Shown piece after piece: positions 1 through 50,520 of a stretch of 50,520 nucleotides of DNA. The position numbers and the translations under genes were made by a program. The DNA is from an uncultured bacterium. GTDB taxonomy: Bacteria; Pseudomonadota; Alphaproteobacteria; Rs-D84. Position 1 is the first letter of the stretch. Every line of letters starts with the position of its first letter. Where the stretch lies: assembly GCA_950096895.1 (NCBI GenBank), contig CATNBF010000006.1, forward strand, positions 1 to 50,520. Reading direction: 5' to 3'. A model generated the notes under the pieces. It did no database searches, was not told the origin of the DNA, and was given only the letters and a program-made list of their open reading frames with translations.

Positions 1-352
1 ATGTCCATGATACAATATCTGATCCATCGCACATCGCCATATAGTGGGCAATTTCCATCGTCTGGGGATGAATGAAATCATCACTGTCCAGATACATGAT
101 ATATTCACCGGTGGCATGTTTCATCCCCGCATTACGCGCATCAGACAGACCACCATTGGGCTTGTTCACAATAATAAAACGAGAATCACGGGCCGCGTAT
201 TCGGCCAGAATTTTGTCAGAACTGTCCGGACTGCCGTCATTAACACATATCGCCTGCCAGTCTGTAAATGTTTGGTTCAACACGCTATCCAAACAACGAC
301 GCAGGTATTTTTCAACATTATAAACCGGAATGATAATCGAAATCGCAGGCAT
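1..352 (-). CDS. Family 2 glycosyltransferase, C-terminus cut by window edge
   Basis: This frame is absent from the ORF track because it runs off the window. Translating the minus strand from the ATG at 352 gives a GT-A fold N-terminus: ISIIIPVYNVEKYLRRCL, then the nucleotide-binding VNDGSPDSS, then KPNGGLSDARNAGM and the metal-binding YLDSDD. These are hallmarks of GT2 enzymes that move a sugar from a nucleotide donor onto a surface polysaccharide. Only about 117 residues are present; the acceptor half lies outside. It starts 12 nt after the capsule-type gene and is probably in one transcript with it. The sugar and linkage cannot be told. Confidence 0.9.
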   Translation of the reverse strand, partial: MPAISIIIPVYNVEKYLRRCLDSVLNQTFTDWQAICVNDGSPDSSDKILAEYAARDSRFIIVNKPNGGLSDARNAGMKHATGEYIMYLDSDDFIHPQTMEIAHYMAMCDGSDIVSWT

Positions 353-364
353 CACTAATCCTTA

Positions 365-1273
365 CTAATCCTTGTACATCTTGTGAATCATGACGTCGGC
401 AAAACTGCCCGGGATGATATTTTCAGCTTGACGATAGGTTGTCTTTTGAAAAAACGCCCCCGATGTCACGTGATCAAACGTCTTTTGATCAAATGGCATC
501 CCCGCATACACCCACCACAGGGCATGTGTCGGATCTTGGTCAACATGCGGCATTTTGGCAAAATGCTTTATCGCACGGGGATCATTTTGAACCAACGTTT
601 TGAATAGCAATTGATGCATAAAATAATCAAAATTACTATTTTCATGCATCCAGAAATCCAAAATCATTGCCCGCCATGCATCCAGCAAATAGGCCCCCTT
701 GCGGGCACGAATAAAACAGTTTTGCATAAAGCTATATGGGCTGCCAACATTTTGACCGGCCAAATAAACGAAAAAATCTTGTTCTGTGATCCAATCAGGA
801 ATGGGGGCCGTTGCAAATCCAGTTGAATCCAACCAAAATCCCCCATGTTGATACAGCAATTCTACCCGGCAAATATCTGCAAAATGTGCATTTTTTATTT
901 TCCCTTGGCGACGTTTTTCCATAATAACATCTGGCAAAGAAATATAATCCCACAGGGTCTTTTCATCCAGAACAACCAATTCCTGGGTACAGTTTTTACG
1001 AACACTGCGGAAACAGGCCTTGACCAATTCTGGGGCATTTTCTTCACCCTGAAGCCATATGGTAAAGATTTTCTCCTTGGCATCATTTTTGACCGGTCGG
1101 CGTTCTTTGATTGCCGCCGCCGCCGGCAGATAGCGCATGAAATATTGGGGGATTAACCGCGCCAATATATCACTGCGTACCGCACGACGAACATCGCGTG
1201 GCCGCCAAAACCAATTCAAGACATGTGCCTGCCAGATCAGGTTTGCCATCGCTAAATGTCTGCGAATACTCAT
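365..1273 (-). CDS. Capsular polysaccharide synthesis protein (GT32-like glycosyltransferase)
   Basis: 302 aa. Recognised by IWLQGEENAPELVKACFRS near residues 72-90 and by ADICRVELLYQHGGFWLDST near 133-152. That combination is typical of the Caps_synth/GT32 family, which transfers a sugar during capsule or LPS assembly using a DXD-type site; here the acidic motif reads WLDSTG. There is no signal peptide, so it is likely cytosolic or peripheral at the inner membrane. The start ATG at 1273 has a good Shine-Dalgarno (AAAGGA). It lies 23 nt after the recA stop and 12 nt before the GT2 gene. The donor and acceptor are unknown. Confidence 0.8.
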   Translation of the reverse strand: MSIRRHLAMANLIWQAHVLNWFWRPRDVRRAVRSDILARLIPQYFMRYLPAAAAIKERRPVKNDAKEKIFTIWLQGEENAPELVKACFRSVRKNCTQELVVLDEKTLWDYISLPDVIMEKRRQGKIKNAHFADICRVELLYQHGGFWLDSTGFATAPIPDWITEQDFFVYLAGQNVGSPYSFMQNCFIRARKGAYLLDAWRAMILDFWMHENSNFDYFMHQLLFKTLVQNDPRAIKHFAKMPHVDQDPTHALWWVYAGMPFDQKTFDHVTSGAFFQKTTYRQAENIIPGSFADVMIHKMYKD

Positions 1274-1296
1274 CTTTACGTCCTTTGGTTTATCAA

Positions 1297-2382
1297 TTAT
1301 TCCACATCAACCGGTGCGACGTCTTCGACATCGTCATCGGACGGTCCTGTGGTCATATCACTGGCGATCCCATTGGCACGCGCCATGATTTTATCCAACA
1401 GTTCTTTTTGCGCCTCTTCATGATCGCGCAGCCATTGACGCGCGTTTGCTTCTCCTTGGCCCATGCGTTCATTGTTGTATGAATAGAAACTGCCTGCCTT
1501 TTCAATCAGATCATATTTCACACCCATATCTAAAATTTCGCTGATGCGGGATATCCCTTCGCCATACATGATCTTAAAATCAACCGTACGGAACGGTGGG
1601 GCAACTTTGTTTTTTACAACCTTGACCCGGGTTTCATTTCCAACAACATTTTCTTTGTCTTTGATCTGACCAGTGCGACGAATATCCAAACGCACAGACG
1701 CATAGAACTTTAACGCGTTACCGCCGGACGTGGTTTCAGGATTACCGAACATCACCCCAATTTTCATACGAATCTGATTGATAAAGATCAACAACGTATT
1801 ACTGCGTGATACCGATCCCGCCAGCTTTTTTAAGCTCTGAGACATTAAGCGCGCGGTTGTACCAACAAATGAATCACCAATATTACCTTCCAGTTCGGCC
1901 TTGGGCACCAGTGCCGCAACCGAATCAATCACCACCACATCAACCGCGCCGGATTTTACCAATGTATCTGTAATTTCCAGTGCCTGTTCCCCAGAATCAG
2001 GTTGCGAGATGATTAAATTCGAAACATCAACCCCCAATTTCTTGGCGTATGACGGATCCAATGCATTTTCTGCATCGATATAGGCACATGTCCCACCTTT
2101 CTTTTGCGCTTCTGCCACGGCGTGCAGGGCCAATGTCGTTTTTCCACTGGATTCTGGGCCATAAATTTCAATAATGCGCCCACGCGGATATCCCCCAATC
2201 CCCAGCGCAATGTCCAGCCCCAGCGACCCACTCGAAATCGCTTCGATATTCTGCTGGGATCCGTCGCCCATTTTCATGATGGCTTCTTTACCAAATTGCT
2301 TTTGAATTTGGGCCAACGCCGATTCCAACGCAGGATTGCGTGTGGACGCACCTGTTTCTTTGACTGCTTCTTTCTTTGCCAT
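1297..2382 (-). CDS. recA: Recombinase RecA
   Basis: 361 aa strand-exchange ATPase that forms filaments on single-stranded DNA, drives homologous recombination and triggers LexA self-cleavage. It shows Walker A GPESSGKT (residues 75-82), Walker [11 protein letters not shown], the L2 region [19 protein letters not shown], and an acidic C-terminal tail ending [13 protein letters not shown]. The ORF track starts 61 codons too early; [11 protein letters not shown] at 2382 follows AAAGGGAAATTTT and matches the family N-terminus. It has its own promoter and is isolated from the upstream MFS gene by a terminator. The capsule-type gene follows closely and may share the transcript. Confidence 0.98.
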
Positions 2383-2409
2383 AAAATTTCCCTTTACTTT
2401 TCTATGCCC

Positions 2410-2438
2410 ACCATACAAAAATTTAGGCGAACAATCAA
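2410..2438 (-). promoter_or_regulatory. Predicted recA promoter
   Basis: On the minus strand TTGATT (2433-2438) and TATGGT (2410-2415) are separated by 17 nt, about 28 nt upstream of the recA start. I do not see the alphaproteobacterial LexA motif GTTC-N7-GTTC here; only one GTTC half is present in the spacer. Confidence 0.5.
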
Positions 2439-2467
2439 TAAAAATATCGGGAAAAGTTTCCCGATAT
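2437..2467 (-). terminator. Rho-independent terminator after the MFS gene
   Basis: ATATCGGGAAA/TTTCCCGATAT stem with a 2-nt apex, followed on the minus strand by TTTTATT. It sits just below the MFS stop at 2472 and above the recA promoter. Confidence 0.75.
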
Positions 2468-2471
2468 AATC

Positions 2472-3656
2472 TTACTTTCGCGCCCATAAAACCATCGTTG
2501 ATATCACCCCAACTGCTGCCGTTACCAACCACACAGACGACGTCGATCCAAAAATCGCAATACAAATTGCCGCCAACATCGGTGTCAAAAAGTTCGGCAT
2601 ATTTACACTGGTCCGAAAGACCCCATAAAAACGCGCCTGTTGCGACTTTTTCGCCGTATCAAAGAACAGCAAGTCGTGCACACTTTCCATACAGGCCCCA
2701 GAAATCTGCCACAGGACAAAAATCGCCAACAGCATCCATCCATGCGCCACCGTTGCCCACATTGAAAATATCGCAAACGACATGAACCCCAGCGTCAGCC
2801 AGAACCGCGCCCCAAACCGTTTAACCAAACGGCCCATGGGTTCTGATAAAATCAAATATGGGATAATCCCCAGTGTCAATACCATACCCAATGTATCCTT
2901 GGAAAATCCGTTTTCAATCACCACGATCGGCACATACAAATACCGCATTGCCCGTAATGAATAATACCCAAAATTAACGATATAGGCCCGCAACATCCCC
3001 GGCGTTGTAAAAAACGCGCGTGCCGTTCGCATTAACGCCCGCAACGTTTTGCGCGGATTAACCCGACGGGGATTTTTATCTTCTTGGACAATACGAAAAT
3101 ACTTAAAGAACATCCATCCTGCGGCATAAATAACGGCCGATGCAAAAAACGCCGCCCGGTTTCCAAAATGATTGGCAATACCCACCGCGATCATTGGTGC
3201 AAACAAGGCCCCGATATTTAACCACAAGTGATAACGGGCATTTAACTTTGCCATACCAATATTTTTCGAGAAATCCGCCATAAACAACGGAATTAACACA
3301 CCCACCAACGTAATCGCAACACCGGTGGTATAATCCAAGGCAATAAAGGTAAATGGCTTTATCGAAAAGCTCATCATGGCATAACACAGGGCCAATCCCA
3401 ACATCGCCGCATAAAACAATCGCGCCTTGGAAAAATAACGCAATAATTCTGTCGCAAACAAGGCCACAATCATACAAAACGCAGAATAAAGGGCGACATA
3501 CACCCCGACCACCGCCGACGATCCAAATATCCCCAAAATCACCAGCGAATAAACCGCATTATAAATTCCATCGGCAAACCCGGTAAACAACCCCAGGTTC
3601 GCAAATGAAAAGCCACTAACGCTTTCTTTCACAGAAATATATTTATCTTTGGCCAT
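2472..3656 (-). CDS. Major facilitator superfamily transporter
   Basis: 394 aa from the chosen start. The protein is almost wholly hydrophobic with about 11-12 predicted membrane helices, and has basic loops such as [13 protein letters not shown] after the seventh helix, the usual position of an MFS loop motif. The transported substrate cannot be inferred. The ORF-track start adds 25 residues with no family character; [12 protein letters not shown] at 3656 gives a normal cytosolic N-terminus before the first helix, though its ribosome site is weak. It ends at a clear terminator before recA. Membership of the superfamily is fairly safe; function is open. Confidence 0.8.
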
Positions 3657-3746
3657 AGTGTTTATATCATACCACAAACACCCAAAAAAATAAATCGGAT
3701 TTATTGCAATTTTTACCGGGAAACGCCGCATAGCGTGGCCAAGCCA

Positions 3747-4079
3747 CTATTTTCGAATAATGATCTTGGCCACCGCGGCATAACCAAAATATTTATCAAT
3801 CCGCTGCTTTATATCCTGGGTCATATAGGAGAGCTGTAATGCAAATGCGGGATTCACCGCACGAATTGCAATATTAAATTGTTTGTTTGGGGTTTTCTTG
3901 ATCGATGTCAATTGGGCCATTCCGGCAATCTCTGGCCCCATAATTTCATTCCAGCGGGCCATTAAATCAGCATCAGATGTACGTGGCCCAAACATCTGCA
4001 TTAACGTGCCAATCGCCCCGGCCAAGGCCTGAGGGCGGGCACGACGCATTAAAAACTTACTTTTTTCTGGGTTCAACAT
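3747..4079 (-). CDS. DciA-like protein (DUF721)
   Basis: 110 aa. It fits the DUF721/DciA fold: an N-terminal helical segment (ALAGAIGTLMQMF), then LMARWNEIMGPEIAG, then a beta-rich part (FNIAIRAVNPAFALQLSYM) ending in VAKIIIRK. DciA proteins load the replicative helicase DnaB in bacteria without DnaC, so a role in replication initiation is likely. Its start lies inside the end of mltA (23-nt overlap), which implies translational coupling. The assignment rests on a short, divergent family, so the helicase-loading role is inference. Confidence 0.7.
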   Translation of the reverse strand: MLNPEKSKFLMRRARPQALAGAIGTLMQMFGPRTSDADLMARWNEIMGPEIAGMAQLTSIKKTPNKQFNIAIRAVNPAFALQLSYMTQDIKQRIDKYFGYAAVAKIIIRK

Positions 4080-5178
4080 AACTGTATTCTTTCGGCATCA
4101 GGATAAACATCTGGCCGTTGGCATGCTGGCCATGGGCGTGCTTATAGGCCTCATCTCCACTGCCAAAGAAAATGTCGGCACGAATCCATCCCCGAATGGC
4201 AGCCCCTGTATCCTGGGCAATCATCAAACGACGGAACCGACGACCATCGGCCAAATTCGTACTGATATAGACCGGCATCCCCAGGGTATAAATACTGTCA
4301 TCGACGGCAATACTGCGGATCTTGGACAGGGGCGTACCCAATTTACCGATCACATCGTGGTTTGACGCTTCGTAAAAATAGACATAGCGGGGATTGCCAT
4401 AAATCACATCACGGGCCAAGTCAGGATTCTTTTTCAAATGCGTCCAAACAGCGTCCGCACTATATCCGCCATCGGGCCGAACGCCACGGGCACGCAATTG
4501 TTCCCCAACAGATTTGAATGGCATATCATTCACCGCGGCAAAATTCAATTTCACCAATGATCCATCATCCAGTTTTAATACCCCACTGCCCTGGATTTGG
4601 ATATTTTGAACATCAACGATATTGGCCCAATACAACACGCGTCCAATCTTGTTATCAACAATTGTCTTTTTATCAACGCCCTTGTATTGACGGCCATCTG
4701 TTGGTACCCCCATTAATGGTTCATTACATTCGGCCGTCTGGGTGCGACATGCCTTGATCACCGGCGAATAATAACCTGTGTATTTTCCATGGGTGTTTCC
4801 ATCATCGTCAAAAACCTGGTACGGTTGAAAATTAGATTCAAACCATGCCCGAACCGTTGGGATATCGGCAGATGCACTGGGCAAATTGCGACATTTTTCG
4901 GCCATTAACGCCTGATCTGGGACAACGCGGCCGGTGTATTGAATCTTGGCACGGCAAGAATTACGAAATGCTTGCAAGGCATAACGCACATCATCATCAT
5001 CCCATCCGGGCAATGCATCATAAGATACCCGACCCAAATTTTCCGGCACCACGGCATTTCCAGACCGACGCGTATTATAAGATGGTGCCGACAAATCACA
5101 AGACGCCAATGACATGGCAACCATTGCGCCAAACGCAACCAACGATAATAAATTTTTCGATCCCAACACTTTTTTCAT
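4057..5178 (-). CDS. mltA: Membrane-bound lytic murein transglycosylase A, lipoprotein
   Basis: 373 aa. It cleaves peptidoglycan glycan strands between MurNAc and GlcNAc, leaving 1,6-anhydroMurNAc. It has a lipoprotein signal (MSLASC, Cys27), then the family markers KYTGYYSP, VDVQNIQIQGSG, the NPRYVYFYE segment and the double-psi barrel motif AQDTGAAIRGWIRADIFFGSG, in which the conserved Asp residues are kept. The C-terminus MFILMP is typical. The Shine-Dalgarno is GGGGGGGAA. It is divergent from secB and overlaps the DciA-like gene. It is probably anchored in the outer membrane, which requires the Lol system encoded further right. Confidence 0.92.
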   Translation of the reverse strand: MKKVLGSKNLLSLVAFGAMVAMSLASCDLSAPSYNTRRSGNAVVPENLGRVSYDALPGWDDDDVRYALQAFRNSCRAKIQYTGRVVPDQALMAEKCRNLPSASADIPTVRAWFESNFQPYQVFDDDGNTHGKYTGYYSPVIKACRTQTAECNEPLMGVPTDGRQYKGVDKKTIVDNKIGRVLYWANIVDVQNIQIQGSGVLKLDDGSLVKLNFAAVNDMPFKSVGEQLRARGVRPDGGYSADAVWTHLKKNPDLARDVIYGNPRYVYFYEASNHDVIGKLGTPLSKIRSIAVDDSIYTLGMPVYISTNLADGRRFRRLMIAQDTGAAIRGWIRADIFFGSGDEAYKHAHGQHANGQMFILMPKEYSYVEPRKK

Positions 5179-5198
5179 TTTTAATTCCCCCCCGGCCC

Positions 5199-5227
5199 TT
5201 GTAAAATGATTTCAATAATGCTATATT
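5199..5227 (+). promoter_or_regulatory. Predicted secB promoter
   Basis: TTGTAA (5199-5204), a 17-nt spacer and TATATT (5222-5227). The leader is about 30 nt and carries the AGGAG ribosome site at 5251-5255. Confidence 0.6.
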
Positions 5228-5262
5228 ACCATAAAACGTTGCGGAAAAAAAGGAGCAAACGC

Positions 5263-5700
5263 ATGGCTAAGTTTAACATCATTACACAATTCTTGAAAGA
5301 CATTTCTTTCGAAAGTCCAAATGTTCCAGAATTATTTTTCAAACAAGACAATCCGTCGGCCAAAATGGAATTTAATATTGATATCCAGGTCAAAGGTGCG
5401 GAAAATAACCTGTTTATGGTTGATCTGATCACCAAGGCGCATTCAAAATTGGACGCCGATGACAAAACAATCTTTTTAATTGAATCTACGTTTTCTGGAC
5501 TGGTCCAAATGGAAGAAGAAAAAGACGAAGAAGTAAAAAAACGTACGTTGTTAATTGATGTCCCGACATTGCTGTTCCCGGCGGTCCGTGGACTGATCAC
5601 CCGTTTGACATCAGAATCTGGGTTCCCGACATTTACAATGCAACCCGTTGATTTTGAGCAGCTGTATGAACAAAAGCAAGCCGCCGCGGCCGCAAAATAA
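5263..5700 (+). CDS. secB: Protein-export chaperone SecB
   Basis: 145 aa. This tetrameric cytosolic chaperone keeps preproteins unfolded and hands them to SecA. The family signature is clear: FLKDISFESPNVPELFF at the N-terminus, a central beta-sheet ending in the charged crossover loop MEEEKDEEVKKR, then DVPTLLFPAVRGLITRLTSESGFPTFTMQPVDFEQLY. The ORF-track start at 5206 is too early; MAKFN at 5263 follows AGGAG with good spacing. It is monocistronic, ending at a bidirectional terminator shared with mnmE. Its presence fits the many exported proteins in the window. Confidence 0.95.
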   Translation: MAKFNIITQFLKDISFESPNVPELFFKQDNPSAKMEFNIDIQVKGAENNLFMVDLITKAHSKLDADDKTIFLIESTFSGLVQMEEEKDEEVKKRTLLIDVPTLLFPAVRGLITRLTSESGFPTFTMQPVDFEQLYEQKQAAAAAK

Positions 5701-5720
5701 TTTGGCCCATGGCGCAATAA

Positions 5721-5750
5721 AAAAAACCGGGAAATCCCGGTTTTTTATTT
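5721..5750. terminator. Bidirectional terminator between secB and mnmE
   Basis: ACCGGG-AAAT-CCCGGT stem flanked by A-run and T-run. It serves both converging genes; the mnmE stop codon lies in the T-run. Confidence 0.85.
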
Positions 5751-7031
5751 TCCCAAACACAACTGGGAAAATGTGGCATCCATAACCTCTGTTGGATTAA
5801 TTGTCCCCAAAATCTGGCCCACATCATCGGCCGCGCGCCGCACATGTTCCGCCATAATGTCATAGTTGTCACCCGCCGCCACCGCCGCCCCCAGATTATC
5901 CGCCGCATCCCCCAGTAATGCATGCGTACGGGCATTAATAACCAACGCGTCATCTGTTGCGTCCATCATATCATGCATCCGACGACGCACAGCATCCATT
6001 AACTGATCCATGCCGGCACAAGTCTTGGCCGATGTATAAATGGCATCCCCCCGTCCCCGATCACCGCGCCCCAGATCGGATTTATTAATAATTAAAATTT
6101 CGTTCTGGGATGGCGATGGGGCCATGTCATCTGTCACCACGCGCAAGACCAAATCGGCGGCGGCAATTTCATCGTGCGTCCGATCAATCCCCATTTGTTC
6201 GATCATGTCTGTCGTCTCGCGAATTCCGGCGGTATCGGCCAAGTTAACCAAATACCCATCGATATCCATGGTTACCCCGACAACATCGCGCGTGGTTCCC
6301 GGCACATCCGATACAATGGCCCGATTGGCCCCCAAGATCCGATTAAACAGTGACGATTTCCCAACGTTTGTTTCCCCAACCAAGACAATATTAAATCCGC
6401 CGCGCACCGCGCGCACCGCCGCATATCGGGAAATGGCCCCCATTATTTCATCACGCAAATTTTGTGTCTTGTTGTGAATAACATCACCAATATTTGCCGG
6501 CAGATCGTCATCCGCATAATCCAGTATGGCCGCCGCATAGGCTGCGATTTCGATCATTTCACGTCGCCATGCGTCATATTGGTGGCTATCACCGGTCATG
6601 GCATGAATGGCTTGGCGGCGTTGCCGCTCTGTCTGGGCATCAAGTAATGCGGCCAATCCATCAACATCGGCCAAATCCATTTTATTGTTATAAAAGGCAC
6701 GCCGTGAAAATTCCCCCGGTGTTGCCATGCGCGCCCCATGCGCTTTGAGATAGGTAAACACCCGTTCAATCACAGCCGGTGCGCCATGCGTCTGAATTTC
6801 GATCACGTCGGTCCCGGTAAAAGAATGCGGGGCAGCAAAATAAATCATCACACATTGATCAATTAAATCGTCACCATCGCGAAAATTAACCATGTACGCG
6901 CGACGCGCATCAAACGCGCGTCCCGACATTTCGGAAAAAAGCGGTCCCAAATCATCCCCCGCGATGCGAATGACCGCAACCCCAGATTTACCGCGCCCCG
7001 ACGACAGAGCAAAAATTGTATCGTTATTCAT
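5745..7031 (-). CDS. mnmE: tRNA modification GTPase MnmE (TrmE)
   Basis: 428 aa. With MnmG it builds the cmnm5U wobble modification in tRNAs reading two-codon sets. The N-terminal tetrahydrofolate-binding domain starts TIFALSSGRGKSGVAVIRI; the inserted G domain carries GETNVGKSS (G1), DVPGTTRD (G2), DTAGI (G3) and NKSD (G4). The chain ends in CLGK, the conserved catalytic-type C-terminus (usually CIGK). The track starts one codon early at a GTG; ATG at 7031 has better spacing from GGAAAG. It is the last gene of a ruvA-small ORF-mnmE run. Confidence 0.97.
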   Translation of the reverse strand: MNNDTIFALSSGRGKSGVAVIRIAGDDLGPLFSEMSGRAFDARRAYMVNFRDGDDLIDQCVMIYFAAPHSFTGTDVIEIQTHGAPAVIERVFTYLKAHGARMATPGEFSRRAFYNNKMDLADVDGLAALLDAQTERQRRQAIHAMTGDSHQYDAWRREMIEIAAYAAAILDYADDDLPANIGDVIHNKTQNLRDEIMGAISRYAAVRAVRGGFNIVLVGETNVGKSSLFNRILGANRAIVSDVPGTTRDVVGVTMDIDGYLVNLADTAGIRETTDMIEQMGIDRTHDEIAAADLVLRVVTDDMAPSPSQNEILIINKSDLGRGDRGRGDAIYTSAKTCAGMDQLMDAVRRRMHDMMDATDDALVINARTHALLGDAADNLGAAVAAGDNYDIMAEHVRRAADDVGQILGTINPTEVMDATFSQLCLGK

Positions 7032-7046
7032 CACTGTTCTTTCCTT

Positions 7047-7283
7047 TTATCTGCACGGTCTATTGTGCCGCCGCATCAGGTTCATTTTTTGATTATACTT
7101 TTTTAATTTTTGGTCGTTAAACCGGTTTTCAATGGCAATTTGTTGCACGTGTGCGATGGCTTGCTTTTCACGATTACGCCGGTCATCATGTTTCACCTGG
7201 GCCATAACTATGGCCATATCCAACCGATCTGCCGGGGCCGTATTTTTAATCGTATCAATGAATTGATCAACTATGGATTTCAT
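7047..7283 (-). CDS. Small hypothetical protein between ruvA and mnmE
   Basis: 78 aa, mostly helical and highly charged (VKHDDRRNREKQAI, then basic KLKKYNQKMNLMRRHNR). There is no signal peptide or membrane helix and I recognise no family. It is probably real: a clean AAAGGG ribosome site precedes ATG 7283, and it fits between ruvA (20 nt) and mnmE (15 nt) on the same strand. The basic tail could contact nucleic acid, but that is only a guess from composition. Confidence 0.6.
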   Translation of the reverse strand: MKSIVDQFIDTIKNTAPADRLDMAIVMAQVKHDDRRNREKQAIAHVQQIAIENRFNDQKLKKYNQKMNLMRRHNRPCR

Positions 7284-7303
7284 GACAAATCCCTTTGATC
7301 CCT

Positions 7304-7873
7304 TTACTTACTGCTAATGCTTTTTAATGCCATCGGCACCAATTTGGCGACGTCCGCACCTGGATTGTCCGCAACCAATCTTTGCGCCACGTCAACAATA
7401 TCCATCCGCCGGTACCCCAAGGATTCCAGCGCAGCCAACAAATCAGGCAACACGCCCCCATCGGCCGCGCCTATATCAAACGTTGCCCCACCCATGCGTG
7501 ACTTTAATTCGACAATAATCTTCTCGGCCATTTTTTTGCCGACGCCGGGCGCGGTCGCAATGGTCTTGGCATCCCCAGTTGCGATTGCCGTCATCAGTGT
7601 TTGTGCCTTTATCGTGCCCAAGATGGCCATCGCCACCTTGGGCCCAACACCCGAAACCGTTGTTAATTGATTAAATAAATTCTGGGTCGCCATCGATAAA
7701 AACCCAAACAGACGCATCGAATCTTCGCGAACAATCGTTTCAATCCACAACGCGACTGTCGCGCCAAGTGTTACAATTTCTGGCGTATAGACCCGATATC
7801 CAACCCCGCCCACCATAACGATGATAAATCCGTCACCAATATAATCAACAATACCTTGCAATTTGCCAATCAT
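7304..7873 (-). CDS. ruvA: Holliday junction branch migration protein RuvA
   Basis: 189 aa. This tetramer binds four-way junctions and loads the RuvB motor. It starts MIGKLQGIVDYIGDGFIIV (OB domain) and has tandem helix-hairpin-helix motifs, QLTTVSGVGPKVAMAIL and IATAPGVGKKMAEKII. The C-terminal UBA-like RuvB-binding domain is present (DLLAALESLGYRRMDIVDVAQRL). The Shine-Dalgarno is AAAGGA. It is divergent from yebC. ruvB is not next to it and not in the window, and ruvC is 2 kb away on the other strand. Confidence 0.96.
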   Translation of the reverse strand: MIGKLQGIVDYIGDGFIIVMVGGVGYRVYTPEIVTLGATVALWIETIVREDSMRLFGFLSMATQNLFNQLTTVSGVGPKVAMAILGTIKAQTLMTAIATGDAKTIATAPGVGKKMAEKIIVELKSRMGGATFDIGAADGGVLPDLLAALESLGYRRMDIVDVAQRLVADNPGADVAKLVPMALKSISSK

Positions 7874-7883
7874 TTGTTATCCT

Positions 7884-7912
7884 TTGTTGGTAATTTTAAC
7901 CGATTTTAATCA
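7884..7912 (+). promoter_or_regulatory. Possible yebC promoter
   Basis: TTGTTG (7884-7889), 17 nt, TAATCA (7907-7912) in the short ruvA-yebC divergent gap. The match is moderate. Confidence 0.35.
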
Positions 7913-7924
7913 AAAGGTCAAATC

Positions 7925-8641
7925 ATGAGCGGACATAGCAAATGGCATAATATTCAGCATAAAAAAGGCGCAGCCGACGCCGCACGCAGTGGGTTGTTTA
8001 CCAAACTGGCCCGTGAAATAACCATGGCGGCCAAATTGGGTGATAAAAATCCGGATAATAACCCCCGTTTGCGCTTGGCAATTTTACAGGCACGTAAAAA
8101 TTCAATGCCCAACGATAATATCAAGCGGGCCATCGACAAGGCATCAGGATCAAGTACAGAAAACTATGTTGCCGTCCGGTACGAAGGCTATGGCCCAGGT
8201 GCAGTTCCCGTTATTGTAGAGGCATTAACAGACAACCCCCGCCGCACTGTCCCCGAAGTACGCAACATCTTTGCCAAAAACGGCGGCAATATGGGCGAAG
8301 AAGGTTCGGTTGCATTCTTGTTCACCCGCGCCGGCCAAATTATGTATCCGGCATCGGTCGGTAAAACCGAAGATGAAATGATGGAAATCGTAATGGATGC
8401 AGGGGCCGACAATCTGGAATCGTCCGCCGAAGGATTTATTATCACAACCAAGCCGGACGACTTTATCACCGTACAAAAGGCGTTAAATGATATCCTGGGG
8501 GAACCAGAACAGGCAGAATTAACATGGTTGCCGAATATGCCGGTTGACATGGATGACGAAGCGTATGCGAAACTGGAAAAACTGGTCGACGCGTTGGATG
8601 ACAATGACGACGTGCAAAAGGTATTTACTGCCGCCGCATAA
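7925..8641 (+). CDS. YebC/PmpR family protein
   Basis: 238 aa. It begins with the near-invariant MSGHSKWHNIQHKK and continues with KLAREI, NPRLRLAI, NDNIKRAIDKA and GEEGSVAFLF, so family membership is certain. Members act as DNA-binding regulators or, as more recently shown for some, as translation factors that relieve ribosome stalling; which applies here cannot be read from sequence. The Shine-Dalgarno AAAAGG precedes ATG 7925. In many bacteria yebC is followed by ruvC; here a convergent surface-protein gene separates them. A strong bidirectional terminator ends the gene. Confidence 0.93.
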   Translation: MSGHSKWHNIQHKKGAADAARSGLFTKLAREITMAAKLGDKNPDNNPRLRLAILQARKNSMPNDNIKRAIDKASGSSTENYVAVRYEGYGPGAVPVIVEALTDNPRRTVPEVRNIFAKNGGNMGEEGSVAFLFTRAGQIMYPASVGKTEDEMMEIVMDAGADNLESSAEGFIITTKPDDFITVQKALNDILGEPEQAELTWLPNMPVDMDDEAYAKLEKLVDALDDNDDVQKVFTAAA

Positions 8642-8661
8642 AAAAAAACGCATCTATGCAT

Positions 8662-8690
8662 AAAAACGGGCACATTGCCCGTTTTTATTT
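8662..8690. terminator. Bidirectional terminator, yebC / surface protein
   Basis: AAAAACGGGC-ACATT-GCCCGTTTTT perfect stem between the converging genes. Confidence 0.85.
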
Positions 8691-9560
8691 TAATTCAAAC
8701 ACACACAGCGATCGCGGTGATACCGTAACATCAATACCAGATACATTGACCGCAATTTCGTTTGCCCATATATTATCATAATCAGGAAATGCGACGGTAT
8801 ATGATTCATACGGAAAGTGCGCCCCATCAACAAAATGATGGAAAATATTATTCCCATTTACACTGCGGTATTCCACACGATGATCAAAGACGGCAATATA
8901 CGCACTGGATTTCCCAGGCCCACCTGACAAAGAATCAGATCCATTGATCAAGTCTGATGAATCCCCCCCGGGATAACGCGTCACAAACAAATATGTTCCC
9001 GGCCCAATCACCCCCGACGCACAGGCATTATTAACATCATTAACTGTTTCCGGCCATCGATAATCAGCATCCATATGTAATGTATAACAACAGGTAATTT
9101 CTTGCCATTGATCAATGTAGGTTGGCGGGATGTATTTTTCAACATCTGCCAATTTCATTCTGGTATTTATCGGGGCCCCATTGGGCAATTTTCCGTCTGT
9201 TTCATGATGCGTCCCCGGACACGCAAGTGCCCCGTATGTGCATGTTTTGCGGTGCATTTCCCCCGTGCAATAGTGTCCCACCCCACAATCGATACATGTC
9301 GCCAATCCATCGGGGGAATACGTACCGGCCGAACAATTTTGCCCAACCCAGCGATCCCCCACATATAGTGTGGTTCCCGGTGCTATCCCCGGATAAAGAA
9401 CGCCCCACCACACCGTATCCGAGAACTTTATCGCCAACCCCGGATTTGTTCGTCGTTCACGATCCAGTCCCAATACCATATCCCCCACATGCAGCGTGGC
9501 CCCATGCGCCCCCACCCCCAGCATCACCAGCATAAAAAAACCGACGTTTAGATTAGGCAT
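8685..9560 (-). CDS. Secreted cysteine-rich surface protein, unknown
   Basis: 291 aa as opened at 9560. A hydrophobic leader (GFFMLVMLGVGAHG) suggests export, though it lacks the usual N-terminal basic residues. Two TL(H/Y)VGD repeats follow, then a Cys-rich module (NCSAGTYSPDGLATCIDC, GHYCTGE, KTCTYGALACPGT) resembling the ephrin-receptor-like/GCC2-GCC3 cysteine repeats found in surface proteins. The C-terminal part is beta-rich and unrecognised. No ribosome site precedes 9560. A promoter and a second ATG (9646) lie upstream, one base out of frame across a T8 tract, so the true N-terminus may be longer. Function unknown. Confidence 0.6.
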   Translation of the reverse strand: MPNLNVGFFMLVMLGVGAHGATLHVGDMVLGLDRERRTNPGLAIKFSDTVWWGVLYPGIAPGTTLYVGDRWVGQNCSAGTYSPDGLATCIDCGVGHYCTGEMHRKTCTYGALACPGTHHETDGKLPNGAPINTRMKLADVEKYIPPTYIDQWQEITCCYTLHMDADYRWPETVNDVNNACASGVIGPGTYLFVTRYPGGDSSDLINGSDSLSGGPGKSSAYIAVFDHRVEYRSVNGNNIFHHFVDGAHFPYESYTVAFPDYDNIWANEIAVNVSGIDVTVSPRSLCVFELK

Positions 9561-9671
9561 AGTACGGGGGATAAAAAAAGTGCAGAAATCCGGGATTTTT
9601 AAGAATATAAAATACGCTAAAAAAAACGTCCCTTTGGATTAGGCATAGGTAAAATTCCCGAAACGCCACGG
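9561..9671 (-). other. Upstream region of surface gene with out-of-frame ATG and T8 tract
   Basis: Between the promoter and the annotated start, an ATG at 9646 opens MPNPKGRFF and then hits TAG right after a run of eight T. With nine T the frame would pass through into the surface-protein ORF, whose own start reads MPNLNVGFF. The same ATGCCTAATC sequence begins both. Confidence 0.45.
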
Positions 9672-9700
9672 ATTATATACCGTGGCGCATTTTTTTACAA
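9672..9700 (-). promoter_or_regulatory. Promoter with -10 inside a palindrome
   Basis: TTGTAA (9695-9700), 17 nt, TATAAT (9672-9677) on the minus strand. The -10 lies in the 8-nt apex of an 8-bp dyad, CGCCACGG/CCGTGGCG (9664-9687). On the plus strand the dyad is followed by seven T and could also end read-through from yebC. Either a repressor operator or a terminator is possible. Confidence 0.55.
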
Positions 9701-9801
9701 GTGATTTTTTATTAATTTCCACCCCACACACATACCGCATTTCTGTACACACCACATACAATCTGGGGGGCAATATGGGGATGGGGCGGCATAAAATATT
9801 C

Positions 9802-9830
9802 TTGGTTCACCATGATTTATATCGTATAAT
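9802..9830 (+). promoter_or_regulatory. Leaderless ruvC promoter
   Basis: TTGGTT (9802-9807), 17 nt, TATAAT (9825-9830). The ATG follows 6 nt after the -10, so transcription would start at or next to the start codon, leaving no leader and no ribosome site. Confidence 0.7.
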
Positions 9831-9836
9831 ATAACC

Positions 9837-10316
9837 ATGACACGCATATTGGGAATTGATCCAGGATTATTACATACAGGTTGGGCCATCATCGACAGTC
9901 GGGGCAACACACGCACATACGTTGCCTCTGGCGTGATTTTACCACCGGCCAAATTACCCATGGCATCGCGTCTGGCCGAAATCTTTCGCGGTGTGAATCA
10001 ACTGTGTGAACAATTTTCACCACAGGCTTGCAGTATTGAAATCATTTTCATCAATCAAAATGCCAAGACATCGCTGCTGCTGGGCCAGGCCCGCGCCGCG
10101 GCCATCGTGGCGGCGGCCAATCGGGATATCCCGGTATTTGAATACGAACCCAACAAGATTAAAAAGGCAATCACCGCCGCAGGACATGCAGATAAAGACG
10201 CCGTGACAAAGATGGTGCGCATGCTGCTGCCGGGGGCATGCCCAAAAAGCCCAGACGAAGCAGATGCCATGGCCATTGCCTTGGCGCATAGCAATATGAT
10301 GCACATATGTGCATAA
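9837..10316 (+). CDS. ruvC: Holliday junction resolvase RuvC
   Basis: 159 aa. This dimeric endonuclease nicks four-way junctions symmetrically to complete recombination. It is an RNase H-fold protein with catalytic acids visible at D8 (ILGIDPGLLHTGWA), E68 (CSIEIIF) and the C-terminal SPDEADAMAIALAH; the GQARAAAI segment is typical. The length is normal. The ATG at 9837 is only 6 nt after a TATAAT, so the mRNA is probably leaderless. Its expected neighbours yebC and ruvA are close but on separate transcripts. Confidence 0.95.
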   Translation: MTRILGIDPGLLHTGWAIIDSRGNTRTYVASGVILPPAKLPMASRLAEIFRGVNQLCEQFSPQACSIEIIFINQNAKTSLLLGQARAAAIVAAANRDIPVFEYEPNKIKKAITAAGHADKDAVTKMVRMLLPGACPKSPDEADAMAIALAHSNMMHICA

Positions 10317-10338
10317 TGAGTGGGTGGAATGGTTCCTA

Positions 10339-10367
10339 TTCATCTGAAAAACATGGGATGATATAAT
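10339..10367 (+). promoter_or_regulatory. Possible leaderless promoter of small membrane protein
   Basis: TATAAT (10362-10367) with a weak TTCATC 17 nt upstream. A GTG codon begins exactly 7 nt after the -10 and an ATG 10 nt after it. Confidence 0.45.
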
Positions 10368-10377
10368 TACCCATGTG

Positions 10378-10665
10378 ATGCCAACAGATAAACAATTTCT
10401 TATTGAATCTGAAAATGACCTGCATGCACGCCAGCGGCTGTTGCTGCATGCATTCTGGGCCAATTCGGCATTGGTTGCCACCGTTGGTGTTATCATGATT
10501 ACATTTGATGTGGGCGATGCTATGGCGTCTTTCTTGGGCGGCACAGGAACCGCCGCCACCCCCTATATGACGCATGGACTGGTGGCATGGGGAATCGGGG
10601 GCGTTGTCATATTCTTGGTGCCGGCGTTGGCCACGTATTGGGCCCGGTGCGGATTAAATAAATAA
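10378..10665 (+). CDS. Small membrane protein, unknown
   Basis: 95 aa from ATG 10378 (or 96 from GTG 10375). A polar N-terminus (TDKQFLIESENDLHARQRLL) precedes two predicted membrane helices, around FWANSALVATVGVIMITF and LVAWGIGGVVIFLVPALATYW, ending in CGLNK. The hairpin topology would place both ends on the same side. I recognise no family. There is no ribosome site; a TATAAT just upstream suggests a leaderless message, as for ruvC. The gene stands alone between ruvC and the methyltransferase. Confidence 0.6.
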   Translation: MPTDKQFLIESENDLHARQRLLLHAFWANSALVATVGVIMITFDVGDAMASFLGGTGTAATPYMTHGLVAWGIGGVVIFLVPALATYWARCGLNK

Positions 10666-10766
10666 AAAGCCAATCTTTCACAATAAAACATTTTCACATC
10701 ACAAAATTCCTTGATTTATGTAATAATCTGGGTATATGTTAACCATTGTTGGTGTGTGGGGGGAAT

Positions 10767-11369
10767 ATGCTGCTCTATTTCTTTTATTTCTTTTTATACT
10801 TGGCAATGGTGGCGTTGGCAATACTGGATATATGGTTGCTGATTAAGCTAATTGAATATCTTTATTGCGCCTTTGTCTTGCATCAGCCCCCATTTGTCCC
10901 CAGTAACAAGAAACTGCGCCAATTAATTGCCCGTGAAATAAATCTTCACTATCCCAATACCCAAAGAATCTGTGAAATTGGTTCTGGACATGGGGGCCTG
11001 GTACGTTATATCGCCCGGCATACCCGGGCCCGCGTTTATGGCATTGAAAATATGCCATGGGCCATATTGAATGCAAAATTCTTTGGTATGTTTTGCCCAC
11101 GCGCCTATACCATTTGGATGGATGCGTTTGAGTATCTGGGTATGCAAGATCAACCATTTGATGTTGCCATTGCATATCTTTCCCCCGCCTTTACCCAGAA
11201 ATTAACACGCTATGGCAATTGTTTCCGTGTACTGATATCTATTGACTTTGAATGCGCCGGAAAAACACCACGACGCGTTATTGATCTGGGCCGCGGCTAT
11301 ACCCGATATATGGGCAAAAAATATCCGCATCGACTTTATATTTATGAATTTGGCCCGGATCAAAAATAA
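10767..11369 (+). CDS. Membrane-anchored SAM-dependent methyltransferase-like protein
   Basis: 200 aa from ATG 10767; the track's TTG at 10746 adds seven residues. An N-terminal membrane helix (LLYFFYFFLYLAMVALAIL) is followed by a class I methyltransferase domain: motif I RICEIGSGHGGLVRY, then the acidic strand end RVYGIEN, and DVAIAYLSP at the motif IV position. Such proteins transfer methyl groups from S-adenosylmethionine; the substrate is unknown and the anchor suggests action at the inner membrane. GGGGGGAAT directly upstream serves as the ribosome site. A bidirectional terminator shared with lpoA follows. Confidence 0.65.
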   Translation: MLLYFFYFFLYLAMVALAILDIWLLIKLIEYLYCAFVLHQPPFVPSNKKLRQLIAREINLHYPNTQRICEIGSGHGGLVRYIARHTRARVYGIENMPWAILNAKFFGMFCPRAYTIWMDAFEYLGMQDQPFDVAIAYLSPAFTQKLTRYGNCFRVLISIDFECAGKTPRRVIDLGRGYTRYMGKKYPHRLYIYEFGPDQK

Positions 11370-11388
11370 TAATAATCTGTTTTCTATT

Positions 11389-11420
11389 AAAAATGCCGAC
11401 CATAATGGTCGGCATTTTTA
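11389..11420. terminator. Bidirectional terminator, methyltransferase / lpoA
   Basis: AAAATGCCGACCA-TAA-TGGTCGGCATTTT stem, T-rich on both flanks. Confidence 0.9.
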
Positions 11421-11430
11421 ACCCCATGGG

Positions 11431-13077
11431 TTATTCCCCAATCTCTACCGTATCGATATAGGTACGGCGAACAGTTTCCAGGGATGCCGGCTGAAATTCA
11501 GGGGCGGCCATAATGGCGGCATCATTTTCTGTGGCAGAAATCACAACCGGCGTCATGGCATGGGCCGATGGCCCGCTATCATCTTCGATCGTCGCGCCAT
11601 AGGTTTGCGACCGATATTTATCGGCAAAACGTTGCGGAATTTTAATAAAGTCATCTGGATTGATTCCGCGGGTGCGCATCTCTATCTCACGCGCGGGGGT
11701 GATTTTGCGTTGATCAATATTGTACAAAGGCGTCATAAAGTTCTGGGCCGCATCCCGTACCGGCGTTGGCGTCGGCGTGGCATTTAACTGAACAATACGC
11801 AAGGCCCGTTCATTTGCCCCATGCGGCGTCATCCGCACCAAACCATCAATTCCGCGATATCCACTGGGGTCCAGCAAATAGGCCGCATTTGTCTTGTCCG
11901 ATGCGATCATTCCTGTGGCCAGATTGGTGGCATCATATCCAAATGATGCCAAACGGCCGGGGGCCATCCCACTTAATTGGGCATATGTGGTGGAAAATGC
12001 CGCCGACATATCTGGCAATGTTGCAAATTTTGCCCCAGACATTGAAAAGTCATCAATGATATCGGCCCCATCCCACAGGGCAGTTCCATAAAACCGCGCA
12101 TCACGCGTCCCCACCCCGTAATAGCGCAAGAATGATGCCAACGTTTTTGAATCGGCCCCATCGCCCAAGAACAAGACCGCATCAAACGGTGCCCGCCCCA
12201 AGGTTTCTGATTTCGATATTTTTTCCAATTGGCGTGTCAAAGAATCTTTTTCCGCCGCGGTTAATTCTTCGTTGGTTAGAATATCGGCCAATATTTCACG
12301 TGCCCGGGTATTGGCGGCGGTCCGCTGCTCGAACAGGGATGCCCGGTGGGCGGCATTTTTAATACTATCGGAATCTTTTTCCGTGTAATAAAGCATGCCA
12401 GCCACATCCATGCCATAAATTTCTGCGGCAACAATGGCCGTCCCGGCCATAATTTTTCCAGATTGGCTTGCCGGGGCAACGATAAGCATATGCTTGATCT
12501 TGTCGCGGGACATTTCACGGGCGATGGCTTCGATACTCTGGGTTGGCATTAATGCCATTGTCATCACGCCATTGCCAATGGCATCGGTATCCGAACTAAA
12601 CGCCAATACAGGTGTCCCCACCGGCTTGGCCGAACGCAAGGCACGGACATCATCGGCAAAGACCGGTCCAATAATAATGGCCGGATTGGTCGCCAATGCC
12701 GCCGAAATGGTGGCATCCCGATCGCGGGCAATATCATAAAATGTGATTGCCGCCCCGGCCACAGGCCGCTGTAAATACGCGCTTTCGACCGCCATACGAA
12801 TATCGCGCCCAATGTCGGCATATGTCCCAGATAACGGTACCATCACCGCGATATTTTGAACCGGCGCACCGGAATCAATGGACGGGATGCCATATTCAGA
12901 CGCATCAAACCCACCATACATCCGCATATCGTCATAATGGGCACCCGACATAATCTGAACCGGTTCACCGGTTGGGGCATCGCCATATTCACTGAACCAA
13001 TCTGCCTGGGGGGTGCATCCCGCCATCGCCAGCGCAATCATTGATACACAAAATCCAAAAAATCTGTTGTTTCGCAT
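11431..13077 (-). CDS. LpoA-like penicillin-binding protein activator, lipoprotein
   Basis: 548 aa from ATG 13077. The lipoprotein signal ends in LAMAGC. The mature part has the periplasmic-binding fold of the LppC/LpoA family: NIAVMVPLSGTYADIGRDIR, then IIIGPVFADDVRAL, AFSSDTDAIG, HMLIVAPASQSGKIM and LFLGDGADSKTLA. In gammaproteobacteria LpoA reaches through the periplasm to stimulate PBP1a transpeptidase. The divergent pairing with rsmI is the classic yraM/yraL order and supports the call. The N-terminal TPR part of E. coli LpoA is absent here. Exact activity on a PBP is inferred. The track start is 18 codons too early. Confidence 0.85.
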   Translation of the reverse strand: MRNNRFFGFCVSMIALAMAGCTPQADWFSEYGDAPTGEPVQIMSGAHYDDMRMYGGFDASEYGIPSIDSGAPVQNIAVMVPLSGTYADIGRDIRMAVESAYLQRPVAGAAITFYDIARDRDATISAALATNPAIIIGPVFADDVRALRSAKPVGTPVLAFSSDTDAIGNGVMTMALMPTQSIEAIAREMSRDKIKHMLIVAPASQSGKIMAGTAIVAAEIYGMDVAGMLYYTEKDSDSIKNAAHRASLFEQRTAANTRAREILADILTNEELTAAEKDSLTRQLEKISKSETLGRAPFDAVLFLGDGADSKTLASFLRYYGVGTRDARFYGTALWDGADIIDDFSMSGAKFATLPDMSAAFSTTYAQLSGMAPGRLASFGYDATNLATGMIASDKTNAAYLLDPSGYRGIDGLVRMTPHGANERALRIVQLNATPTPTPVRDAAQNFMTPLYNIDQRKITPAREIEMRTRGINPDDFIKIPQRFADKYRSQTYGATIEDDSGPSAHAMTPVVISATENDAAIMAAPEFQPASLETVRRTYIDTVEIGE

Positions 13078-13125
13078 TGAATTATCCATTTTATTTTGTA
13101 TCATTTTACTACAAAAGGATAACGA

Positions 13126-13929
13126 ATGCAATCAGGGCTTTATATTGTTGGTACACCCATCGGAAATTTATCCGATATGTCACCCCGTGCGGTGGATATT
13201 TTACAACATGTCGATTTAATCGCGGCCGAAGACACACGTGTTTTTGGAAAATTGGCGGCGCATTTTGACATTCAAACCCCACGCGTGTCATGCCATGACC
13301 ATAATGAACGTGATGTGGTTGACGACTTGGTTGCCAAGATTCAATCGGGCATGGCCATTGCCGCCGTATCTGATGCCGGGATGCCCGGGATCAGTGATCC
13401 GGGATTCCGCCTGGTGCGGGCGGCACGGGCCGCTGGCGTGCCGGTATGGGTTGTGCCGGGGCCAACGGCGGCGATTTCGGCATTGGTGCTATCGGGATTT
13501 CCGACCGATCGATTTACATTCTGTGGATTTTTTGATCCGAAAAAAGTACGCGATGATAACCGTATTCGTCACACGATCATTTATTACGAGAGTCCTAATC
13601 GCATCATGGAAACGATTGCAACACTGGCCACCGTTATGCCAGAAAGACGTGTGGCAATTGTTCGCGAAATCACCAAGATTCACGAGCAGGCGATTATCGG
13701 ATACCCGGCCGAATTAATGTCTATGACACCGCCGCGCGGGGAAATTGTGATTGTCATAGACGCCGCGCCTGATAAAAAAATGACAGACGCCGAAATATCG
13801 GACATTGTTAATGATATTGTGGCCACGTCATCGACAAAATCCGCCGCCGCCGCGGTGGCGGCACGGGCCGGCATTTCCAAGAAAGAAGCCTATAGACGCT
13901 TGATCACAAAAGGGGAAGATAATGATTAA
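13126..13929 (+). CDS. rsmI: 16S rRNA (cytidine-1402-2'-O)-methyltransferase RsmI
   Basis: 267 aa. It methylates the ribose of C1402 in the ribosomal P site. This is a tetrapyrrole-methylase fold protein with GTPIGNLSDMSPRAVDIL, AAEDTRVFGKL, AVSDAGMPGISDPGFRLV and VVPGPTAAISAL, and a C-terminal helical extension (SAAAAVAARAGISKKEAYRRL). The Shine-Dalgarno AAAAGGAT lies before ATG 13126. It is divergent from lpoA and overlaps engB by 8 nt, so the two are translationally coupled; both act on ribosome maturation. A possible promoter is TTGAAT-N16-TATCAT at 13077-13104. Confidence 0.96.
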   Translation: MQSGLYIVGTPIGNLSDMSPRAVDILQHVDLIAAEDTRVFGKLAAHFDIQTPRVSCHDHNERDVVDDLVAKIQSGMAIAAVSDAGMPGISDPGFRLVRAARAAGVPVWVVPGPTAAISALVLSGFPTDRFTFCGFFDPKKVRDDNRIRHTIIYYESPNRIMETIATLATVMPERRVAIVREITKIHEQAIIGYPAELMSMTPPRGEIVIVIDAAPDKKMTDAEISDIVNDIVATSSTKSAAAAVAARAGISKKEAYRRLITKGEDND

Positions 13930-14476
13930 ATTTGTTGGCAGTTTTGAGCAGGTATCATCCCTGCCCCGGACACAATTTCCCGAATATGCCTTTATCGGGC
14001 GCAGTAATGTGGGCAAATCATCATTAATCAACGCGATTTTGGGTGGCCCATACGCACGAACATCAAATACCCCTGGACGCACACAAAGCATGAATTTATT
14101 TAACATAGATGATCGGATTATGATTGTTGATTTGCCAGGATACGGATATGCCCGCGTATCCAAGGCGGACGCGATGCGTTGGCTGGACCGGCTGGAAGAA
14201 TATTTATCTACGCGATCACAACTACGACGTTTGTTTATTTTAATTGATTCCCGTATTGGGCCCCGCGATGCCGACTTGGATTTAATGGATTTCTGTGATC
14301 GATGCGCCATCGCGTACCAGGTTGTTTATACCAAACGCGACAAACGCGTGCGTGAAAAAGAACAAATTCAAATCGATCCGCACACCCATGGGGCGATGGC
14401 GGATGAAATCGTTGAAACATCGGCGGAAAAGAAATTTGGAATCGATAGAATGCGGGCAATCATTGGCATTAAATAA
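13922..14476 (+). CDS. engB: Ribosome biogenesis GTPase EngB (YihA/YsxC)
   Basis: 184 aa. This essential GTPase acts in late assembly of the large ribosomal subunit. The G motifs are EYAFIGRSNVGKSSLI (G1), TPGRTQSMNLF (G2), DLPGYGYA (G3) and YTKRDK (G4), with ETSAEKKFG near G5. The gene starts at ATG 13922 inside the rsmI stop region (ATGATTAA), so it relies on coupled translation. The next gene, addB, begins before or just after its stop, giving an rsmI-engB-addB run. Confidence 0.96.
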   Translation: MIKFVGSFEQVSSLPRTQFPEYAFIGRSNVGKSSLINAILGGPYARTSNTPGRTQSMNLFNIDDRIMIVDLPGYGYARVSKADAMRWLDRLEEYLSTRSQLRRLFILIDSRIGPRDADLDLMDFCDRCAIAYQVVYTKRDKRVREKEQIQIDPHTHGAMADEIVETSAEKKFGIDRMRAIIGIK

Positions 14477-16949
14477 TCATATCTTTTATGCATCAAACCC
14501 GGCACGCATGGCCGACGCCTTGTGGCATGTTATAACGGCCGATGGCGGGGTGGATGCTATGCCAGACATGCTGATCTTTTTGCCCAGCCGCCGCGCCGTT
14601 CGCGTGGTTGAAAAAATGATTGCGGATCGAATGGGGGGGGCGGTCTTGCTGCCGCGGTTGGTGCCATTGGGCGATGGGGATGATGATTGTGATTCAGAAT
14701 TTATTGATGTTGTATCCAATATGCGGCGTGTGGTGGTGTTGGCCCGACTGATTGCCGCCGACGCCCAGATTCGCACGATCGCCGCCGCGTTGCCCATCGC
14801 ACGCGATCTGGTACGCATGACAGATTATCTGGAAAACGAAGGGATATCCATCGCCGATGTCGATTGGGATACGTTGATCGACGATCGCTATGCGGCGCAT
14901 TTCCGGCGAAAATCAGATTTATTAAAAATCGTATCGACCTTTGCGGCGGGCAATGGCGCGGCCACCCAAACACAGAAAAGAAATGCCGACATACGCGCAT
15001 GGATTGGTCAAATGGATCATTATTCACGGGTTATCGTCTGTGCATCCACGGCCAGTGTCCCGGCAACCGCCGACTTAATGGCGCATGTGGCAGAACTGGG
15101 GCATGGGCGGATTATTTTACCGGGAAAAATCACCGGGGCCAACCCCGATGATCTGGCATTGGACACCAACCCGTATCACAGCGAATATAAATTCTTGTCC
15201 CGCATCGGTGTATCCCCAGACGACGTTTTGGCCATTGATGTTGGGCCATCGGCCATTGATTTCTTTAATGCGGCATTTTCCAATACACCATCACCCATGC
15301 GGGCGGCCCCAGACTGTCAATTAATTACCGCCCCGCGCGAAGCAAGCGAGGCCGCCATCGCCGCCGAAATTGCCGCCCGGGCGATTGCCCAAAATCAATC
15401 GGTCTTGATCATCACGCCGGACGCCGCCGGTAACCAGCGGTTGGCCACCGCATTGGGGGCACGTGGGATCATTGCTGATTTTTCTGGGGGGATATCAGGG
15501 GCGGCAACCAACGCCGGGCGGGCGTTATTAAATCTGTTTGATGACTGGATTGAATCCAATGATCAAACATTTGACTCACTTTATGCGGCGGCAAATCACG
15601 ATCTGTTCACAATGATCGCACGATGGGTCGATGGCGGGAATCCTTGCTGTCCCGGGTTTGATCTGGGCGATCCCACCTATGGCGAGATATGGGGGGCGTT
15701 ACATGAACTCTCGCAAATTATTATGGAAAATAATATCACGTTGACGGTTTATGATGCCCGCGCCTTGGTGGCAAATTGTCTGGGGACCATATCTGTGCGC
15801 CCCCCCATCAATGCCGACGCGCCGGTGGTTGTGCTGGGGACAATTGAATCCCGAATGCAGACCGCCGATGTGGTTATTCTGACCGGCTTAAATGACGGGA
15901 TGTTTCCGGCACGTGGATACGAGAATGCATGGTTGCCCCGCCGCGTGGCCGATAAAATCGGGTTACCGTCCCCCGATCGCAAGGTGTCTTTGATGGCCCT
16001 GGATTTCATGAATCTATCTTGTGGCCAGAATGTCTATTGGTTGCGCAGCCGCACCGCCGGCACAACCCAAACGATCGAATCACGGTTTTTATCACGCGTG
16101 CGGGTGGCACGACGCGGCGATATCCCCAGGGCCCCAGATCTGGTTGATACGGTTATGGCCCGGGATAATGTCGCGCCCCATTCACTGGATTACACCCCAC
16201 CCACCCCACCGGCAGATTTTTCCGATGTTTATGTCACAGAACTGGAATTACTGGTTCATAATCCATATGCATTTTATGCCAAACACATCTTGCGATTAAT
16301 TCCCCAAGATGATTATTGGGTGGGCGCAGACATGCGAAAATTTGGAACATTGGTGCATGCTGTCATTGAAAATGCCACAGATTTTTCACCCGAAAAATTG
16401 GTCACCGATCTTGATCGCCATGCCGCCATGGAAATTGGACGCGATAGTGTGCTTTATCACTTTTGGCATCGGCGTTTTATGGAAATGGCCCCGGTTATTC
16501 GGGATGCATTGGCCCATCGCCAAAATGCCCATGCCGAAATCGCGGGATCTGTTCAAATTGGTGCCCGCACCGTTCGGGCCAAGGCCGACCGCATTTGGCC
16601 CGACACCGTTATGGATATAAAAACAGGCGCGGCCCCCACCAAGACCCAATTGCTGGCCGGGACAATGCCGCAATTACCGCTAGAGGCACTGATGCTGATC
16701 CAGGGGGGATTTTCGATTTACCCGCCCACGGCAAAAACCCCTGTGATTCAGTTTTTACAGCTGCGTAATCGGGATTGCTGTCTGATTGAATATCGCGATG
16801 ATGTGGCAGCCGCCATGATCAATGCCGCCCATGACAAGATGGCGCAGCTGTTTGCACAATACGGCCAAGACGGGGCCCCATACCCATACCTGGAAACAGG
16901 AAATGCTAAGTATAATGCGTGGGACGACCTGGGGCGGCCCGACGATTAA
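14463..16949 (+). CDS. addB: Double-strand break repair protein AddB
   Basis: About 828 aa. This is the AddB subunit of the AddAB helicase-nuclease that resects broken ends before RecA loading. The N-terminus reads HIFYASNPARMADALWHVI, the inactivated helicase part has LIFLPSRRAVRVVEKMI and VVILTGLNDGMFPARGY, and the C-terminal PD-(D/E)XK nuclease shows KADRIWPDTVMDIKTG and PQLPLEALML. The track start inside engB is too early. The first ATG (14508) would cut the conserved first strand, so I prefer TTG 14463; that choice is uncertain and no good ribosome site is seen. addA does not follow, which is unusual. The 3' end overlaps xth by 4 nt. Confidence 0.85.
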   Translation: MALNNHIFYASNPARMADALWHVITADGGVDAMPDMLIFLPSRRAVRVVEKMIADRMGGAVLLPRLVPLGDGDDDCDSEFIDVVSNMRRVVVLARLIAADAQIRTIAAALPIARDLVRMTDYLENEGISIADVDWDTLIDDRYAAHFRRKSDLLKIVSTFAAGNGAATQTQKRNADIRAWIGQMDHYSRVIVCASTASVPATADLMAHVAELGHGRIILPGKITGANPDDLALDTNPYHSEYKFLSRIGVSPDDVLAIDVGPSAIDFFNAAFSNTPSPMRAAPDCQLITAPREASEAAIAAEIAARAIAQNQSVLIITPDAAGNQRLATALGARGIIADFSGGISGAATNAGRALLNLFDDWIESNDQTFDSLYAAANHDLFTMIARWVDGGNPCCPGFDLGDPTYGEIWGALHELSQIIMENNITLTVYDARALVANCLGTISVRPPINADAPVVVLGTIESRMQTADVVILTGLNDGMFPARGYENAWLPRRVADKIGLPSPDRKVSLMALDFMNLSCGQNVYWLRSRTAGTTQTIESRFLSRVRVARRGDIPRAPDLVDTVMARDNVAPHSLDYTPPTPPADFSDVYVTELELLVHNPYAFYAKHILRLIPQDDYWVGADMRKFGTLVHAVIENATDFSPEKLVTDLDRHAAMEIGRDSVLYHFWHRRFMEMAPVIRDALAHRQNAHAEIAGSVQIGARTVRAKADRIWPDTVMDIKTGAAPTKTQLLAGTMPQLPLEALMLIQGGFSIYPPTAKTPVIQFLQLRNRDCCLIEYRDDVAAAMINAAHDKMAQLFAQYGQDGAPYPYLETGNAKYNAWDDLGRPDD

Positions 16950-17716
16950 TCCAGTGTTAATGCCAAGCCTGTATGATCGGTCGGCTTGGCGGCCAGACGG
17001 GGGGCCAAATCAATTTCGCACGATGTGACCATATCGTGCGCCGCCCGATTGGTCAGAAAGTAATCCAATCGCAATCCCATCTTTTTACCAACCGTATCCC
17101 CCCCGCGATAGCCATACCATGTGTAATCAACATCATCGGGGTGACGGGTACGCCATTCATCGCACCATCCCGTATCAATCCATGATTGCATAATTTCACG
17201 GGCGGCCGGCGCGGCAATGGCAATCCCGACATAGTTTGCCGGTTTCCACACATCGCGATCTGTTAATGCCACGTTAAAATCACCTGCGATCACAACCGGT
17301 TCCGGCGAATTTAGCAACGGCGTAATATAATTTGTAAACGCACGCATCCATTCCAGTTTATAGGGAAATTTTGGCGAATCCACCGTATCCCCATTGGGCA
17401 TATATGTGTTAATAATCCGCACCCGTCCATCGATAACGCATTCAATAAAACGGGCATTAACATCGCTATATCCCGGCATACCACAGGTGACATCTTCGAT
17501 AGAATATTTAGAAAAGACGGCAACCCCATTCCAACTTTTTTGGCCAAAAACCCTGATATTATATCCATATTCATCAAACAGATTATGGGGGAATAATGCG
17601 GTTTCAACCTTTAACTCCTGAACTAAAATAGTGTCGTACGTCCCGGCACACAAAATATCAATAAAACTTTCGGCGTGGGCCCGTATCGAGTTTATATTCA
17701 GCGTCAGTATTTTCAT
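16946..17716 (-). CDS. xth: Exodeoxyribonuclease III / AP endonuclease
   Basis: 256 aa of the EEP (exonuclease-endonuclease-phosphatase) fold. It cuts 5' to abasic sites and trims 3' blocks in base excision repair. Motifs in order: LNINSIRAH, VQELKVE (metal-binding Glu), YMPNGD, AGDFNVA, RLDYFLTN, and the catalytic KPTDHTGLALTL at the C-terminus. The Shine-Dalgarno AAAAGGA is well placed before ATG 17716. It converges on addB with a 4-nt overlap of the stops. Together with ung at the right edge it covers two steps of uracil repair. Confidence 0.93.
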   Translation of the reverse strand: MKILTLNINSIRAHAESFIDILCAGTYDTILVQELKVETALFPHNLFDEYGYNIRVFGQKSWNGVAVFSKYSIEDVTCGMPGYSDVNARFIECVIDGRVRIINTYMPNGDTVDSPKFPYKLEWMRAFTNYITPLLNSPEPVVIAGDFNVALTDRDVWKPANYVGIAIAAPAAREIMQSWIDTGWCDEWRTRHPDDVDYTWYGYRGGDTVGKKMGLRLDYFLTNRAAHDMVTSCEIDLAPRLAAKPTDHTGLALTLD

Positions 17717-17718
17717 AA

Positions 17719-17747
17719 TTGCAATCCTTTTAATCCGTATGTATAAT
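17719..17747 (+). promoter_or_regulatory. Predicted acyl-CoA ligase promoter
   Basis: TTGCAA (17719-17724), 17 nt, TATAAT (17742-17747). The leader of about 33 nt contains AAGGAA. Confidence 0.7.
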
Positions 17748-17786
17748 AATTCCTGTCCAATATAAAAACAACAAGGAATTTTTATT

Positions 17787-19367
17787 ATGAATATGTATCA
17801 ATTACTGGAAAAAACAACCGCCCAGTATCCGGATAATTTATTCCTGGTACGCGAAGGGGTGACGTATTCCGGTTTTGTAGATTTGGTTAAAAAACGTGCC
17901 GCAACATTGGATGCCGCCGGGGTTAAACGGGGGGATATCATTGGTATTCTGTCGCATAATATCCCCCAGTTTCCGATTACCCTGTTTGCCATTTGGTATT
18001 TGGGGGGGACGGTATTGCTGCTGGATACGAATTTAACGCCGTTTGAATATGATAATATGATGACGTCAACGGATTGCCACTTGGTTTGTGCCGAAAAATC
18101 ATTCCATTATAAAACGAAAAAGTTCAAGTTCTTTGATATTGAACATAAAGATACCAAGGCCAACCCAGAATTAAAACCGGTCGCCCTGGAATCATTGGAC
18201 GTGGCGACGATGTCGTTTACATCTGGATCAACCGGCACACCAAAAATCGTGCCGTTGACGCACTTTAATTTGATTGAATGCGCCAATTCATTGGACGATA
18301 TGCGCGATTATTTTCATTCAGGCGAAATTATGTATGGCTTTTTGCCAATGTATCACATCTTTGGATTTGCGGTGGAAATCTTGGCATCATTGCACTTTGG
18401 GTCGGGCGTTTTATTACAACCGACGGTTAACCCCAAAGAAATCATGGAAGATTTCAAAAAGTATCGGCCGCACGCCATCCCGGCGGTTCCCCGTTTATTC
18501 GAAGTTATTCGTAACCGCATCATTGAAACGTTAAAGGCGCGTCGGATGTGGTGGTTGGCGTCACTGGTGCTGAAACATGGGGCATTGCTGAATAAAATTG
18601 GGCTGGGCTTTTTGGTGCGCAAGGTCCAAGATCCGGTTCGTGCCATATTTGGGGGACGTGTATCCCTGTTGATTGCCGGCGGTGCCGCCACCAAGCCAGA
18701 GGTGGAAACATTCTACGAACGTCTGGGGATGCGGTTCATCCAGGGATATGGATTAACAGAAACCGTTGGCCCGATTTGTATTTCAAAACATTCAAAAAAA
18801 CGTGTTCCATTTGCCTTTGGGGCACCAACCACAAACAACGAATGTGAAATTCGCGATATGGATGCCGAAGGAATCGGTGTCTTGTGGGTACGCGGCCATC
18901 AGGTGTTTGGGGGATACTTAAATAACCCTGATACCAATTCCGTGGTGTTTGATGAACGTGGTTTCTTTAATACCGGTGATATGGTATCGATGGATAAAAA
19001 CGGCGAATTGCATTTTGCCGGCCGTAAAAAGCAGGTTATTGTTCTGGATTCGGGCAAGAATGTCTATCCGGATGAATTACAGGCCATGTTTATGGATATC
19101 CCTGGCGTTAACAACGTCGCCGTGTTTGAGCATAAGGTAAAAGACAAAACGGTGGCATATGGTGTATTTAGCGTTGATCCCGACATGACACTGGAAAAAT
19201 TGGGGGCGGCGGTTGCCAATGCGAACAAGAAAGTGGCCAGCTATAAATGGGTCACCCATTTCGCCATGACCACAGATGAATTACCCATGACCAGTACGCA
19301 AAAGGTCAAGCATCACGTCGTACGTCAAAACTTGATCGATGGGAAATATCCAATCCGCAAGGAATAA
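17787..19367 (+). CDS. AMP-dependent acyl-CoA synthetase/ligase
   Basis: 526 aa ANL-superfamily enzyme that activates a carboxylic acid, probably a fatty acid, as acyl-AMP and then transfers it to CoA or another thiol. Core motifs: ATMSFTSGSTGTPKIVPLTH (phosphate loop), FLPMYHIFG, GYGLTETVGP (A5), FFNTGDM (A7), GRKKQVIVLDSGKNVYPDE (A8) and the catalytic Lys in PMTSTQKVKHH (A10). No carrier domain is fused. The substrate is not readable; a FadD-like role is the best guess. It is monocistronic with its own promoter, AAGGAA ribosome site and terminator. Confidence 0.85.
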   Translation: MNMYQLLEKTTAQYPDNLFLVREGVTYSGFVDLVKKRAATLDAAGVKRGDIIGILSHNIPQFPITLFAIWYLGGTVLLLDTNLTPFEYDNMMTSTDCHLVCAEKSFHYKTKKFKFFDIEHKDTKANPELKPVALESLDVATMSFTSGSTGTPKIVPLTHFNLIECANSLDDMRDYFHSGEIMYGFLPMYHIFGFAVEILASLHFGSGVLLQPTVNPKEIMEDFKKYRPHAIPAVPRLFEVIRNRIIETLKARRMWWLASLVLKHGALLNKIGLGFLVRKVQDPVRAIFGGRVSLLIAGGAATKPEVETFYERLGMRFIQGYGLTETVGPICISKHSKKRVPFAFGAPTTNNECEIRDMDAEGIGVLWVRGHQVFGGYLNNPDTNSVVFDERGFFNTGDMVSMDKNGELHFAGRKKQVIVLDSGKNVYPDELQAMFMDIPGVNNVAVFEHKVKDKTVAYGVFSVDPDMTLEKLGAAVANANKKVASYKWVTHFAMTTDELPMTSTQKVKHHVVRQNLIDGKYPIRKE

Positions 19368-19374
19368 GCATTCA

Positions 19375-19401
19375 AACACCCGCCATGGCGGGTGTTTTTT
19401 T
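19375..19401 (+). terminator. Terminator of acyl-CoA ligase gene
   Basis: AACACCCGCC-AT-GGCGGGTGTT stem followed by TTTTTTT. Confidence 0.9.
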
Positions 19402-19463
19402 AGGGGGTGTCATTTCGGGCAAACGCACCTATCCTATTTTCCCCCGCCGCCCCGGCCCATTTG

Positions 19464-20198
19464 TTATATATGAATATGATAATCGGCCAAGATCTGATGT
19501 TCTTGATCGGATAACACATAATCCGCGCAAGAAATCGGCCCATAAATGGCAAATTTCTTGTTTTGATATGCGGCCCACATCCGATCGCCATAGGACCAAT
19601 GCCACCATTCTGCGGGATAGTTATTAAATCCCGCCGCCGTCATCACATTGATCAGCAGCTGGCGATTTTTACGGGCCATATGACTAATTTGTGGGGTGCG
19701 TGTCCTGCTCTGCTGATTCAATGTCAAGATCGCCGTCCCCATGTCCAATGGCCGGCCCGATGCATCAACAATTGTCACATCTATCGCGCCCCCGGTTTGG
19801 TGCGGGCCATATCCGTGTTTGGGACATGCCACCATGGCCCGTGCCATACGATCCAAGGCATCATGGGATAGATGGGGATATTCTTGCCCCAGTTTTTCCC
19901 GATGCGTTAACCACATTGCCCACTGATGCCCCATCGGGCGCAGCCCATGGACCAAATGCAACCGAAATCCCGCAGGTAATTTTGCCGCCGCCCACCCCAG
20001 CATCTGGGCCACCGTGTCCCGCACCCAAAATCCACCACGCGCCGCCACCGCACGATCAAAAGAAAATCGATCATCATCCAAAAGATTAATTAAACATTCC
20101 CCCGATTCTGTGACCGGTATATGATTAATATAATGGGCCGGTATGGTGCCCCGCATGCCTAATCGATAAAGAATATATTTGATTTTGTTTTTTATCAT
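19464..20198 (-). CDS. D-alanyl-D-alanine dipeptidase, VanX/DdpX-like (peptidase M15D)
   Basis: 244 aa zinc peptidase expected to hydrolyse D-Ala-D-Ala. The active-site layout matches VanX: an Arg in VHGLRPMGHQ, zinc ligands in PHQTGGAIDVTI (His then Asp seven residues on), and the catalytic Glu plus third ligand His in EWWHWSYGD. No signal peptide is evident, suggesting a cytosolic enzyme that recycles the dipeptide during wall turnover. No vanA/vanH-type genes are nearby, so resistance is not implied. The ATG at 20198 lies exactly 7 nt after a -10-like TAAAGT with TTGGTT 17 nt further up, so the message may be leaderless. Confidence 0.8.
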   Translation of the reverse strand: MIKNKIKYILYRLGMRGTIPAHYINHIPVTESGECLINLLDDDRFSFDRAVAARGGFWVRDTVAQMLGWAAAKLPAGFRLHLVHGLRPMGHQWAMWLTHREKLGQEYPHLSHDALDRMARAMVACPKHGYGPHQTGGAIDVTIVDASGRPLDMGTAILTLNQQSRTRTPQISHMARKNRQLLINVMTAAGFNNYPAEWWHWSYGDRMWAAYQNKKFAIYGPISCADYVLSDQEHQILADYHIHI

Positions 20199-20305
20199 TG
20201 GTCATACTTTATCACAATAAATCCATAAAACCAACATGCGATGCGCCCCACCCTGGATAGATAAATTATTCTTTCTATGCCCTGAAATCCGGCATATCTC
20301 CAGAA

Positions 20306-21328
20306 TTAATCCATTTTGCCAAGGCCGTTATTAAACACAATTTTTTTATTTACGTGTTTTAATAATCCCATTTCGTGTGAAATCGCAATGATTGTTTTAT
20401 CGCTATACTCACTAAAAATATAATTCCAAATCTTTTCGGTCGTTACCGGATCCAAATTTGCCGTTATTTCATCCAAGACCAATATATCCCGATCCAGCAA
20501 CAGCCCACGCGCCAAATTAATTCTTTGACGTTCACCCCCCGATACTTTGATCCCCTTTTCCCCAATCGGTTGATTCAAATCCCCTCCCATTCGTTTCACC
20601 AACTCGTCCAGGCAGCAGCCACTGATCACAGCTTTTAACTTTTTTTCAGGGATCTTTTTACCCATGACAATATTGTCATAAAGCGATATATCAAACAATT
20701 CCACATCTTGGGAAATATATGTCATTTTGGAATTAAAAAATTTTTCGGCGATATCATTATACGGGGTACGATCAATGAAAGCAGTGCCTGATTCTGGGAC
20801 AAACTGGCGCGTTAATATATTCAAAAACGTGCTTTTTCCCTGGCCAGATGCGCCTGTAATTGCGACATGATCCCCTTGGTTTATTTCTGCCCAGGGAACA
20901 TTGAGAACAAATTTTGCCCCACGTCTGGAAAATGAAAATCTAATTTGATCAACAATAATTTTATGCCATTTTTTAATATCTTTGAAATCTTGTTGATGGA
21001 TATCGTTTACTAAATCTGTCATATGTTTTGCCAAAATATCCATTTGAATTTTGTTGTTCGACAGCTCGGTCATTAAATGCATAAATTCACGACCCAATGC
21101 TGTAATATTACCTTGGATCGCGATAATCATAACCAATACATCGACCCCGGTTCCTTGATGAATAAACTGGTAAATAAAATAACCGGCAGGAACCAAAAAT
21201 AACATATACAAGTATAATTCCGTAAGTCCCCATTGAATCGCATTATATTTCATCAGACGAATATGGCGATTGAACGCATTTTGTGCCTTGTGATTTAATG
21301 TATTCATCACAAACCCCAACAAGTTCAT
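20306..21328 (-). CDS. ABC transporter ATP-binding fragment (C-terminal part of the broken exporter)
   Basis: 340 aa open frame holding the last membrane helices (LYLYMLFLVPAGYFIYQFI) and a complete nucleotide-binding domain: Walker A GASGQGKST, Q-loop YISQDVELFD, signature KVSGGERQRINLARGLL, Walker B ILVLDEITANLD and the H-loop AISHE. If expressed from ATG 21328, which overlaps the previous stop as ATGA, it could still be translated by coupling, but without the full permease it would not transport on its own. Substrate unknown. Confidence 0.6.
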   Translation of the reverse strand: MNLLGFVMNTLNHKAQNAFNRHIRLMKYNAIQWGLTELYLYMLFLVPAGYFIYQFIHQGTGVDVLVMIIAIQGNITALGREFMHLMTELSNNKIQMDILAKHMTDLVNDIHQQDFKDIKKWHKIIVDQIRFSFSRRGAKFVLNVPWAEINQGDHVAITGASGQGKSTFLNILTRQFVPESGTAFIDRTPYNDIAEKFFNSKMTYISQDVELFDISLYDNIVMGKKIPEKKLKAVISGCCLDELVKRMGGDLNQPIGEKGIKVSGGERQRINLARGLLLDRDILVLDEITANLDPVTTEKIWNYIFSEYSDKTIIAISHEMGLLKHVNKKIVFNNGLGKMD

Positions 21329-21603
21329 CTTTTTAACACTGGGACGTTATAAATGAAATCTGTAAAAGATTTATCAAAGCTATTATCTTTGACCGCCGAC
21401 GCGTTTGTATAATCAATGTGCCGTTGATATAGCAAACGAACAAAAACAATAAATATGCATATTCCGGTAAAAAAATATGTAAACAAGAACGGGGACTTTA
21501 TGTATGTATAAATAAAAAAAGCAATGGCCAGTGTAATATTGGAAATATAATCAAATGACATTTTCCAAAGCCATGTTTTCATCAGATTGCATACCCGATT
21601 CAA
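21325..21603 (-). CDS. ABC exporter permease fragment (middle part)
   Basis: Open segment with two or more hydrophobic helices (ITLAIAFFIYTYI, PFLFTYFFTGICIFIVFV). The track's TTG start at 21603 is only where a start codon happens to occur; the frame is open up to the TAA at 21697. It belongs to the broken exporter described above. Confidence 0.4.
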   Translation of the reverse strand: MNRVCNLMKTWLWKMSFDYISNITLAIAFFIYTYIKSPFLFTYFFTGICIFIVFVRLLYQRHIDYTNASAVKDNSFDKSFTDFIYNVPVLKR

Positions 21604-21696
21604 AACAGTCAGAAAATACCCTGCACTATTTTTTGTATACCATGCATATGATTTATAAAAAATCTTTTCATAATATTTCTCTTTAAGTTTAATAGG

Positions 21697-21972
21697 TTAA
21701 ATACGCGTTAAATATTCTAAATAATATCTTACCACAAATTTTGACAAGACCGTCACAGCCGCCAGAAAAACCAGCGCATAAAACCAATATAATACATATT
21801 GTCCCCGGTCCGTTATGCTATTAACCATTTCCGATAATACCAACGGAAAGAAAAACAAAAGCAATCCTTGGATCACCCCAAATAAATAATTTAGAATAAA
21901 ATGAATTTTTAATTTTTTTGTATCTGCGGCAATCCAAATCAGCTTATGAACCACACTTATTACTTTTAACAT
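21697..21972 (-). CDS. ABC exporter permease fragment (N-terminal part)
   Basis: 91 aa from ATG 21972, with AGGGTG as ribosome site; the GTG at 22008 is less likely. It has an N-terminal amphipathic stretch and two helices (FILNYLFGVIQGLLLFFFPLVL and YVLYWFYALVFLAAVTVL), ending RYYLEYLTRI before the premature TAA. This is the natural beginning of the broken exporter. Confidence 0.45.
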   Translation of the reverse strand: MLKVISVVHKLIWIAADTKKLKIHFILNYLFGVIQGLLLFFFPLVLSEMVNSITDRGQYVLYWFYALVFLAAVTVLSKFVVRYYLEYLTRI

Positions 21973-22222
21973 TATAAACACCCTATAAAATCCTAAAATC
22001 CGCCCCACAAGATATGGTTAATATAAAATGCGATGCTGTTTTTATACACCGATTTTATCAAATTTATTTAGGAAATAATAGATATAACATAAAAACACTG
22101 ACTGGGACAAACAAATCACATTCACAGAATATCAAAATATTTGTTGAAAAAATAACACTGTTACGATACGTTCATTTGTATGATATAGGACTTAAAAAAA
22201 CAATTCCAAAAGGATGAAATTA

Positions 22223-22885
22223 ATGAAAAATAATACTTTGCTGTTTTTAACTGGGCTATCGGGTTCCGGCAAGGGATATTTCAAAGAAAATATTTTACCC
22301 AAAGGATTGTTTTATCCCTTAATCTCAATGACAACACGTAATATTCGAAATGGGGAAACAGATGGGATTCACTATCATTTCAAATCAGAATATGATTTTG
22401 AAAAAACTAATTTTGTTACCTATTTGGATGTAAACCAAGAAATGCGCAAACCCGGTGATCCTAAATGGTTATACGGGGTCAGTGAACAAGAATTTATCGC
22501 CCACAAAAACCAAAATCTGATTTATGATGTTATTCAACCAAAATATATTCGCCAGATGATAGATTGGTGCCATAAAAACAAATTAACATTTGATTATAAA
22601 ATACTTTATTTTATTCAACCTTTATCAGGATTTGAAATCGCATCCCGGCGCGCTGGGATGAAAAACGACCTGGATGTACGTAAACAAAATACAGCCAATA
22701 TAAATGATTTTCATGCTGTGGACCTTTATCCAGATTGGGCCATTATTAATTCTGCCCAGAAAATGGTTTTTGGGGCCGATATGATTGATTATATTAATGC
22801 GTTATCAATCAAGAATGGGAATCACCCTATGTCAATTCCATCCCATACAAAAATTATCAAAGATTCCCAAGAATTAATACGCTAA
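22223..22885 (+). CDS. Guanylate-kinase-like P-loop protein
   Basis: 220 aa from ATG 22223; the track's ATG at 22214 lies inside the ribosome site AAAAGG. The P-loop LTGLSGSGKGYF is followed by LISMTTRNIRNGETDGIHYHF, which parallels the GMP-binding segment of guanylate kinases (S/TTR, R, GE.DG..Y.F). It is longer and more divergent than housekeeping Gmk and sits in an AT-rich accessory patch, so it is probably a specialised nucleotide or substrate kinase, or a non-catalytic guanylate-kinase domain, rather than the essential enzyme. Neighbours are broken genes, with no operon partner. Confidence 0.6.
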   Translation: MKNNTLLFLTGLSGSGKGYFKENILPKGLFYPLISMTTRNIRNGETDGIHYHFKSEYDFEKTNFVTYLDVNQEMRKPGDPKWLYGVSEQEFIAHKNQNLIYDVIQPKYIRQMIDWCHKNKLTFDYKILYFIQPLSGFEIASRRAGMKNDLDVRKQNTANINDFHAVDLYPDWAIINSAQKMVFGADMIDYINALSIKNGNHPMSIPSHTKIIKDSQELIR

Positions 22886-23039
22886 TTCCCGATCTAAGCC
22901 CTTGATCATGCCGGATCAATTCGATCCATGCCTATGATTCCCCACCAGGTAATTGTTAGATAGAACATCCATCACCCCAGAATAATTTATTCTTGCATAG
23001 ATTAAAAATTACCAGAAAAACATAATTCCCGGAATTTGT
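22886..23039. other. Intergenic stretch without clear features
   Basis: Convergent gap between the guanylate-kinase-like gene and the NUDIX gene. I see no convincing terminator, RNA or ORF here. Confidence 0.5.
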
Positions 23040-23759
23040 CTACGCAAGCTGTGATTCAATAAACGGAATTATTGTACAAGTAAAATATTTACGCATATCA
23101 TCAATGACAATTGTTTCTTTATTGGCCAACAATTCCAAATCAATCCATTTCACATCAAATCTATCACTAGATTGCTCATGACATGCCAATTCGGTATCTT
23201 CGGGTACGATAGAAATAAAATATGTATGCTCTTCATTTTTTGCACGGCGAAATAACACATCATGTACTTTAATTTTATGCGAATGTGGGACAATAATTGC
23301 CTTTTCTGTAATGAACATCGCCGTATCACCCAGTTCTTCATAAACTTCGCGACACATGGCCTGAGCCGGTGTTTCATCACCATCCAAACGCCCACCAATC
23401 AATCCATGCCATCCTGACTGATACACCGCCATTGCAACTTGCACATGCCCATTTATTTTTCGCACAGGCAATATATAGGCCGCATATTTCCATTCTTTAA
23501 TATTATTGTCATGATTGATAATTGGATAACCTTCATCATCTGAAATCTGTTCAAATTGTGGGCGAAATAAATCAAACGTCGCCACATCATTAAACAATGC
23601 ATTTGGTTGACGCTTGTTCCTTTCTATCACAGATTGACGCGCCGTATCCATGTCACACAAAATATTATGAAAAATGACGTTTTCGGTAATTTTCTTGGCA
23701 CGTGCATATGCATCTGCCCGCGATCGCGGTGTCCAAAATCCGTGATCAATAACCTGCAC
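23040..23759 (-). CDS. NUDIX hydrolase with N-terminal kinase remnant
   Basis: 239 aa. Residues from about 95 on form a NUDIX domain with the box GGRLDGDETPAQAMCREVYEELGD (G-x5-E-x7-REVYEELG), which hydrolyses nucleoside diphosphates linked to another moiety. The first 90 residues (VIDHGFWTPRSRADAYARAK, then an ARQSVIERN segment) look like the second half of an AAA_33/zeta-type P-loop kinase whose first half is the next ORF upstream, one base out of frame. The GTG start at 23759 lies inside that ORF. The original gene was therefore probably a kinase-NUDIX fusion. Confidence 0.7.
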   Translation of the reverse strand: MQVIDHGFWTPRSRADAYARAKKITENVIFHNILCDMDTARQSVIERNKRQPNALFNDVATFDLFRPQFEQISDDEGYPIINHDNNIKEWKYAAYILPVRKINGHVQVAMAVYQSGWHGLIGGRLDGDETPAQAMCREVYEELGDTAMFITEKAIIVPHSHKIKVHDVLFRRAKNEEHTYFISIVPEDTELACHEQSSDRFDVKWIDLELLANKETIVIDDMRKYFTCTIIPFIESQLA

Positions 23760-23970
23760 GAATGATATTTTCCGCCAAATCCCAAATTAGATCGTCAATT
23801 CGATTATAATAATCATCACACCTGTTCATCAGTGGATTTTTTTCATATAGCTTTATCATTAAATCATCATTGCTTAAAACAACAGCTGGCAATTCGTGCG
23901 CCAATTCCGCGGCAATTTTAGATTTTCCAAACCCGATAAAACCATGAATTAAGTGTATTGTGGCCGTCAT
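23746..23970 (-). CDS. P-loop kinase N-terminal fragment (frameshifted)
   Basis: About 74 aa from ATG 23970, with GGGAG seven nucleotides upstream. It opens IHLIHGFIGFGKSKIAAELA, a Walker A of the AAA_33 small-kinase type, then AVVLSNDDLMIKLY and runs to IIRAGY before TGA. The missing continuation (VIDHGFW, the usual next strand in this family) is found in the overlapping NUDIX ORF in another frame. The fragment alone lacks the lid and would not be active. Confidence 0.6.
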   Translation of the reverse strand: MTATIHLIHGFIGFGKSKIAAELAHELPAVVLSNDDLMIKLYEKNPLMNRCDDYYNRIDDLIWDLAENIIRAGY

Positions 23971-24062
23971 AACCATCTCCCTGGGATACAAATATATTTT
24001 TATTGTACATAAGCCAAGACCAGAAATCCAGGTTTATTTAGTCTCTCCAAATTTTCCGACCA

Positions 24063-24087
24063 TAAAAAAACCGACCATTCGGTCGGT
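24063..24087 (-). terminator. Terminator of the Gly-Tyr tRNA transcript
   Basis: ACCGACC-GAAT-GGTCGGT stem followed by TTTTTTT on the minus strand, 6 nt after the tRNA-Tyr CCA. Confidence 0.9.
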
Positions 24088-24093
24088 ATTTCT

Positions 24094-24180
24094 TGGTGGG
24101 AGTGGCTGGATTCGAACCAGCTCAGGCTTAAGCCAACAGATTTACAGTCTGCCCCGGCTCTCCAACTCCGGCGCACGCCC
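24094..24180 (-). tRNA. tRNA-Tyr (GTA)
   Basis: 87 nt including encoded CCA. The anticodon loop is CTGTAAA (GTA), with a long variable arm (GGC/GCC stem) as expected for class II tRNA-Tyr, and T-arm GCTGG-TTCGAAT-CCAGC. The acceptor stem GGGCGTG/CACTCCC has one mismatch, C4 against U69. It lies 6 nt downstream of tRNA-Gly in one transcript. Confidence 0.93.
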
Positions 24181-24186
24181 AATCCC

Positions 24187-24261
24187 TGGTGCGGGCAGCG
24201 GGAATCGAACCCGCATTTCAAGCTTGGAAGGCTTGCATACTAGCCTTTGTACTATGCCCGC
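24187..24261 (-). tRNA. tRNA-Gly (TCC)
   Basis: 75 nt with encoded CCA. The acceptor GCGGGCA/TGCCCGC is fully paired; anticodon stem-loop CAAGC-CTTCCAA-GCTTG (TCC); T-arm GCGGG-TTCGATT-CCCGC. It is first in the Gly-Tyr transcript. Confidence 0.95.
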
Positions 24262-24280
24262 AACAAATGTAAGCGTCGTT

Positions 24281-24308
24281 ATTATATACGATTTTTCCCA
24301 GAACGCAA
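24281..24308 (-). promoter_or_regulatory. Promoter of tRNA-Gly/tRNA-Tyr
   Basis: TTGCGT (24303-24308), 16 nt, TATAAT (24281-24286) on the minus strand, about 20 nt before tRNA-Gly. Confidence 0.75.
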
Positions 24309-24416
24309 GCGAATATTACACCATCGTCACGGGTAACCGGCGAACCGCGGCCAAAATTTTATTTGATCCAAAATTCTGGCCCAAAATTGATATAAATATA
24401 TCTATACGTTTTTTAG

Positions 24417-24445
24417 TTGAAAACAACCGCTTTTATCGGCATAAT
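24417..24445 (+). promoter_or_regulatory. Predicted promoter of the 24482 gene
   Basis: TTGAAA (24417-24422), 17 nt, CATAAT (24440-24445). Confidence 0.55.
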
Positions 24446-24481
24446 TGACCCGCTTAATTTTTAATGAAGAAAGGATTAGTA

Positions 24482-24850
24482 ATGATTTCGACGAAAACAA
24501 AGCAAATTTTTGGGACTGAAAATTCGCGGGAACTGGCGACTATTTATGCATCAGGTTACGCGTTAAACACGACAACAAAGCCTGCACCTTTATCAAAAAA
24601 AATTATCGAAAAATGGTATACAGATGTTGTTAATGAATTAGAAGCGGCGGATCATGTCGCTATGATGCAACGCGACCAAGAACAAGATCAAATGATTCGC
24701 GACGCTCAGGTAAAATTCATGGACGCCAAACGTGCAGAAATGGCCAAAATGATGCACAAAGTGGATAATCAAACCGCAAAATTTATTCAAGAACAGCATA
24801 CGGCCAATGCCAGATTTATTAAAAAGATCTATGGCGAACGTATCAAATAA
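24482..24850 (+). CDS. Helical coiled-coil hypothetical protein
   Basis: 122 aa from ATG 24482, which follows AAGGA with 6-nt spacing; the track's ATG at 24464 has no such site. The N-terminal third is polar; from about residue 45 on it is a long charged helix (DHVAMMQRDQEQDQMIRDAQ, KRAEMAKMMHKVDNQTAKF) likely to form a coiled coil. There is no signal peptide. The size and helix pattern are loosely reminiscent of phasin-type proteins, but no motif supports that and I leave it unnamed. Own promoter; GC-rich terminator downstream. Confidence 0.6.
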   Translation: MISTKTKQIFGTENSRELATIYASGYALNTTTKPAPLSKKIIEKWYTDVVNELEAADHVAMMQRDQEQDQMIRDAQVKFMDAKRAEMAKMMHKVDNQTAKFIQEQHTANARFIKKIYGERIK

Positions 24851-24854
24851 AAAC

Positions 24855-24882
24855 GCGGCCCACCGGGGCCGCATTTATTTTT
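24855..24882. terminator. Terminator between 24482 gene and yjbR-like gene
   Basis: GCGGCCC-ACCG-GGGCCGC stem followed by ATTTATTTTTTT on the plus strand, with an A-run on the other flank. Confidence 0.85.
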
Positions 24883-25231
24883 TTGCCGCGATATCATGGC
24901 TGGCTTTTAATAATTTATAAATATCATCATTTTTCATTCGACCATCTAAAATAATACTGATCCAATGGCGTTTATTCATATGCCAGCCTGGAAATATATT
25001 CCGCCCATCAATAATAAAATCCAAGACATCCGGCGCACAACGTAAATTAAGCACGTTAATCAGGGCATCATCTGGGCCAGGAATGATCTTGGAACAAGGA
25101 ACCAAAAGCAGGCATGCAAACCATTTCTGATTATCCCCGCGTCGCCATATGCCGTTATTCGGACTGCGTTGCCAAAGATATTCCAAATGGCATCCATATT
25201 CCCGATGAACATGGGCAATTAACTGATGCAC
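24875..25231 (-). CDS. MmcQ/YjbR family protein
   Basis: 118 aa from GTG 25231, the size expected for the family; the 195-aa ORF of the track runs into the gene upstream. Family features: EYLWQRSPNNGIWRRGDNQKWFA, then LNLRCAPDVLDFII, then the signature PGWHMNKRHWISIILDG and the helical C-terminus. YjbR-type proteins have a CyaY-like double-wing fold and are thought to bind DNA; the role is unclear. The start codon is inferred from family alignment and has no strong ribosome site. It is probably co-transcribed with the exported proteins upstream. Confidence 0.75.
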   Translation of the reverse strand: MHQLIAHVHREYGCHLEYLWQRSPNNGIWRRGDNQKWFACLLLVPCSKIIPGPDDALINVLNLRCAPDVLDFIIDGRNIFPGWHMNKRHWISIILDGRMKNDDIYKLLKASHDIAAKK

Positions 25232-25265
25232 CTGGGGCGGGACATCGATCGGTATGCCCCCGTGT

Positions 25266-25790
25266 CTATGGGCGCGGATCGACACAGTCGCCCCCGTCTT
25301 TGGGACAACACTTAAAGACCAAGCCGCCGGTATCCTTGAAGCGTTCCCCATCACAACATCCATATTTATTGGCCGATGTCCCATCCGGACACAGTCCCGC
25401 CGCAATATTGGCGGCAATACGGGCGGCCAGATCTTCGGGGCTTTCGACTGGTTCGGGTTCAATCTCTGCTATGGATTCTGTGACAACATCGGCCGCATCA
25501 ACGGGGTTGTCAATCAGCCCCAGGCCATCACCCTCATGAATTTGGCCCCGACCAGATGCCTGGCGACCCGATGACGTACGTACCCCGCAATCCGAACGAT
25601 AGACGGCGGTTAATTCGGCAATTCGCGCCGTGGTTTCTGAATCCGGATCAACTGTCTTTGATAGGCGATCCATCTCGGCCCGGACCGATGCGCAATCGGT
25701 TCGTTCGGTAACACCCGGCGTCGCCACATCATCGCCATATACCGGCATCCCCAAGATAAATAATATCGCCCCCATTAACAGTTTTTTCAT
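25266..25790 (-). CDS. Secreted cysteine-rich protein, unknown
   Basis: 174 aa from ATG 25790 (AAAGGCAC ribosome site). A standard signal peptide MKKLLMGAILFILGMPVYGDD is followed by a polar, acidic middle (ADVVTESIAEIEPEPVESPED) and a C-terminal Cys cluster, YGCCDGERFKDTGG and FKCCPKDGGDCVD. The paired cysteines suggest disulfides in the periplasm. No family recognised. The upstream gene's stop is 10 nt away, so the two are in one operon. Confidence 0.65.
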   Translation of the reverse strand: MKKLLMGAILFILGMPVYGDDVATPGVTERTDCASVRAEMDRLSKTVDPDSETTARIAELTAVYRSDCGVRTSSGRQASGRGQIHEGDGLGLIDNPVDAADVVTESIAEIEPEPVESPEDLAARIAANIAAGLCPDGTSANKYGCCDGERFKDTGGLVFKCCPKDGGDCVDPRP

Positions 25791-25800
25791 CGGTGTGCCT

Positions 25801-26331
25801 TTACTGCTCGTTAATAACTTTTTCCATCTGCAAGATGAAATCAATCGCAGGACTGGCCAGATGCTGCACCTTGTCTAAAAAGGCCTGGGCTTCGCGTTCC
25901 ATATCTAACTTTTTGTACGTATCAATAACAATTTTCATGTCTTCTTCATCCATATATTCTTCACTTTTCAATGCATTGGCAATTTCAATTTGACGCAGGG
26001 CCAATGCCTTGAATGTTTCTGTATTTTCCGGGCATCCCTTAACCGCCAATTGTGAATAGACATCTGCGTTTCTTAAATTGTATAAAGGATTCCCAATGTC
26101 TTCTGGTTCGACATAGTTTAACAGAACTTTTTCAATAACAGCGCATACGGGTTGTGTTTCTTCAACGATCTGGTCATTAACGACGACAGAATTTGTTGTT
26201 TTATGGGTTAAAATCCCCACCATATACCCGCATATAAACAAGGCAATTAAGGCCACCAGTCCCAAAACCTTGTGACGCATTGTGCAACAGGCCCCCGATG
26301 CAGCGATAACTTTTGTTGTTTGTTTTTTCAT
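25801..26331 (-). CDS. Membrane-anchored hypothetical protein
   Basis: 176 aa. A short cytosolic start with KKQTTKVIAASGACC is followed by a single membrane helix (VLGLVALIALFICGYMVGIL), then a periplasmic helical domain rich in acidic residues (VEPEDIGNPLYNLR, EEYMDEEDMKIVIDTYKKL). No catalytic motif is visible. It lies directly downstream of lolD (40 nt) and upstream of the Cys-rich secreted gene, so it may belong to the same envelope operon. Unknown function. Confidence 0.6.
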   Translation of the reverse strand: MKKQTTKVIAASGACCTMRHKVLGLVALIALFICGYMVGILTHKTTNSVVVNDQIVEETQPVCAVIEKVLLNYVEPEDIGNPLYNLRNADVYSQLAVKGCPENTETFKALALRQIEIANALKSEEYMDEEDMKIVIDTYKKLDMEREAQAFLDKVQHLASPAIDFILQMEKVINEQ

Positions 26332-26371
26332 GTTTTACTCCCTTCCTTAATGGTTATTTTATCTAAGAAAC

Positions 26372-27082
26372 TTATTTTACAATGCCATTATCAATGGTAA
26401 TTGTTCGGTCGGCCCGCGCCGCCAGATTCATATCATGGGTCACAAACAGCATGGCCATCTTGGCCCGACGGGTTAAATCCAACAACAGATCAAACACAGC
26501 CGATGCATGGGCGGGATCCAAGCTGCCGGTGGGTTCATCGGCCAACAATATTTCTGGCGTATTCGCCAAGGCACGGGCGACGGCGGTACGCTGCTGCTCG
26601 CCCCCGGACATTTCACCCGGCAGATGAGATGCCCGATGCCCTACATCGGCCGCGCGTAATAATTTAATCGCCCGGGCACAGGCGGTGGCTTCATCCATCC
26701 CCCCCGCCAACATGGGCAACATCACATTTTCTGCCGCGGTAAAATCCGATAGCAAGTTGTGCCGTTGATAGACGAAACCAATTTTCTCGCGTCGGATTTT
26801 CGTACGCATGGCTTCATCCATCTTTTGGACCGCAATGGCATCGATTAAAATACTGCCGCTGGTGGGGGTGTCCAGTAACCCTACACATTGCAGCAATGTG
26901 GACTTGCCACTGCCGGACGGGCCGACCAAGGCCACGATTTCCCCGCGGTGTAAATCAAATCCCCCCCCACGCAGGATGTGCAATGGCTGGCCCCCTTCGA
27001 CAAATGTTTTCTTGATATCGCGCACCGACATGACAACGTCACCGCGCGAAACCTTGGACAAAGAATTAAGTATGTTTGCCAT
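26372..27082 (-). CDS. lolD: Lipoprotein-releasing system ATP-binding protein LolD
   Basis: 236 aa ABC ATPase that powers release of outer-membrane lipoproteins from the inner membrane to LolA. Walker A is GPSGSGKST, Q-loop VYQRHNLLSDF, signature EMSGGEQQRTAVARAL, Walker B ILLADEPTGSLD and H-loop VTHD. It lies 28 nt after the permease lolC, on the same strand, the standard pairing. It serves the many lipoproteins in this window (MltA, LpoA-like, secretin-like, the 42-43 kb pair). MacB-type exporters have a similar ATPase; the LolC neighbour decides. Confidence 0.92.
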   Translation of the reverse strand: MANILNSLSKVSRGDVVMSVRDIKKTFVEGGQPLHILRGGGFDLHRGEIVALVGPSGSGKSTLLQCVGLLDTPTSGSILIDAIAVQKMDEAMRTKIRREKIGFVYQRHNLLSDFTAAENVMLPMLAGGMDEATACARAIKLLRAADVGHRASHLPGEMSGGEQQRTAVARALANTPEILLADEPTGSLDPAHASAVFDLLLDLTRRAKMAMLFVTHDMNLAARADRTITIDNGIVK

Positions 27083-27110
27083 CTGCGATCATCCATTTAT
27101 TTTATTATTC

Positions 27111-28367
27111 TTATTCATTTCTTAATACATCAACCGGATTGGTTGCCGCCGCCCGCCATGCCGGGTAAAGTGTTGCCAAAAACGCCAGCGCAATCGCAAT
27201 CAACGCAATGCCCATAACATCTGTCCACACCAATTTAGATGGTAATTCGGCCAAATAATACAGTTCTGCCGGAAACAGATCCCGCCCCGTCATCCATTGA
27301 AAGAATTGGCGAATGGGTTCAATATACACGGCAACCAACACGCCCAAGATTGTCCCCAACCCTGCACCGATGATCCCGATACTGGTTCCGGTTAAGATAA
27401 AGATCTTGATCATTGAACGCCGGGAAACGCCAAATGTCCGCAAGACTGCGATATCTTTGGACTTGTCCTTGACCAACATAACCAGGCTGGACACAATATT
27501 AAAGGCCGCCACAATCACAATCAGCATTAATATCAAAAACATCACATTACTTTCCACCTGTAACGCGCCAACAAATCCACGATTCAAATCACGCCAGTCA
27601 CGAACCACAAATCCATCCGGCAACAAGCGATCCAGGCTGGCGGCAACACGGGTGGTGTCATTGGGATCGGTCAAAAAGATATCAATATGGGTTACTGCAT
27701 TACCCAGATTCAAGTACTTTTGCGCCGTTTCCAATGGCATAAAGATATAGCCCGAATCATATTCATACATGCCCATAAAAAATGATGCCATCACCGGATA
27801 AGACATAATACGCGGCATTGTTCCAAACGGCGTGGCGGTGCCCCCGTTGGCTGAAATCAATGATACTTTGTCCCCCATGGTTACCCGCAAATTACGTGTC
27901 AAAGAATTTCCAGCGACCAATTCACCATCTTGAATCTGGGCCAAATCTTTGCCATAAATGCGCGTACCGGTGGCGGTCTTGGATGACAAATCACCCATCC
28001 GTATGCCGCGTACCATGGCCCCTGTATTGTTGCCGTTGGCCGATACCATTACTTGGCCTTCGGCGATGGGAACAATCGAAACCGCAGATGTGGCAACAAC
28101 CTTGTTCTGGCGCATCTTTTCAATCAGATAATCATAATCGGAAATGGCCCCATCTTGGTGATAAACCACCACATGCCCATTCATTCCCACAATCCGGTTC
28201 AGCAATGTATCATGAAACCCACCCATGACCGACATCACCACAATCAATGTCGCCACCCCCAAGGTGATTCCAATCAGCGACACCCACGAAATCACAGATC
28301 CAAATCCCCGCTTTTTCGCCGCCAGATACCGAAACGCAACCTTTTTTTCCAATCTTGAAAATAACAT
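27111..28367 (-). CDS. lolC: Lipoprotein-releasing ABC transporter permease LolC/LolE
   Basis: 418 aa. FtsX-fold permease: N-terminal KKVAFRYLAAKKRGFGSVISW before the first helix, a large periplasmic domain of about 220 residues, then three C-terminal helices with the conserved DKSKDIAVLRTFGVSRRSMIKIF coupling loop, and the end LATLYPAWRAAATNPVDVLRNE. Only one permease gene is present, so a LolC/E homodimer (LolF-like) is likely, as in many alphaproteobacteria. The Shine-Dalgarno is AGGAT. The secretin-like lipoprotein gene ends 21 nt upstream, in the same direction. Confidence 0.92.
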   Translation of the reverse strand: MLFSRLEKKVAFRYLAAKKRGFGSVISWVSLIGITLGVATLIVVMSVMGGFHDTLLNRIVGMNGHVVVYHQDGAISDYDYLIEKMRQNKVVATSAVSIVPIAEGQVMVSANGNNTGAMVRGIRMGDLSSKTATGTRIYGKDLAQIQDGELVAGNSLTRNLRVTMGDKVSLISANGGTATPFGTMPRIMSYPVMASFFMGMYEYDSGYIFMPLETAQKYLNLGNAVTHIDIFLTDPNDTTRVAASLDRLLPDGFVVRDWRDLNRGFVGALQVESNVMFLILMLIVIVAAFNIVSSLVMLVKDKSKDIAVLRTFGVSRRSMIKIFILTGTSIGIIGAGLGTILGVLVAVYIEPIRQFFQWMTGRDLFPAELYYLAELPSKLVWTDVMGIALIAIALAFLATLYPAWRAAATNPVDVLRNE

Positions 28368-28388
28368 CTATCTTATCCTATTTTGCTT

Positions 28389-29720
28389 TTATTCGCTTAA
28401 AAACGCACGCAAGGCATCCCCCGCCAATGGCGCGGCATTTTGATCGGCATCAACAATTGAAATCACACGCGGTGACATAAACACCACCAGTTCTGCAAAC
28501 GGCGATATCAGTGTTTCCGGCGTTGTTACAAACGAATGCGTTGGAATACCAATAATGACATAATTGTCACCCACATTCGACGGAATGTTAAAAGATGATA
28601 ATTCCCCGGCCGACGTCCGCAAAACAATTTTCGCATCGATCTTTTTCTGGCCACCGTAATCACCGTACTTTGCCGTCGCCCCGACAATCAAATCTGTTTC
28701 CAGACGGTCTTCCTTGCTGCATTGCCCAATATCAAATCGTGATTGCCAGCCATTGGGAATAACAAACGTTCCCTGGGATATCAAGACAACGTTTGCCTGT
28801 TGATATAAAAATTCTTGCAGTGTTTTGGTGTTGATTTCCGGACTAACCACCAGGGCCCGTCCCACAACCCCCGGGATAGACATCTTGATATTATTTTCCC
28901 CAAACGCCGGCAGCATGTTCATCCACACAATGGGATTATCTGTGCGTGGATAAACGCGGTATACATCAATATCCCATGCCAACATATACTTCTTGGATGA
29001 TACATCCGCGATTAGACGGGCCACCTCTCTCTCGGTTTGATAATTTCCTTCGAATGTAACGGTTTTATCCGACCAATCCACCAACAAATTCCGCAAATCT
29101 GCCCCTCGCATCGCATCCAGCAAGGCCATAATAATACTTTCGTCGCGTGGCATTTTAACCAACCATTTTGCCCGATTATCCAAATGCAATTCGCCAGACG
29201 CGGCATCATAAGAATAATACGTCCGTCCCATCTTGGTCATTAATTCCACCGCATCGGCCAGGGTTCCCGACTGAATCGTGCCTGTAATTTTTTCAATCTG
29301 GGCATCGTCTTCGATAATATCAATGTCGGTACCATCCATTAATTTTTCCAGTGCTTGTTTTACTGTCTTGTTGGAAAATTCGTAATCAGATACCATCAGC
29401 GCGGGTAACGGATCCCCTGCCCCCAGACGCACAATTTCGATCTTTTCTTCGGGAACAACCGATACCACCGATTGATTATTCCAATCCACCCGGCATCGTT
29501 TGGGCAAATCAATTGAAAACCGACGCGCTGTATCGGTTGTTAACGCCGCCTTTTTGGGAAAAATCGGAACAGAATTTTCGTCAATGACAAAATTTTCAAC
29601 CACAGTTACTGTATCATAGGCAGCTTCTTGATTCTTATCGCGCATTTGGGCACACCCAAACATCGGCAGCCAAATGACCGCCCCCAAAATTGCCCCAATA
29701 AATAACTTTATCTTTTTCAT
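28389..29720 (-). CDS. Secretin-like outer-membrane lipoprotein
   Basis: 443 aa. The lipoprotein signal ends MFGCAQ. Residues about 105-195 resemble an STN/N0 domain (VSDYEFSNKTVKQALEKLMD, GTIQSGTLADAVELMTKMG), followed by an N1-like segment (NYQTEREVARLIADVSSKKY). The C-terminal third resembles a secretin core with the closing strand LVVFMSPRVI. Secretins form gated outer-membrane channels of type II/IV pilus or DNA-uptake machines. The core is shorter than usual and no inner-membrane partner, ATPase or pilin is nearby, so this could be a stand-alone or divergent PilN-type protein. The ribosome site is GGGGGATG. Confidence 0.6.
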   Translation of the reverse strand: MKKIKLFIGAILGAVIWLPMFGCAQMRDKNQEAAYDTVTVVENFVIDENSVPIFPKKAALTTDTARRFSIDLPKRCRVDWNNQSVVSVVPEEKIEIVRLGAGDPLPALMVSDYEFSNKTVKQALEKLMDGTDIDIIEDDAQIEKITGTIQSGTLADAVELMTKMGRTYYSYDAASGELHLDNRAKWLVKMPRDESIIMALLDAMRGADLRNLLVDWSDKTVTFEGNYQTEREVARLIADVSSKKYMLAWDIDVYRVYPRTDNPIVWMNMLPAFGENNIKMSIPGVVGRALVVSPEINTKTLQEFLYQQANVVLISQGTFVIPNGWQSRFDIGQCSKEDRLETDLIVGATAKYGDYGGQKKIDAKIVLRTSAGELSSFNIPSNVGDNYVIIGIPTHSFVTTPETLISPFAELVVFMSPRVISIVDADQNAAPLAGDALRAFLSE

Positions 29721-29739
29721 ATCATCCCCCGATCGTCGG

Positions 29740-30063
29740 TTATATGTTCATTATTTTTTCAAATTCTTCGAGTGTCATTTCATAAATAGGCTTTTGCGTT
29801 GGGGTCGCCAGTGATTTCACCCGTTCAAATTGATCCGCAAAGCGATCCATTAAACGTGTCACATCGGCATCAATTGTTGCCCCGCTCACCCGCAGGCGTC
29901 GCCCATATTCCACAATGTATTCCAACACATCAGCGGCAAAGAACCGGCCAACATAATTTTCCATGGCAATGCCACCTTTTTGAACGCATATCGCCGACAT
30001 GACCGCCATGGTCTGGTTATAGTAATTTGCCAGGCGCATATAATTTTGAACCGTTATTGCCAT
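29740..30063 (-). CDS. Hypothetical protein upstream of secretin-like gene
   Basis: 107 aa from ATG 30063, preceded by GGGGGAAAGGG; the track's earlier start adds 16 residues without support. Predicted all-helical (VQNYMRLANYYNQTMAVMSA, FFAADVLEYIVEYGRRL, RLMDRFADQFERVKSL) with no signal peptide. No family recognised. It is 19 nt upstream of the secretin-like lipoprotein gene and heads a possible five- to seven-gene minus-strand operon running through lolC/lolD. It could be an accessory of the secretin-like protein, but that is from position only. Confidence 0.6.
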   Translation of the reverse strand: MAITVQNYMRLANYYNQTMAVMSAICVQKGGIAMENYVGRFFAADVLEYIVEYGRRLRVSGATIDADVTRLMDRFADQFERVKSLATPTQKPIYEMTLEEFEKIMNI

Positions 30064-30104
30064 TAACCCTTTCCCCCGTGTGTTTATCCCTATTATAAAA
30101 ACTA

Positions 30105-30133
30105 TTGCCACCCAAAGGCAATTAAATTATAAT
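30105..30133 (+). promoter_or_regulatory. Leaderless promoter of small lipoprotein gene
   Basis: TTGCCA (30105-30110), 17 nt, TATAAT (30128-30133), then exactly 7 nt to ATG 30141. This also rules out the track's ATG at 30132, which overlaps the -10 box. Confidence 0.75.
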
Positions 30134-30140
30134 GATAGGC

Positions 30141-30521
30141 ATGAGAATAAAATACCTGGGGATATTTTTGGTCTTGGCGGCGTGTTCTTCACCCAATCGC
30201 GGCAGTTTGGATAACGCCACCGTCTTAAATTGGGAGAATGAGGCCGTCACCACCGAACAATTTGTTCGCGATCACAAGGCATGTTTAGGCATTAATCAGC
30301 CGTCATACATGCCCCGATCCCGCATTGCCAAATTATTGGCCCCGAACCAAAGCGGGCTGATGCCGGATTGGGATGGGCTGTGGGTGACATTTCAATCAAA
30401 TGAATATCGTGACGTTGGCCAACGGGCATTAATGTCTGTGCCGCGCACGGCAACATCACGCACGGTGGGATCATACCGGCGGTGCATGTTCCGACGCGGG
30501 TATTTGTTGCGGGCCGTATAA
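30141..30521 (+). CDS. Small lipoprotein, unknown
   Basis: 126 aa from ATG 30141. MRIKYLGIFLVLAACSS is a clear lipoprotein signal. The mature part is polar with conserved-looking FVRDHKACLGI and SYRRCMFRRGYL, and two Cys that may pair. No family named. The start follows from the promoter position: the -10 ends 7 nt before the ATG and no ribosome site exists. It precedes ftsQ on the same strand, but ftsQ has its own promoter 19 nt after this gene's stop. Confidence 0.65.
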   Translation: MRIKYLGIFLVLAACSSPNRGSLDNATVLNWENEAVTTEQFVRDHKACLGINQPSYMPRSRIAKLLAPNQSGLMPDWDGLWVTFQSNEYRDVGQRALMSVPRTATSRTVGSYRRCMFRRGYLLRAV

Positions 30522-30539
30522 AATTTTATAGTCACCCCC

Positions 30540-30568
30540 TTGGATCCTGAATAAAATTGTGATATAAT
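30540..30568 (+). promoter_or_regulatory. Leaderless ftsQ promoter
   Basis: TTGGAT (30540-30545), 17 nt, TATAAT (30563-30568), then 7 nt to the ftsQ ATG at 30576. Confidence 0.75.
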
Positions 30569-30575
30569 AGACCAG

Positions 30576-31259
30576 ATGAAAAAATCTGTCTGGTTTTGGT
30601 TATGCTTTGTAATCGCTATTGTGCTGGCGACCTATTTTGCGACCCGTGTTATTATGGTGACATCGGGCCGGGGTCGATTGGGGCAAATACGTCATATTTC
30701 AATCACCACAGATGGGGAAAACGTGGATTTATCTGCCTTGGCCGCCGCCACCGGGATTGCCCCCGGCACGGCATCTTATCGGACCCGCCTGGGGCCGATC
30801 AATGCCCGAATTGCGGCGGTGCCCGGGGTTCGGGCGTCGGCGGTTCGGCGGTTGGCCAATGGAAATTTGGGGGTCCGCGCCGAAATGTATCAAACAATTG
30901 CCCTGTGGACAGATGATGGGGAAACATTTTTTCCTATATCGGGCAATGGAACCATTATCCGCACGCCACAGAAAAATCGCGCTCCGTCGGACGTCTTGTT
31001 TCGCGGCCCGGTGCCCCGTGACATTGATGAAATTACACGGGTGGCGGCAAACCTGGGGGGGGTGCTGGATTACATGGAATGGATTGAAAACCGCCGATGG
31101 AACATGCATACCACGGGGGGAATTGTTGTTTTATTACCCCAAGATGATCCTGCCGCCGCGGTTAGCAAGTTGTTAATCATGAATAAAAACAACCAAATTC
31201 TGGACAAAAAAATATCAACCATTGACATGCGTGACCATGCGCGTGTGCTTGTTAAATAA
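30576..31259 (+). CDS. ftsQ: Cell division protein FtsQ
   Basis: 227 aa. A bitopic divisome protein linking early and late division factors. A short cytosolic start and one membrane helix (VWFWLCFVIAIVLATYFA) precede a POTRA domain (IRHISITTDGENVDLSALAAATGI, VPGVRASAVRRLANGNLGVRAEM) and the FtsQ beta domain with WNMHTTGGIVVLLPQDDPAAAVSKLL and IDMRDHARVLVK, the usual C-terminal layout. It has its own leaderless promoter and is followed at once by the ftsA fusion, preserving the ftsQ-ftsA order. murB, ddl and ftsZ are not present around it. Confidence 0.9.
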   Translation: MKKSVWFWLCFVIAIVLATYFATRVIMVTSGRGRLGQIRHISITTDGENVDLSALAAATGIAPGTASYRTRLGPINARIAAVPGVRASAVRRLANGNLGVRAEMYQTIALWTDDGETFFPISGNGTIIRTPQKNRAPSDVLFRGPVPRDIDEITRVAANLGGVLDYMEWIENRRWNMHTTGGIVVLLPQDDPAAAVSKLLIMNKNNQILDKKISTIDMRDHARVLVK

Positions 31260-31264
31260 ACGTG

Positions 31265-33058
31265 ATGAATTTATTTGATTCGTCTTTTTTGTGCCTGGAT
31301 GTTGGCACCGCCGTCGTACGTGGGATCGCCCATTGCGTGCGTGGGGCACGTATTGTCCGATCGGCGGTCGCAACCGCCGAATGTGACGATACACCGGTCG
31401 CCGCCATAATGGCGGTTGTTGACAATCTGGAACACCAGATGGCCACCCGGTTTACATCTGCGTTTGTAACAGGAAATTTTGGCGATGTTGTTTTTGATAT
31501 TACCGCCCGTCAAACCAAATGGCACGGCCCACATAAAATTGTGGCCGCAGACGTGCGTGACCATGCAACAAAAATTGGGGCACCCGACGGCTTTCACCCA
31601 ATGCATATTATCCCATTACGCTATGACGGGATAAATATACGCAATATGGCCACCCCCATCGGCCAGGTGGATACCGCACTGATGTCTGTGTTTGGGGTAA
31701 TTTCGTATTCACAATCCCATATGTCACATGTGTTTGCCGCCTTGCGACGTGCCCATATTCAAACAGATGGCATTTTTGATTCGATGTTTTTGCTGGCGAC
31801 AGCTATGCGTCCCAAACGCCAAACAATTATGATTCTGGATATGGGGGCGTCGTATACGACGGCATCCATATGGACACCCCGCGGGCCGGTGGCCATGGTC
31901 AAGATCGCACGGGGGCAATCTGAAATTATCAAAAAGATCTCTGAGACGTTTGATATTGGTATGACCGATGCCGCGCGGGTGCGTGGGGGTATTCCCATTA
32001 ATGTGACAGATATGGACCGATTTACACCGGCCGATGCCTTGTTTGGATTTTCACGCGCCGATGTGGCCGATGTCATCAATCCTGTGATGATGGATATTTT
32101 AGGCGAGATTCGAAACAACATGGCCGCCGCCATGGCAAAATACGCCCCGGCCACCTTGATGATCTGTGGCGGGGGATCAGATATTGACGGTATTAACGAT
32201 CTGGTGGCCCAGATGTTTTCAATGCCGATACAAAACATTGGATCTGATGCCACGTTACGCGCCCTGTCGGATACGGTGTGGGATATGCAAACGCCGCGCA
32301 TTGTCGCCTATAACGCACGACGCGACCGCATCGCCCATATGATGCGCCGCATTACCCGTATCTTTCAACCCGGACGCCGCCCCAATCGCCCCCGGGGACG
32401 GGCCGCGGGCCAAATTCCCATTTTGCCCAGTACGCTGGCCTTTGATATGCGCGACCCCATGACATATACCATGTTTCAGTCGGCCGGAATATCAATGATC
32501 CACGTTGATATTATGGATGGATTTTTTGTTGATCGTGTCACAGGCAGCATTGACGACCTGTGTCATATTCGGGCCAATACACGGGCCCATCTATCGGTGC
32601 ATTTAATGACAGAAAGTCCGGCCCACTGGGCGGCCGATGCGATTGCCGCCGGGGCCGATACCGTGATTGTGTCGGCAGGCGCGGCCGGGGTCCGGGATGC
32701 AATTGGCGAAATTCGACGCCGCGGCCGGCGGTTGGGAATTGCCATTTCACCGGATACATCGTTAACGGTGCTAAAACCCATATTGCGGCAAATTGACGTT
32801 GTCTTGGTTATGTCGGTGCGCCCTGGGGCCGGTGGCCAAGAATTTATCCCCAATACACTGGGGCGGATTGCAACATTGGCGGCAACACGCAAAAAATATG
32901 GATTAAAATTTGAAATATCGGTCGATGGTGGAATTAATAATCATACGGCACCTGGGTGCTGGGGTGCGGGGGCCGATACGTTGGTTTCGGGATCATACCT
33001 GGCCCAGGCGGCCGATTTCCCCTTGGCGGTTCAAAATTTATTAAAACGCCGGCCATAG
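31265..33058 (+). CDS. ftsA: Fusion protein: FtsA (N-terminal) and ribulose-phosphate 3-epimerase (C-terminal)
   Basis: 597 aa in one uninterrupted frame from ATG 31265 (GTG 31262 possible). Residue numbers here follow the 598-aa track ORF. Residues about 1-350 are FtsA, the actin-like tether of FtsZ: phosphate-1 FLCLDVGTAVVRG, an SHS2/1C region, phosphate-2 MILDMGASYTT, adenosine motif LMICGGGSDIDG. Residues 353-369 (RDRIAHMMRRITRIFQP) resemble the amphipathic membrane-targeting helix that normally ends FtsA. A basic Pro/Gly/Arg linker (370-384) leads into a full TIM-barrel epimerase (386-598): LPSTLAFD, HVDIMDGFFV (H414, D416), SVHLMTESP (H447), VRPGAGGQEFIP, SVDGGIN (D555). Rpe interconverts ribulose-5-P and xylulose-5-P. 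It follows ftsQ; ftsZ does not follow. Confidence 0.88.
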   Translation: MNLFDSSFLCLDVGTAVVRGIAHCVRGARIVRSAVATAECDDTPVAAIMAVVDNLEHQMATRFTSAFVTGNFGDVVFDITARQTKWHGPHKIVAADVRDHATKIGAPDGFHPMHIIPLRYDGINIRNMATPIGQVDTALMSVFGVISYSQSHMSHVFAALRRAHIQTDGIFDSMFLLATAMRPKRQTIMILDMGASYTTASIWTPRGPVAMVKIARGQSEIIKKISETFDIGMTDAARVRGGIPINVTDMDRFTPADALFGFSRADVADVINPVMMDILGEIRNNMAAAMAKYAPATLMICGGGSDIDGINDLVAQMFSMPIQNIGSDATLRALSDTVWDMQTPRIVAYNARRDRIAHMMRRITRIFQPGRRPNRPRGRAAGQIPILPSTLAFDMRDPMTYTMFQSAGISMIHVDIMDGFFVDRVTGSIDDLCHIRANTRAHLSVHLMTESPAHWAADAIAAGADTVIVSAGAAGVRDAIGEIRRRGRRLGIAISPDTSLTVLKPILRQIDVVLVMSVRPGAGGQEFIPNTLGRIATLAATRKKYGLKFEISVDGGINNHTAPGCWGAGADTLVSGSYLAQAADFPLAVQNLLKRRP

Positions 33059-33112
33059 GGCCCATCCCAAAACAGTCGCGCCAATAGCCAATACATGGGC
33101 AATTTTAATCAT
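33041..33112 (-). CDS. Possible 23-residue hydrophobic peptide
   Basis: A short frame just downstream of tsaE: ATG 33112 preceded by GGCGGGGGCA, coding MIKIAHVLAIGATVLGWALW and three more residues before TAA inside the ftsA fusion's 3' end. It looks like a single membrane helix. Too short to judge from one sequence; listed because of the ribosome site and position. Confidence 0.2.
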   Translation of the reverse strand: MIKIAHVLAIGATVLGWALWPAF

Positions 33113-33135
33113 TGCCCCCGCCCATCAGCCAATAA

Positions 33136-33534
33136 TCAGGATTCAATCCGAATTTGACGCCCATCACCCGCCACATCAATATAGACATGAATGCACGCCA
33201 TCGGCAGGATATCCCCCGCAATCTCGGGCCATTCGATCAAGGTAATATCATTATCCAATGCGTGGATTAACCCAATTTCTGTCAGTTCAGAGGCATCCGT
33301 CACCCGATACAGATCAAAATGCGAAATCCCATCATAATTTTGAACGATGGTAAATGTCGGACTGGGCACCACGGTATCCCCCCCGCGCAAAGTCTGGATC
33401 ACCGTCCGGGCAATTTCTGACTTTCCCATTCCCAAATCGCCATGCAAGGCCACACACACCGGTGCCACCAGTGTTTTGGCAAATTCTGCCGCCCATTGAC
33501 GTGTTTCATCTAAATTTTTAGTTGTGATAATCAT
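33136..33534 (-). CDS. tsaE: tRNA threonylcarbamoyladenosine biosynthesis ATPase TsaE
   Basis: 132 aa. With TsaB and TsaD it makes t6A at position 37 of ANN-decoding tRNAs. P-loop LHGDLGMGKSEIAR (Ser replaces the usual Thr after GK), then the family signature SPTFTIVQNY, HFDLYRV and LIEWPEIAGDILP. Length is normal. The plus-strand small-protein operon diverges from its start. Its usual tsaB partner is not adjacent. Conservation of SPTF and IEWPE makes the identification safe. Confidence 0.92.
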   Translation of the reverse strand: MIITTKNLDETRQWAAEFAKTLVAPVCVALHGDLGMGKSEIARTVIQTLRGGDTVVPSPTFTIVQNYDGISHFDLYRVTDASELTEIGLIHALDNDITLIEWPEIAGDILPMACIHVYIDVAGDGRQIRIES

Positions 33535-33639
33535 TGCAAAGCATCATAATATTCCCCCCAATTAATATCAAATGTTTTCTTGCATCTGGCAAAAAAAATG
33601 ATATAAATAATGGACAAAATACAAAAAGGACAACAAGTA

Positions 33640-34059
33640 ATGTTAAAAAGTAATAAAAATTTCATCAAAATTGCCATGGGAATCATGATGGCTGGGGCGA
33701 CCATATCGATGGCGCGCGCCGACCAAGAAACACCGGCATCATCGGCCCCAACCCAGACAGTGACTAACGACACAACATCACGGTCAAACGCGGTCACCGC
33801 GGCATTGGGCGATCATTATGCATCAGTTGAAAAAATGATGAAAACATTATTAAAATTCATGAACAATCCGGAAATCGATCACAAATCGGCGGCATATAAA
33901 GATGCTATCAAATTATTTGATGACATGATGCTGGTCTTGAAAAGTCGCGATCGCGCCATCAAAGCGGCCCAGGGTAAAGCAAATGCCCCCCAAGATTCAA
34001 CCGCCATTGTGTTGCCGGAAACAATCCAAATTCGCAACGCCGCCCAAAAATCGAAGTAA
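33640..34059 (+). CDS. Periplasmic hypothetical protein
   Basis: 139 aa from ATG 33640, with AAAAAGGA nine nucleotides upstream. A signal peptide ends at ISMARA before DQETP. The mature protein is a Ser/Thr-rich start followed by helices (HYASVEKMMKTLLKFMN, AYKDAIKLFDDMMLVL). No family recognised. It is first of three small plus-strand genes spaced by 15-23 nt that all carry an export or anchor segment, suggesting one envelope-associated complex. Possible promoter: TTGCAT-N16-TATAAA at 33580-33607. Confidence 0.6.
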   Translation: MLKSNKNFIKIAMGIMMAGATISMARADQETPASSAPTQTVTNDTTSRSNAVTAALGDHYASVEKMMKTLLKFMNNPEIDHKSAAYKDAIKLFDDMMLVLKSRDRAIKAAQGKANAPQDSTAIVLPETIQIRNAAQKSK

Positions 34060-34082
34060 ACGTGACCAAAGGAATATAAAAG

Positions 34083-34379
34083 ATGAAAAAATTAAAATGG
34101 ATGGGCGTGGCATCAATTACATTGGCGGGTGCATATATTGCCATGATGTATCTGGGCTATGTCCCGGATATTCGGGATTATTTGCCCAACAAAAAAATTC
34201 CGGTCGATACATCGGCCCATGATGTCTATTTAGACAAAGGGGAAATCGATGCGTGGTTAAAAAAACTGGATAAACACGACAGTATTCGCAAGGTGCACAC
34301 CGAAGATAACTTGATCCAGTCATTGGATAATTACAAGCGCGTTATCTCGCACCGTCGAATGCGGCAACAAGAAAAATAA
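34083..34379 (+). CDS. Membrane-anchored small hypothetical protein
   Basis: 98 aa. The Shine-Dalgarno AAAGGA precedes ATG 34083. One N-terminal helix (MGVASITLAGAYIAMMYLGY) and a soluble, charged remainder (DKGEIDAWLKKLDKHDSIRK), probably facing the periplasm. Second of the three-gene run. No motif or family known to me. Confidence 0.55.
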   Translation: MKKLKWMGVASITLAGAYIAMMYLGYVPDIRDYLPNKKIPVDTSAHDVYLDKGEIDAWLKKLDKHDSIRKVHTEDNLIQSLDNYKRVISHRRMRQQEK

Positions 34380-34394
34380 ATCAAAGGTCGATCT

Positions 34395-34706
34395 ATGGCA
34401 AAACTACTGCGAAATATTGATGCTGTCTCTGTGTTAAGCGCGGTGTTTATCATTGCCATTGCGGTGCAATTGCCTTTGTTTTTGTTAAAGTATCCTAAAC
34501 ACGACACCAAAGACAAGCAGCCACCATTTGACTTTTTACCCGATAGCGTTGCGATCACGCCACCGAAAAAGTATACCCCATCGGATACCTTGTTCTATTA
34601 TTGGCAAGAATATCAACAAGCGACCAAAATAATGCAGCAAAAGCATAAACAATACTGGGATTATATGAACGCATATAAAAAGAAAAAGATGGGTCGTAAA
34701 AGATAA
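34395..34706 (+). CDS. Membrane-anchored small hypothetical protein
   Basis: 103 aa. One helix near the N-terminus (VLSAVFIIAIAVQLPLFLL), then a proline-rich linker, a helical segment rich in aromatic residues (FYYWQEYQQATKIMQQ) and a strongly basic tail (KKKKMGRKR). Third of the small-protein operon, ending at a bidirectional terminator against uvrB. Unknown; topology resembles small anchor subunits. Confidence 0.55.
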   Translation: MAKLLRNIDAVSVLSAVFIIAIAVQLPLFLLKYPKHDTKDKQPPFDFLPDSVAITPPKKYTPSDTLFYYWQEYQQATKIMQQKHKQYWDYMNAYKKKKMGRKR

Positions 34707-34710
34707 AAAA

Positions 34711-34735
34711 CGCCGCAAATCGCGGCGATTTTTTT
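34711..34735. terminator. Bidirectional terminator, small-protein operon / uvrB
   Basis: CGCCGC-AAATC-GCGGCG stem, seven T on the plus side and an A-run on the other. Confidence 0.85.
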
Positions 34736-36728
34736 ATTCCAGCAATAACAAATCATCTTCTAGTTTATGGATGGCATCGCGATATTCACCGGCCGCTTCA
34801 AATTCCAGGTTTTCCGCCGCATCGCGCATTTTTCGGGTTAAATCTTTGATCTGTTTACGGATCGACGCCGCATCCATAACGCCACCCGATTTATCATAAA
34901 CAAAGCGACGGGCCTTGTCTGTCTTGTCTTCTTTTTCGCCAACCTCTGCAAAAACGGCCTTGGATACTGTTTTTGGGGTAATATTATGTTCACGATTGTA
35001 CGCCATCTGTTTTTCACGACGTCGGGCGGTCTCGCCCAAGGCGGCCTGCATTGAATCTGTTATTTTATCTGCATACAAAATCACACGCCCATTGGCATTA
35101 CGGGCCGCACGCCCAATGGTTTGAATCAATGATCGGGTCGACCGCAGAAAGCCTTCTTTGTCTGCATCCATAATTGCGACCAATTCACATTCGGGAACGT
35201 CCAATCCTTCGCGTAATAGATTGATTCCCACCAAGACATCATATTTGCCCAAACGCAAATCACGTAACAATTCAATACGTTCCAGGGTTTCAATATCACT
35301 ATGCAGATAGCGGGCACGTACACCATTTTCATTTAGATAGTCGGTCAACTGCTCTGCCATTTTCTTGGTCAGCGTTGTAACCAATACGCGCCCAGAAACC
35401 CGTTTCACCTCGTCCAATAGATCATCAACTTGGTGGGCGGTGGGCTTTATATCACAAACCGGATCCAACAGACCGGTGGGACGGATCACCTGTTCTGCGA
35501 CAATGCCACCCGATTGTTCCAGTTCCCATGTCGCCGGTGTTGCCGACACAAATATCGTCTGGGGACGCAACGCATCCCATTCTCCGAATGTCAACGGCCG
35601 GTTATCAATACACGCCGGCAAACGGAATCCATATTGCGCCAATGTTTCTTTACGTGCCCGATCCCCACGCGACATGGCAGAAATCTGGGGAACGGTCACG
35701 TGACTTTCGTCAATAAACAAAACGGCGTCACGCGGTAAATATTCAAATAATGTCGGCGGTGGCATGCCCGGGGCCCGCCCAGATAGGTAACGCGAATAAT
35801 TTTCAATCCCGCGGCATGTTCCCGTACTTTCCATCATTTCGATATCGAAATTTACACGCTCGCGCAGACGTTGCTCTTCGATATACTTCATATTATCATG
35901 AAAGTAATCCAGTCGTTCTTTCAGATCTGTTTTAATTTCCCCAATGGCCTGTAAGATCGATGGCATGGGTGTCGCATAGTGGGTATTGGGATAAACCGCA
36001 ATCCGGTCCAGTTTTTGCAACCGCGCCCCAGTCAAGGTATCAAATTCCCAAATTTCTTCGATTTCATCGCCAAAGAATGATAATTTCCATGCCCGATCCA
36101 ATGCGTGTGATGGAAACACATCCAAGGTGTCGCCCCGTACACGAAAATGTCCCCGTTCAAAGGCCAAATCGTTACGCGTATACTGAATATCCACCAAGGC
36201 CCGCATCACATCCCGCATGCCGATTTTATCACCCGCATTCAGAACCAGTTTCATCCCTGCATACTGTTCTGGTGACCCCATCCCGTATATAGATGACACG
36301 GACGAGACAACAATCACATCCCGTTCTTCTAACATGGCGCGTGTCGCACTATGGCGCATACGATCCAACTGCTCGTTAATAGATGCATCTTTGTCGATAT
36401 AGGTATCGGTGGTGGGCATATAGGCTTCGGGTTGATAATAATCATAATACGAAACGAAATATTCCACATGATTGCGTGGAAAAAACGCCTTCATTTCTGT
36501 ATATAATTGCGCCGCCAAGATTTTATTCGGGGCCATAATCAATGCAGGCCGGCCCAAATTCGCGATCACATTCGCCATGGTAAATGTCTTGCCAGATCCC
36601 GTCACCCCTAATAAAACCTGGGATCGGCGGCCGTCACGCACCCCGTCGGTCAATTCACGAATGGCTGTCGGCTGATCCCCCATGGGGGCATAATTACTTT
36701 CTAATGAAAAGACATTTTTTTTATTCAC
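34734..36728 (-). CDS. uvrB: Excinuclease ABC subunit UvrB
   Basis: 664 aa damage-verifying helicase of nucleotide excision repair; it receives lesions from UvrA and presents them to UvrC. Walker [15 protein letters not shown], the DNA-wedging hairpin [23 protein letters not shown] (motif II), the C-terminal helicase domain with [12 protein letters not shown] and TIGRAARN, and a UVR domain at the end ([21 protein letters not shown]). It begins with GTG 36728, which lies exactly 7 nt after TATATT, so the message is probably leaderless. No LexA half-site pair seen upstream. Confidence 0.97.
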
Positions 36729-36735
36729 AAGTCTT

Positions 36736-36763
36736 AATATAATTCATTATAATGAAATTACAA
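36736..36763 (-). promoter_or_regulatory. Leaderless uvrB promoter, overlapping the divergent AsmA-like promoter
   Basis: Minus strand TTGTAA (36758-36763), 16 nt, TATATT (36736-36741), 7 nt to GTG. On the plus strand TATAAT (36748-36753) with TTCACA 18 nt upstream would drive the AsmA-like gene; the two promoters interleave and cannot both be occupied. Confidence 0.55.
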
Positions 36764-36775
36764 GGACAGAAGAGA

Positions 36776-39247
36776 ATGGCAAATAAACCCAAATTATTTC
36801 GTCGCCTGGTGGGCGGCATAATGATCGCGGTGGGAATAATCCTGGTCGCGGTGGTGGCGGTGCCACCGATGATAACGCTGAATGCATTACGGCCCCGCAT
36901 CGAACAAACCATTGCCCAGCGCATGGGTATAGATGCCAAAATCCGGGGAAATGTGCGGATATCATTAATCGGGGGGGCAACCATATCTGCCCGGGATATC
37001 GTGGTCCCAGATGGGGTTGTCGCCATGACCCAGTTTTCTATTCCCTTGTGGTCGATATTTAATTTGTCGGCGGCCCCGCTATCGGGTGATGTGATTATTT
37101 CGGGGGCCCGGCTGAATGTGACACGATTGGTCCCGGTGTCATTTGATAATCCCATCGATATTCGTGATTCGTGGATCGAATTCTATGGCAAGACATACGA
37201 AATCGTCAACGCCACCATCCGTGGGGGCCAAATGCGCGGCATGGTTCGCACAGATCAGCACAAATATGAAATTGATTATGCCGGGGATGAATTTATTATC
37301 AAAAATCGGGCAAATGATTTGCTGATCACTGGACACTTGTATTCAGATGGTTCGGCCCGTGGGAAAATGCGGTTGGATGCCGCAGATGTTAATGCATGGT
37401 TTGAATTTTCATCACCAAAAATCGACACACCTGTTCGATTATCTATGGATTTTGATTGGGATGGCGGCTATGGCTTTAACTTTACCCATATCCAAGGGGA
37501 TAATTTTACCGGTGATATCCATTTATTGCCCAATGGGGGTCGGGATATCCGGTTAAAGGCATGGGATATGAACCTTGACCTGGGATTCTTGATGCAGCCC
37601 AGTGCCCTGTTCACCAATACCGTATTGGATTTAGATTTTTCGGGCAACTTAACCTTTGCGGGTCATACGTTCCATCACCTGGGGGTGATGATGCGGGGTG
37701 GCCCAGACAGTGTTCATATCGAAAAAATAACCGCCGATGACATTCAAATTTCGGGCGGCACCATCACCGCCGATGGTGCACGTGATGTGTTTGTAAAAAT
37801 CCCCTATGACGGTATGCCGGCAACATGTCTGTTTTCTGGGACACCCAATGCATGGCGGTGCGGAAACTTTACATGGGGAAACATATCTGGATCGATTGAT
37901 GTTGATGGCGACACCTTTAACATCTTTGTTCAATCAACAGACGCGGCCCCCGATGGAATTGATATACGCCAGATGACACAAAAACTGGGGGTTCAAGGCA
38001 AGATCGTTTTTCAATTTTCAGATATCGCAGGAACCATTAACCTGGATAACAATGGGATTAAGTCACAATTAAACTTTGCCCACGACAGAAATATCCGATG
38101 GATCGGATCCCAGATTGCCCCCATTTCAAATGCCATGCGTGATGATATTGGCAACTTTATCTGGATGGGTGACGTTATGGAATTTACCCCCCATTCGGGA
38201 AAATGGCACCTGTGGATGCGGGGACGGGAATTCCAGCTACGCGGGAAAAACATCTTTGACCTGGCCCAGATCCCCCAGCCGGTTTTTCTGCGGGATATGG
38301 ATTACACAATATCAGGGATCTTTAATGAAACAAATATCTCTAATATGCGTGTAACCATTGGCGGCCATGAATTCACCGGTGCCATGGCCGACCAAATGAT
38401 TACGCTGGATACCAACACGCTAAATATCGATGATTTTATCAACCCAGAATTTGTCGATAATTATCCAGAACTGGAATTTATGATCAATTCCCCCATTATG
38501 ACGCCATTTGATTGGGGACTGAATTTGTCACTGGGGGCGGATATTGTCATTTATAATGGAAACGCGTTTCAGAATTTCCTTTATACCCTTAAACCAGACC
38601 GCCAGACGTTTTCTATATCGGACAATGATCGGGGCAACATGATGGCCCAAATAACACGCCAGAAAAAGAATTATAATATATCACTGGTGCTGGACCGGTT
38701 TGTTATATCGGCCCCGCTGTTAAACCCATCCATGCCGTTAAACATCCAAGACACGATGATCACCGCAACCGCAGAAATGACCACATCGGGCCAGATTGCA
38801 TACGATATCCATCATAACCTGCGCGGGAATTTGGATATGACAATGATTGGGGGCCGTTTAGTGGGCCTGGGGCTGGATGACTTTTACGCGGTAGCCGCGA
38901 ATTTGAACACCACCAATGCGGAAATGATCCTGGCACGCGCCTTGGATGGGGGCCAGACACGAATTAAACAAATTCATATCATCGGGCAATATGATGATGG
39001 AAACTTTGAAACAACACGCCCCATGACAATCACATTACCCCATGTGGATGCCCGTGGTCAATTGGCCATCACAGATGGTCTGATGTTGGCGGATATTGAT
39101 TTGGTATTGCGCGGTACGGCCCCCATGCCGGCCCCAATCGCCTTGCAAATCAATGGGGATACGCGAACGTATTCATTATCCCAGATTATGATTCATTTTG
39201 ATTCTGATTATATGCGGGATTTTGTCCGTAGCCACGACAAGTTCTAG
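36776..39247 (+). CDS. AsmA-family envelope protein
   Basis: 823 aa from ATG 36776 (AAGGA upstream). One N-terminal helix (LVGGIMIAVGIILVAVVAV), then the AsmA start pattern NALRPRIEQTIAQRMGIDAKIRGNVRIS and a very long beta-rich periplasmic region; the C-terminal part resembles AsmA C-domains (LNTTNAEMILARALDGGQTRIKQI). The family forms bridge-like beta-grooves thought to move phospholipids between the inner and outer membrane. Its 3' end overlaps a convergent gene by 4 nt. Confidence 0.8.
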   Translation: MANKPKLFRRLVGGIMIAVGIILVAVVAVPPMITLNALRPRIEQTIAQRMGIDAKIRGNVRISLIGGATISARDIVVPDGVVAMTQFSIPLWSIFNLSAAPLSGDVIISGARLNVTRLVPVSFDNPIDIRDSWIEFYGKTYEIVNATIRGGQMRGMVRTDQHKYEIDYAGDEFIIKNRANDLLITGHLYSDGSARGKMRLDAADVNAWFEFSSPKIDTPVRLSMDFDWDGGYGFNFTHIQGDNFTGDIHLLPNGGRDIRLKAWDMNLDLGFLMQPSALFTNTVLDLDFSGNLTFAGHTFHHLGVMMRGGPDSVHIEKITADDIQISGGTITADGARDVFVKIPYDGMPATCLFSGTPNAWRCGNFTWGNISGSIDVDGDTFNIFVQSTDAAPDGIDIRQMTQKLGVQGKIVFQFSDIAGTINLDNNGIKSQLNFAHDRNIRWIGSQIAPISNAMRDDIGNFIWMGDVMEFTPHSGKWHLWMRGREFQLRGKNIFDLAQIPQPVFLRDMDYTISGIFNETNISNMRVTIGGHEFTGAMADQMITLDTNTLNIDDFINPEFVDNYPELEFMINSPIMTPFDWGLNLSLGADIVIYNGNAFQNFLYTLKPDRQTFSISDNDRGNMMAQITRQKKNYNISLVLDRFVISAPLLNPSMPLNIQDTMITATAEMTTSGQIAYDIHHNLRGNLDMTMIGGRLVGLGLDDFYAVAANLNTTNAEMILARALDGGQTRIKQIHIIGQYDDGNFETTRPMTITLPHVDARGQLAITDGLMLADIDLVLRGTAPMPAPIALQINGDTRTYSLSQIMIHFDSDYMRDFVRSHDKF

Positions 39248-39612
39248 CGACGGCGATTATTACCCGCCCGCCAAAAGTCTTCGCGCCCCATGGCCCGACC
39301 ATCAATATCGATATAGTGACGTGTATTCCCACGACGCACGATATAACGGCCATCGGCAAAAAATTCAATGCCGCGCTGGCCCTGGACCAGGATTTTATCA
39401 GGCCCAATCAAATCTGCCCGCGCCCCCAGCAACAGACGCGCCGCCGCATCCGTCCATCGATTACCGGATGTGACATATGGGACATATAAAATATCGCCAC
39501 GTTTGACCAGGCGGCCCAAATTATACTTGTATGCGTTTTGTTCCAAAATATACGATTGAAACGGCGTCAGACGCATTTGCTGGCATAATGTTAAAACCTT
39601 GGATTGATACAT
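39244..39612 (-). CDS. Hypothetical protein convergent with the AsmA-like gene
   Basis: 122 aa. ATG 39612 is preceded by GGGGGGAACGGAT and a promoter. The sequence is basic with RLVKRGDILYVPYV, reminiscent of the end of a LysM-like element, and a beta-rich second half (IEFFADGRYIVRRGNTRHYIDIDG). No clear signal peptide. I cannot assign a family. Confidence 0.5.
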   Translation of the reverse strand: MYQSKVLTLCQQMRLTPFQSYILEQNAYKYNLGRLVKRGDILYVPYVTSGNRWTDAAARLLLGARADLIGPDKILVQGQRGIEFFADGRYIVRRGNTRHYIDIDGRAMGREDFWRAGNNRRR

Positions 39613-39635
39613 TATCCGTTCCCCCCATGGCCAAA

Positions 39636-39663
39636 AGTATATCCGAAAAAAACGTCATGCCAA
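39636..39663 (-). promoter_or_regulatory. Predicted promoter of the 39612 gene
   Basis: TTGGCA (39658-39663), 16 nt, TATACT (39636-39641) on the minus strand. Confidence 0.6.
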
Positions 39664-39683
39664 CAGGACGTAATTCATATAAC

Positions 39684-39708
39684 AAAAAACCCGCCACATG
39701 GCGGGTTT
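39684..39708 (-). terminator. aspS terminator
   Basis: AAACCCGCC/GGCGGGTTT stem with a 4-nt loop followed by a T-run on the minus strand, about 20 nt after the aspS stop. Confidence 0.85.
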
Positions 39709-39726
39709 GATGCATACAGCGCGGTT

Positions 39727-41481
39727 TTAGTTTTTCTTGCGCACGCTGATGTGCACTTCGCGTAATTGGGCTTCGGTCACTTCGCGTGGTGCCCCTAGCA
39801 TTAAATCCTGGCCACGTTGATTGGTCGGGAATAACACAACTTCGCGCAGGTTTTGGGCCCCCAGCATGATTTGCACCAACCGGTCAATACCGAATGCGCA
39901 TCCCCCGTGGGGTGGGGCCCCGTATTGAAATGCCGCATACATGCCACCAAATTTTTCCTTTACATCTTCGGGGCCGTATCCTGCAATTTCAAATGCCTGG
40001 ACCATGGTGTCGGGGTTATAGTTGCGCAGACCCCCACTGCAAATCTCTGCCCCGTTCAAGACCATATCGAACTGATTCGCCTTGATCGCCAGCGGGTCAC
40101 CCGTTAAATCACCCTTGGGCAGACTAAACGGATTATGGCCAAAGTCGATGGCCCCCGTTTCTTCGTTCAATTCATAGAACGGGAAATCTTCGATCCAGCA
40201 CAGACGGAATTCCTGGTCATCAATTAATTCCAAATCACGCCCCAGTTTGTCACGCAACTTGCCCGCCGCACGTGCCGCGGCATCTTTTTGATCGCAAACA
40301 AAGAACAAGGTTGCATTGTCGCCTGCGATTTGGCGCAAGGCATCAATCCGCGCCGCATCCAGTTTCTTGGCGACAGGGCCCTTGGCTTCGTCGCCAAAGA
40401 CAATGTATCCCAATCCCCCCAGGCCCAGTTCGGACACCGCATATTCGCCCAGCTTGTCAAAGAATGACCGCGGTTTGTCGGCGGTATTTGGTGCCGGAAT
40501 CGCACGCACGACGGCCCCATTTTCGATGGCCGTGGCAAAAATACCAAAATCCGATCCACGGAACACATCCGTCACATCTGAAATTTCAATCGGGTTGCGC
40601 AAATCCGGCTTGTCCGATCCGTATTTCAGCATGGCTGTATCATACGCAATATGTGGAATTTCATCGCAAATTTTCGCATTCGGGACAAATTCGCGGATTA
40701 ATTGCGGCATTAATTCATCGCCCACCGCCTGGATATCGCCTAGGTCTACAAACGACATTTCCAAATCCAACTGATAAAATTCAATCAAACGGTCGGCACG
40801 CAAATCTTCGTCACGGAAACACGGCGCAATTTGAAAGTACCGGTCAAAGCCCGCGATTTGAATCAATTGCTTGAACTGTTGCGGGGCCTGGGGCAAGGCA
40901 TAGAACATACCATGATGATTACGCGACGGCACGATATAATCGCGTGCGCCTTCGGGACTGGACACTGTTAAAATCGGTGTCTGGAATTCGGAAAATCCCA
41001 TATCCCACATTTTATCACGCAAAAATTTCATCACCCGGTTGCGGGTTAAAATGTTATGATGCAAAGAATCACGGCGCAGATCGATATAACGATGCTTTAA
41101 CCGCAAATCTTCGGAAACGTTCCCATCATCACCAAATACCTGGAATGGCAAAACCTCTGCATTGGTCAGCACGGTCCAAGATGTCCCTTGAACTTCTATC
41201 TGGCCAGTGGGGATTTTATCATTGACGGCCGCCGTGTCACGCGCAACAACCGTGCCAGTGATTTGAATAACGCTTTCGGGGCGCACCGCCGCCAGCGCAT
41301 CATCGGCACCGTCGAAAACACATTGGGTGATGCCATAATTGTCGCGCAGATCGATAAACATCAATCCCCCGTGGTCACGCTTGCGATGAACCCAACCGGA
41401 CAATGTAACAACGTCGCCCACATTCCCCGCGCGCAGTTCCCCACACGTATGCGTTCTGTATTTTGATTTTAATGGTAACAT
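39727..41481 (-). CDS. aspS: Aspartyl-tRNA synthetase
   Basis: 584 aa class II synthetase charging tRNA-Asp. An N-terminal OB domain (GDVVTLSGWVHRKRDHGGLMFIDLRD), motif 2 FRDEDLRADR, the bacterial GAD insertion (about residues 290-400), and motif 3 GGCAFGIDRLVQIM near the C-terminus. The track start is 33 codons too early; MLPLKSKYRTHTCGEL at 41481 follows AAAGGGACC and matches the family. Whether it also charges tRNA-Asn cannot be told without looking for AsnRS or GatCAB. The roughly 180-nt leader carries a T-box-like element, so expression may respond to uncharged tRNA. Confidence 0.96.
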   Translation of the reverse strand: MLPLKSKYRTHTCGELRAGNVGDVVTLSGWVHRKRDHGGLMFIDLRDNYGITQCVFDGADDALAAVRPESVIQITGTVVARDTAAVNDKIPTGQIEVQGTSWTVLTNAEVLPFQVFGDDGNVSEDLRLKHRYIDLRRDSLHHNILTRNRVMKFLRDKMWDMGFSEFQTPILTVSSPEGARDYIVPSRNHHGMFYALPQAPQQFKQLIQIAGFDRYFQIAPCFRDEDLRADRLIEFYQLDLEMSFVDLGDIQAVGDELMPQLIREFVPNAKICDEIPHIAYDTAMLKYGSDKPDLRNPIEISDVTDVFRGSDFGIFATAIENGAVVRAIPAPNTADKPRSFFDKLGEYAVSELGLGGLGYIVFGDEAKGPVAKKLDAARIDALRQIAGDNATLFFVCDQKDAAARAAGKLRDKLGRDLELIDDQEFRLCWIEDFPFYELNEETGAIDFGHNPFSLPKGDLTGDPLAIKANQFDMVLNGAEICSGGLRNYNPDTMVQAFEIAGYGPEDVKEKFGGMYAAFQYGAPPHGGCAFGIDRLVQIMLGAQNLREVVLFPTNQRGQDLMLGAPREVTEAQLREVHISVRKKN

Positions 41482-41661
41482 TTTGGTCCCTTTTTTTCTG
41501 TGCGGAACCAATTGATCTGAAATCTTTGGCCCCGTTGTTTTTCGATAATCGGGGGCGCAATTGTTATTGCGCGGTGCCACCCCGGCTTGTCACTTGGTTA
41601 GTTGGGTTTTACCACTCCGCGGTTGTCAGTCGCATCATCGCCGGCGCGCCCGTAAATTTGT
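41482..41661 (-). promoter_or_regulatory. T-box-like riboswitch leader of aspS
   Basis: The leader contains GGGGTGGCACCGCG (minus strand, 41583-41570), 13 of 14 positions of the T-box consensus AGGGTGGNACCGCG. It folds exactly like a T-box antiterminator (41583-41551): GGGG, 7-nt bulge TGGCACC, GCGCAAT, loop AACA, ATTGCGC, CCCC. The variable base makes UGGC, complementary to a 3' GCCA end, as expected for tRNA-Asp (G73). A GACA (41627-41624), Asp codon plus the usual following A, lies upstream as a possible specifier, but stem I is short and not resolved. Downstream, TTGGTTCC can pair with GGGACCAA over the ribosome site, and CCCCG/CGGGG competes with the antiterminator. Confidence 0.7.
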
Positions 41662-41667
41662 GCTTAA

Positions 41668-41696
41668 AGCATAGTGGACAATTTCCCAAAACGCAA
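41668..41696 (-). promoter_or_regulatory. aspS promoter with dyad over the -35
   Basis: TTGCGT (41691-41696), 17 nt, TATGCT (41668-41673) on the minus strand. The -35 sits in the loop of an 8-bp dyad AATTTCCC/GGGAAATT (41680-41704), a possible operator. Confidence 0.6.
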
Positions 41697-41736
41697 GGGA
41701 AATTATTTATCGCGGCCGCGCCGGCAATTCCTTTTT

Positions 41737-42480
41737 CTATCGCGCCTTAGCCATCATTTTGGCAGATATGTATAAATCCGATTTGCCGCGTGTCGCCTTT
41801 TGATATGGATTTGGGGTTTCGGCCAAAGCCTGCTTTAACCGCGTATAGTTATCAATGGCCTTGACGGTAAATCCGGCTGATTGCAGAATTTGCACCATAT
41901 CGACCAAGGGTTCAATGGCACTTTTTTCCGATATCATAAATCCCAAATTGGTCAAATCCACTGTACGAAACGCCACAGCCAGATCCAGTTTTTGCCCTTG
42001 TTTTAAGGGAATGCGTCGCCAGTCTTTGGAAAAATTAAACCGGTCGTCGCTGTAATCGTGTTTATATTGCACATCAAACCCATAATTGGCCCCTGCAACC
42101 AATGCCACCAGGTCTTGCAAGACAATCATGCTATAGTACGTATTAGGCTGGTCCACCAGACGCATAGGATCATCGATATTAATTTCCAATCGTACATAGG
42201 AAATTCTCATCTGTCCCATAGACAAATTCCATGTCACCATTAAGGCATCAAGCAGATTTTGGGGGTTATTAATTGAAATCTTAACATTTTTATAATTCTT
42301 GGCAGAATATCTGATGTCGCCTTGATAGTCCTGAACATTAGCATCTGTGATGTATAACGTGTCCTGTTCCCGGATGATTTCATCCATATCACAGTCAAAA
42401 TTTTCCCGGTCACATCCGGTCAATGCCGCCGCCCCGCCAACCATCGCGGCGGCGATGGTTCCACGTTTTACCCCGCGCAT
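41737..42480 (-). CDS. Lipoprotein, paralogue of the 42617 gene
   Basis: 247 aa from ATG 42480: RGVKRG, hydrophobic stretch, ALTGC lipobox. The mature protein matches the next gene along its length, e.g. MVQILQSAGFTVKAIDNYTRLKQAL against IVHILQSVGFKIIGLDNFPRLNVAL. Function unknown; no catalytic motif seen. No ribosome site precedes 42480. Instead AAAGGAA, a TATAAT and another ATG (42514) lie upstream; that ATG opens MVKFKEILNQINAR, similar to the paralogue's longer N-terminus, but is one base out of frame at a G4 run. The natural gene may start at 42514. Confidence 0.65.
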   Translation of the reverse strand: MRGVKRGTIAAAMVGGAAALTGCDRENFDCDMDEIIREQDTLYITDANVQDYQGDIRYSAKNYKNVKISINNPQNLLDALMVTWNLSMGQMRISYVRLEINIDDPMRLVDQPNTYYSMIVLQDLVALVAGANYGFDVQYKHDYSDDRFNFSKDWRRIPLKQGQKLDLAVAFRTVDLTNLGFMISEKSAIEPLVDMVQILQSAGFTVKAIDNYTRLKQALAETPNPYQKATRGKSDLYISAKMMAKAR

Positions 42481-42514
42481 TAATTTGGTTTAATATTTCT
42501 TTGAATTTAACCAT

Positions 42515-42563
42515 TTTTTATTCCTTTGTTTTTGATTATATCACATGTGTGACATGTTATAGA
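42515..42563 (-). promoter_or_regulatory. Promoter and ACATGT palindromes upstream of lipoprotein gene
   Basis: TATAAT (42535-42540) and AAAGGAA (42521-42527) precede ATG 42514. Instead of a good -35 there are two ACATGT palindromes 3 nt apart (within 42543-42557), which suggests binding by an activator. Confidence 0.4.
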
Positions 42564-42616
42564 AATCATTTCTCGCGATGCATGTGTCAATGCGTTTGAC
42601 CCGGTTGTCCCCCAAC

Positions 42617-43414
42617 CTAACGTGATCGGTTATGAAATGCATCTTTGCCCAAGTACAGTGATTGTGACTGATCAGGCACAATTCCCGATACAAAATACGG
42701 GTTTTTGGCATCTTTTAACGCCACGTTTAACCGTGGAAAATTATCCAGACCAATAATCTTAAATCCCACAGATTGCAATATATGAACAATATCGACAAAG
42801 GGACGCAAAGAACTGGCCTCATTAACAAAAGGGCCAATATTTGATATATCCAGCGTTTGAAACCCAACCCTAAAATTAAAATCGATATTAGGGGCCAGCT
42901 TGCGCGTCTCTATCCGATCTGTAAAGGCAATATTTACAATATCATCGGCAAACATCACTTCGTATACATTTATTTGTTTATAAACTAACGCCGACACCAA
43001 CTGGGCCATATTCACAAGCGCGTCCATCGCAGCAAAGTTATTGATCTTGGGCATATTGGGACAACTTAACGTCACATCTAAATTAACATGATAACGATCT
43101 TGGTTAAACGCATAATTATTCAAGAAATTTCGAACCAAGGCCAACGCCGCCCCGATATTACCGGGATCATGAATAACTATTTTAATTTTATTATATTTAA
43201 CCAGGTCATAATATGTAAAATCATTAATATTTGCGTCATTAATGACCAACGGCGTTTCAAAAACCAGAACCTGGTCTGCGATTAATTGGGCATCGCACCC
43301 AACAACACCTGGGGCGGCCCCCAATGCCGCCACGCCAATCGCGCCACGTCTGAAACCACGGGCCAGATGTGATAACTTGGCCGGGGCCGCCATTAATTGT
43401 TTCTTGATGTCCAT
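42617..43414 (-). CDS. Lipoprotein, paralogue of the 41737 gene
   Basis: 265 aa. A long basic N-region (KKQLMAAPAKLSHLARGFRRG) leads to GVVGC, a lipobox at about Cys40. The mature part is an alpha/beta protein with VNLDVTLSCPNMPKI and a C-terminal block shared with its neighbour. ATG 43414 follows AAAGGAT and a promoter. The two genes arose by tandem duplication but have separate promoters and differ widely in sequence, so they may have separate roles. Unknown family. Confidence 0.7.
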   Translation of the reverse strand: MDIKKQLMAAPAKLSHLARGFRRGAIGVAALGAAPGVVGCDAQLIADQVLVFETPLVINDANINDFTYYDLVKYNKIKIVIHDPGNIGAALALVRNFLNNYAFNQDRYHVNLDVTLSCPNMPKINNFAAMDALVNMAQLVSALVYKQINVYEVMFADDIVNIAFTDRIETRKLAPNIDFNFRVGFQTLDISNIGPFVNEASSLRPFVDIVHILQSVGFKIIGLDNFPRLNVALKDAKNPYFVSGIVPDQSQSLYLGKDAFHNRSR

Positions 43415-43447
43415 TGACCGCTATCCTTTATCTTTATACTATGTTAA

Positions 43448-43475
43448 ATTATAGCAGAGTGATGAAATAAAACAA
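43448..43475 (-). promoter_or_regulatory. Promoter of the 43414 lipoprotein gene
   Basis: TTGTTT (43470-43475), 16 nt, TATAAT (43448-43453) on the minus strand; the -35 overlaps the preceding terminator. Confidence 0.6.
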
Positions 43476-43494
43476 GTCCCCCATGGGGACTTGT
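43472..43494 (-). terminator. Terminator of the 43537 gene
   Basis: ACAAGTCCCC/GGGGACTTGT stem with a 3-nt loop, followed by TTTTATTT on the minus strand. Confidence 0.8.
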
Positions 43495-43536
43495 CAAAAC
43501 ATTCTGGATGGGTCATTATGGCCCTATGGGGCTAAT

Positions 43537-44019
43537 TTAATCCAGATTAAACCGCTTTTTATATGCATCAAAAGTAAGCAATTTATCACTTGATAATACC
43601 GCATCTCTTAACTTTATATACTTTTTTACAATATTTATATCCATGTCTTGTGCCCCAGCATATGAAAAATCATCATTATAAAATTGTTCAATTCCTTGCT
43701 GTTTGTCGAACAACCAAAAATCATTAGGTTGCCAACCATCTGAAAATATAGTTTTAACAATGTTTTCATAATCACTGCGCATCATAAAAAAATATTCCGC
43801 CCCCAGCGTTATCTGGTCTGGGTAATACACAGCAACCCCCATCTTGTTATAATCAGTCGGCCCGGAATCTGGAATCAATTTCACTCGAATATGTCTTGCA
43901 CCTGCCTTTACTTTGCGCGCAATATTCATATTCCATTCTATATGACTTGGGCCTAATTCAGACATTTTTGGAATGTCACCATCCAAAAAACGTTTTAAGA
44001 TTGGTTGTTCGTTTTCCAT
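43537..44019 (-). CDS. Hypothetical protein, DUF6879-like
   Basis: 160 aa, soluble. The pattern HIRVKLIPDSGPTDYNKMGV, then ITLGAEYFFMMRS, then PNDFWLFDKQQGIEQFYND and RDAVLSSDKLL near the end resembles what I recall of the DUF6879 family, best known next to XRE regulators in actinobacteria. No such regulator is adjacent here. AT-rich codon use. The ATG at 44019 directly abuts a TATAAT and lacks a ribosome site, so start and promoter are uncertain. Function unknown. Confidence 0.55.
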   Translation of the reverse strand: MENEQPILKRFLDGDIPKMSELGPSHIEWNMNIARKVKAGARHIRVKLIPDSGPTDYNKMGVAVYYPDQITLGAEYFFMMRSDYENIVKTIFSDGWQPNDFWLFDKQQGIEQFYNDDFSYAGAQDMDINIVKKYIKLRDAVLSSDKLLTFDAYKKRFNLD

Positions 44020-44146
44020 ATTATATGCAATACGCGTGTCAATCTTTATTGCTTCGATTTTATAATTATCAAATGATACCTTTAAAATATTTTAACCTTT
44101 CGATATTTAACATACACAAGTATCAGACTGGGCAAAATCAATAATA

Positions 44147-44168
44147 AAAAGCATCCGAAAAGATGCTT
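44147..44168 (-). terminator. tRNA-Thr terminator
   Basis: AAGCATC-TTTTCG-GATGCTT stem then TTTATT on the minus strand. Confidence 0.85.
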
Positions 44169-44177
44169 CATATCACA

Positions 44178-44251
44178 TGGTGCCCTAAGCAAGAATCGGA
44201 CTTGCGACTCGTCCTTACCAAGGACGTGTTTTACCACTAGACTATTAGGGC
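44178..44251 (-). tRNA. tRNA-Thr (GGT)
   Basis: 74 nt with encoded CCA. Acceptor GCCCTAA/TTAGGGC is fully paired; anticodon stem-loop CGTCC-TTGGTAA-GGACG (GGT). The T-arm GCAAG-TCCGATT-CTTGC has TCC in place of the near-universal TTC at positions 54-56. It is a single-gene transcript with its own promoter and terminator. Confidence 0.9.
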
Positions 44252-44268
44252 GTTTTGATTTCTTGGCT

Positions 44269-44296
44269 ATTATACGGGTCAAGGATAAAAAATCAA
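44269..44296 (-). promoter_or_regulatory. tRNA-Thr promoter
   Basis: TTGATT (44291-44296), 16 nt, TATAAT (44269-44274) on the minus strand. Confidence 0.75.
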
Positions 44297-44306
44297 GTCT
44301 AAAATT

Positions 44307-44327
44307 TACCCCGCGTGATGCGGGGTA
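44307..44327 (-). terminator. Terminator of the 44348 gene
   Basis: TACCCCGC/GCGGGGTA stem with a 5-nt loop, followed by AAATTTTAG on the minus strand. It overlaps the tRNA-Thr promoter region only slightly upstream. Confidence 0.7.
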
Positions 44328-44347
44328 CAACATTCTTGGGGGCCGCA

Positions 44348-44923
44348 TTATTCGATACAACAATTGACCGCCGTTTTAACCCAATTCTTTAATTTTGATA
44401 TCCCGCCTGATGTTGGGATGTCGGTTGGACACACGTCGACCGGGGTAACATTGTCTTTTTTGGACGTCGCCGTCTTTGGGGCAGATGGCATGTACTTTAA
44501 CGTTGTCGCACCGTCATTTAACATACCCATATTCAATCCCCAAAAGATACAATACAGACCGTATGACTGATCAAACAAGTCATAGGCCACATCCCGATCA
44601 CCGGCGGCCAAGGCCTTGGTCCCCACTTCGAACAAACGCATAGATGACGCCAACAAGTGTTTAGAGATGCACCATACTTCCCCTTCGTATGATGGGATAA
44701 CCTTTAACATTAATTTTTTACGTTGTTCCCTGATTTCGTTAATCATATCATAAAACGCATGTTTGCCGGTTTTGGCCCCAGAAAACATCAGATGTTCTTC
44801 GATAGAAATTAAATTCATAATACCAATGGTTAAATCTTGATCCGACGACAGATCTTTGGGATTAACCTTTTTCGCAGCATCCAGTTTTTCAACAAATTCT
44901 TGGACATTTTTGATTTTTTGCAT
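44348..44923 (-). CDS. Hypothetical helical cytosolic protein
   Basis: 191 aa from ATG 44923, seven nucleotides after GGGAG; the track adds 10 residues. Mostly alpha-helical (NVQEFVEKLDAAKKV, MNLISIEEHLMFSGAK, ISKHLLASSMRLFEVGTKALA, AAGDRDVAYDLFDQSYGLY), resembling a four-helix or TPR-like bundle, and ending in a polar Thr/Lys-rich tail with a cysteine pair. No signal peptide. No family recognised. It lies 23 nt after the CxxC membrane protein gene, same strand. Confidence 0.6.
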   Translation of the reverse strand: MQKIKNVQEFVEKLDAAKKVNPKDLSSDQDLTIGIMNLISIEEHLMFSGAKTGKHAFYDMINEIREQRKKLMLKVIPSYEGEVWCISKHLLASSMRLFEVGTKALAAGDRDVAYDLFDQSYGLYCIFWGLNMGMLNDGATTLKYMPSAPKTATSKKDNVTPVDVCPTDIPTSGGISKLKNWVKTAVNCCIE

Positions 44924-44946
44924 CTTTTCTCCCAATTTTTTATTTT

Positions 44947-45441
44947 TTAGCAAATGGTTAAGATCCAGCTGGCCACCGCCAAAACCACAATCGGCAAGAC
45001 CACTTTTTCAAAGGCAAAATGTGCATGGCCGCCATTTCTTGCCTTCATCCAATCATAAATCTTTTCTGTGACGATAAACAACAATCCCCCCAAAATCGTT
45101 CCAAACAGCAAGGGATCAACCCGCAGAAAACCAAAATAAGTACACGGGCTATACGTCACGTTTCCAATATAGGCAAACCCAATCGATGCCATCATTGCCC
45201 CCAACACCAACGCATTACGCCCCCAGAAACGCCAGCCGCGCCGATCCATAAACTTGATCACCCAATACCCCATCAATACCAAAAACGCCCCAACCCACAG
45301 GCCGGCGACCGCATCCGGCACACCCATGCGCCGCGTAATCGGCAATGCCGCCCCAATGGCAATCGTACACACCGGACAGGCCGGATTTGCCATCGCTGGA
45401 ACCGACAAAAACATCATCAAAAACATCAGTGCTTTCTTCAT
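44947..45441 (-). CDS. CxxC-containing polytopic membrane protein
   Basis: 164 aa. The N-terminal hydrophobic segment reads as a signal peptide (LMFLMMFLSVPAMANP), after which ACPVCTIAIGAAL places a CPVC pair at the periplasmic face. Four further helices follow (AGLWVGAFLVLMGYWVI, ALVLGAMMASIGFAYIG, LLFGTILGGLLFIV, VVLPIVVLAVASWIL). The CxxC could bind a metal or exchange disulfides. It is divergently arranged with a double ArsR regulator, as metal or thiol transport genes often are. The exact role is not known. Confidence 0.65.
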   Translation of the reverse strand: MKKALMFLMMFLSVPAMANPACPVCTIAIGAALPITRRMGVPDAVAGLWVGAFLVLMGYWVIKFMDRRGWRFWGRNALVLGAMMASIGFAYIGNVTYSPCTYFGFLRVDPLLFGTILGGLLFIVTEKIYDWMKARNGGHAHFAFEKVVLPIVVLAVASWILTIC

Positions 45442-45576
45442 TTCCCTTTCCTTTTATTATATATGATTTTTAATATATATTATTTACAATATATATAAAA
45501 AGTCAAATAAATATTTGCCCCGTCCCCCCAATCATGATATGAATAAGGTAACAGATATCGCAAAGGATACCACGAA
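45442..45576. promoter_or_regulatory. Divergent control region of CxxC protein and ArsR-like regulator
   Basis: Plus strand TTGCCC (45515-45520), 17 nt, TATGAA (45538-45543) for the regulator; minus strand TTGACT (45501-45506) with a TAATAT 18 nt further for the membrane gene. Between them lie two copies of AATATATAT about 18 nt apart, candidate operators. Confidence 0.5.
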
Positions 45577-46245
45577 ATGTCAAATGCCCCATTACCTGAT
45601 GTCAAGATTGCCTGTCAATTGCCGCCAGAAATTATGGCACGTGCCGCCCAAGGGATTGGGTACATCGCGCATCCAACACGGTTACGGATCTTGGAATATC
45701 TGGACGTGGCTGGCCGGTCATCTGTATCGGCGATTGCGCATCATGTCAACATTGCCCCCACCATTGTATCCCAGCATTTGAAGAAAATGCGCGACGCCCA
45801 TCTGGTGCAAACAACACGGCGGGGAATTTTTGTGTATTACGAAATTGGCGGCGAATATCCCGCCAGCATATTTGTCTGTCTGCGCAAATTGTTTGGATTT
45901 ATGACAGATCAATTAAAATTCTTGCGCGATGGCTATCGGGAAATTTTACCCGAAGATTATACAACCATGGCCGCCAGTCGGATTAAACTATTTGCCCATA
46001 CGGATAAAATGCGCATCTTGGAATTTCTGACCTATCGCGGGGAATCATGTGTGGGCCAGATTGTAGATGGGGTCAACCTGCCCCAGGCGGTTGTATCTCA
46101 ATATTTGAAAAAGTTGGCCGATGATGATTTTGTGGCATCGCGGCGTGATGGTCGCTATGTCCGATATACCATCACCCCAGGCGTTCATAAAACCACCATC
46201 GGGTGTATTCATCGACGCTATGAACGGGTGGGTAACAACTTTTAG
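45577..46245 (+). CDS. Transcription regulator with two ArsR-type winged-helix domains
   Basis: 222 aa. Two homologous ArsR/SmtB-like DNA-binding domains sit in one chain: about residues 25-92 (AHPTRLRILEYLDVAGRSSV, IAPTIVSQHLKKMRDAHLV) and 133-200 (AHTDKMRILEFLTYRGESCV, LPQAVVSQYLKKLADDDFV). Such proteins normally dimerise; here a single chain may act as a pseudo-dimer. No cysteine-rich metal box like ELCVCDL is present; isolated Cys occur between and after the domains. It is divergent from the CxxC membrane protein gene, its likely target. Confidence 0.85.
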   Translation: MSNAPLPDVKIACQLPPEIMARAAQGIGYIAHPTRLRILEYLDVAGRSSVSAIAHHVNIAPTIVSQHLKKMRDAHLVQTTRRGIFVYYEIGGEYPASIFVCLRKLFGFMTDQLKFLRDGYREILPEDYTTMAASRIKLFAHTDKMRILEFLTYRGESCVGQIVDGVNLPQAVVSQYLKKLADDDFVASRRDGRYVRYTITPGVHKTTIGCIHRRYERVGNNF

Positions 46246-46660
46246 ATGCGCGCATCCCATCATAATGCAACAATTTGAAAATTTATAAAATCACGCGTTG
46301 ATGCATGATTCTGTGACAAATTACTATAAATCCACCCAGATGTGACCGGCATCCTGTCGTTGGTGAATTTGCTTGTTTGAAACCTTGGCGGGTGCCCTTG
46401 AATCAAAAAATAAAAAGCCCCATGCGGGGCATTTGAATTTTGGTAGCGGGCCGGGAATTCGTCGGCGATGATGTTGTCACATCACCGCGCGACGGAACAG
46501 CGCAAATTCGCATCTGCGACCGGTATGTTCCCACATGCCTATTTGCTTGTTTGACCCCCCTTGTGAACACCCACAAAAATTTTCAATTTTTGCGGGGCCC
46601 GGTTTCGGAGGTTCAAGTCTATCGTTGCCAAAATAAAAACCCCATTCGGGGCGATTTAAT
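46246..46660. other. Non-coding stretch with duplicated tRNA-Met-flank remnants
   Basis: No convincing gene. ATTTGCTTGTTTGA occurs twice (about 46365 and 46542), each followed by a terminator-like hairpin (GCCCC-ATG-CGGGGC; CCCC-ATT-CGGGG) and then TTTGGTAGCGGG, the last bases of tRNA-Met on the minus strand. This looks like two generations of displaced tRNA 3' ends. A degenerate T-arm-like GGTTCAAGTC also appears near 46610 on the plus strand. Confidence 0.45.
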
Positions 46661-46707
46661 TTTGGTAGCGGGAGAGGGACTTGAACCCCCGACACGCGGA
46701 TTATGAT
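46661..46707 (-). repeat. Left 47-bp direct repeat: displaced 3' half of tRNA-Met (att-like)
   Basis: Identical over 47 bp to 47685-47731, running from the CCA end to the anticodon loop of tRNA-Met, then diverging. A terminator hairpin lies on its left. This is the typical trace of integration into the 3' half of a tRNA gene. Confidence 0.8.
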
Positions 46708-46926
46708 ATTTCTGAGCTGAAAATCAAAAAACGCAGATTTCCGCGCCTTTTAGCCCGTTTTTATTCATCGCTTTTTCGTCCATATAGTCTACATATAGTC
46801 CCACGGATATAAAAAAATCAACTTTGTTGTATTTTTATCCATAATTATCCCGTGAACCGAATAATCCCCAAACCAAATTGACTGATACGGTTATAATGAG
46901 TAAAGTATATATACAATGGTCATAAA

Positions 46927-47562
46927 ATGAAACTTGTAAAACTATTTTGCTTATATATCACTTTGGCAATATCTCCTGCCATTGCGACGGATAAATATTA
47001 TTTGGTTCAATGGAGTATTGATGCACATTGGATTCGTGTGGCTTATCCGCAATTGGCATTTACAGACGGATTTAAAATAGCGGGAAGCGAACGGGAAAAT
47101 CGGTATATCAGTCCGTATGAATTATCAAAAGAAGATTGTTTGAATAGAGTAGAGAATACATTAAACGGCTATAAAAAAACATATAACCGCGTTATGCAAC
47201 AGAAAGACAGTTTTTATAATTCTGCCAAACGCTCCATTGCAGAAAAATCTTATGTTGTGGATGATTTGTCTGATGAATATTACAGTTATTACTGCATACC
47301 GGTTGATATGTGGAACAATATAAAACCATCGACGGATGCCAAGGATGAAGATTATATTACAGGCGATGAACAAAGATATAAGGATATTGATTCATTTGTA
47401 GAGATATTAAAGCCCTGTGGAATAAGTGAATTGACTGTGAATAATGTCTTGATTCCGGAAACGCCTTTTATATGCGAAAAATATAACGCCGAACAACCGA
47501 TTCCGCACAAGACATATAATGGACTTGTCGGATACCAGAAATTCATCAGTTCAAAGAAATAA
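46927..47562 (+). CDS. Exported hypothetical protein, cargo of tRNA-Met element
   Basis: 211 aa. Signal peptide KLVKLFCLYITLAISPAIAT, then a tyrosine-rich mature protein (TDKYYLVQWSIDAHWI, SDEYYSYYCIPVDMW) with four Cys spread along it that may form disulfides. No known domain. Codon use is AT-rich compared with flanking genes, which fits recent arrival. No strong ribosome site is visible before ATG 46927. It is the sole gene between the two tRNA-Met repeats. Function unknown. Confidence 0.6.
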   Translation: MKLVKLFCLYITLAISPAIATDKYYLVQWSIDAHWIRVAYPQLAFTDGFKIAGSERENRYISPYELSKEDCLNRVENTLNGYKKTYNRVMQQKDSFYNSAKRSIAEKSYVVDDLSDEYYSYYCIPVDMWNNIKPSTDAKDEDYITGDEQRYKDIDSFVEILKPCGISELTVNNVLIPETPFICEKYNAEQPIPHKTYNGLVGYQKFISSKK

Positions 47563-47660
47563 TGATAATCACCAGGTCATATAGTCAACCATATAGTCCA
47601 CATATAGTCAAAATACAAAGAATTTGGATTTAGATATAAACTTCGCGAAATTTAGAAATT

Positions 47661-47686
47661 AAAAAATCCCGGAAATCCGGGGGATT
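47661..47686 (-). terminator. tRNA-Met terminator
   Basis: Minus-strand CCCGG-ATTT-CCGGG stem followed by ATTTTTTAATTT, just after the tRNA CCA. Confidence 0.75.
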
Positions 47687-47731
47687 TGGTAGCGGGAGAG
47701 GGACTTGAACCCCCGACACGCGGATTATGAT
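47685..47731 (-). repeat. Right 47-bp direct repeat (3' half of intact tRNA-Met)
   Basis: Copy identical to 46661-46707; here it is part of the complete tRNA gene. Confidence 0.8.
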
Positions 47732-47763
47732 TCCGCTGCTCTAACCAACTGAGCTATCCCGCC
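47687..47763 (-). tRNA. tRNA-Met (CAT), elongator type
   Basis: 77 nt with encoded CCA. Acceptor GGCGGGA/TCCCGCT is paired with G1-U72, so it lacks the unpaired first position of an initiator. Anticodon stem-loop GCGGA-ATCATAA-TCCGC (CAT); T-arm GGGGG-TTCAAGT-CCCTC. Closely resembles alphaproteobacterial elongator tRNA-Met; tRNA-Ile2 (k2C) is the alternative. It hosts the integration repeat. Confidence 0.93.
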
Positions 47764-47774
47764 AAACGCATCGC

Positions 47775-47802
47775 ATTATATCAAACTTTTTTTCAAATGC
47801 AA
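47775..47802 (-). promoter_or_regulatory. tRNA-Met promoter
   Basis: TTGCAT (47797-47802), 16 nt, TATAAT (47775-47780) on the minus strand. Confidence 0.75.
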
Positions 47803-47815
47803 GAAACAAATCCAT

Positions 47816-47844
47816 TTGATTTTTTTCATGGCTCAATTTATTAT
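47816..47844 (+). promoter_or_regulatory. Promoter of the structured leader / GT8 gene
   Basis: TTGATT (47816-47821), 17 nt, TATTAT (47839-47844). Expected transcript start near 47851, about 209 nt before the GT8 start codon. Confidence 0.6.
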
Positions 47845-47850
47845 TCAAAG

Positions 47851-48038
47851 GACATCGGGGGTTCCGATGTTGGGATTCAACACCCATTGTATGCGCGTCT
47901 GTGCGGACGTAAAACGCTCCTGCATATCCATTATGGCAGGAGTGCGACTGCATATAGATAAAAGCATCGCGCTATTACGCATACAATAGTGTTGAAACTC
48001 CTGCCGTCTTTTTATAAAAGGACGGCTTCTCTTTATTC
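47851..48038 (+). ncRNA. Structured leader RNA, possible attenuator or riboswitch
   Basis: A 5' hairpin (ACATCGG/CCGATGT) is followed by an 18-bp near-perfect helix joining 47876-47895 to 47978-47996. Inside it are three hairpins: CGTC/GACG, CTCCTGC/GCAGGAG and GCGA..TGC/GCA.TCGC, giving a four-way junction. GGCAGGAGT (47935-47943) can instead pair perfectly with ACTCCTGCC (47997-48005), which would break both the second hairpin and the final GCCGTC/GACGGC hairpin (48003-48026) that precedes a T-rich tail. I do not recognise the class. A 40-codon ORF (ATG 47867 to TAG 47989) overlaps the structure and could be a leader peptide. Confidence 0.5.
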
Positions 48039-48059
48039 AACAATAAAAAGGTATGCAAC

Positions 48060-48980
48060 ATGTATAAATATTGGAAAATTCGCGAAATCATCGCCAAAAT
48101 GGCCGCATTGGTTGGCACAAACCGTAACAAACGACGCCAAATTCGTGATAAAATTCGCTTTGCTGGATTGATTCAAAGCACGGGTCATTATGACATTGCC
48201 CAGAAAAAGTACCCAAAGCCAATTGCAATATCATTGTGTTTCAATGGTGATGGATATAAATTAGCTGCTGTATCAATTCGATCCCTGGTTATGGCGGCGT
48301 CTGATCGGTGTGATTACCATATTTATTGCATTGTTGATTCCACAGTTCATAGCGAGCATCGCCGCATCCTGGGGCGCATGGTGGCCGATACCCAATCAAC
48401 AATTACATTTATTGACGCCAATCATGATTTTGACACCGCCAATCGACGCAGATGGCCGGTCGCGGTGTATTATCGCATGATGTTGCCAAAACTATTGGGG
48501 GACATCGACCAGATTATTTATGCAGATATCGATACTATATTTTGTCGTGATTTGATTGATTTGGCCTGTTTAGACATGGGGGATAATTTAGTGGCAGGCG
48601 TTGCCGATTATAATAACGGTTATATCAATTCGGGTTTTTTGGTTATGAATCTGACCCAAATGCGCAAAGAAAACATCTATGACACATGGGTTTGGGCCGC
48701 CCATAAAAAAGATTACAAAAATCCAGACCAAGATTTATTAAACTATACCACACGTGGGCGAAAAATATTTCTGCCGTTGCGGTACAACTTTCAATCTATG
48801 CTGGGGACACGTTTATTCAAGGTACATACCGATCGTGAGTTCTTTGATTTGCGTCACCATCTGGTTGTAATGCATTATTCAAATTGGATGAAACCATGGC
48901 ATCCCCACAACAGACGTCCTTTATATTCCAATTTATGGTGGGATGCGGCGCGGGAAACAGACCTACGATTCGATTTATGA
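48060..48980 (+). CDS. Family 8 glycosyltransferase
   Basis: 306 aa. GT-A fold retaining transferase of the LPS galactosyl/glucosyltransferase type: start IAISLCFNGDGYKLAAVSI, central IIYADIDTIFCRDL with the metal-binding DXD, then INSGFLVMNL and PDQDLLNY, and C-terminal VMHYSNWMKPWH. The basic N-terminal 55 residues may bind membrane or another subunit. It probably adds a hexose to surface polysaccharide from a UDP-sugar. Ribosome site AAAAAGG. The long structured leader upstream suggests conditional expression. Confidence 0.88.
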   Translation: MYKYWKIREIIAKMAALVGTNRNKRRQIRDKIRFAGLIQSTGHYDIAQKKYPKPIAISLCFNGDGYKLAAVSIRSLVMAASDRCDYHIYCIVDSTVHSEHRRILGRMVADTQSTITFIDANHDFDTANRRRWPVAVYYRMMLPKLLGDIDQIIYADIDTIFCRDLIDLACLDMGDNLVAGVADYNNGYINSGFLVMNLTQMRKENIYDTWVWAAHKKDYKNPDQDLLNYTTRGRKIFLPLRYNFQSMLGTRLFKVHTDREFFDLRHHLVVMHYSNWMKPWHPHNRRPLYSNLWWDAARETDLRFDL

Positions 48981-49024
48981 ATTCGTTCACAGATTAAAAT
49001 ATTATAATTTTTAATAAAATAGGG

Positions 49025-49053
49025 TTGAATGCATGTCTGAAATAATGTATATT
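49025..49053 (+). promoter_or_regulatory. Leaderless promoter of PagL-like gene
   Basis: TTGAAT (49025-49030), 17 nt, TATATT (49048-49053), then 7 nt to ATG 49061. Confidence 0.7.
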
Positions 49054-49060
49054 GGGCGGT

Positions 49061-49627
49061 ATGAAAAAATACTTGCTCTTTTTAATGGCCCTTGTTGTCC
49101 CGGGATTGGCACACGCGGCAGACGTATGGAATCCCTTTATGGGGTATAATGATCACCAAGTGGCCATTAATTTCGGTCAAGGTGTCGATAGCGGATTTTT
49201 AATTCCGCCACCATCGCGATTTGTGCCGTTTTATATGATGCCCCATATTCAATATTCGCAACCGACAACGTTTTTTAAGCTGCCGGCGCGTCAATCATTG
49301 AACTTTGGCGAAACGGTGGGCATGGGGAAAAAGTATGGTTGGAATTGGAAATCGTTTTCGATCCCAATGCTGTTTGCATCGGGGGATGTGGCATTGCTGT
49401 ATGGGAAAAACTGGTACTATGCCACGGGCGTCGGTGTCGGTTTCCAGGCCCAGCAAAATGATCGTTTGGGGGCGAAATTATTGTTCCAATTCAAGATTTC
49501 CGCCGGATACCGGTTTAACGATTGCTGGGGTGGGGAAATATATGTTCAACATTTTTCCAATGGCAACACGGCCGATGAAAATTATTCTTATGCCTTTTAT
49601 GGACTGGGGATGACATATAGTTTCTAA
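49061..49627 (+). CDS. Outer-membrane beta-barrel, PagL-like lipid A 3-O-deacylase family
   Basis: 188 aa from ATG 49061 (the track adds three residues). Signal peptide KYLLFLMALVVPGLAHAA, then a series of amphipathic strands (YYATGVGVGFQAQQND, LLFQFKISAGYRF) and the C-terminal FYGLGMTYSF with terminal Phe, typical of an outer-membrane barrel. IYVQHFSNG followed by an acidic residue resembles the His-Ser-Glu site of PagL, which removes the 3-O-acyl chain of lipid A. Enzyme activity is inferred from that motif only. It neighbours a GT8 gene, so both may tailor LPS. Confidence 0.65.
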   Translation: MKKYLLFLMALVVPGLAHAADVWNPFMGYNDHQVAINFGQGVDSGFLIPPPSRFVPFYMMPHIQYSQPTTFFKLPARQSLNFGETVGMGKKYGWNWKSFSIPMLFASGDVALLYGKNWYYATGVGVGFQAQQNDRLGAKLLFQFKISAGYRFNDCWGGEIYVQHFSNGNTADENYSYAFYGLGMTYSF

Positions 49628-49750
49628 ACCATTAAATGGCCCAAAGGTTCAATTATTAGAAATCCCGTTTGAATCCATGGCCCGGGGCAAGCGATCCAAT
49701 CCCCCATAATCCCAAATCCCGCCAGATTATATGACAAAGCAGCGGGATTA

Positions 49751-49778
49751 AAAAAAAGCGGCAGCACCGCTTTTTTTT
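49751..49778. terminator. Bidirectional terminator, PagL-like / ung
   Basis: AAAAAAAGCGG-CAGCA-CCGCTTTTTTTT stem between converging genes. Confidence 0.9.
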
Positions 49779-49779
49779 C

Positions 49780-50442
49780 CTACCATTCAATGGGTGTTTT
49801 ACCATGCGCGGCCAAGTATTCATTTGCCTGCGAAAAATGATGATTTCCAAAAAATCCCCGATGCGCCGATAGCGGCGATGGATGAACCGATTTCAAAATC
49901 AGATTACGGTTGGGATCAACAAATTCGGCCTTGCGCTGCGCATAACTGCCCCAGAGCATATAGACCACATTATCCCGTTCGGCAACCGTCCGAATAACCG
50001 CATCCGTAAACGTTTCCCATCCACGTCCCACGTGGGATGCCGCCGCATGGGCACGCACAGTTAATGTCGCATTCAGCAGTAAGACCCCTTGGTCTGCCCA
50101 ATGACTAAGATCACCGTGGGTTACCGATGGCCGGCCCAAATCAGATTCAATTTCTTTGTAAATATTAACCAATGACGGGGGCACCGGGGTGGGCGGCAAT
50201 ACCGAAAAGCATAATCCATGCGCCTGGCCGGGTTCATGATATGGATCTTGGCCGATGATCACCACCTTGACATGATCCAACGGGCATAAATTAAAGGCGT
50301 TGAAAATATTTTTCGGGGCCGGATAAATCGCCTGCCCCGACATATATTCCCCACGGACAAAGTCTGTTAACCGAACAAAATATTCTTGATCGAATTCCGC
50401 CCCCAGGGCCTGTTTCCAAGATTCTTCGATTTTAACGTCCAT
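49780..50442 (-). CDS. ung: Uracil-DNA glycosylase
   Basis: 220 aa family 1 UDG that removes uracil from DNA, opening base excision repair. VVIIGQDPYHEPGQAHGLCFSV holds the catalytic Asp; LLLNATLTV is the uracil-binding strand; and ILKSVHPSPLSAHRGFFG contains the catalytic His and minor-groove loop. The track start is 12 codons early; MDVKIEESWKQAL at 50442 follows GGGGGGGCAC and matches the family. A further gene ends 19 nt upstream on the same strand. ExoIII at 17 kb supplies the next repair step. Confidence 0.96.
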   Translation of the reverse strand: MDVKIEESWKQALGAEFDQEYFVRLTDFVRGEYMSGQAIYPAPKNIFNAFNLCPLDHVKVVIIGQDPYHEPGQAHGLCFSVLPPTPVPPSLVNIYKEIESDLGRPSVTHGDLSHWADQGVLLLNATLTVRAHAAASHVGRGWETFTDAVIRTVAERDNVVYMLWGSYAQRKAEFVDPNRNLILKSVHPSPLSAHRGFFGNHHFSQANEYLAAHGKTPIEW

Positions 50443-50461
50443 GTGCCCCCCCAAATTTCGT

Positions 50462-50520
50462 TTACAATGTGTCCACACGCTGGGACGCCATCAATTGATT
50501 AATTTGCATCAAGATATCAT
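50462..50520 (-). CDS. 3' end of an unidentified gene at the window edge
   Basis: Open minus-strand frame from the right edge to TAA at 50462, ending MQINQLMASQRVDTL. Its stop is 19 nt before ung, so it may be the upstream operon partner. Too short to identify. Confidence 0.35.
   Translation of the reverse strand, partial: DILMQINQLMASQRVDTL

Follow-up and report, generated by a model that had tools for sequence, protein, structure and literature searches.

The window analysed here is a 50.5 kb contig (50,520 nucleotides) from a draft genome of 998,742 bases in 41 contigs. The host is a gut alphaproteobacterium with a genome of ~1 Mb, assigned to order Rs-D84 and placed near Candidatus Enterousia, which is itself a member of this uncultured, genome-reduced order (PMC12306168). 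The top named relatives of its uvrB gene come from gut MAGs labelled 'Alphaproteobacteria bacterium', including Candidatus Enterousia scatequi. Seven genes in the window had been singled out in an earlier note as having a -10 box very close to the start codon, in most cases a TTG-type -35 element, and no ribosome site. All three features are present in the sequence: the -10 box lies 6-7 nt upstream of the start in all seven cases, a TTG-type -35 element at a spacer of 16-17 nt is found at six (the exception being gene 10375), and none of the seven sites has a clear Shine-Dalgarno (SD) sequence at working distance. The sites are as follows.

9802-9839 (+), ruvC promoter: -35 TTGGTT at 9802-9807, 17-nt spacer, -10 TATAAT at 9825-9830, 6 nt, ATG at 9837.
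10359-10380 (+), gene 10375: extended -10 TGATATAAT with hexamer at 10362-10367, 7 nt to GTG at 10375 and 10 nt to ATG at 10378.
20196-20234 (-), gene 20198: -35 TTGGTT at 20229-20234, 17-nt spacer, -10 TAAAGT at 20206-20211, 7 nt, ATG at 20198.
30104-30143 (+), gene 30141: -35 TTGCCA at 30105-30110, 17-nt spacer, -10 TATAAT at 30128-30133, 7 nt, ATG at 30141.
30540-30578 (+), ftsQ: -35 TTGGAT at 30540-30545, 17-nt spacer, extended -10 TGATATAAT with hexamer TATAAT at 30563-30568, 7 nt, ATG at 30576.
36726-36763 (-), uvrB: -35 TTGTAA at 36758-36763, 16-nt spacer, -10 TATATT at 36736-36741, 7 nt, GTG at 36728.
49025-49063 (+), gene 49061: -35 TTGAAT at 49025-49030, 17-nt spacer, -10 TATATT at 49048-49053, 7 nt, ATG at 49061.

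The gene products include RuvC (PF02075), FtsQ (PF03799), a protein with UvrB domains encoded at 36728, a VanY/VanX-like M15 peptidase (PF01427) encoded at 20198, a PagL-like outer-membrane protein encoded at 49061, and a 126-aa protein of no known family encoded at 30141. The -10 element of ftsQ is extended by TGA, and the weak -10 of gene 20198 also carries an extended TG. A sequence check of gene 10375 revealed no clear -35 element and an extended -10 only. Directly after ftsQ, at 31262-33058 (+), lies a 598-aa frame that appears to be an FtsA-Rpe fusion, with a weak FtsA-like part at residues ~100-340 followed by a ribulose-phosphate 3-epimerase at residues 386-591. Over the -35 element and spacer of gene 30141 lies an inverted repeat, ATTGCC-N7-GGCAAT (30104-30122), which is largely kept in the orthologs examined and is a possible operator. 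A regulon marked by this repeat is not supported, the full repeat occurring in the genome only at 30104 and at C3:3305.

The 3' tail of the host 16S rRNA reads GGATCACCTCCTTTA, a normal and intact anti-SD sequence, and elsewhere in the genome AAGG peaks 7-10 nt upstream of starts, indicating that SD initiation is used in this organism. The frequency of close promoters was assessed in a 450 kb sample of the host genome (the window plus 400 kb of further stretches, ~45% of the genome), in which a simple hexamer model called 422 genes, and in 20 congeners totalling about 690 kb, of which one contributed a masked stub only. Gene starts and promoter scores thus come from simple models and not from a trained gene finder; promoters were scored with textbook sigma-70 weights untrained on the seven sites. 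One start was taken per gene (longest ORF), a score of at least 10 defined a strong promoter, and 300 dinucleotide shuffles served as the reference. In the host sample, a strong promoter lies 6-8 nt before the start of 12 of 243 SD-less genes, compared with a mean of 0.68 and a maximum of 5 in the shuffles; in the congeners the count is 19 of 329 (shuffle mean 1.22, maximum 6). None of the 300 shuffles equals the observed count in either the host genome or the genus. Counting -10 boxes 6-8 nt before starts against shuffled sequence, a check suggested in the earlier note, therefore yields an excess, with ~45% of the genome sampled. The outgroup shows no excess (1 of 119), a small sample of very different GC contents that is for this reason weak evidence. 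Scaling the 450 kb sample up to a gene set of about 900, we estimate that the whole genome has 25-55 leaderless genes.

Strong promoters of SD-less genes peak at a spacing of 6-9 nt, and those of SD-led genes lie about 20-40 nt upstream of the start with a peak at about 22-35 nt, suggesting that SD-led and predicted leaderless genes exist side by side in this genome. The 7-nt distance had been claimed as fixed; a narrow peak near 7 is indeed observed, but as it spans 6-9 nt the value of 7 is not strict. The sites share the published attributes of TA-led genes, defined as genes with a TAtaaT-type -10 about 12 bp before the start and no SD (Zheng et al. 2011, PMC3160421): a -10-type hexamer (TANNNT) precedes the start codon by about 10-12 bp, an SD at working distance is lacking in an otherwise SD-using genome, and the count exceeds that in dinucleotide-preserving shuffles. 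As a further criterion, outside the published definition, we asked that the distance to the start be kept among orthologs, which is the case for ftsQ, gene 30141 and uvrB, and more loosely for gene 49061.

The genus is diverse, with RuvC identities of 64-83% and full-length FtsQ identities of about 40-66%, so that conservation is informative. Upstream of ftsQ, 28 of 30 congeners keep a spacing of 7 from -10 to start while the 7-mer itself varies, and the motif [AG]TGNTATAAT-N7-ATG is found in essentially all 30 species. The -10 hexamer with its TG carries 1.4-1.8 bits of information per position, and positions -7 to -4 carry 0-0.3 bits. For gene 30141 the arrangement is kept in the 30 orthologs examined, with a spacing of 7 in 25 of the 29 distinct ones; for uvrB the spacing is 7 in 27 of 31 relatives. 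For gene 49061, 24 of 28 distinct orthologs have their best -10 (TATATT-type) at 6-9 nt.

RNA polymerase favours a purine after a pyrimidine, about 7 nt past the -10 element, as the site of initiation. In leadered SD genes of the genus, purines are favoured from the seventh base after the -10 (0.45 to 0.72), so that at a spacing of 6 the transcription start would coincide with the start codon. Base -1 played no part in site selection. Among promoters scoring at least 10 in the host and genus, this base is a pyrimidine in all 17 cases at spacing 6 and in 22 of 28 at spacing 7, the corresponding value for SD genes being 45-49%. A pyrimidine is thus usual at -1 for spacings of 6-7, and the start codon would itself complete the YR initiator. 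At spacing 8 the YR step is displaced one base upstream, with -2 mostly Y and -1 mostly A. The same pattern is seen in individual ortholog sets, with a pyrimidine at -1 in 28 of 30 for ftsQ, 29 of 29 for gene 30141 and 25 of 28 for gene 49061, and with an invariant T in the uvrB set. These observations point to transcripts that begin on the start codon or one base before it. Were the -10-like boxes instead chance A+T-rich hexamers, the real transcripts would start upstream and have SD-less leaders. The intergenic DNA is A+T-rich, and one-mismatch versions of TATAAT are common at every spacing; such a reading is nevertheless very unlikely given that dinucleotide shuffles are exceeded, that about 30 species keep the spacing, their -35 elements being in register, and that the YR initiator falls exactly on the start codon.

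The true start codons might also lie further downstream, in which case the messages would have ordinary short leaders. This is clearly possible for gene 10375, in whose nearest relative the GTG is absent and TATACT stands 9 nt before the ATG. Its spacing to the start is not kept among relatives, most of which have a leader with an SD (AAAGG). The start of gene 10375 is accordingly uncertain, and because the nearest relative lacks the GTG, the true start may be the ATG one codon later. Similarly, one uvrB relative (L068) has GTT in place of GTG and an ATG a few codons downstream. In 31 relatives, however, the uvrB start is GTG, and most have no other in-frame start near it. For ftsQ and gene 30141, protein conservation among orthologs and the pattern of most variable third codon positions both begin at the projected ATG; FtsQ orthologs mostly begin MKRSIWFW, and in another family of the order the FtsQ N-terminus is too diverged for the start to be traced. 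Across the set as a whole we consider downstream starts highly improbable.

For ruvC (9837-10316), the leaderless arrangement occurs in about 6 of 30 congeners, and in the others the gene overlaps or closely follows the upstream gene or carries AAGG. Among the congeners ruvC thus takes leaderless, SD-led and stop-start coupled forms, a natural series in which the evolution of initiation mode could be followed. Gene 20198 has just three weak orthologs among 58 congeners. The leaderless class proposed for seven sites is upheld by orthologs for ftsQ, gene 30141 and uvrB, and less tightly for gene 49061, and lacks such support at genes 10375 and 20198. The restriction of leaderless ruvC to some species and the leaders of gene 10375 in most relatives weaken the overall case.

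At 36728-36790, a single, very short promoter block is common to uvrB and an AsmA-like gene in divergent orientation. A leaderless start of the AsmA-like gene at 36752 was considered and rejected, because this ATG is missing from several relatives, in which an AAGG-type SD precedes the ATG matching 36776; the latter is probably the true start. The uvrB site might be kept mainly as a divergent promoter block shared with this neighbour, and not for leaderless expression of uvrB. Consistent with this, -10-like boxes are present on both strands of the block ATTATAATGAATTATATT, and CTTGT of the uvrB -35 complements ACAAG(G) in the SD of the opposite gene. A shared block would account for the high conservation of the block but not for the fixed 7 nt to GTG across a variable interval, and it is inapplicable to ftsQ, gene 30141 and gene 49061; we regard it as unlikely.

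Leaderless mRNA is, with high confidence, the best explanation for these genes. The promoter would be placed so near the gene that the mRNA carries neither leader nor SD, and the ribosome would recognise the 5'-terminal start codon directly, as in known leaderless mRNAs. The promoter part of this mechanism is strongly supported at the level of sequence, from which we infer the position of the 5' end and the initiation by ribosomes on a leaderless message; any of these genes may have a further promoter upstream. That the leaderless messages form a real class, as first proposed, is borne out by the excess over shuffles, the spacing kept across about 30 species and the YR initiator at the start codon. 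Their description as DNA repair and division genes is not established as a functional category, the candidate list being mixed. Besides ruvC, uvrB and ftsQ, the sample also yields as candidates DNA ligase, RodA/FtsW, MurJ, LptF/G, two M23 peptidases, RnpA, TsaE, a sigma factor, a subtilase, methyltransferases, a type II/IV secretion ATPase and others; envelope genes are prominent in this listing, from which we draw no functional category. It is conceivable, though doubtful, that Rs-D84 keeps a fixed set of individually conserved leaderless genes, including ftsQ, the GTG-started uvrB and the 126-aa protein, whose translation would respond jointly to the state of ribosomes or initiation factors in a reduced genome.

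The leaderless class as such is already known; the present analysis adds a new lineage, conservation that runs gene by gene, and a GTG start retained in uvrB. The literature searched yielded no article that deals with leaderless genes in Rs-D84. The present genes resemble TA-led genes in the placement of the -10, the lack of an SD and the excess over dinucleotide shuffles; the survey of Zheng et al., which reported TA-led genes from no more than 2 of the 117 alphaproteobacterial genomes (PMC3160421), is older than the Rs-D84 MAGs, and in contrast to it single genes are traced here through about 30 species. Within the same bacterial class, 5'-end mapping has identified 375 leaderless mRNAs in Caulobacter crescentus (PMC4117421) and 171 in Sinorhizobium meliloti (PMC3616915); these were measured, whereas the present ones are predicted. 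All leaderless starts in S. meliloti are AUG (PMC3616915), whereas uvrB here keeps GTG in most relatives; what stands out most in the finding is this conserved, GTG-started uvrB that is predicted to be leaderless.

An uncultured, genome-reduced order thus joins the alphaproteobacteria that apparently mix leaderless and SD-led translation, and the leaderless mode appears to be kept gene by gene across a whole genus. Gene-finding software that relies on an SD may place such starts wrongly, and uvrB offers a concrete, predicted case of a conserved non-AUG leaderless start.

Follow-up and report, generated by a model that had tools for sequence, protein, structure and literature searches.

A recurrent leader RNA with two covarying, mutually exclusive folds, a likely transcription attenuator in Alphaproteobacteria

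In a 50,520-nt stretch of DNA from an uncultured alphaproteobacterium of the order Rs-D84 (hereafter the window), a gene for a GT8-family glycosyltransferase is preceded by a highly structured leader. Is this leader a regulatory RNA, and if so, of which kind and for which genes? A sequence-only reading had described an 18-bp helix closing three hairpins, with one strand able to pair in two alternative ways. It had seen in this the logic of a riboswitch or attenuator, of a class it did not recognise. In folding predictions, the RNA from 47851 to 48038 reached -77.8 kcal/mol, compared with -46.8 ± 4.1 kcal/mol for dinucleotide-shuffled sequences (z = -7.6; 0 of 200 shuffles). The 18-bp helix and the three hairpins it encloses (Pa, Pb and Pc) were confirmed at the positions originally given; all features are listed in Table 1. 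The good promoter that had been claimed was confirmed as well, with -35 and -10 boxes in the window and a TATAAT-like box recurring in the family, whose upstream consensus also has a -35 region containing TTG. The transcription start is inferred, from sequence alone, to lie at about 47851, where the element begins. The claim that the leader lies 209 nt upstream of the start codon had to be corrected: the ATG is 209 nt away from the start of the element but 33 nt from the end of the terminator hairpin. A tRNA-Met (CAT) gene (47690-47763, minus strand) is divergent from the leader, an arrangement kept in the GT8 orthologue loci that were checked (L003-L007). Directly downstream of the GT8 gene, at 49052-49627, lies a gene for a PagL-like lipid A 3-O-deacylase, possibly a hint at envelope modification.

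Table 1. Features of the leader and its downstream gene (window coordinates)
Feature	Position	Strand	Sequence or description	Basis or remark
-35 box	47816-47821	+	TTGATT	sequence; 17-nt spacer to -10 box
-10 box	47839-47844	+	TATTAT	sequence; 6 nt before first base of element
P0	47851-47871	+	5'-terminal hairpin GACATCGG/CCGATGTT, GNNUU-type pentaloop	alignment pairing, loop conservation
Y	47871-47886	+	local hairpin TGGG(ATTCAACA)CCCA	covariation; loop is most of the outer P1 5' strand
P1 (fold T)	47876-47996	+	long-range helix, 18 bp; outer part TTCAACAC/GTGTTGAA (47876-47883 with 47989-47996), inner part ATTGTATGCG/CGCATACAAT (47886-47895 with 47978-47987)	covariation
Pa	47896-47909	+	hairpin CGTC/GACG, followed by conserved A-rich linker	99% paired
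Pb (fold T)	47917-47942	+	hairpin CTCCTGC/GCAGGAG	CTCCTGC at 47917-47923
ALT (fold AT)	47935-48005	+	GGCAGGAGT (47935-47943) with ACTCCTGCC (47997-48005)	covariation
Pc	47943-47971	+	hairpin TGCGA/TCGCG, conserved loop	pairing and loop conservation
X	47972-47989	+	local hairpin CTATT(ACGCATAC)AATAG	covariation; loop is the inner P1 3' strand
Intrinsic terminator	48003-48034	+	GCCGTC..GACGGC (hairpin 48003-48026) followed by TTCTCTTT	T-rich tail
Shine-Dalgarno-like	48048-48051	+	AAGG	sequence; 8 nt before ATG
Glycosyltransferase, GT8 family	48060-48980	+	306 aa	Pfam PF01501, 100 bits

The identification of the downstream gene as GT8 held, but the element is not GT8-specific; it belongs to an RNA family with hundreds of copies. 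Within the genus, BLAST searches recovered the GT8 leader from related genomes, and also diverged copies ahead of unrelated genes. A covariance model from homologous leaders, which the sequence-only reading had proposed as a check, was built from 10 homologues (R2), and the pairings were found to covary. R2 matched 146 of the 156 Candidatus Enterousia genomes, giving at least 1,210 matches summed over the genus, with scoring stopped at 18 per genome. The genome of the window contains four copies. In one single-contig chromosome of 1.0 Mb, which we take to be OX097180.1 of Candidatus Enterousia intestinigallinarum, 24 clear copies were counted with 96% of the sequence searched, hence at least 24. 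Ca. Enterousia belongs to the GTDB order Rs-D84, for whose members a symbiotic or parasitic life in animal guts has been inferred (PMC12306168). Throughout this order, matches were present in 178 of 201 genomes and in 18 of the 23 genera searched. A class-wide sample added 12 genomes from other alphaproteobacterial orders, mostly with a single copy, and there the layout is unchanged: hairpin, junction, ALT, terminator, Shine-Dalgarno-like sequence, gene.

The family is not uniform. It includes copies of the CTCCAACC type, and Pa is missing from some copies (e.g. L069:7497). A diverged subclass (L075:11747-11939, L043:5949-6160 and L016:947-1158, the last on the minus strand) has an extended Pc loop (AUACAACAGG...AAA) and different Pb sequences, with a complementary strand and then a terminator still present; one such copy lies near the GT8 leader in genome G038. 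In the copies from other orders (L224-L236) the internal loop of Pc often carries an extra hairpin as a cap. Tandem arrays of two to five leaders about 240 nt apart occur in five genomes (L034, L027, L029, L035 and L037, in G131, G151, G044, G152 and G153), each leader having its promoter, terminator and Shine-Dalgarno-like sequence, mostly without a start codon. On three IMG/VR contigs (L221, L222, L223) a copy adjoins phage structural genes. A phage origin of the element was rejected: only these three contigs show the pattern, and they are likely to be host DNA at prophage edges. A pattern match in Paenibacillus (L126) was dismissed as a chance match, the structure being absent.

The helices of the family are maintained by compensatory change. 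In the family alignment P0 was 99.6-100% paired and every counted pair showed changes on both sides; in its loop the G was conserved in 97% and the two U in 96% and 93% of copies. P1 was 95-96% paired, and 17 of its 18 pairs had changed on both sides; its inner part occurred as 100 distinct sequences among 141 copies. Pb reached 89% (88.6%), with both-sided changes in four of seven pairs. Pc was 99.6% paired, all counted pairs having changed on both sides. Its loop reads GAAUAU-N3-GAAUAA in the family and CAUAUA..AAAAG in the window, and the core A and U positions are 91-97% conserved. In the absence of binding data, the Pc loop can only be inferred to be a candidate recognition site.

The central claim of the sequence-only reading was that GGCAGGAGT is complementary both to CTCCTGC inside the junction and to ACTCCTGCC downstream. 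This held, and both pairings are backed by covariation across copies. They define two folds. Fold T consists of the long-range helix P1 and hairpin Pb. In fold AT the 3' arm of Pb pairs downstream to form ALT, and the local hairpins X and Y re-use parts of the P1 strands. X and Y, both of which covary and overlap the strands of P1, had been missed before. X was 96% paired (variants CAATT/AATTG, CTATT/AATAG, CTGT/ACAG and GCA/TGC) and Y 87% (GGG/CCC, GAGG/CCTC, CAGG/CCTG, GTGGT/ACCAC and GCGAG/CTCGC). ALT was 98.4% paired with both-sided changes in five of nine pairs, in an alignment that had not been fitted to it, and is 9-13 bp long in 145 of 148 copies.

For comparison of the two folds, 148 distinct copies were parsed. 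The alignment (A7) was fitted to the P1/Pb fold only, and not to ALT, X or Y. Fold AT (Y, Pa, ALT, Pc and X, together with P0) nevertheless had 97.2% of its cells paired on A7, with 438 double-sided changes and a covariation of 0.548, compared with 0.169 after shuffling and at most 0.085 with slid partners. Fold T was 92.3% paired with a covariation of 0.612 (0.172 shuffled), a count that is biased towards the model. In a swap test, strands paired better with their own partner than with that of another copy: 0.995 versus 0.886 for ALT, 1.00 versus 0.70 for outer P1, 1.00 versus 0.46 for inner P1, 1.00 versus 0.71 for Y and 0.99 versus 0.59 for X. The own-partner values for P1, Y and X are inflated because the strands were chosen beforehand by their pairing, and anchoring ALT on GGAG/CTCC likewise biased its test towards pairing. 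Independent evidence for X, Y and ALT comes from the covariation count on A7 and not from the swap test. As the copies share ancestry, the counted changes are not independent events.

One could object that ALT is merely a by-product of Pb, with which it shares a strand. The base following GGAG and the base preceding CTCC downstream formed G/C in 86, T/A in 47, T/G in 9 and A/T in 4 copies, with two mismatches, and Pb falls short of the post-GGAG base in 86 of 148 copies. Since this base covaries with the downstream strand, Pb often misses it and ALT is the better paired of the two helices, the objection does not hold. Outside Rs-D84 ALT is present with other sequences (GGCGAGAGG/CCTCTCGCC, GACTGGAAG/CTTCCAGTC). 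Pb is often longer in these copies, and in 10 of 13 the best-scoring Pb takes up 5 nt or more from the 5' strand of Pc, so that an intact Pc belongs with ALT there. The helices of these copies were chosen by a script, which may well have erred for L226 and L236.

The energy of the ALT-enforced fold exceeded that of the RNA as folded before transcription of the ALT strand by a median of 4.5 kcal/mol, and the ALT fold was the lower one in 38 of 148 copies; the terminator's own energy is omitted from this comparison. The predicted energies are nearly bistable. When ALT alone was enforced on the window RNA, Y, Pc and X were predicted to form unprompted. It remains possible that X and Y coexist with P1 as loop pseudoknots and are not a separate state, since few nucleotides are shared. 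The existence of the RNA family and of its two competing pairings is as secure as sequence comparison allows, on comparative and not on biochemical grounds.

The position of the element relative to gene expression signals also recurs. In 118 of 148 copies P0 is preceded, at a distance of 5-7 nt, by a TATAAT-like box. Downstream, 146 of the 148 have a terminator-like hairpin and a T-rich tail, and so show the mark of an intrinsic-terminator attenuator, a GC-rich hairpin and U-tract between promoter and gene. An open reading frame of at least 60 aa begins a median of 31 nt past the terminator in 123 copies, and 113 of these 123 frames have a Shine-Dalgarno-like sequence. The second pairing had been said to disrupt the final GC hairpin. 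This held for part of the stem: ALT takes the foot of the terminator, in the window the nucleotides 48003-48005, and in 136 of 148 copies it shares 2-8 nt with the terminator stem. The proposed riboswitch or attenuator logic is thus supported by two exclusive folds that show compensatory changes and by a terminator placed where they switch, with a promoter upstream and a start codon downstream. Two of the features expected of a riboswitch, a structured 5'-UTR RNA supported by covariation and exclusive folds linked to a terminator, are present on comparative evidence only; direct binding of a small molecule or ion would be the third.

The genes behind the leaders do not indicate a single pathway. 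Their products span many unrelated groups, mainly exported proteins (Cys-rich ones and others), small HTH proteins and glycosyltransferases (of GT8 or GT2-like type), with GmrSD-type restriction proteins as well. By a crude signal-peptide rule, 57 of 76 downstream proteins of at least 95 aa looked exported, compared with 31% of control ORFs. Tandem leaders stand ahead of small HTH genes in several genomes; the protein encoded behind the arrays is HTH-like, 62-71 aa long and without a Pfam match. The copies in other orders (L224-L236) precede genes for lipoproteins and for outer-membrane-like and pilin-like proteins.

The most plausible interpretation, to which we assign a probability of roughly 0.75 in the absence of expression, probing or termination data, is that the leader is a 5'-UTR transcription attenuator, either riboswitch-like or triggered by a protein. 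Transcription would begin at the P0 hairpin. By default the nascent RNA would adopt fold T, with P1 formed around Pa, Pb and Pc and the downstream pyrimidine strand left free, and the terminator would halt RNA polymerase about 30 nt ahead of the start codon. On binding of a trigger, be it a metabolite, a signalling nucleotide, an ion or a protein, the 3' arm of Pb would swap to the downstream strand, with the conserved loop of Pc as the likeliest binding site, and X and Y would take over part of the strands that form P1. ALT would then occupy the foot of the terminator stem, and hence polymerase is proposed to read through. The family, both covarying sets of pairings, the promoter, the terminator and the position of the gene are established; the action in cis on termination, the trigger favouring read-through and Pc as its binding site are inferred, with no transcript, probing or binding data. 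That binding at Pc favours read-through is a guess, resting on the few distant copies in which an intact Pc goes with fold AT. Given the length of P1 and the usually greater predicted stability of fold T, the trigger or the folding kinetics must make up the difference. Read-through may also be incomplete, as ALT removes just part of the terminator stem. An on/off switch is nonetheless probable, since two exclusive folds are placed between a promoter and mainly surface-protein genes.

Alternatively, the element could be a stand-alone, trans-acting small RNA of about 175 nt, acting for instance as the sponge of an RNA-binding protein, with its proximity to genes being secondary. Its own promoter and terminator speak for this, as do the tandem copies in L034, L027 and L029, which are spaced about 240 nt from each other between promoter repeats and have a Shine-Dalgarno-like sequence without a start codon behind it. 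However, an ORF of at least 60 aa follows the terminator in 123 of 148 copies, unrelated genes share the leader, and a stand-alone RNA would have no need for an overlap between ALT and the terminator foot; we regard this alternative as unlikely. Harder to judge is a variant of the attenuator reading in which the trigger is a conserved RNA-binding protein that holds the Pc or P0 loop. The short, strongly conserved loops (the GNNUU pentaloop of P0 and the loop of Pc) would suit a protein, and one RNA before many unrelated genes is what a global regulator would show. Yet no candidate was found: the small HTH protein, the only one tested, is absent from seven of eight RNA-bearing genomes, namely that of the window and six others, and was rejected as a universal partner. 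We lean against a protein trigger.

Attenuation by ribosome stalling on a translated leader peptide, in the frame 47867-47989 or in a GGAG-AUG frame in Pc, has in its favour a 40-aa open frame in the window and GGAG followed by AUG or GUG in some GT8 copies. The sequence-only reading had itself named conservation of the frame 47867-47989 in place of the helices as the outcome that would refute it. The homologues keep the helices and not the frame, and the reading survives. Among eight GT8 orthologues the start codon is lost in seven and several have stops or shifts, so a conserved translated short ORF is not present and the peptide-frame explanation was rejected. Other copies keep the RNA helices though nearly every paired base has changed. 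A leader peptide is thus highly improbable. A dispersed MITE-like repeat without function of its own could account for the many copies per genome and the tandem arrays, but paired positions differ nearly everywhere while the folds, the promoter, the terminator and the distance to the start codon are kept. The compensatory changes in both folds contradict this explanation and practically rule it out. The attenuator reading is therefore preferred.

Does the attenuator belong to a known class? At the gathering thresholds of Rfam 15, the window, 13 genus loci and 13 loci from other orders gave tRNAs only, and a permissive scan gave no credible match; the statement that the class is unrecognised thus held. 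The 6S RNA model RF00013 had no match in the genome of the window, where the control set gave matches in five genomes; no absence of 6S RNA can be concluded from this null result. In the most relevant paper on Enterousia and Rs-D84 (PMC12306168), a term search turned up neither RNA nor riboswitches. Literature searches on leaders or riboswitch copies gave no results, though an unnamed prediction in automated lists, e.g. the supplements of PMC8040213, is possible. The family thus appears to be undescribed.

With transcription-terminating riboswitches the family shares a junction RNA at the 5' end, strand exchange between two folds, an intrinsic terminator and a gene directly downstream. Unlike these, it has no known ligand, no Rfam match and no gene set from a single pathway, at least 24 copies in a 1-Mb genome, and two extra local hairpins overlapping the long-range helix. 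Class I c-di-GMP (GEMM) riboswitches occur many times per genome, often before genes for surface or exported proteins. The family resembles them in copy number and gene context, whereas sequence and secondary structure differ and no Rfam model matches. The leaders recognised by LicT/BglG (RAT), ANTAR proteins, TRAP and PyrR place one element, overlapping a terminator, before several genes. This reuse is shared by our family, but the structures differ and no cognate protein has been identified for it. T-box leaders exchange terminator and antiterminator in the 5'-UTR and can be tandem, as here; our family has no T-box match in Rfam and no amino-acid or tRNA-synthetase genes, or other tRNA-related genes, among those downstream.

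A bolder reading, to which we give clearly less than an even chance, is that a single signal controls genes for surface, exported and regulatory proteins as one dispersed regulon through a new class of sensor RNA, present in tens of copies per genome and partly in serial tandem. It includes a double strand exchange, P1/Pb versus X/Y/ALT, in gut-symbiotic alphaproteobacteria with reduced genomes; to our knowledge no described riboswitch has such an exchange. If this were true, RNA attenuation would be a main regulatory layer of the reduced genomes that carry the family, with a new signalling compound, or a cue derived from the host or a partner, as the possible ligand. Few orphan riboswitch candidates are backed by comparison to this extent, and one found tens of times in a 1-Mb genome is rarer still. 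As there are two covarying folds, both structure and mechanism can be tested in vitro without culturing the organisms. For the uncultured order Rs-D84 the family provides a ready list of co-regulated genes together with a testable switch, and the identity of the trigger would reveal what these cells sense.
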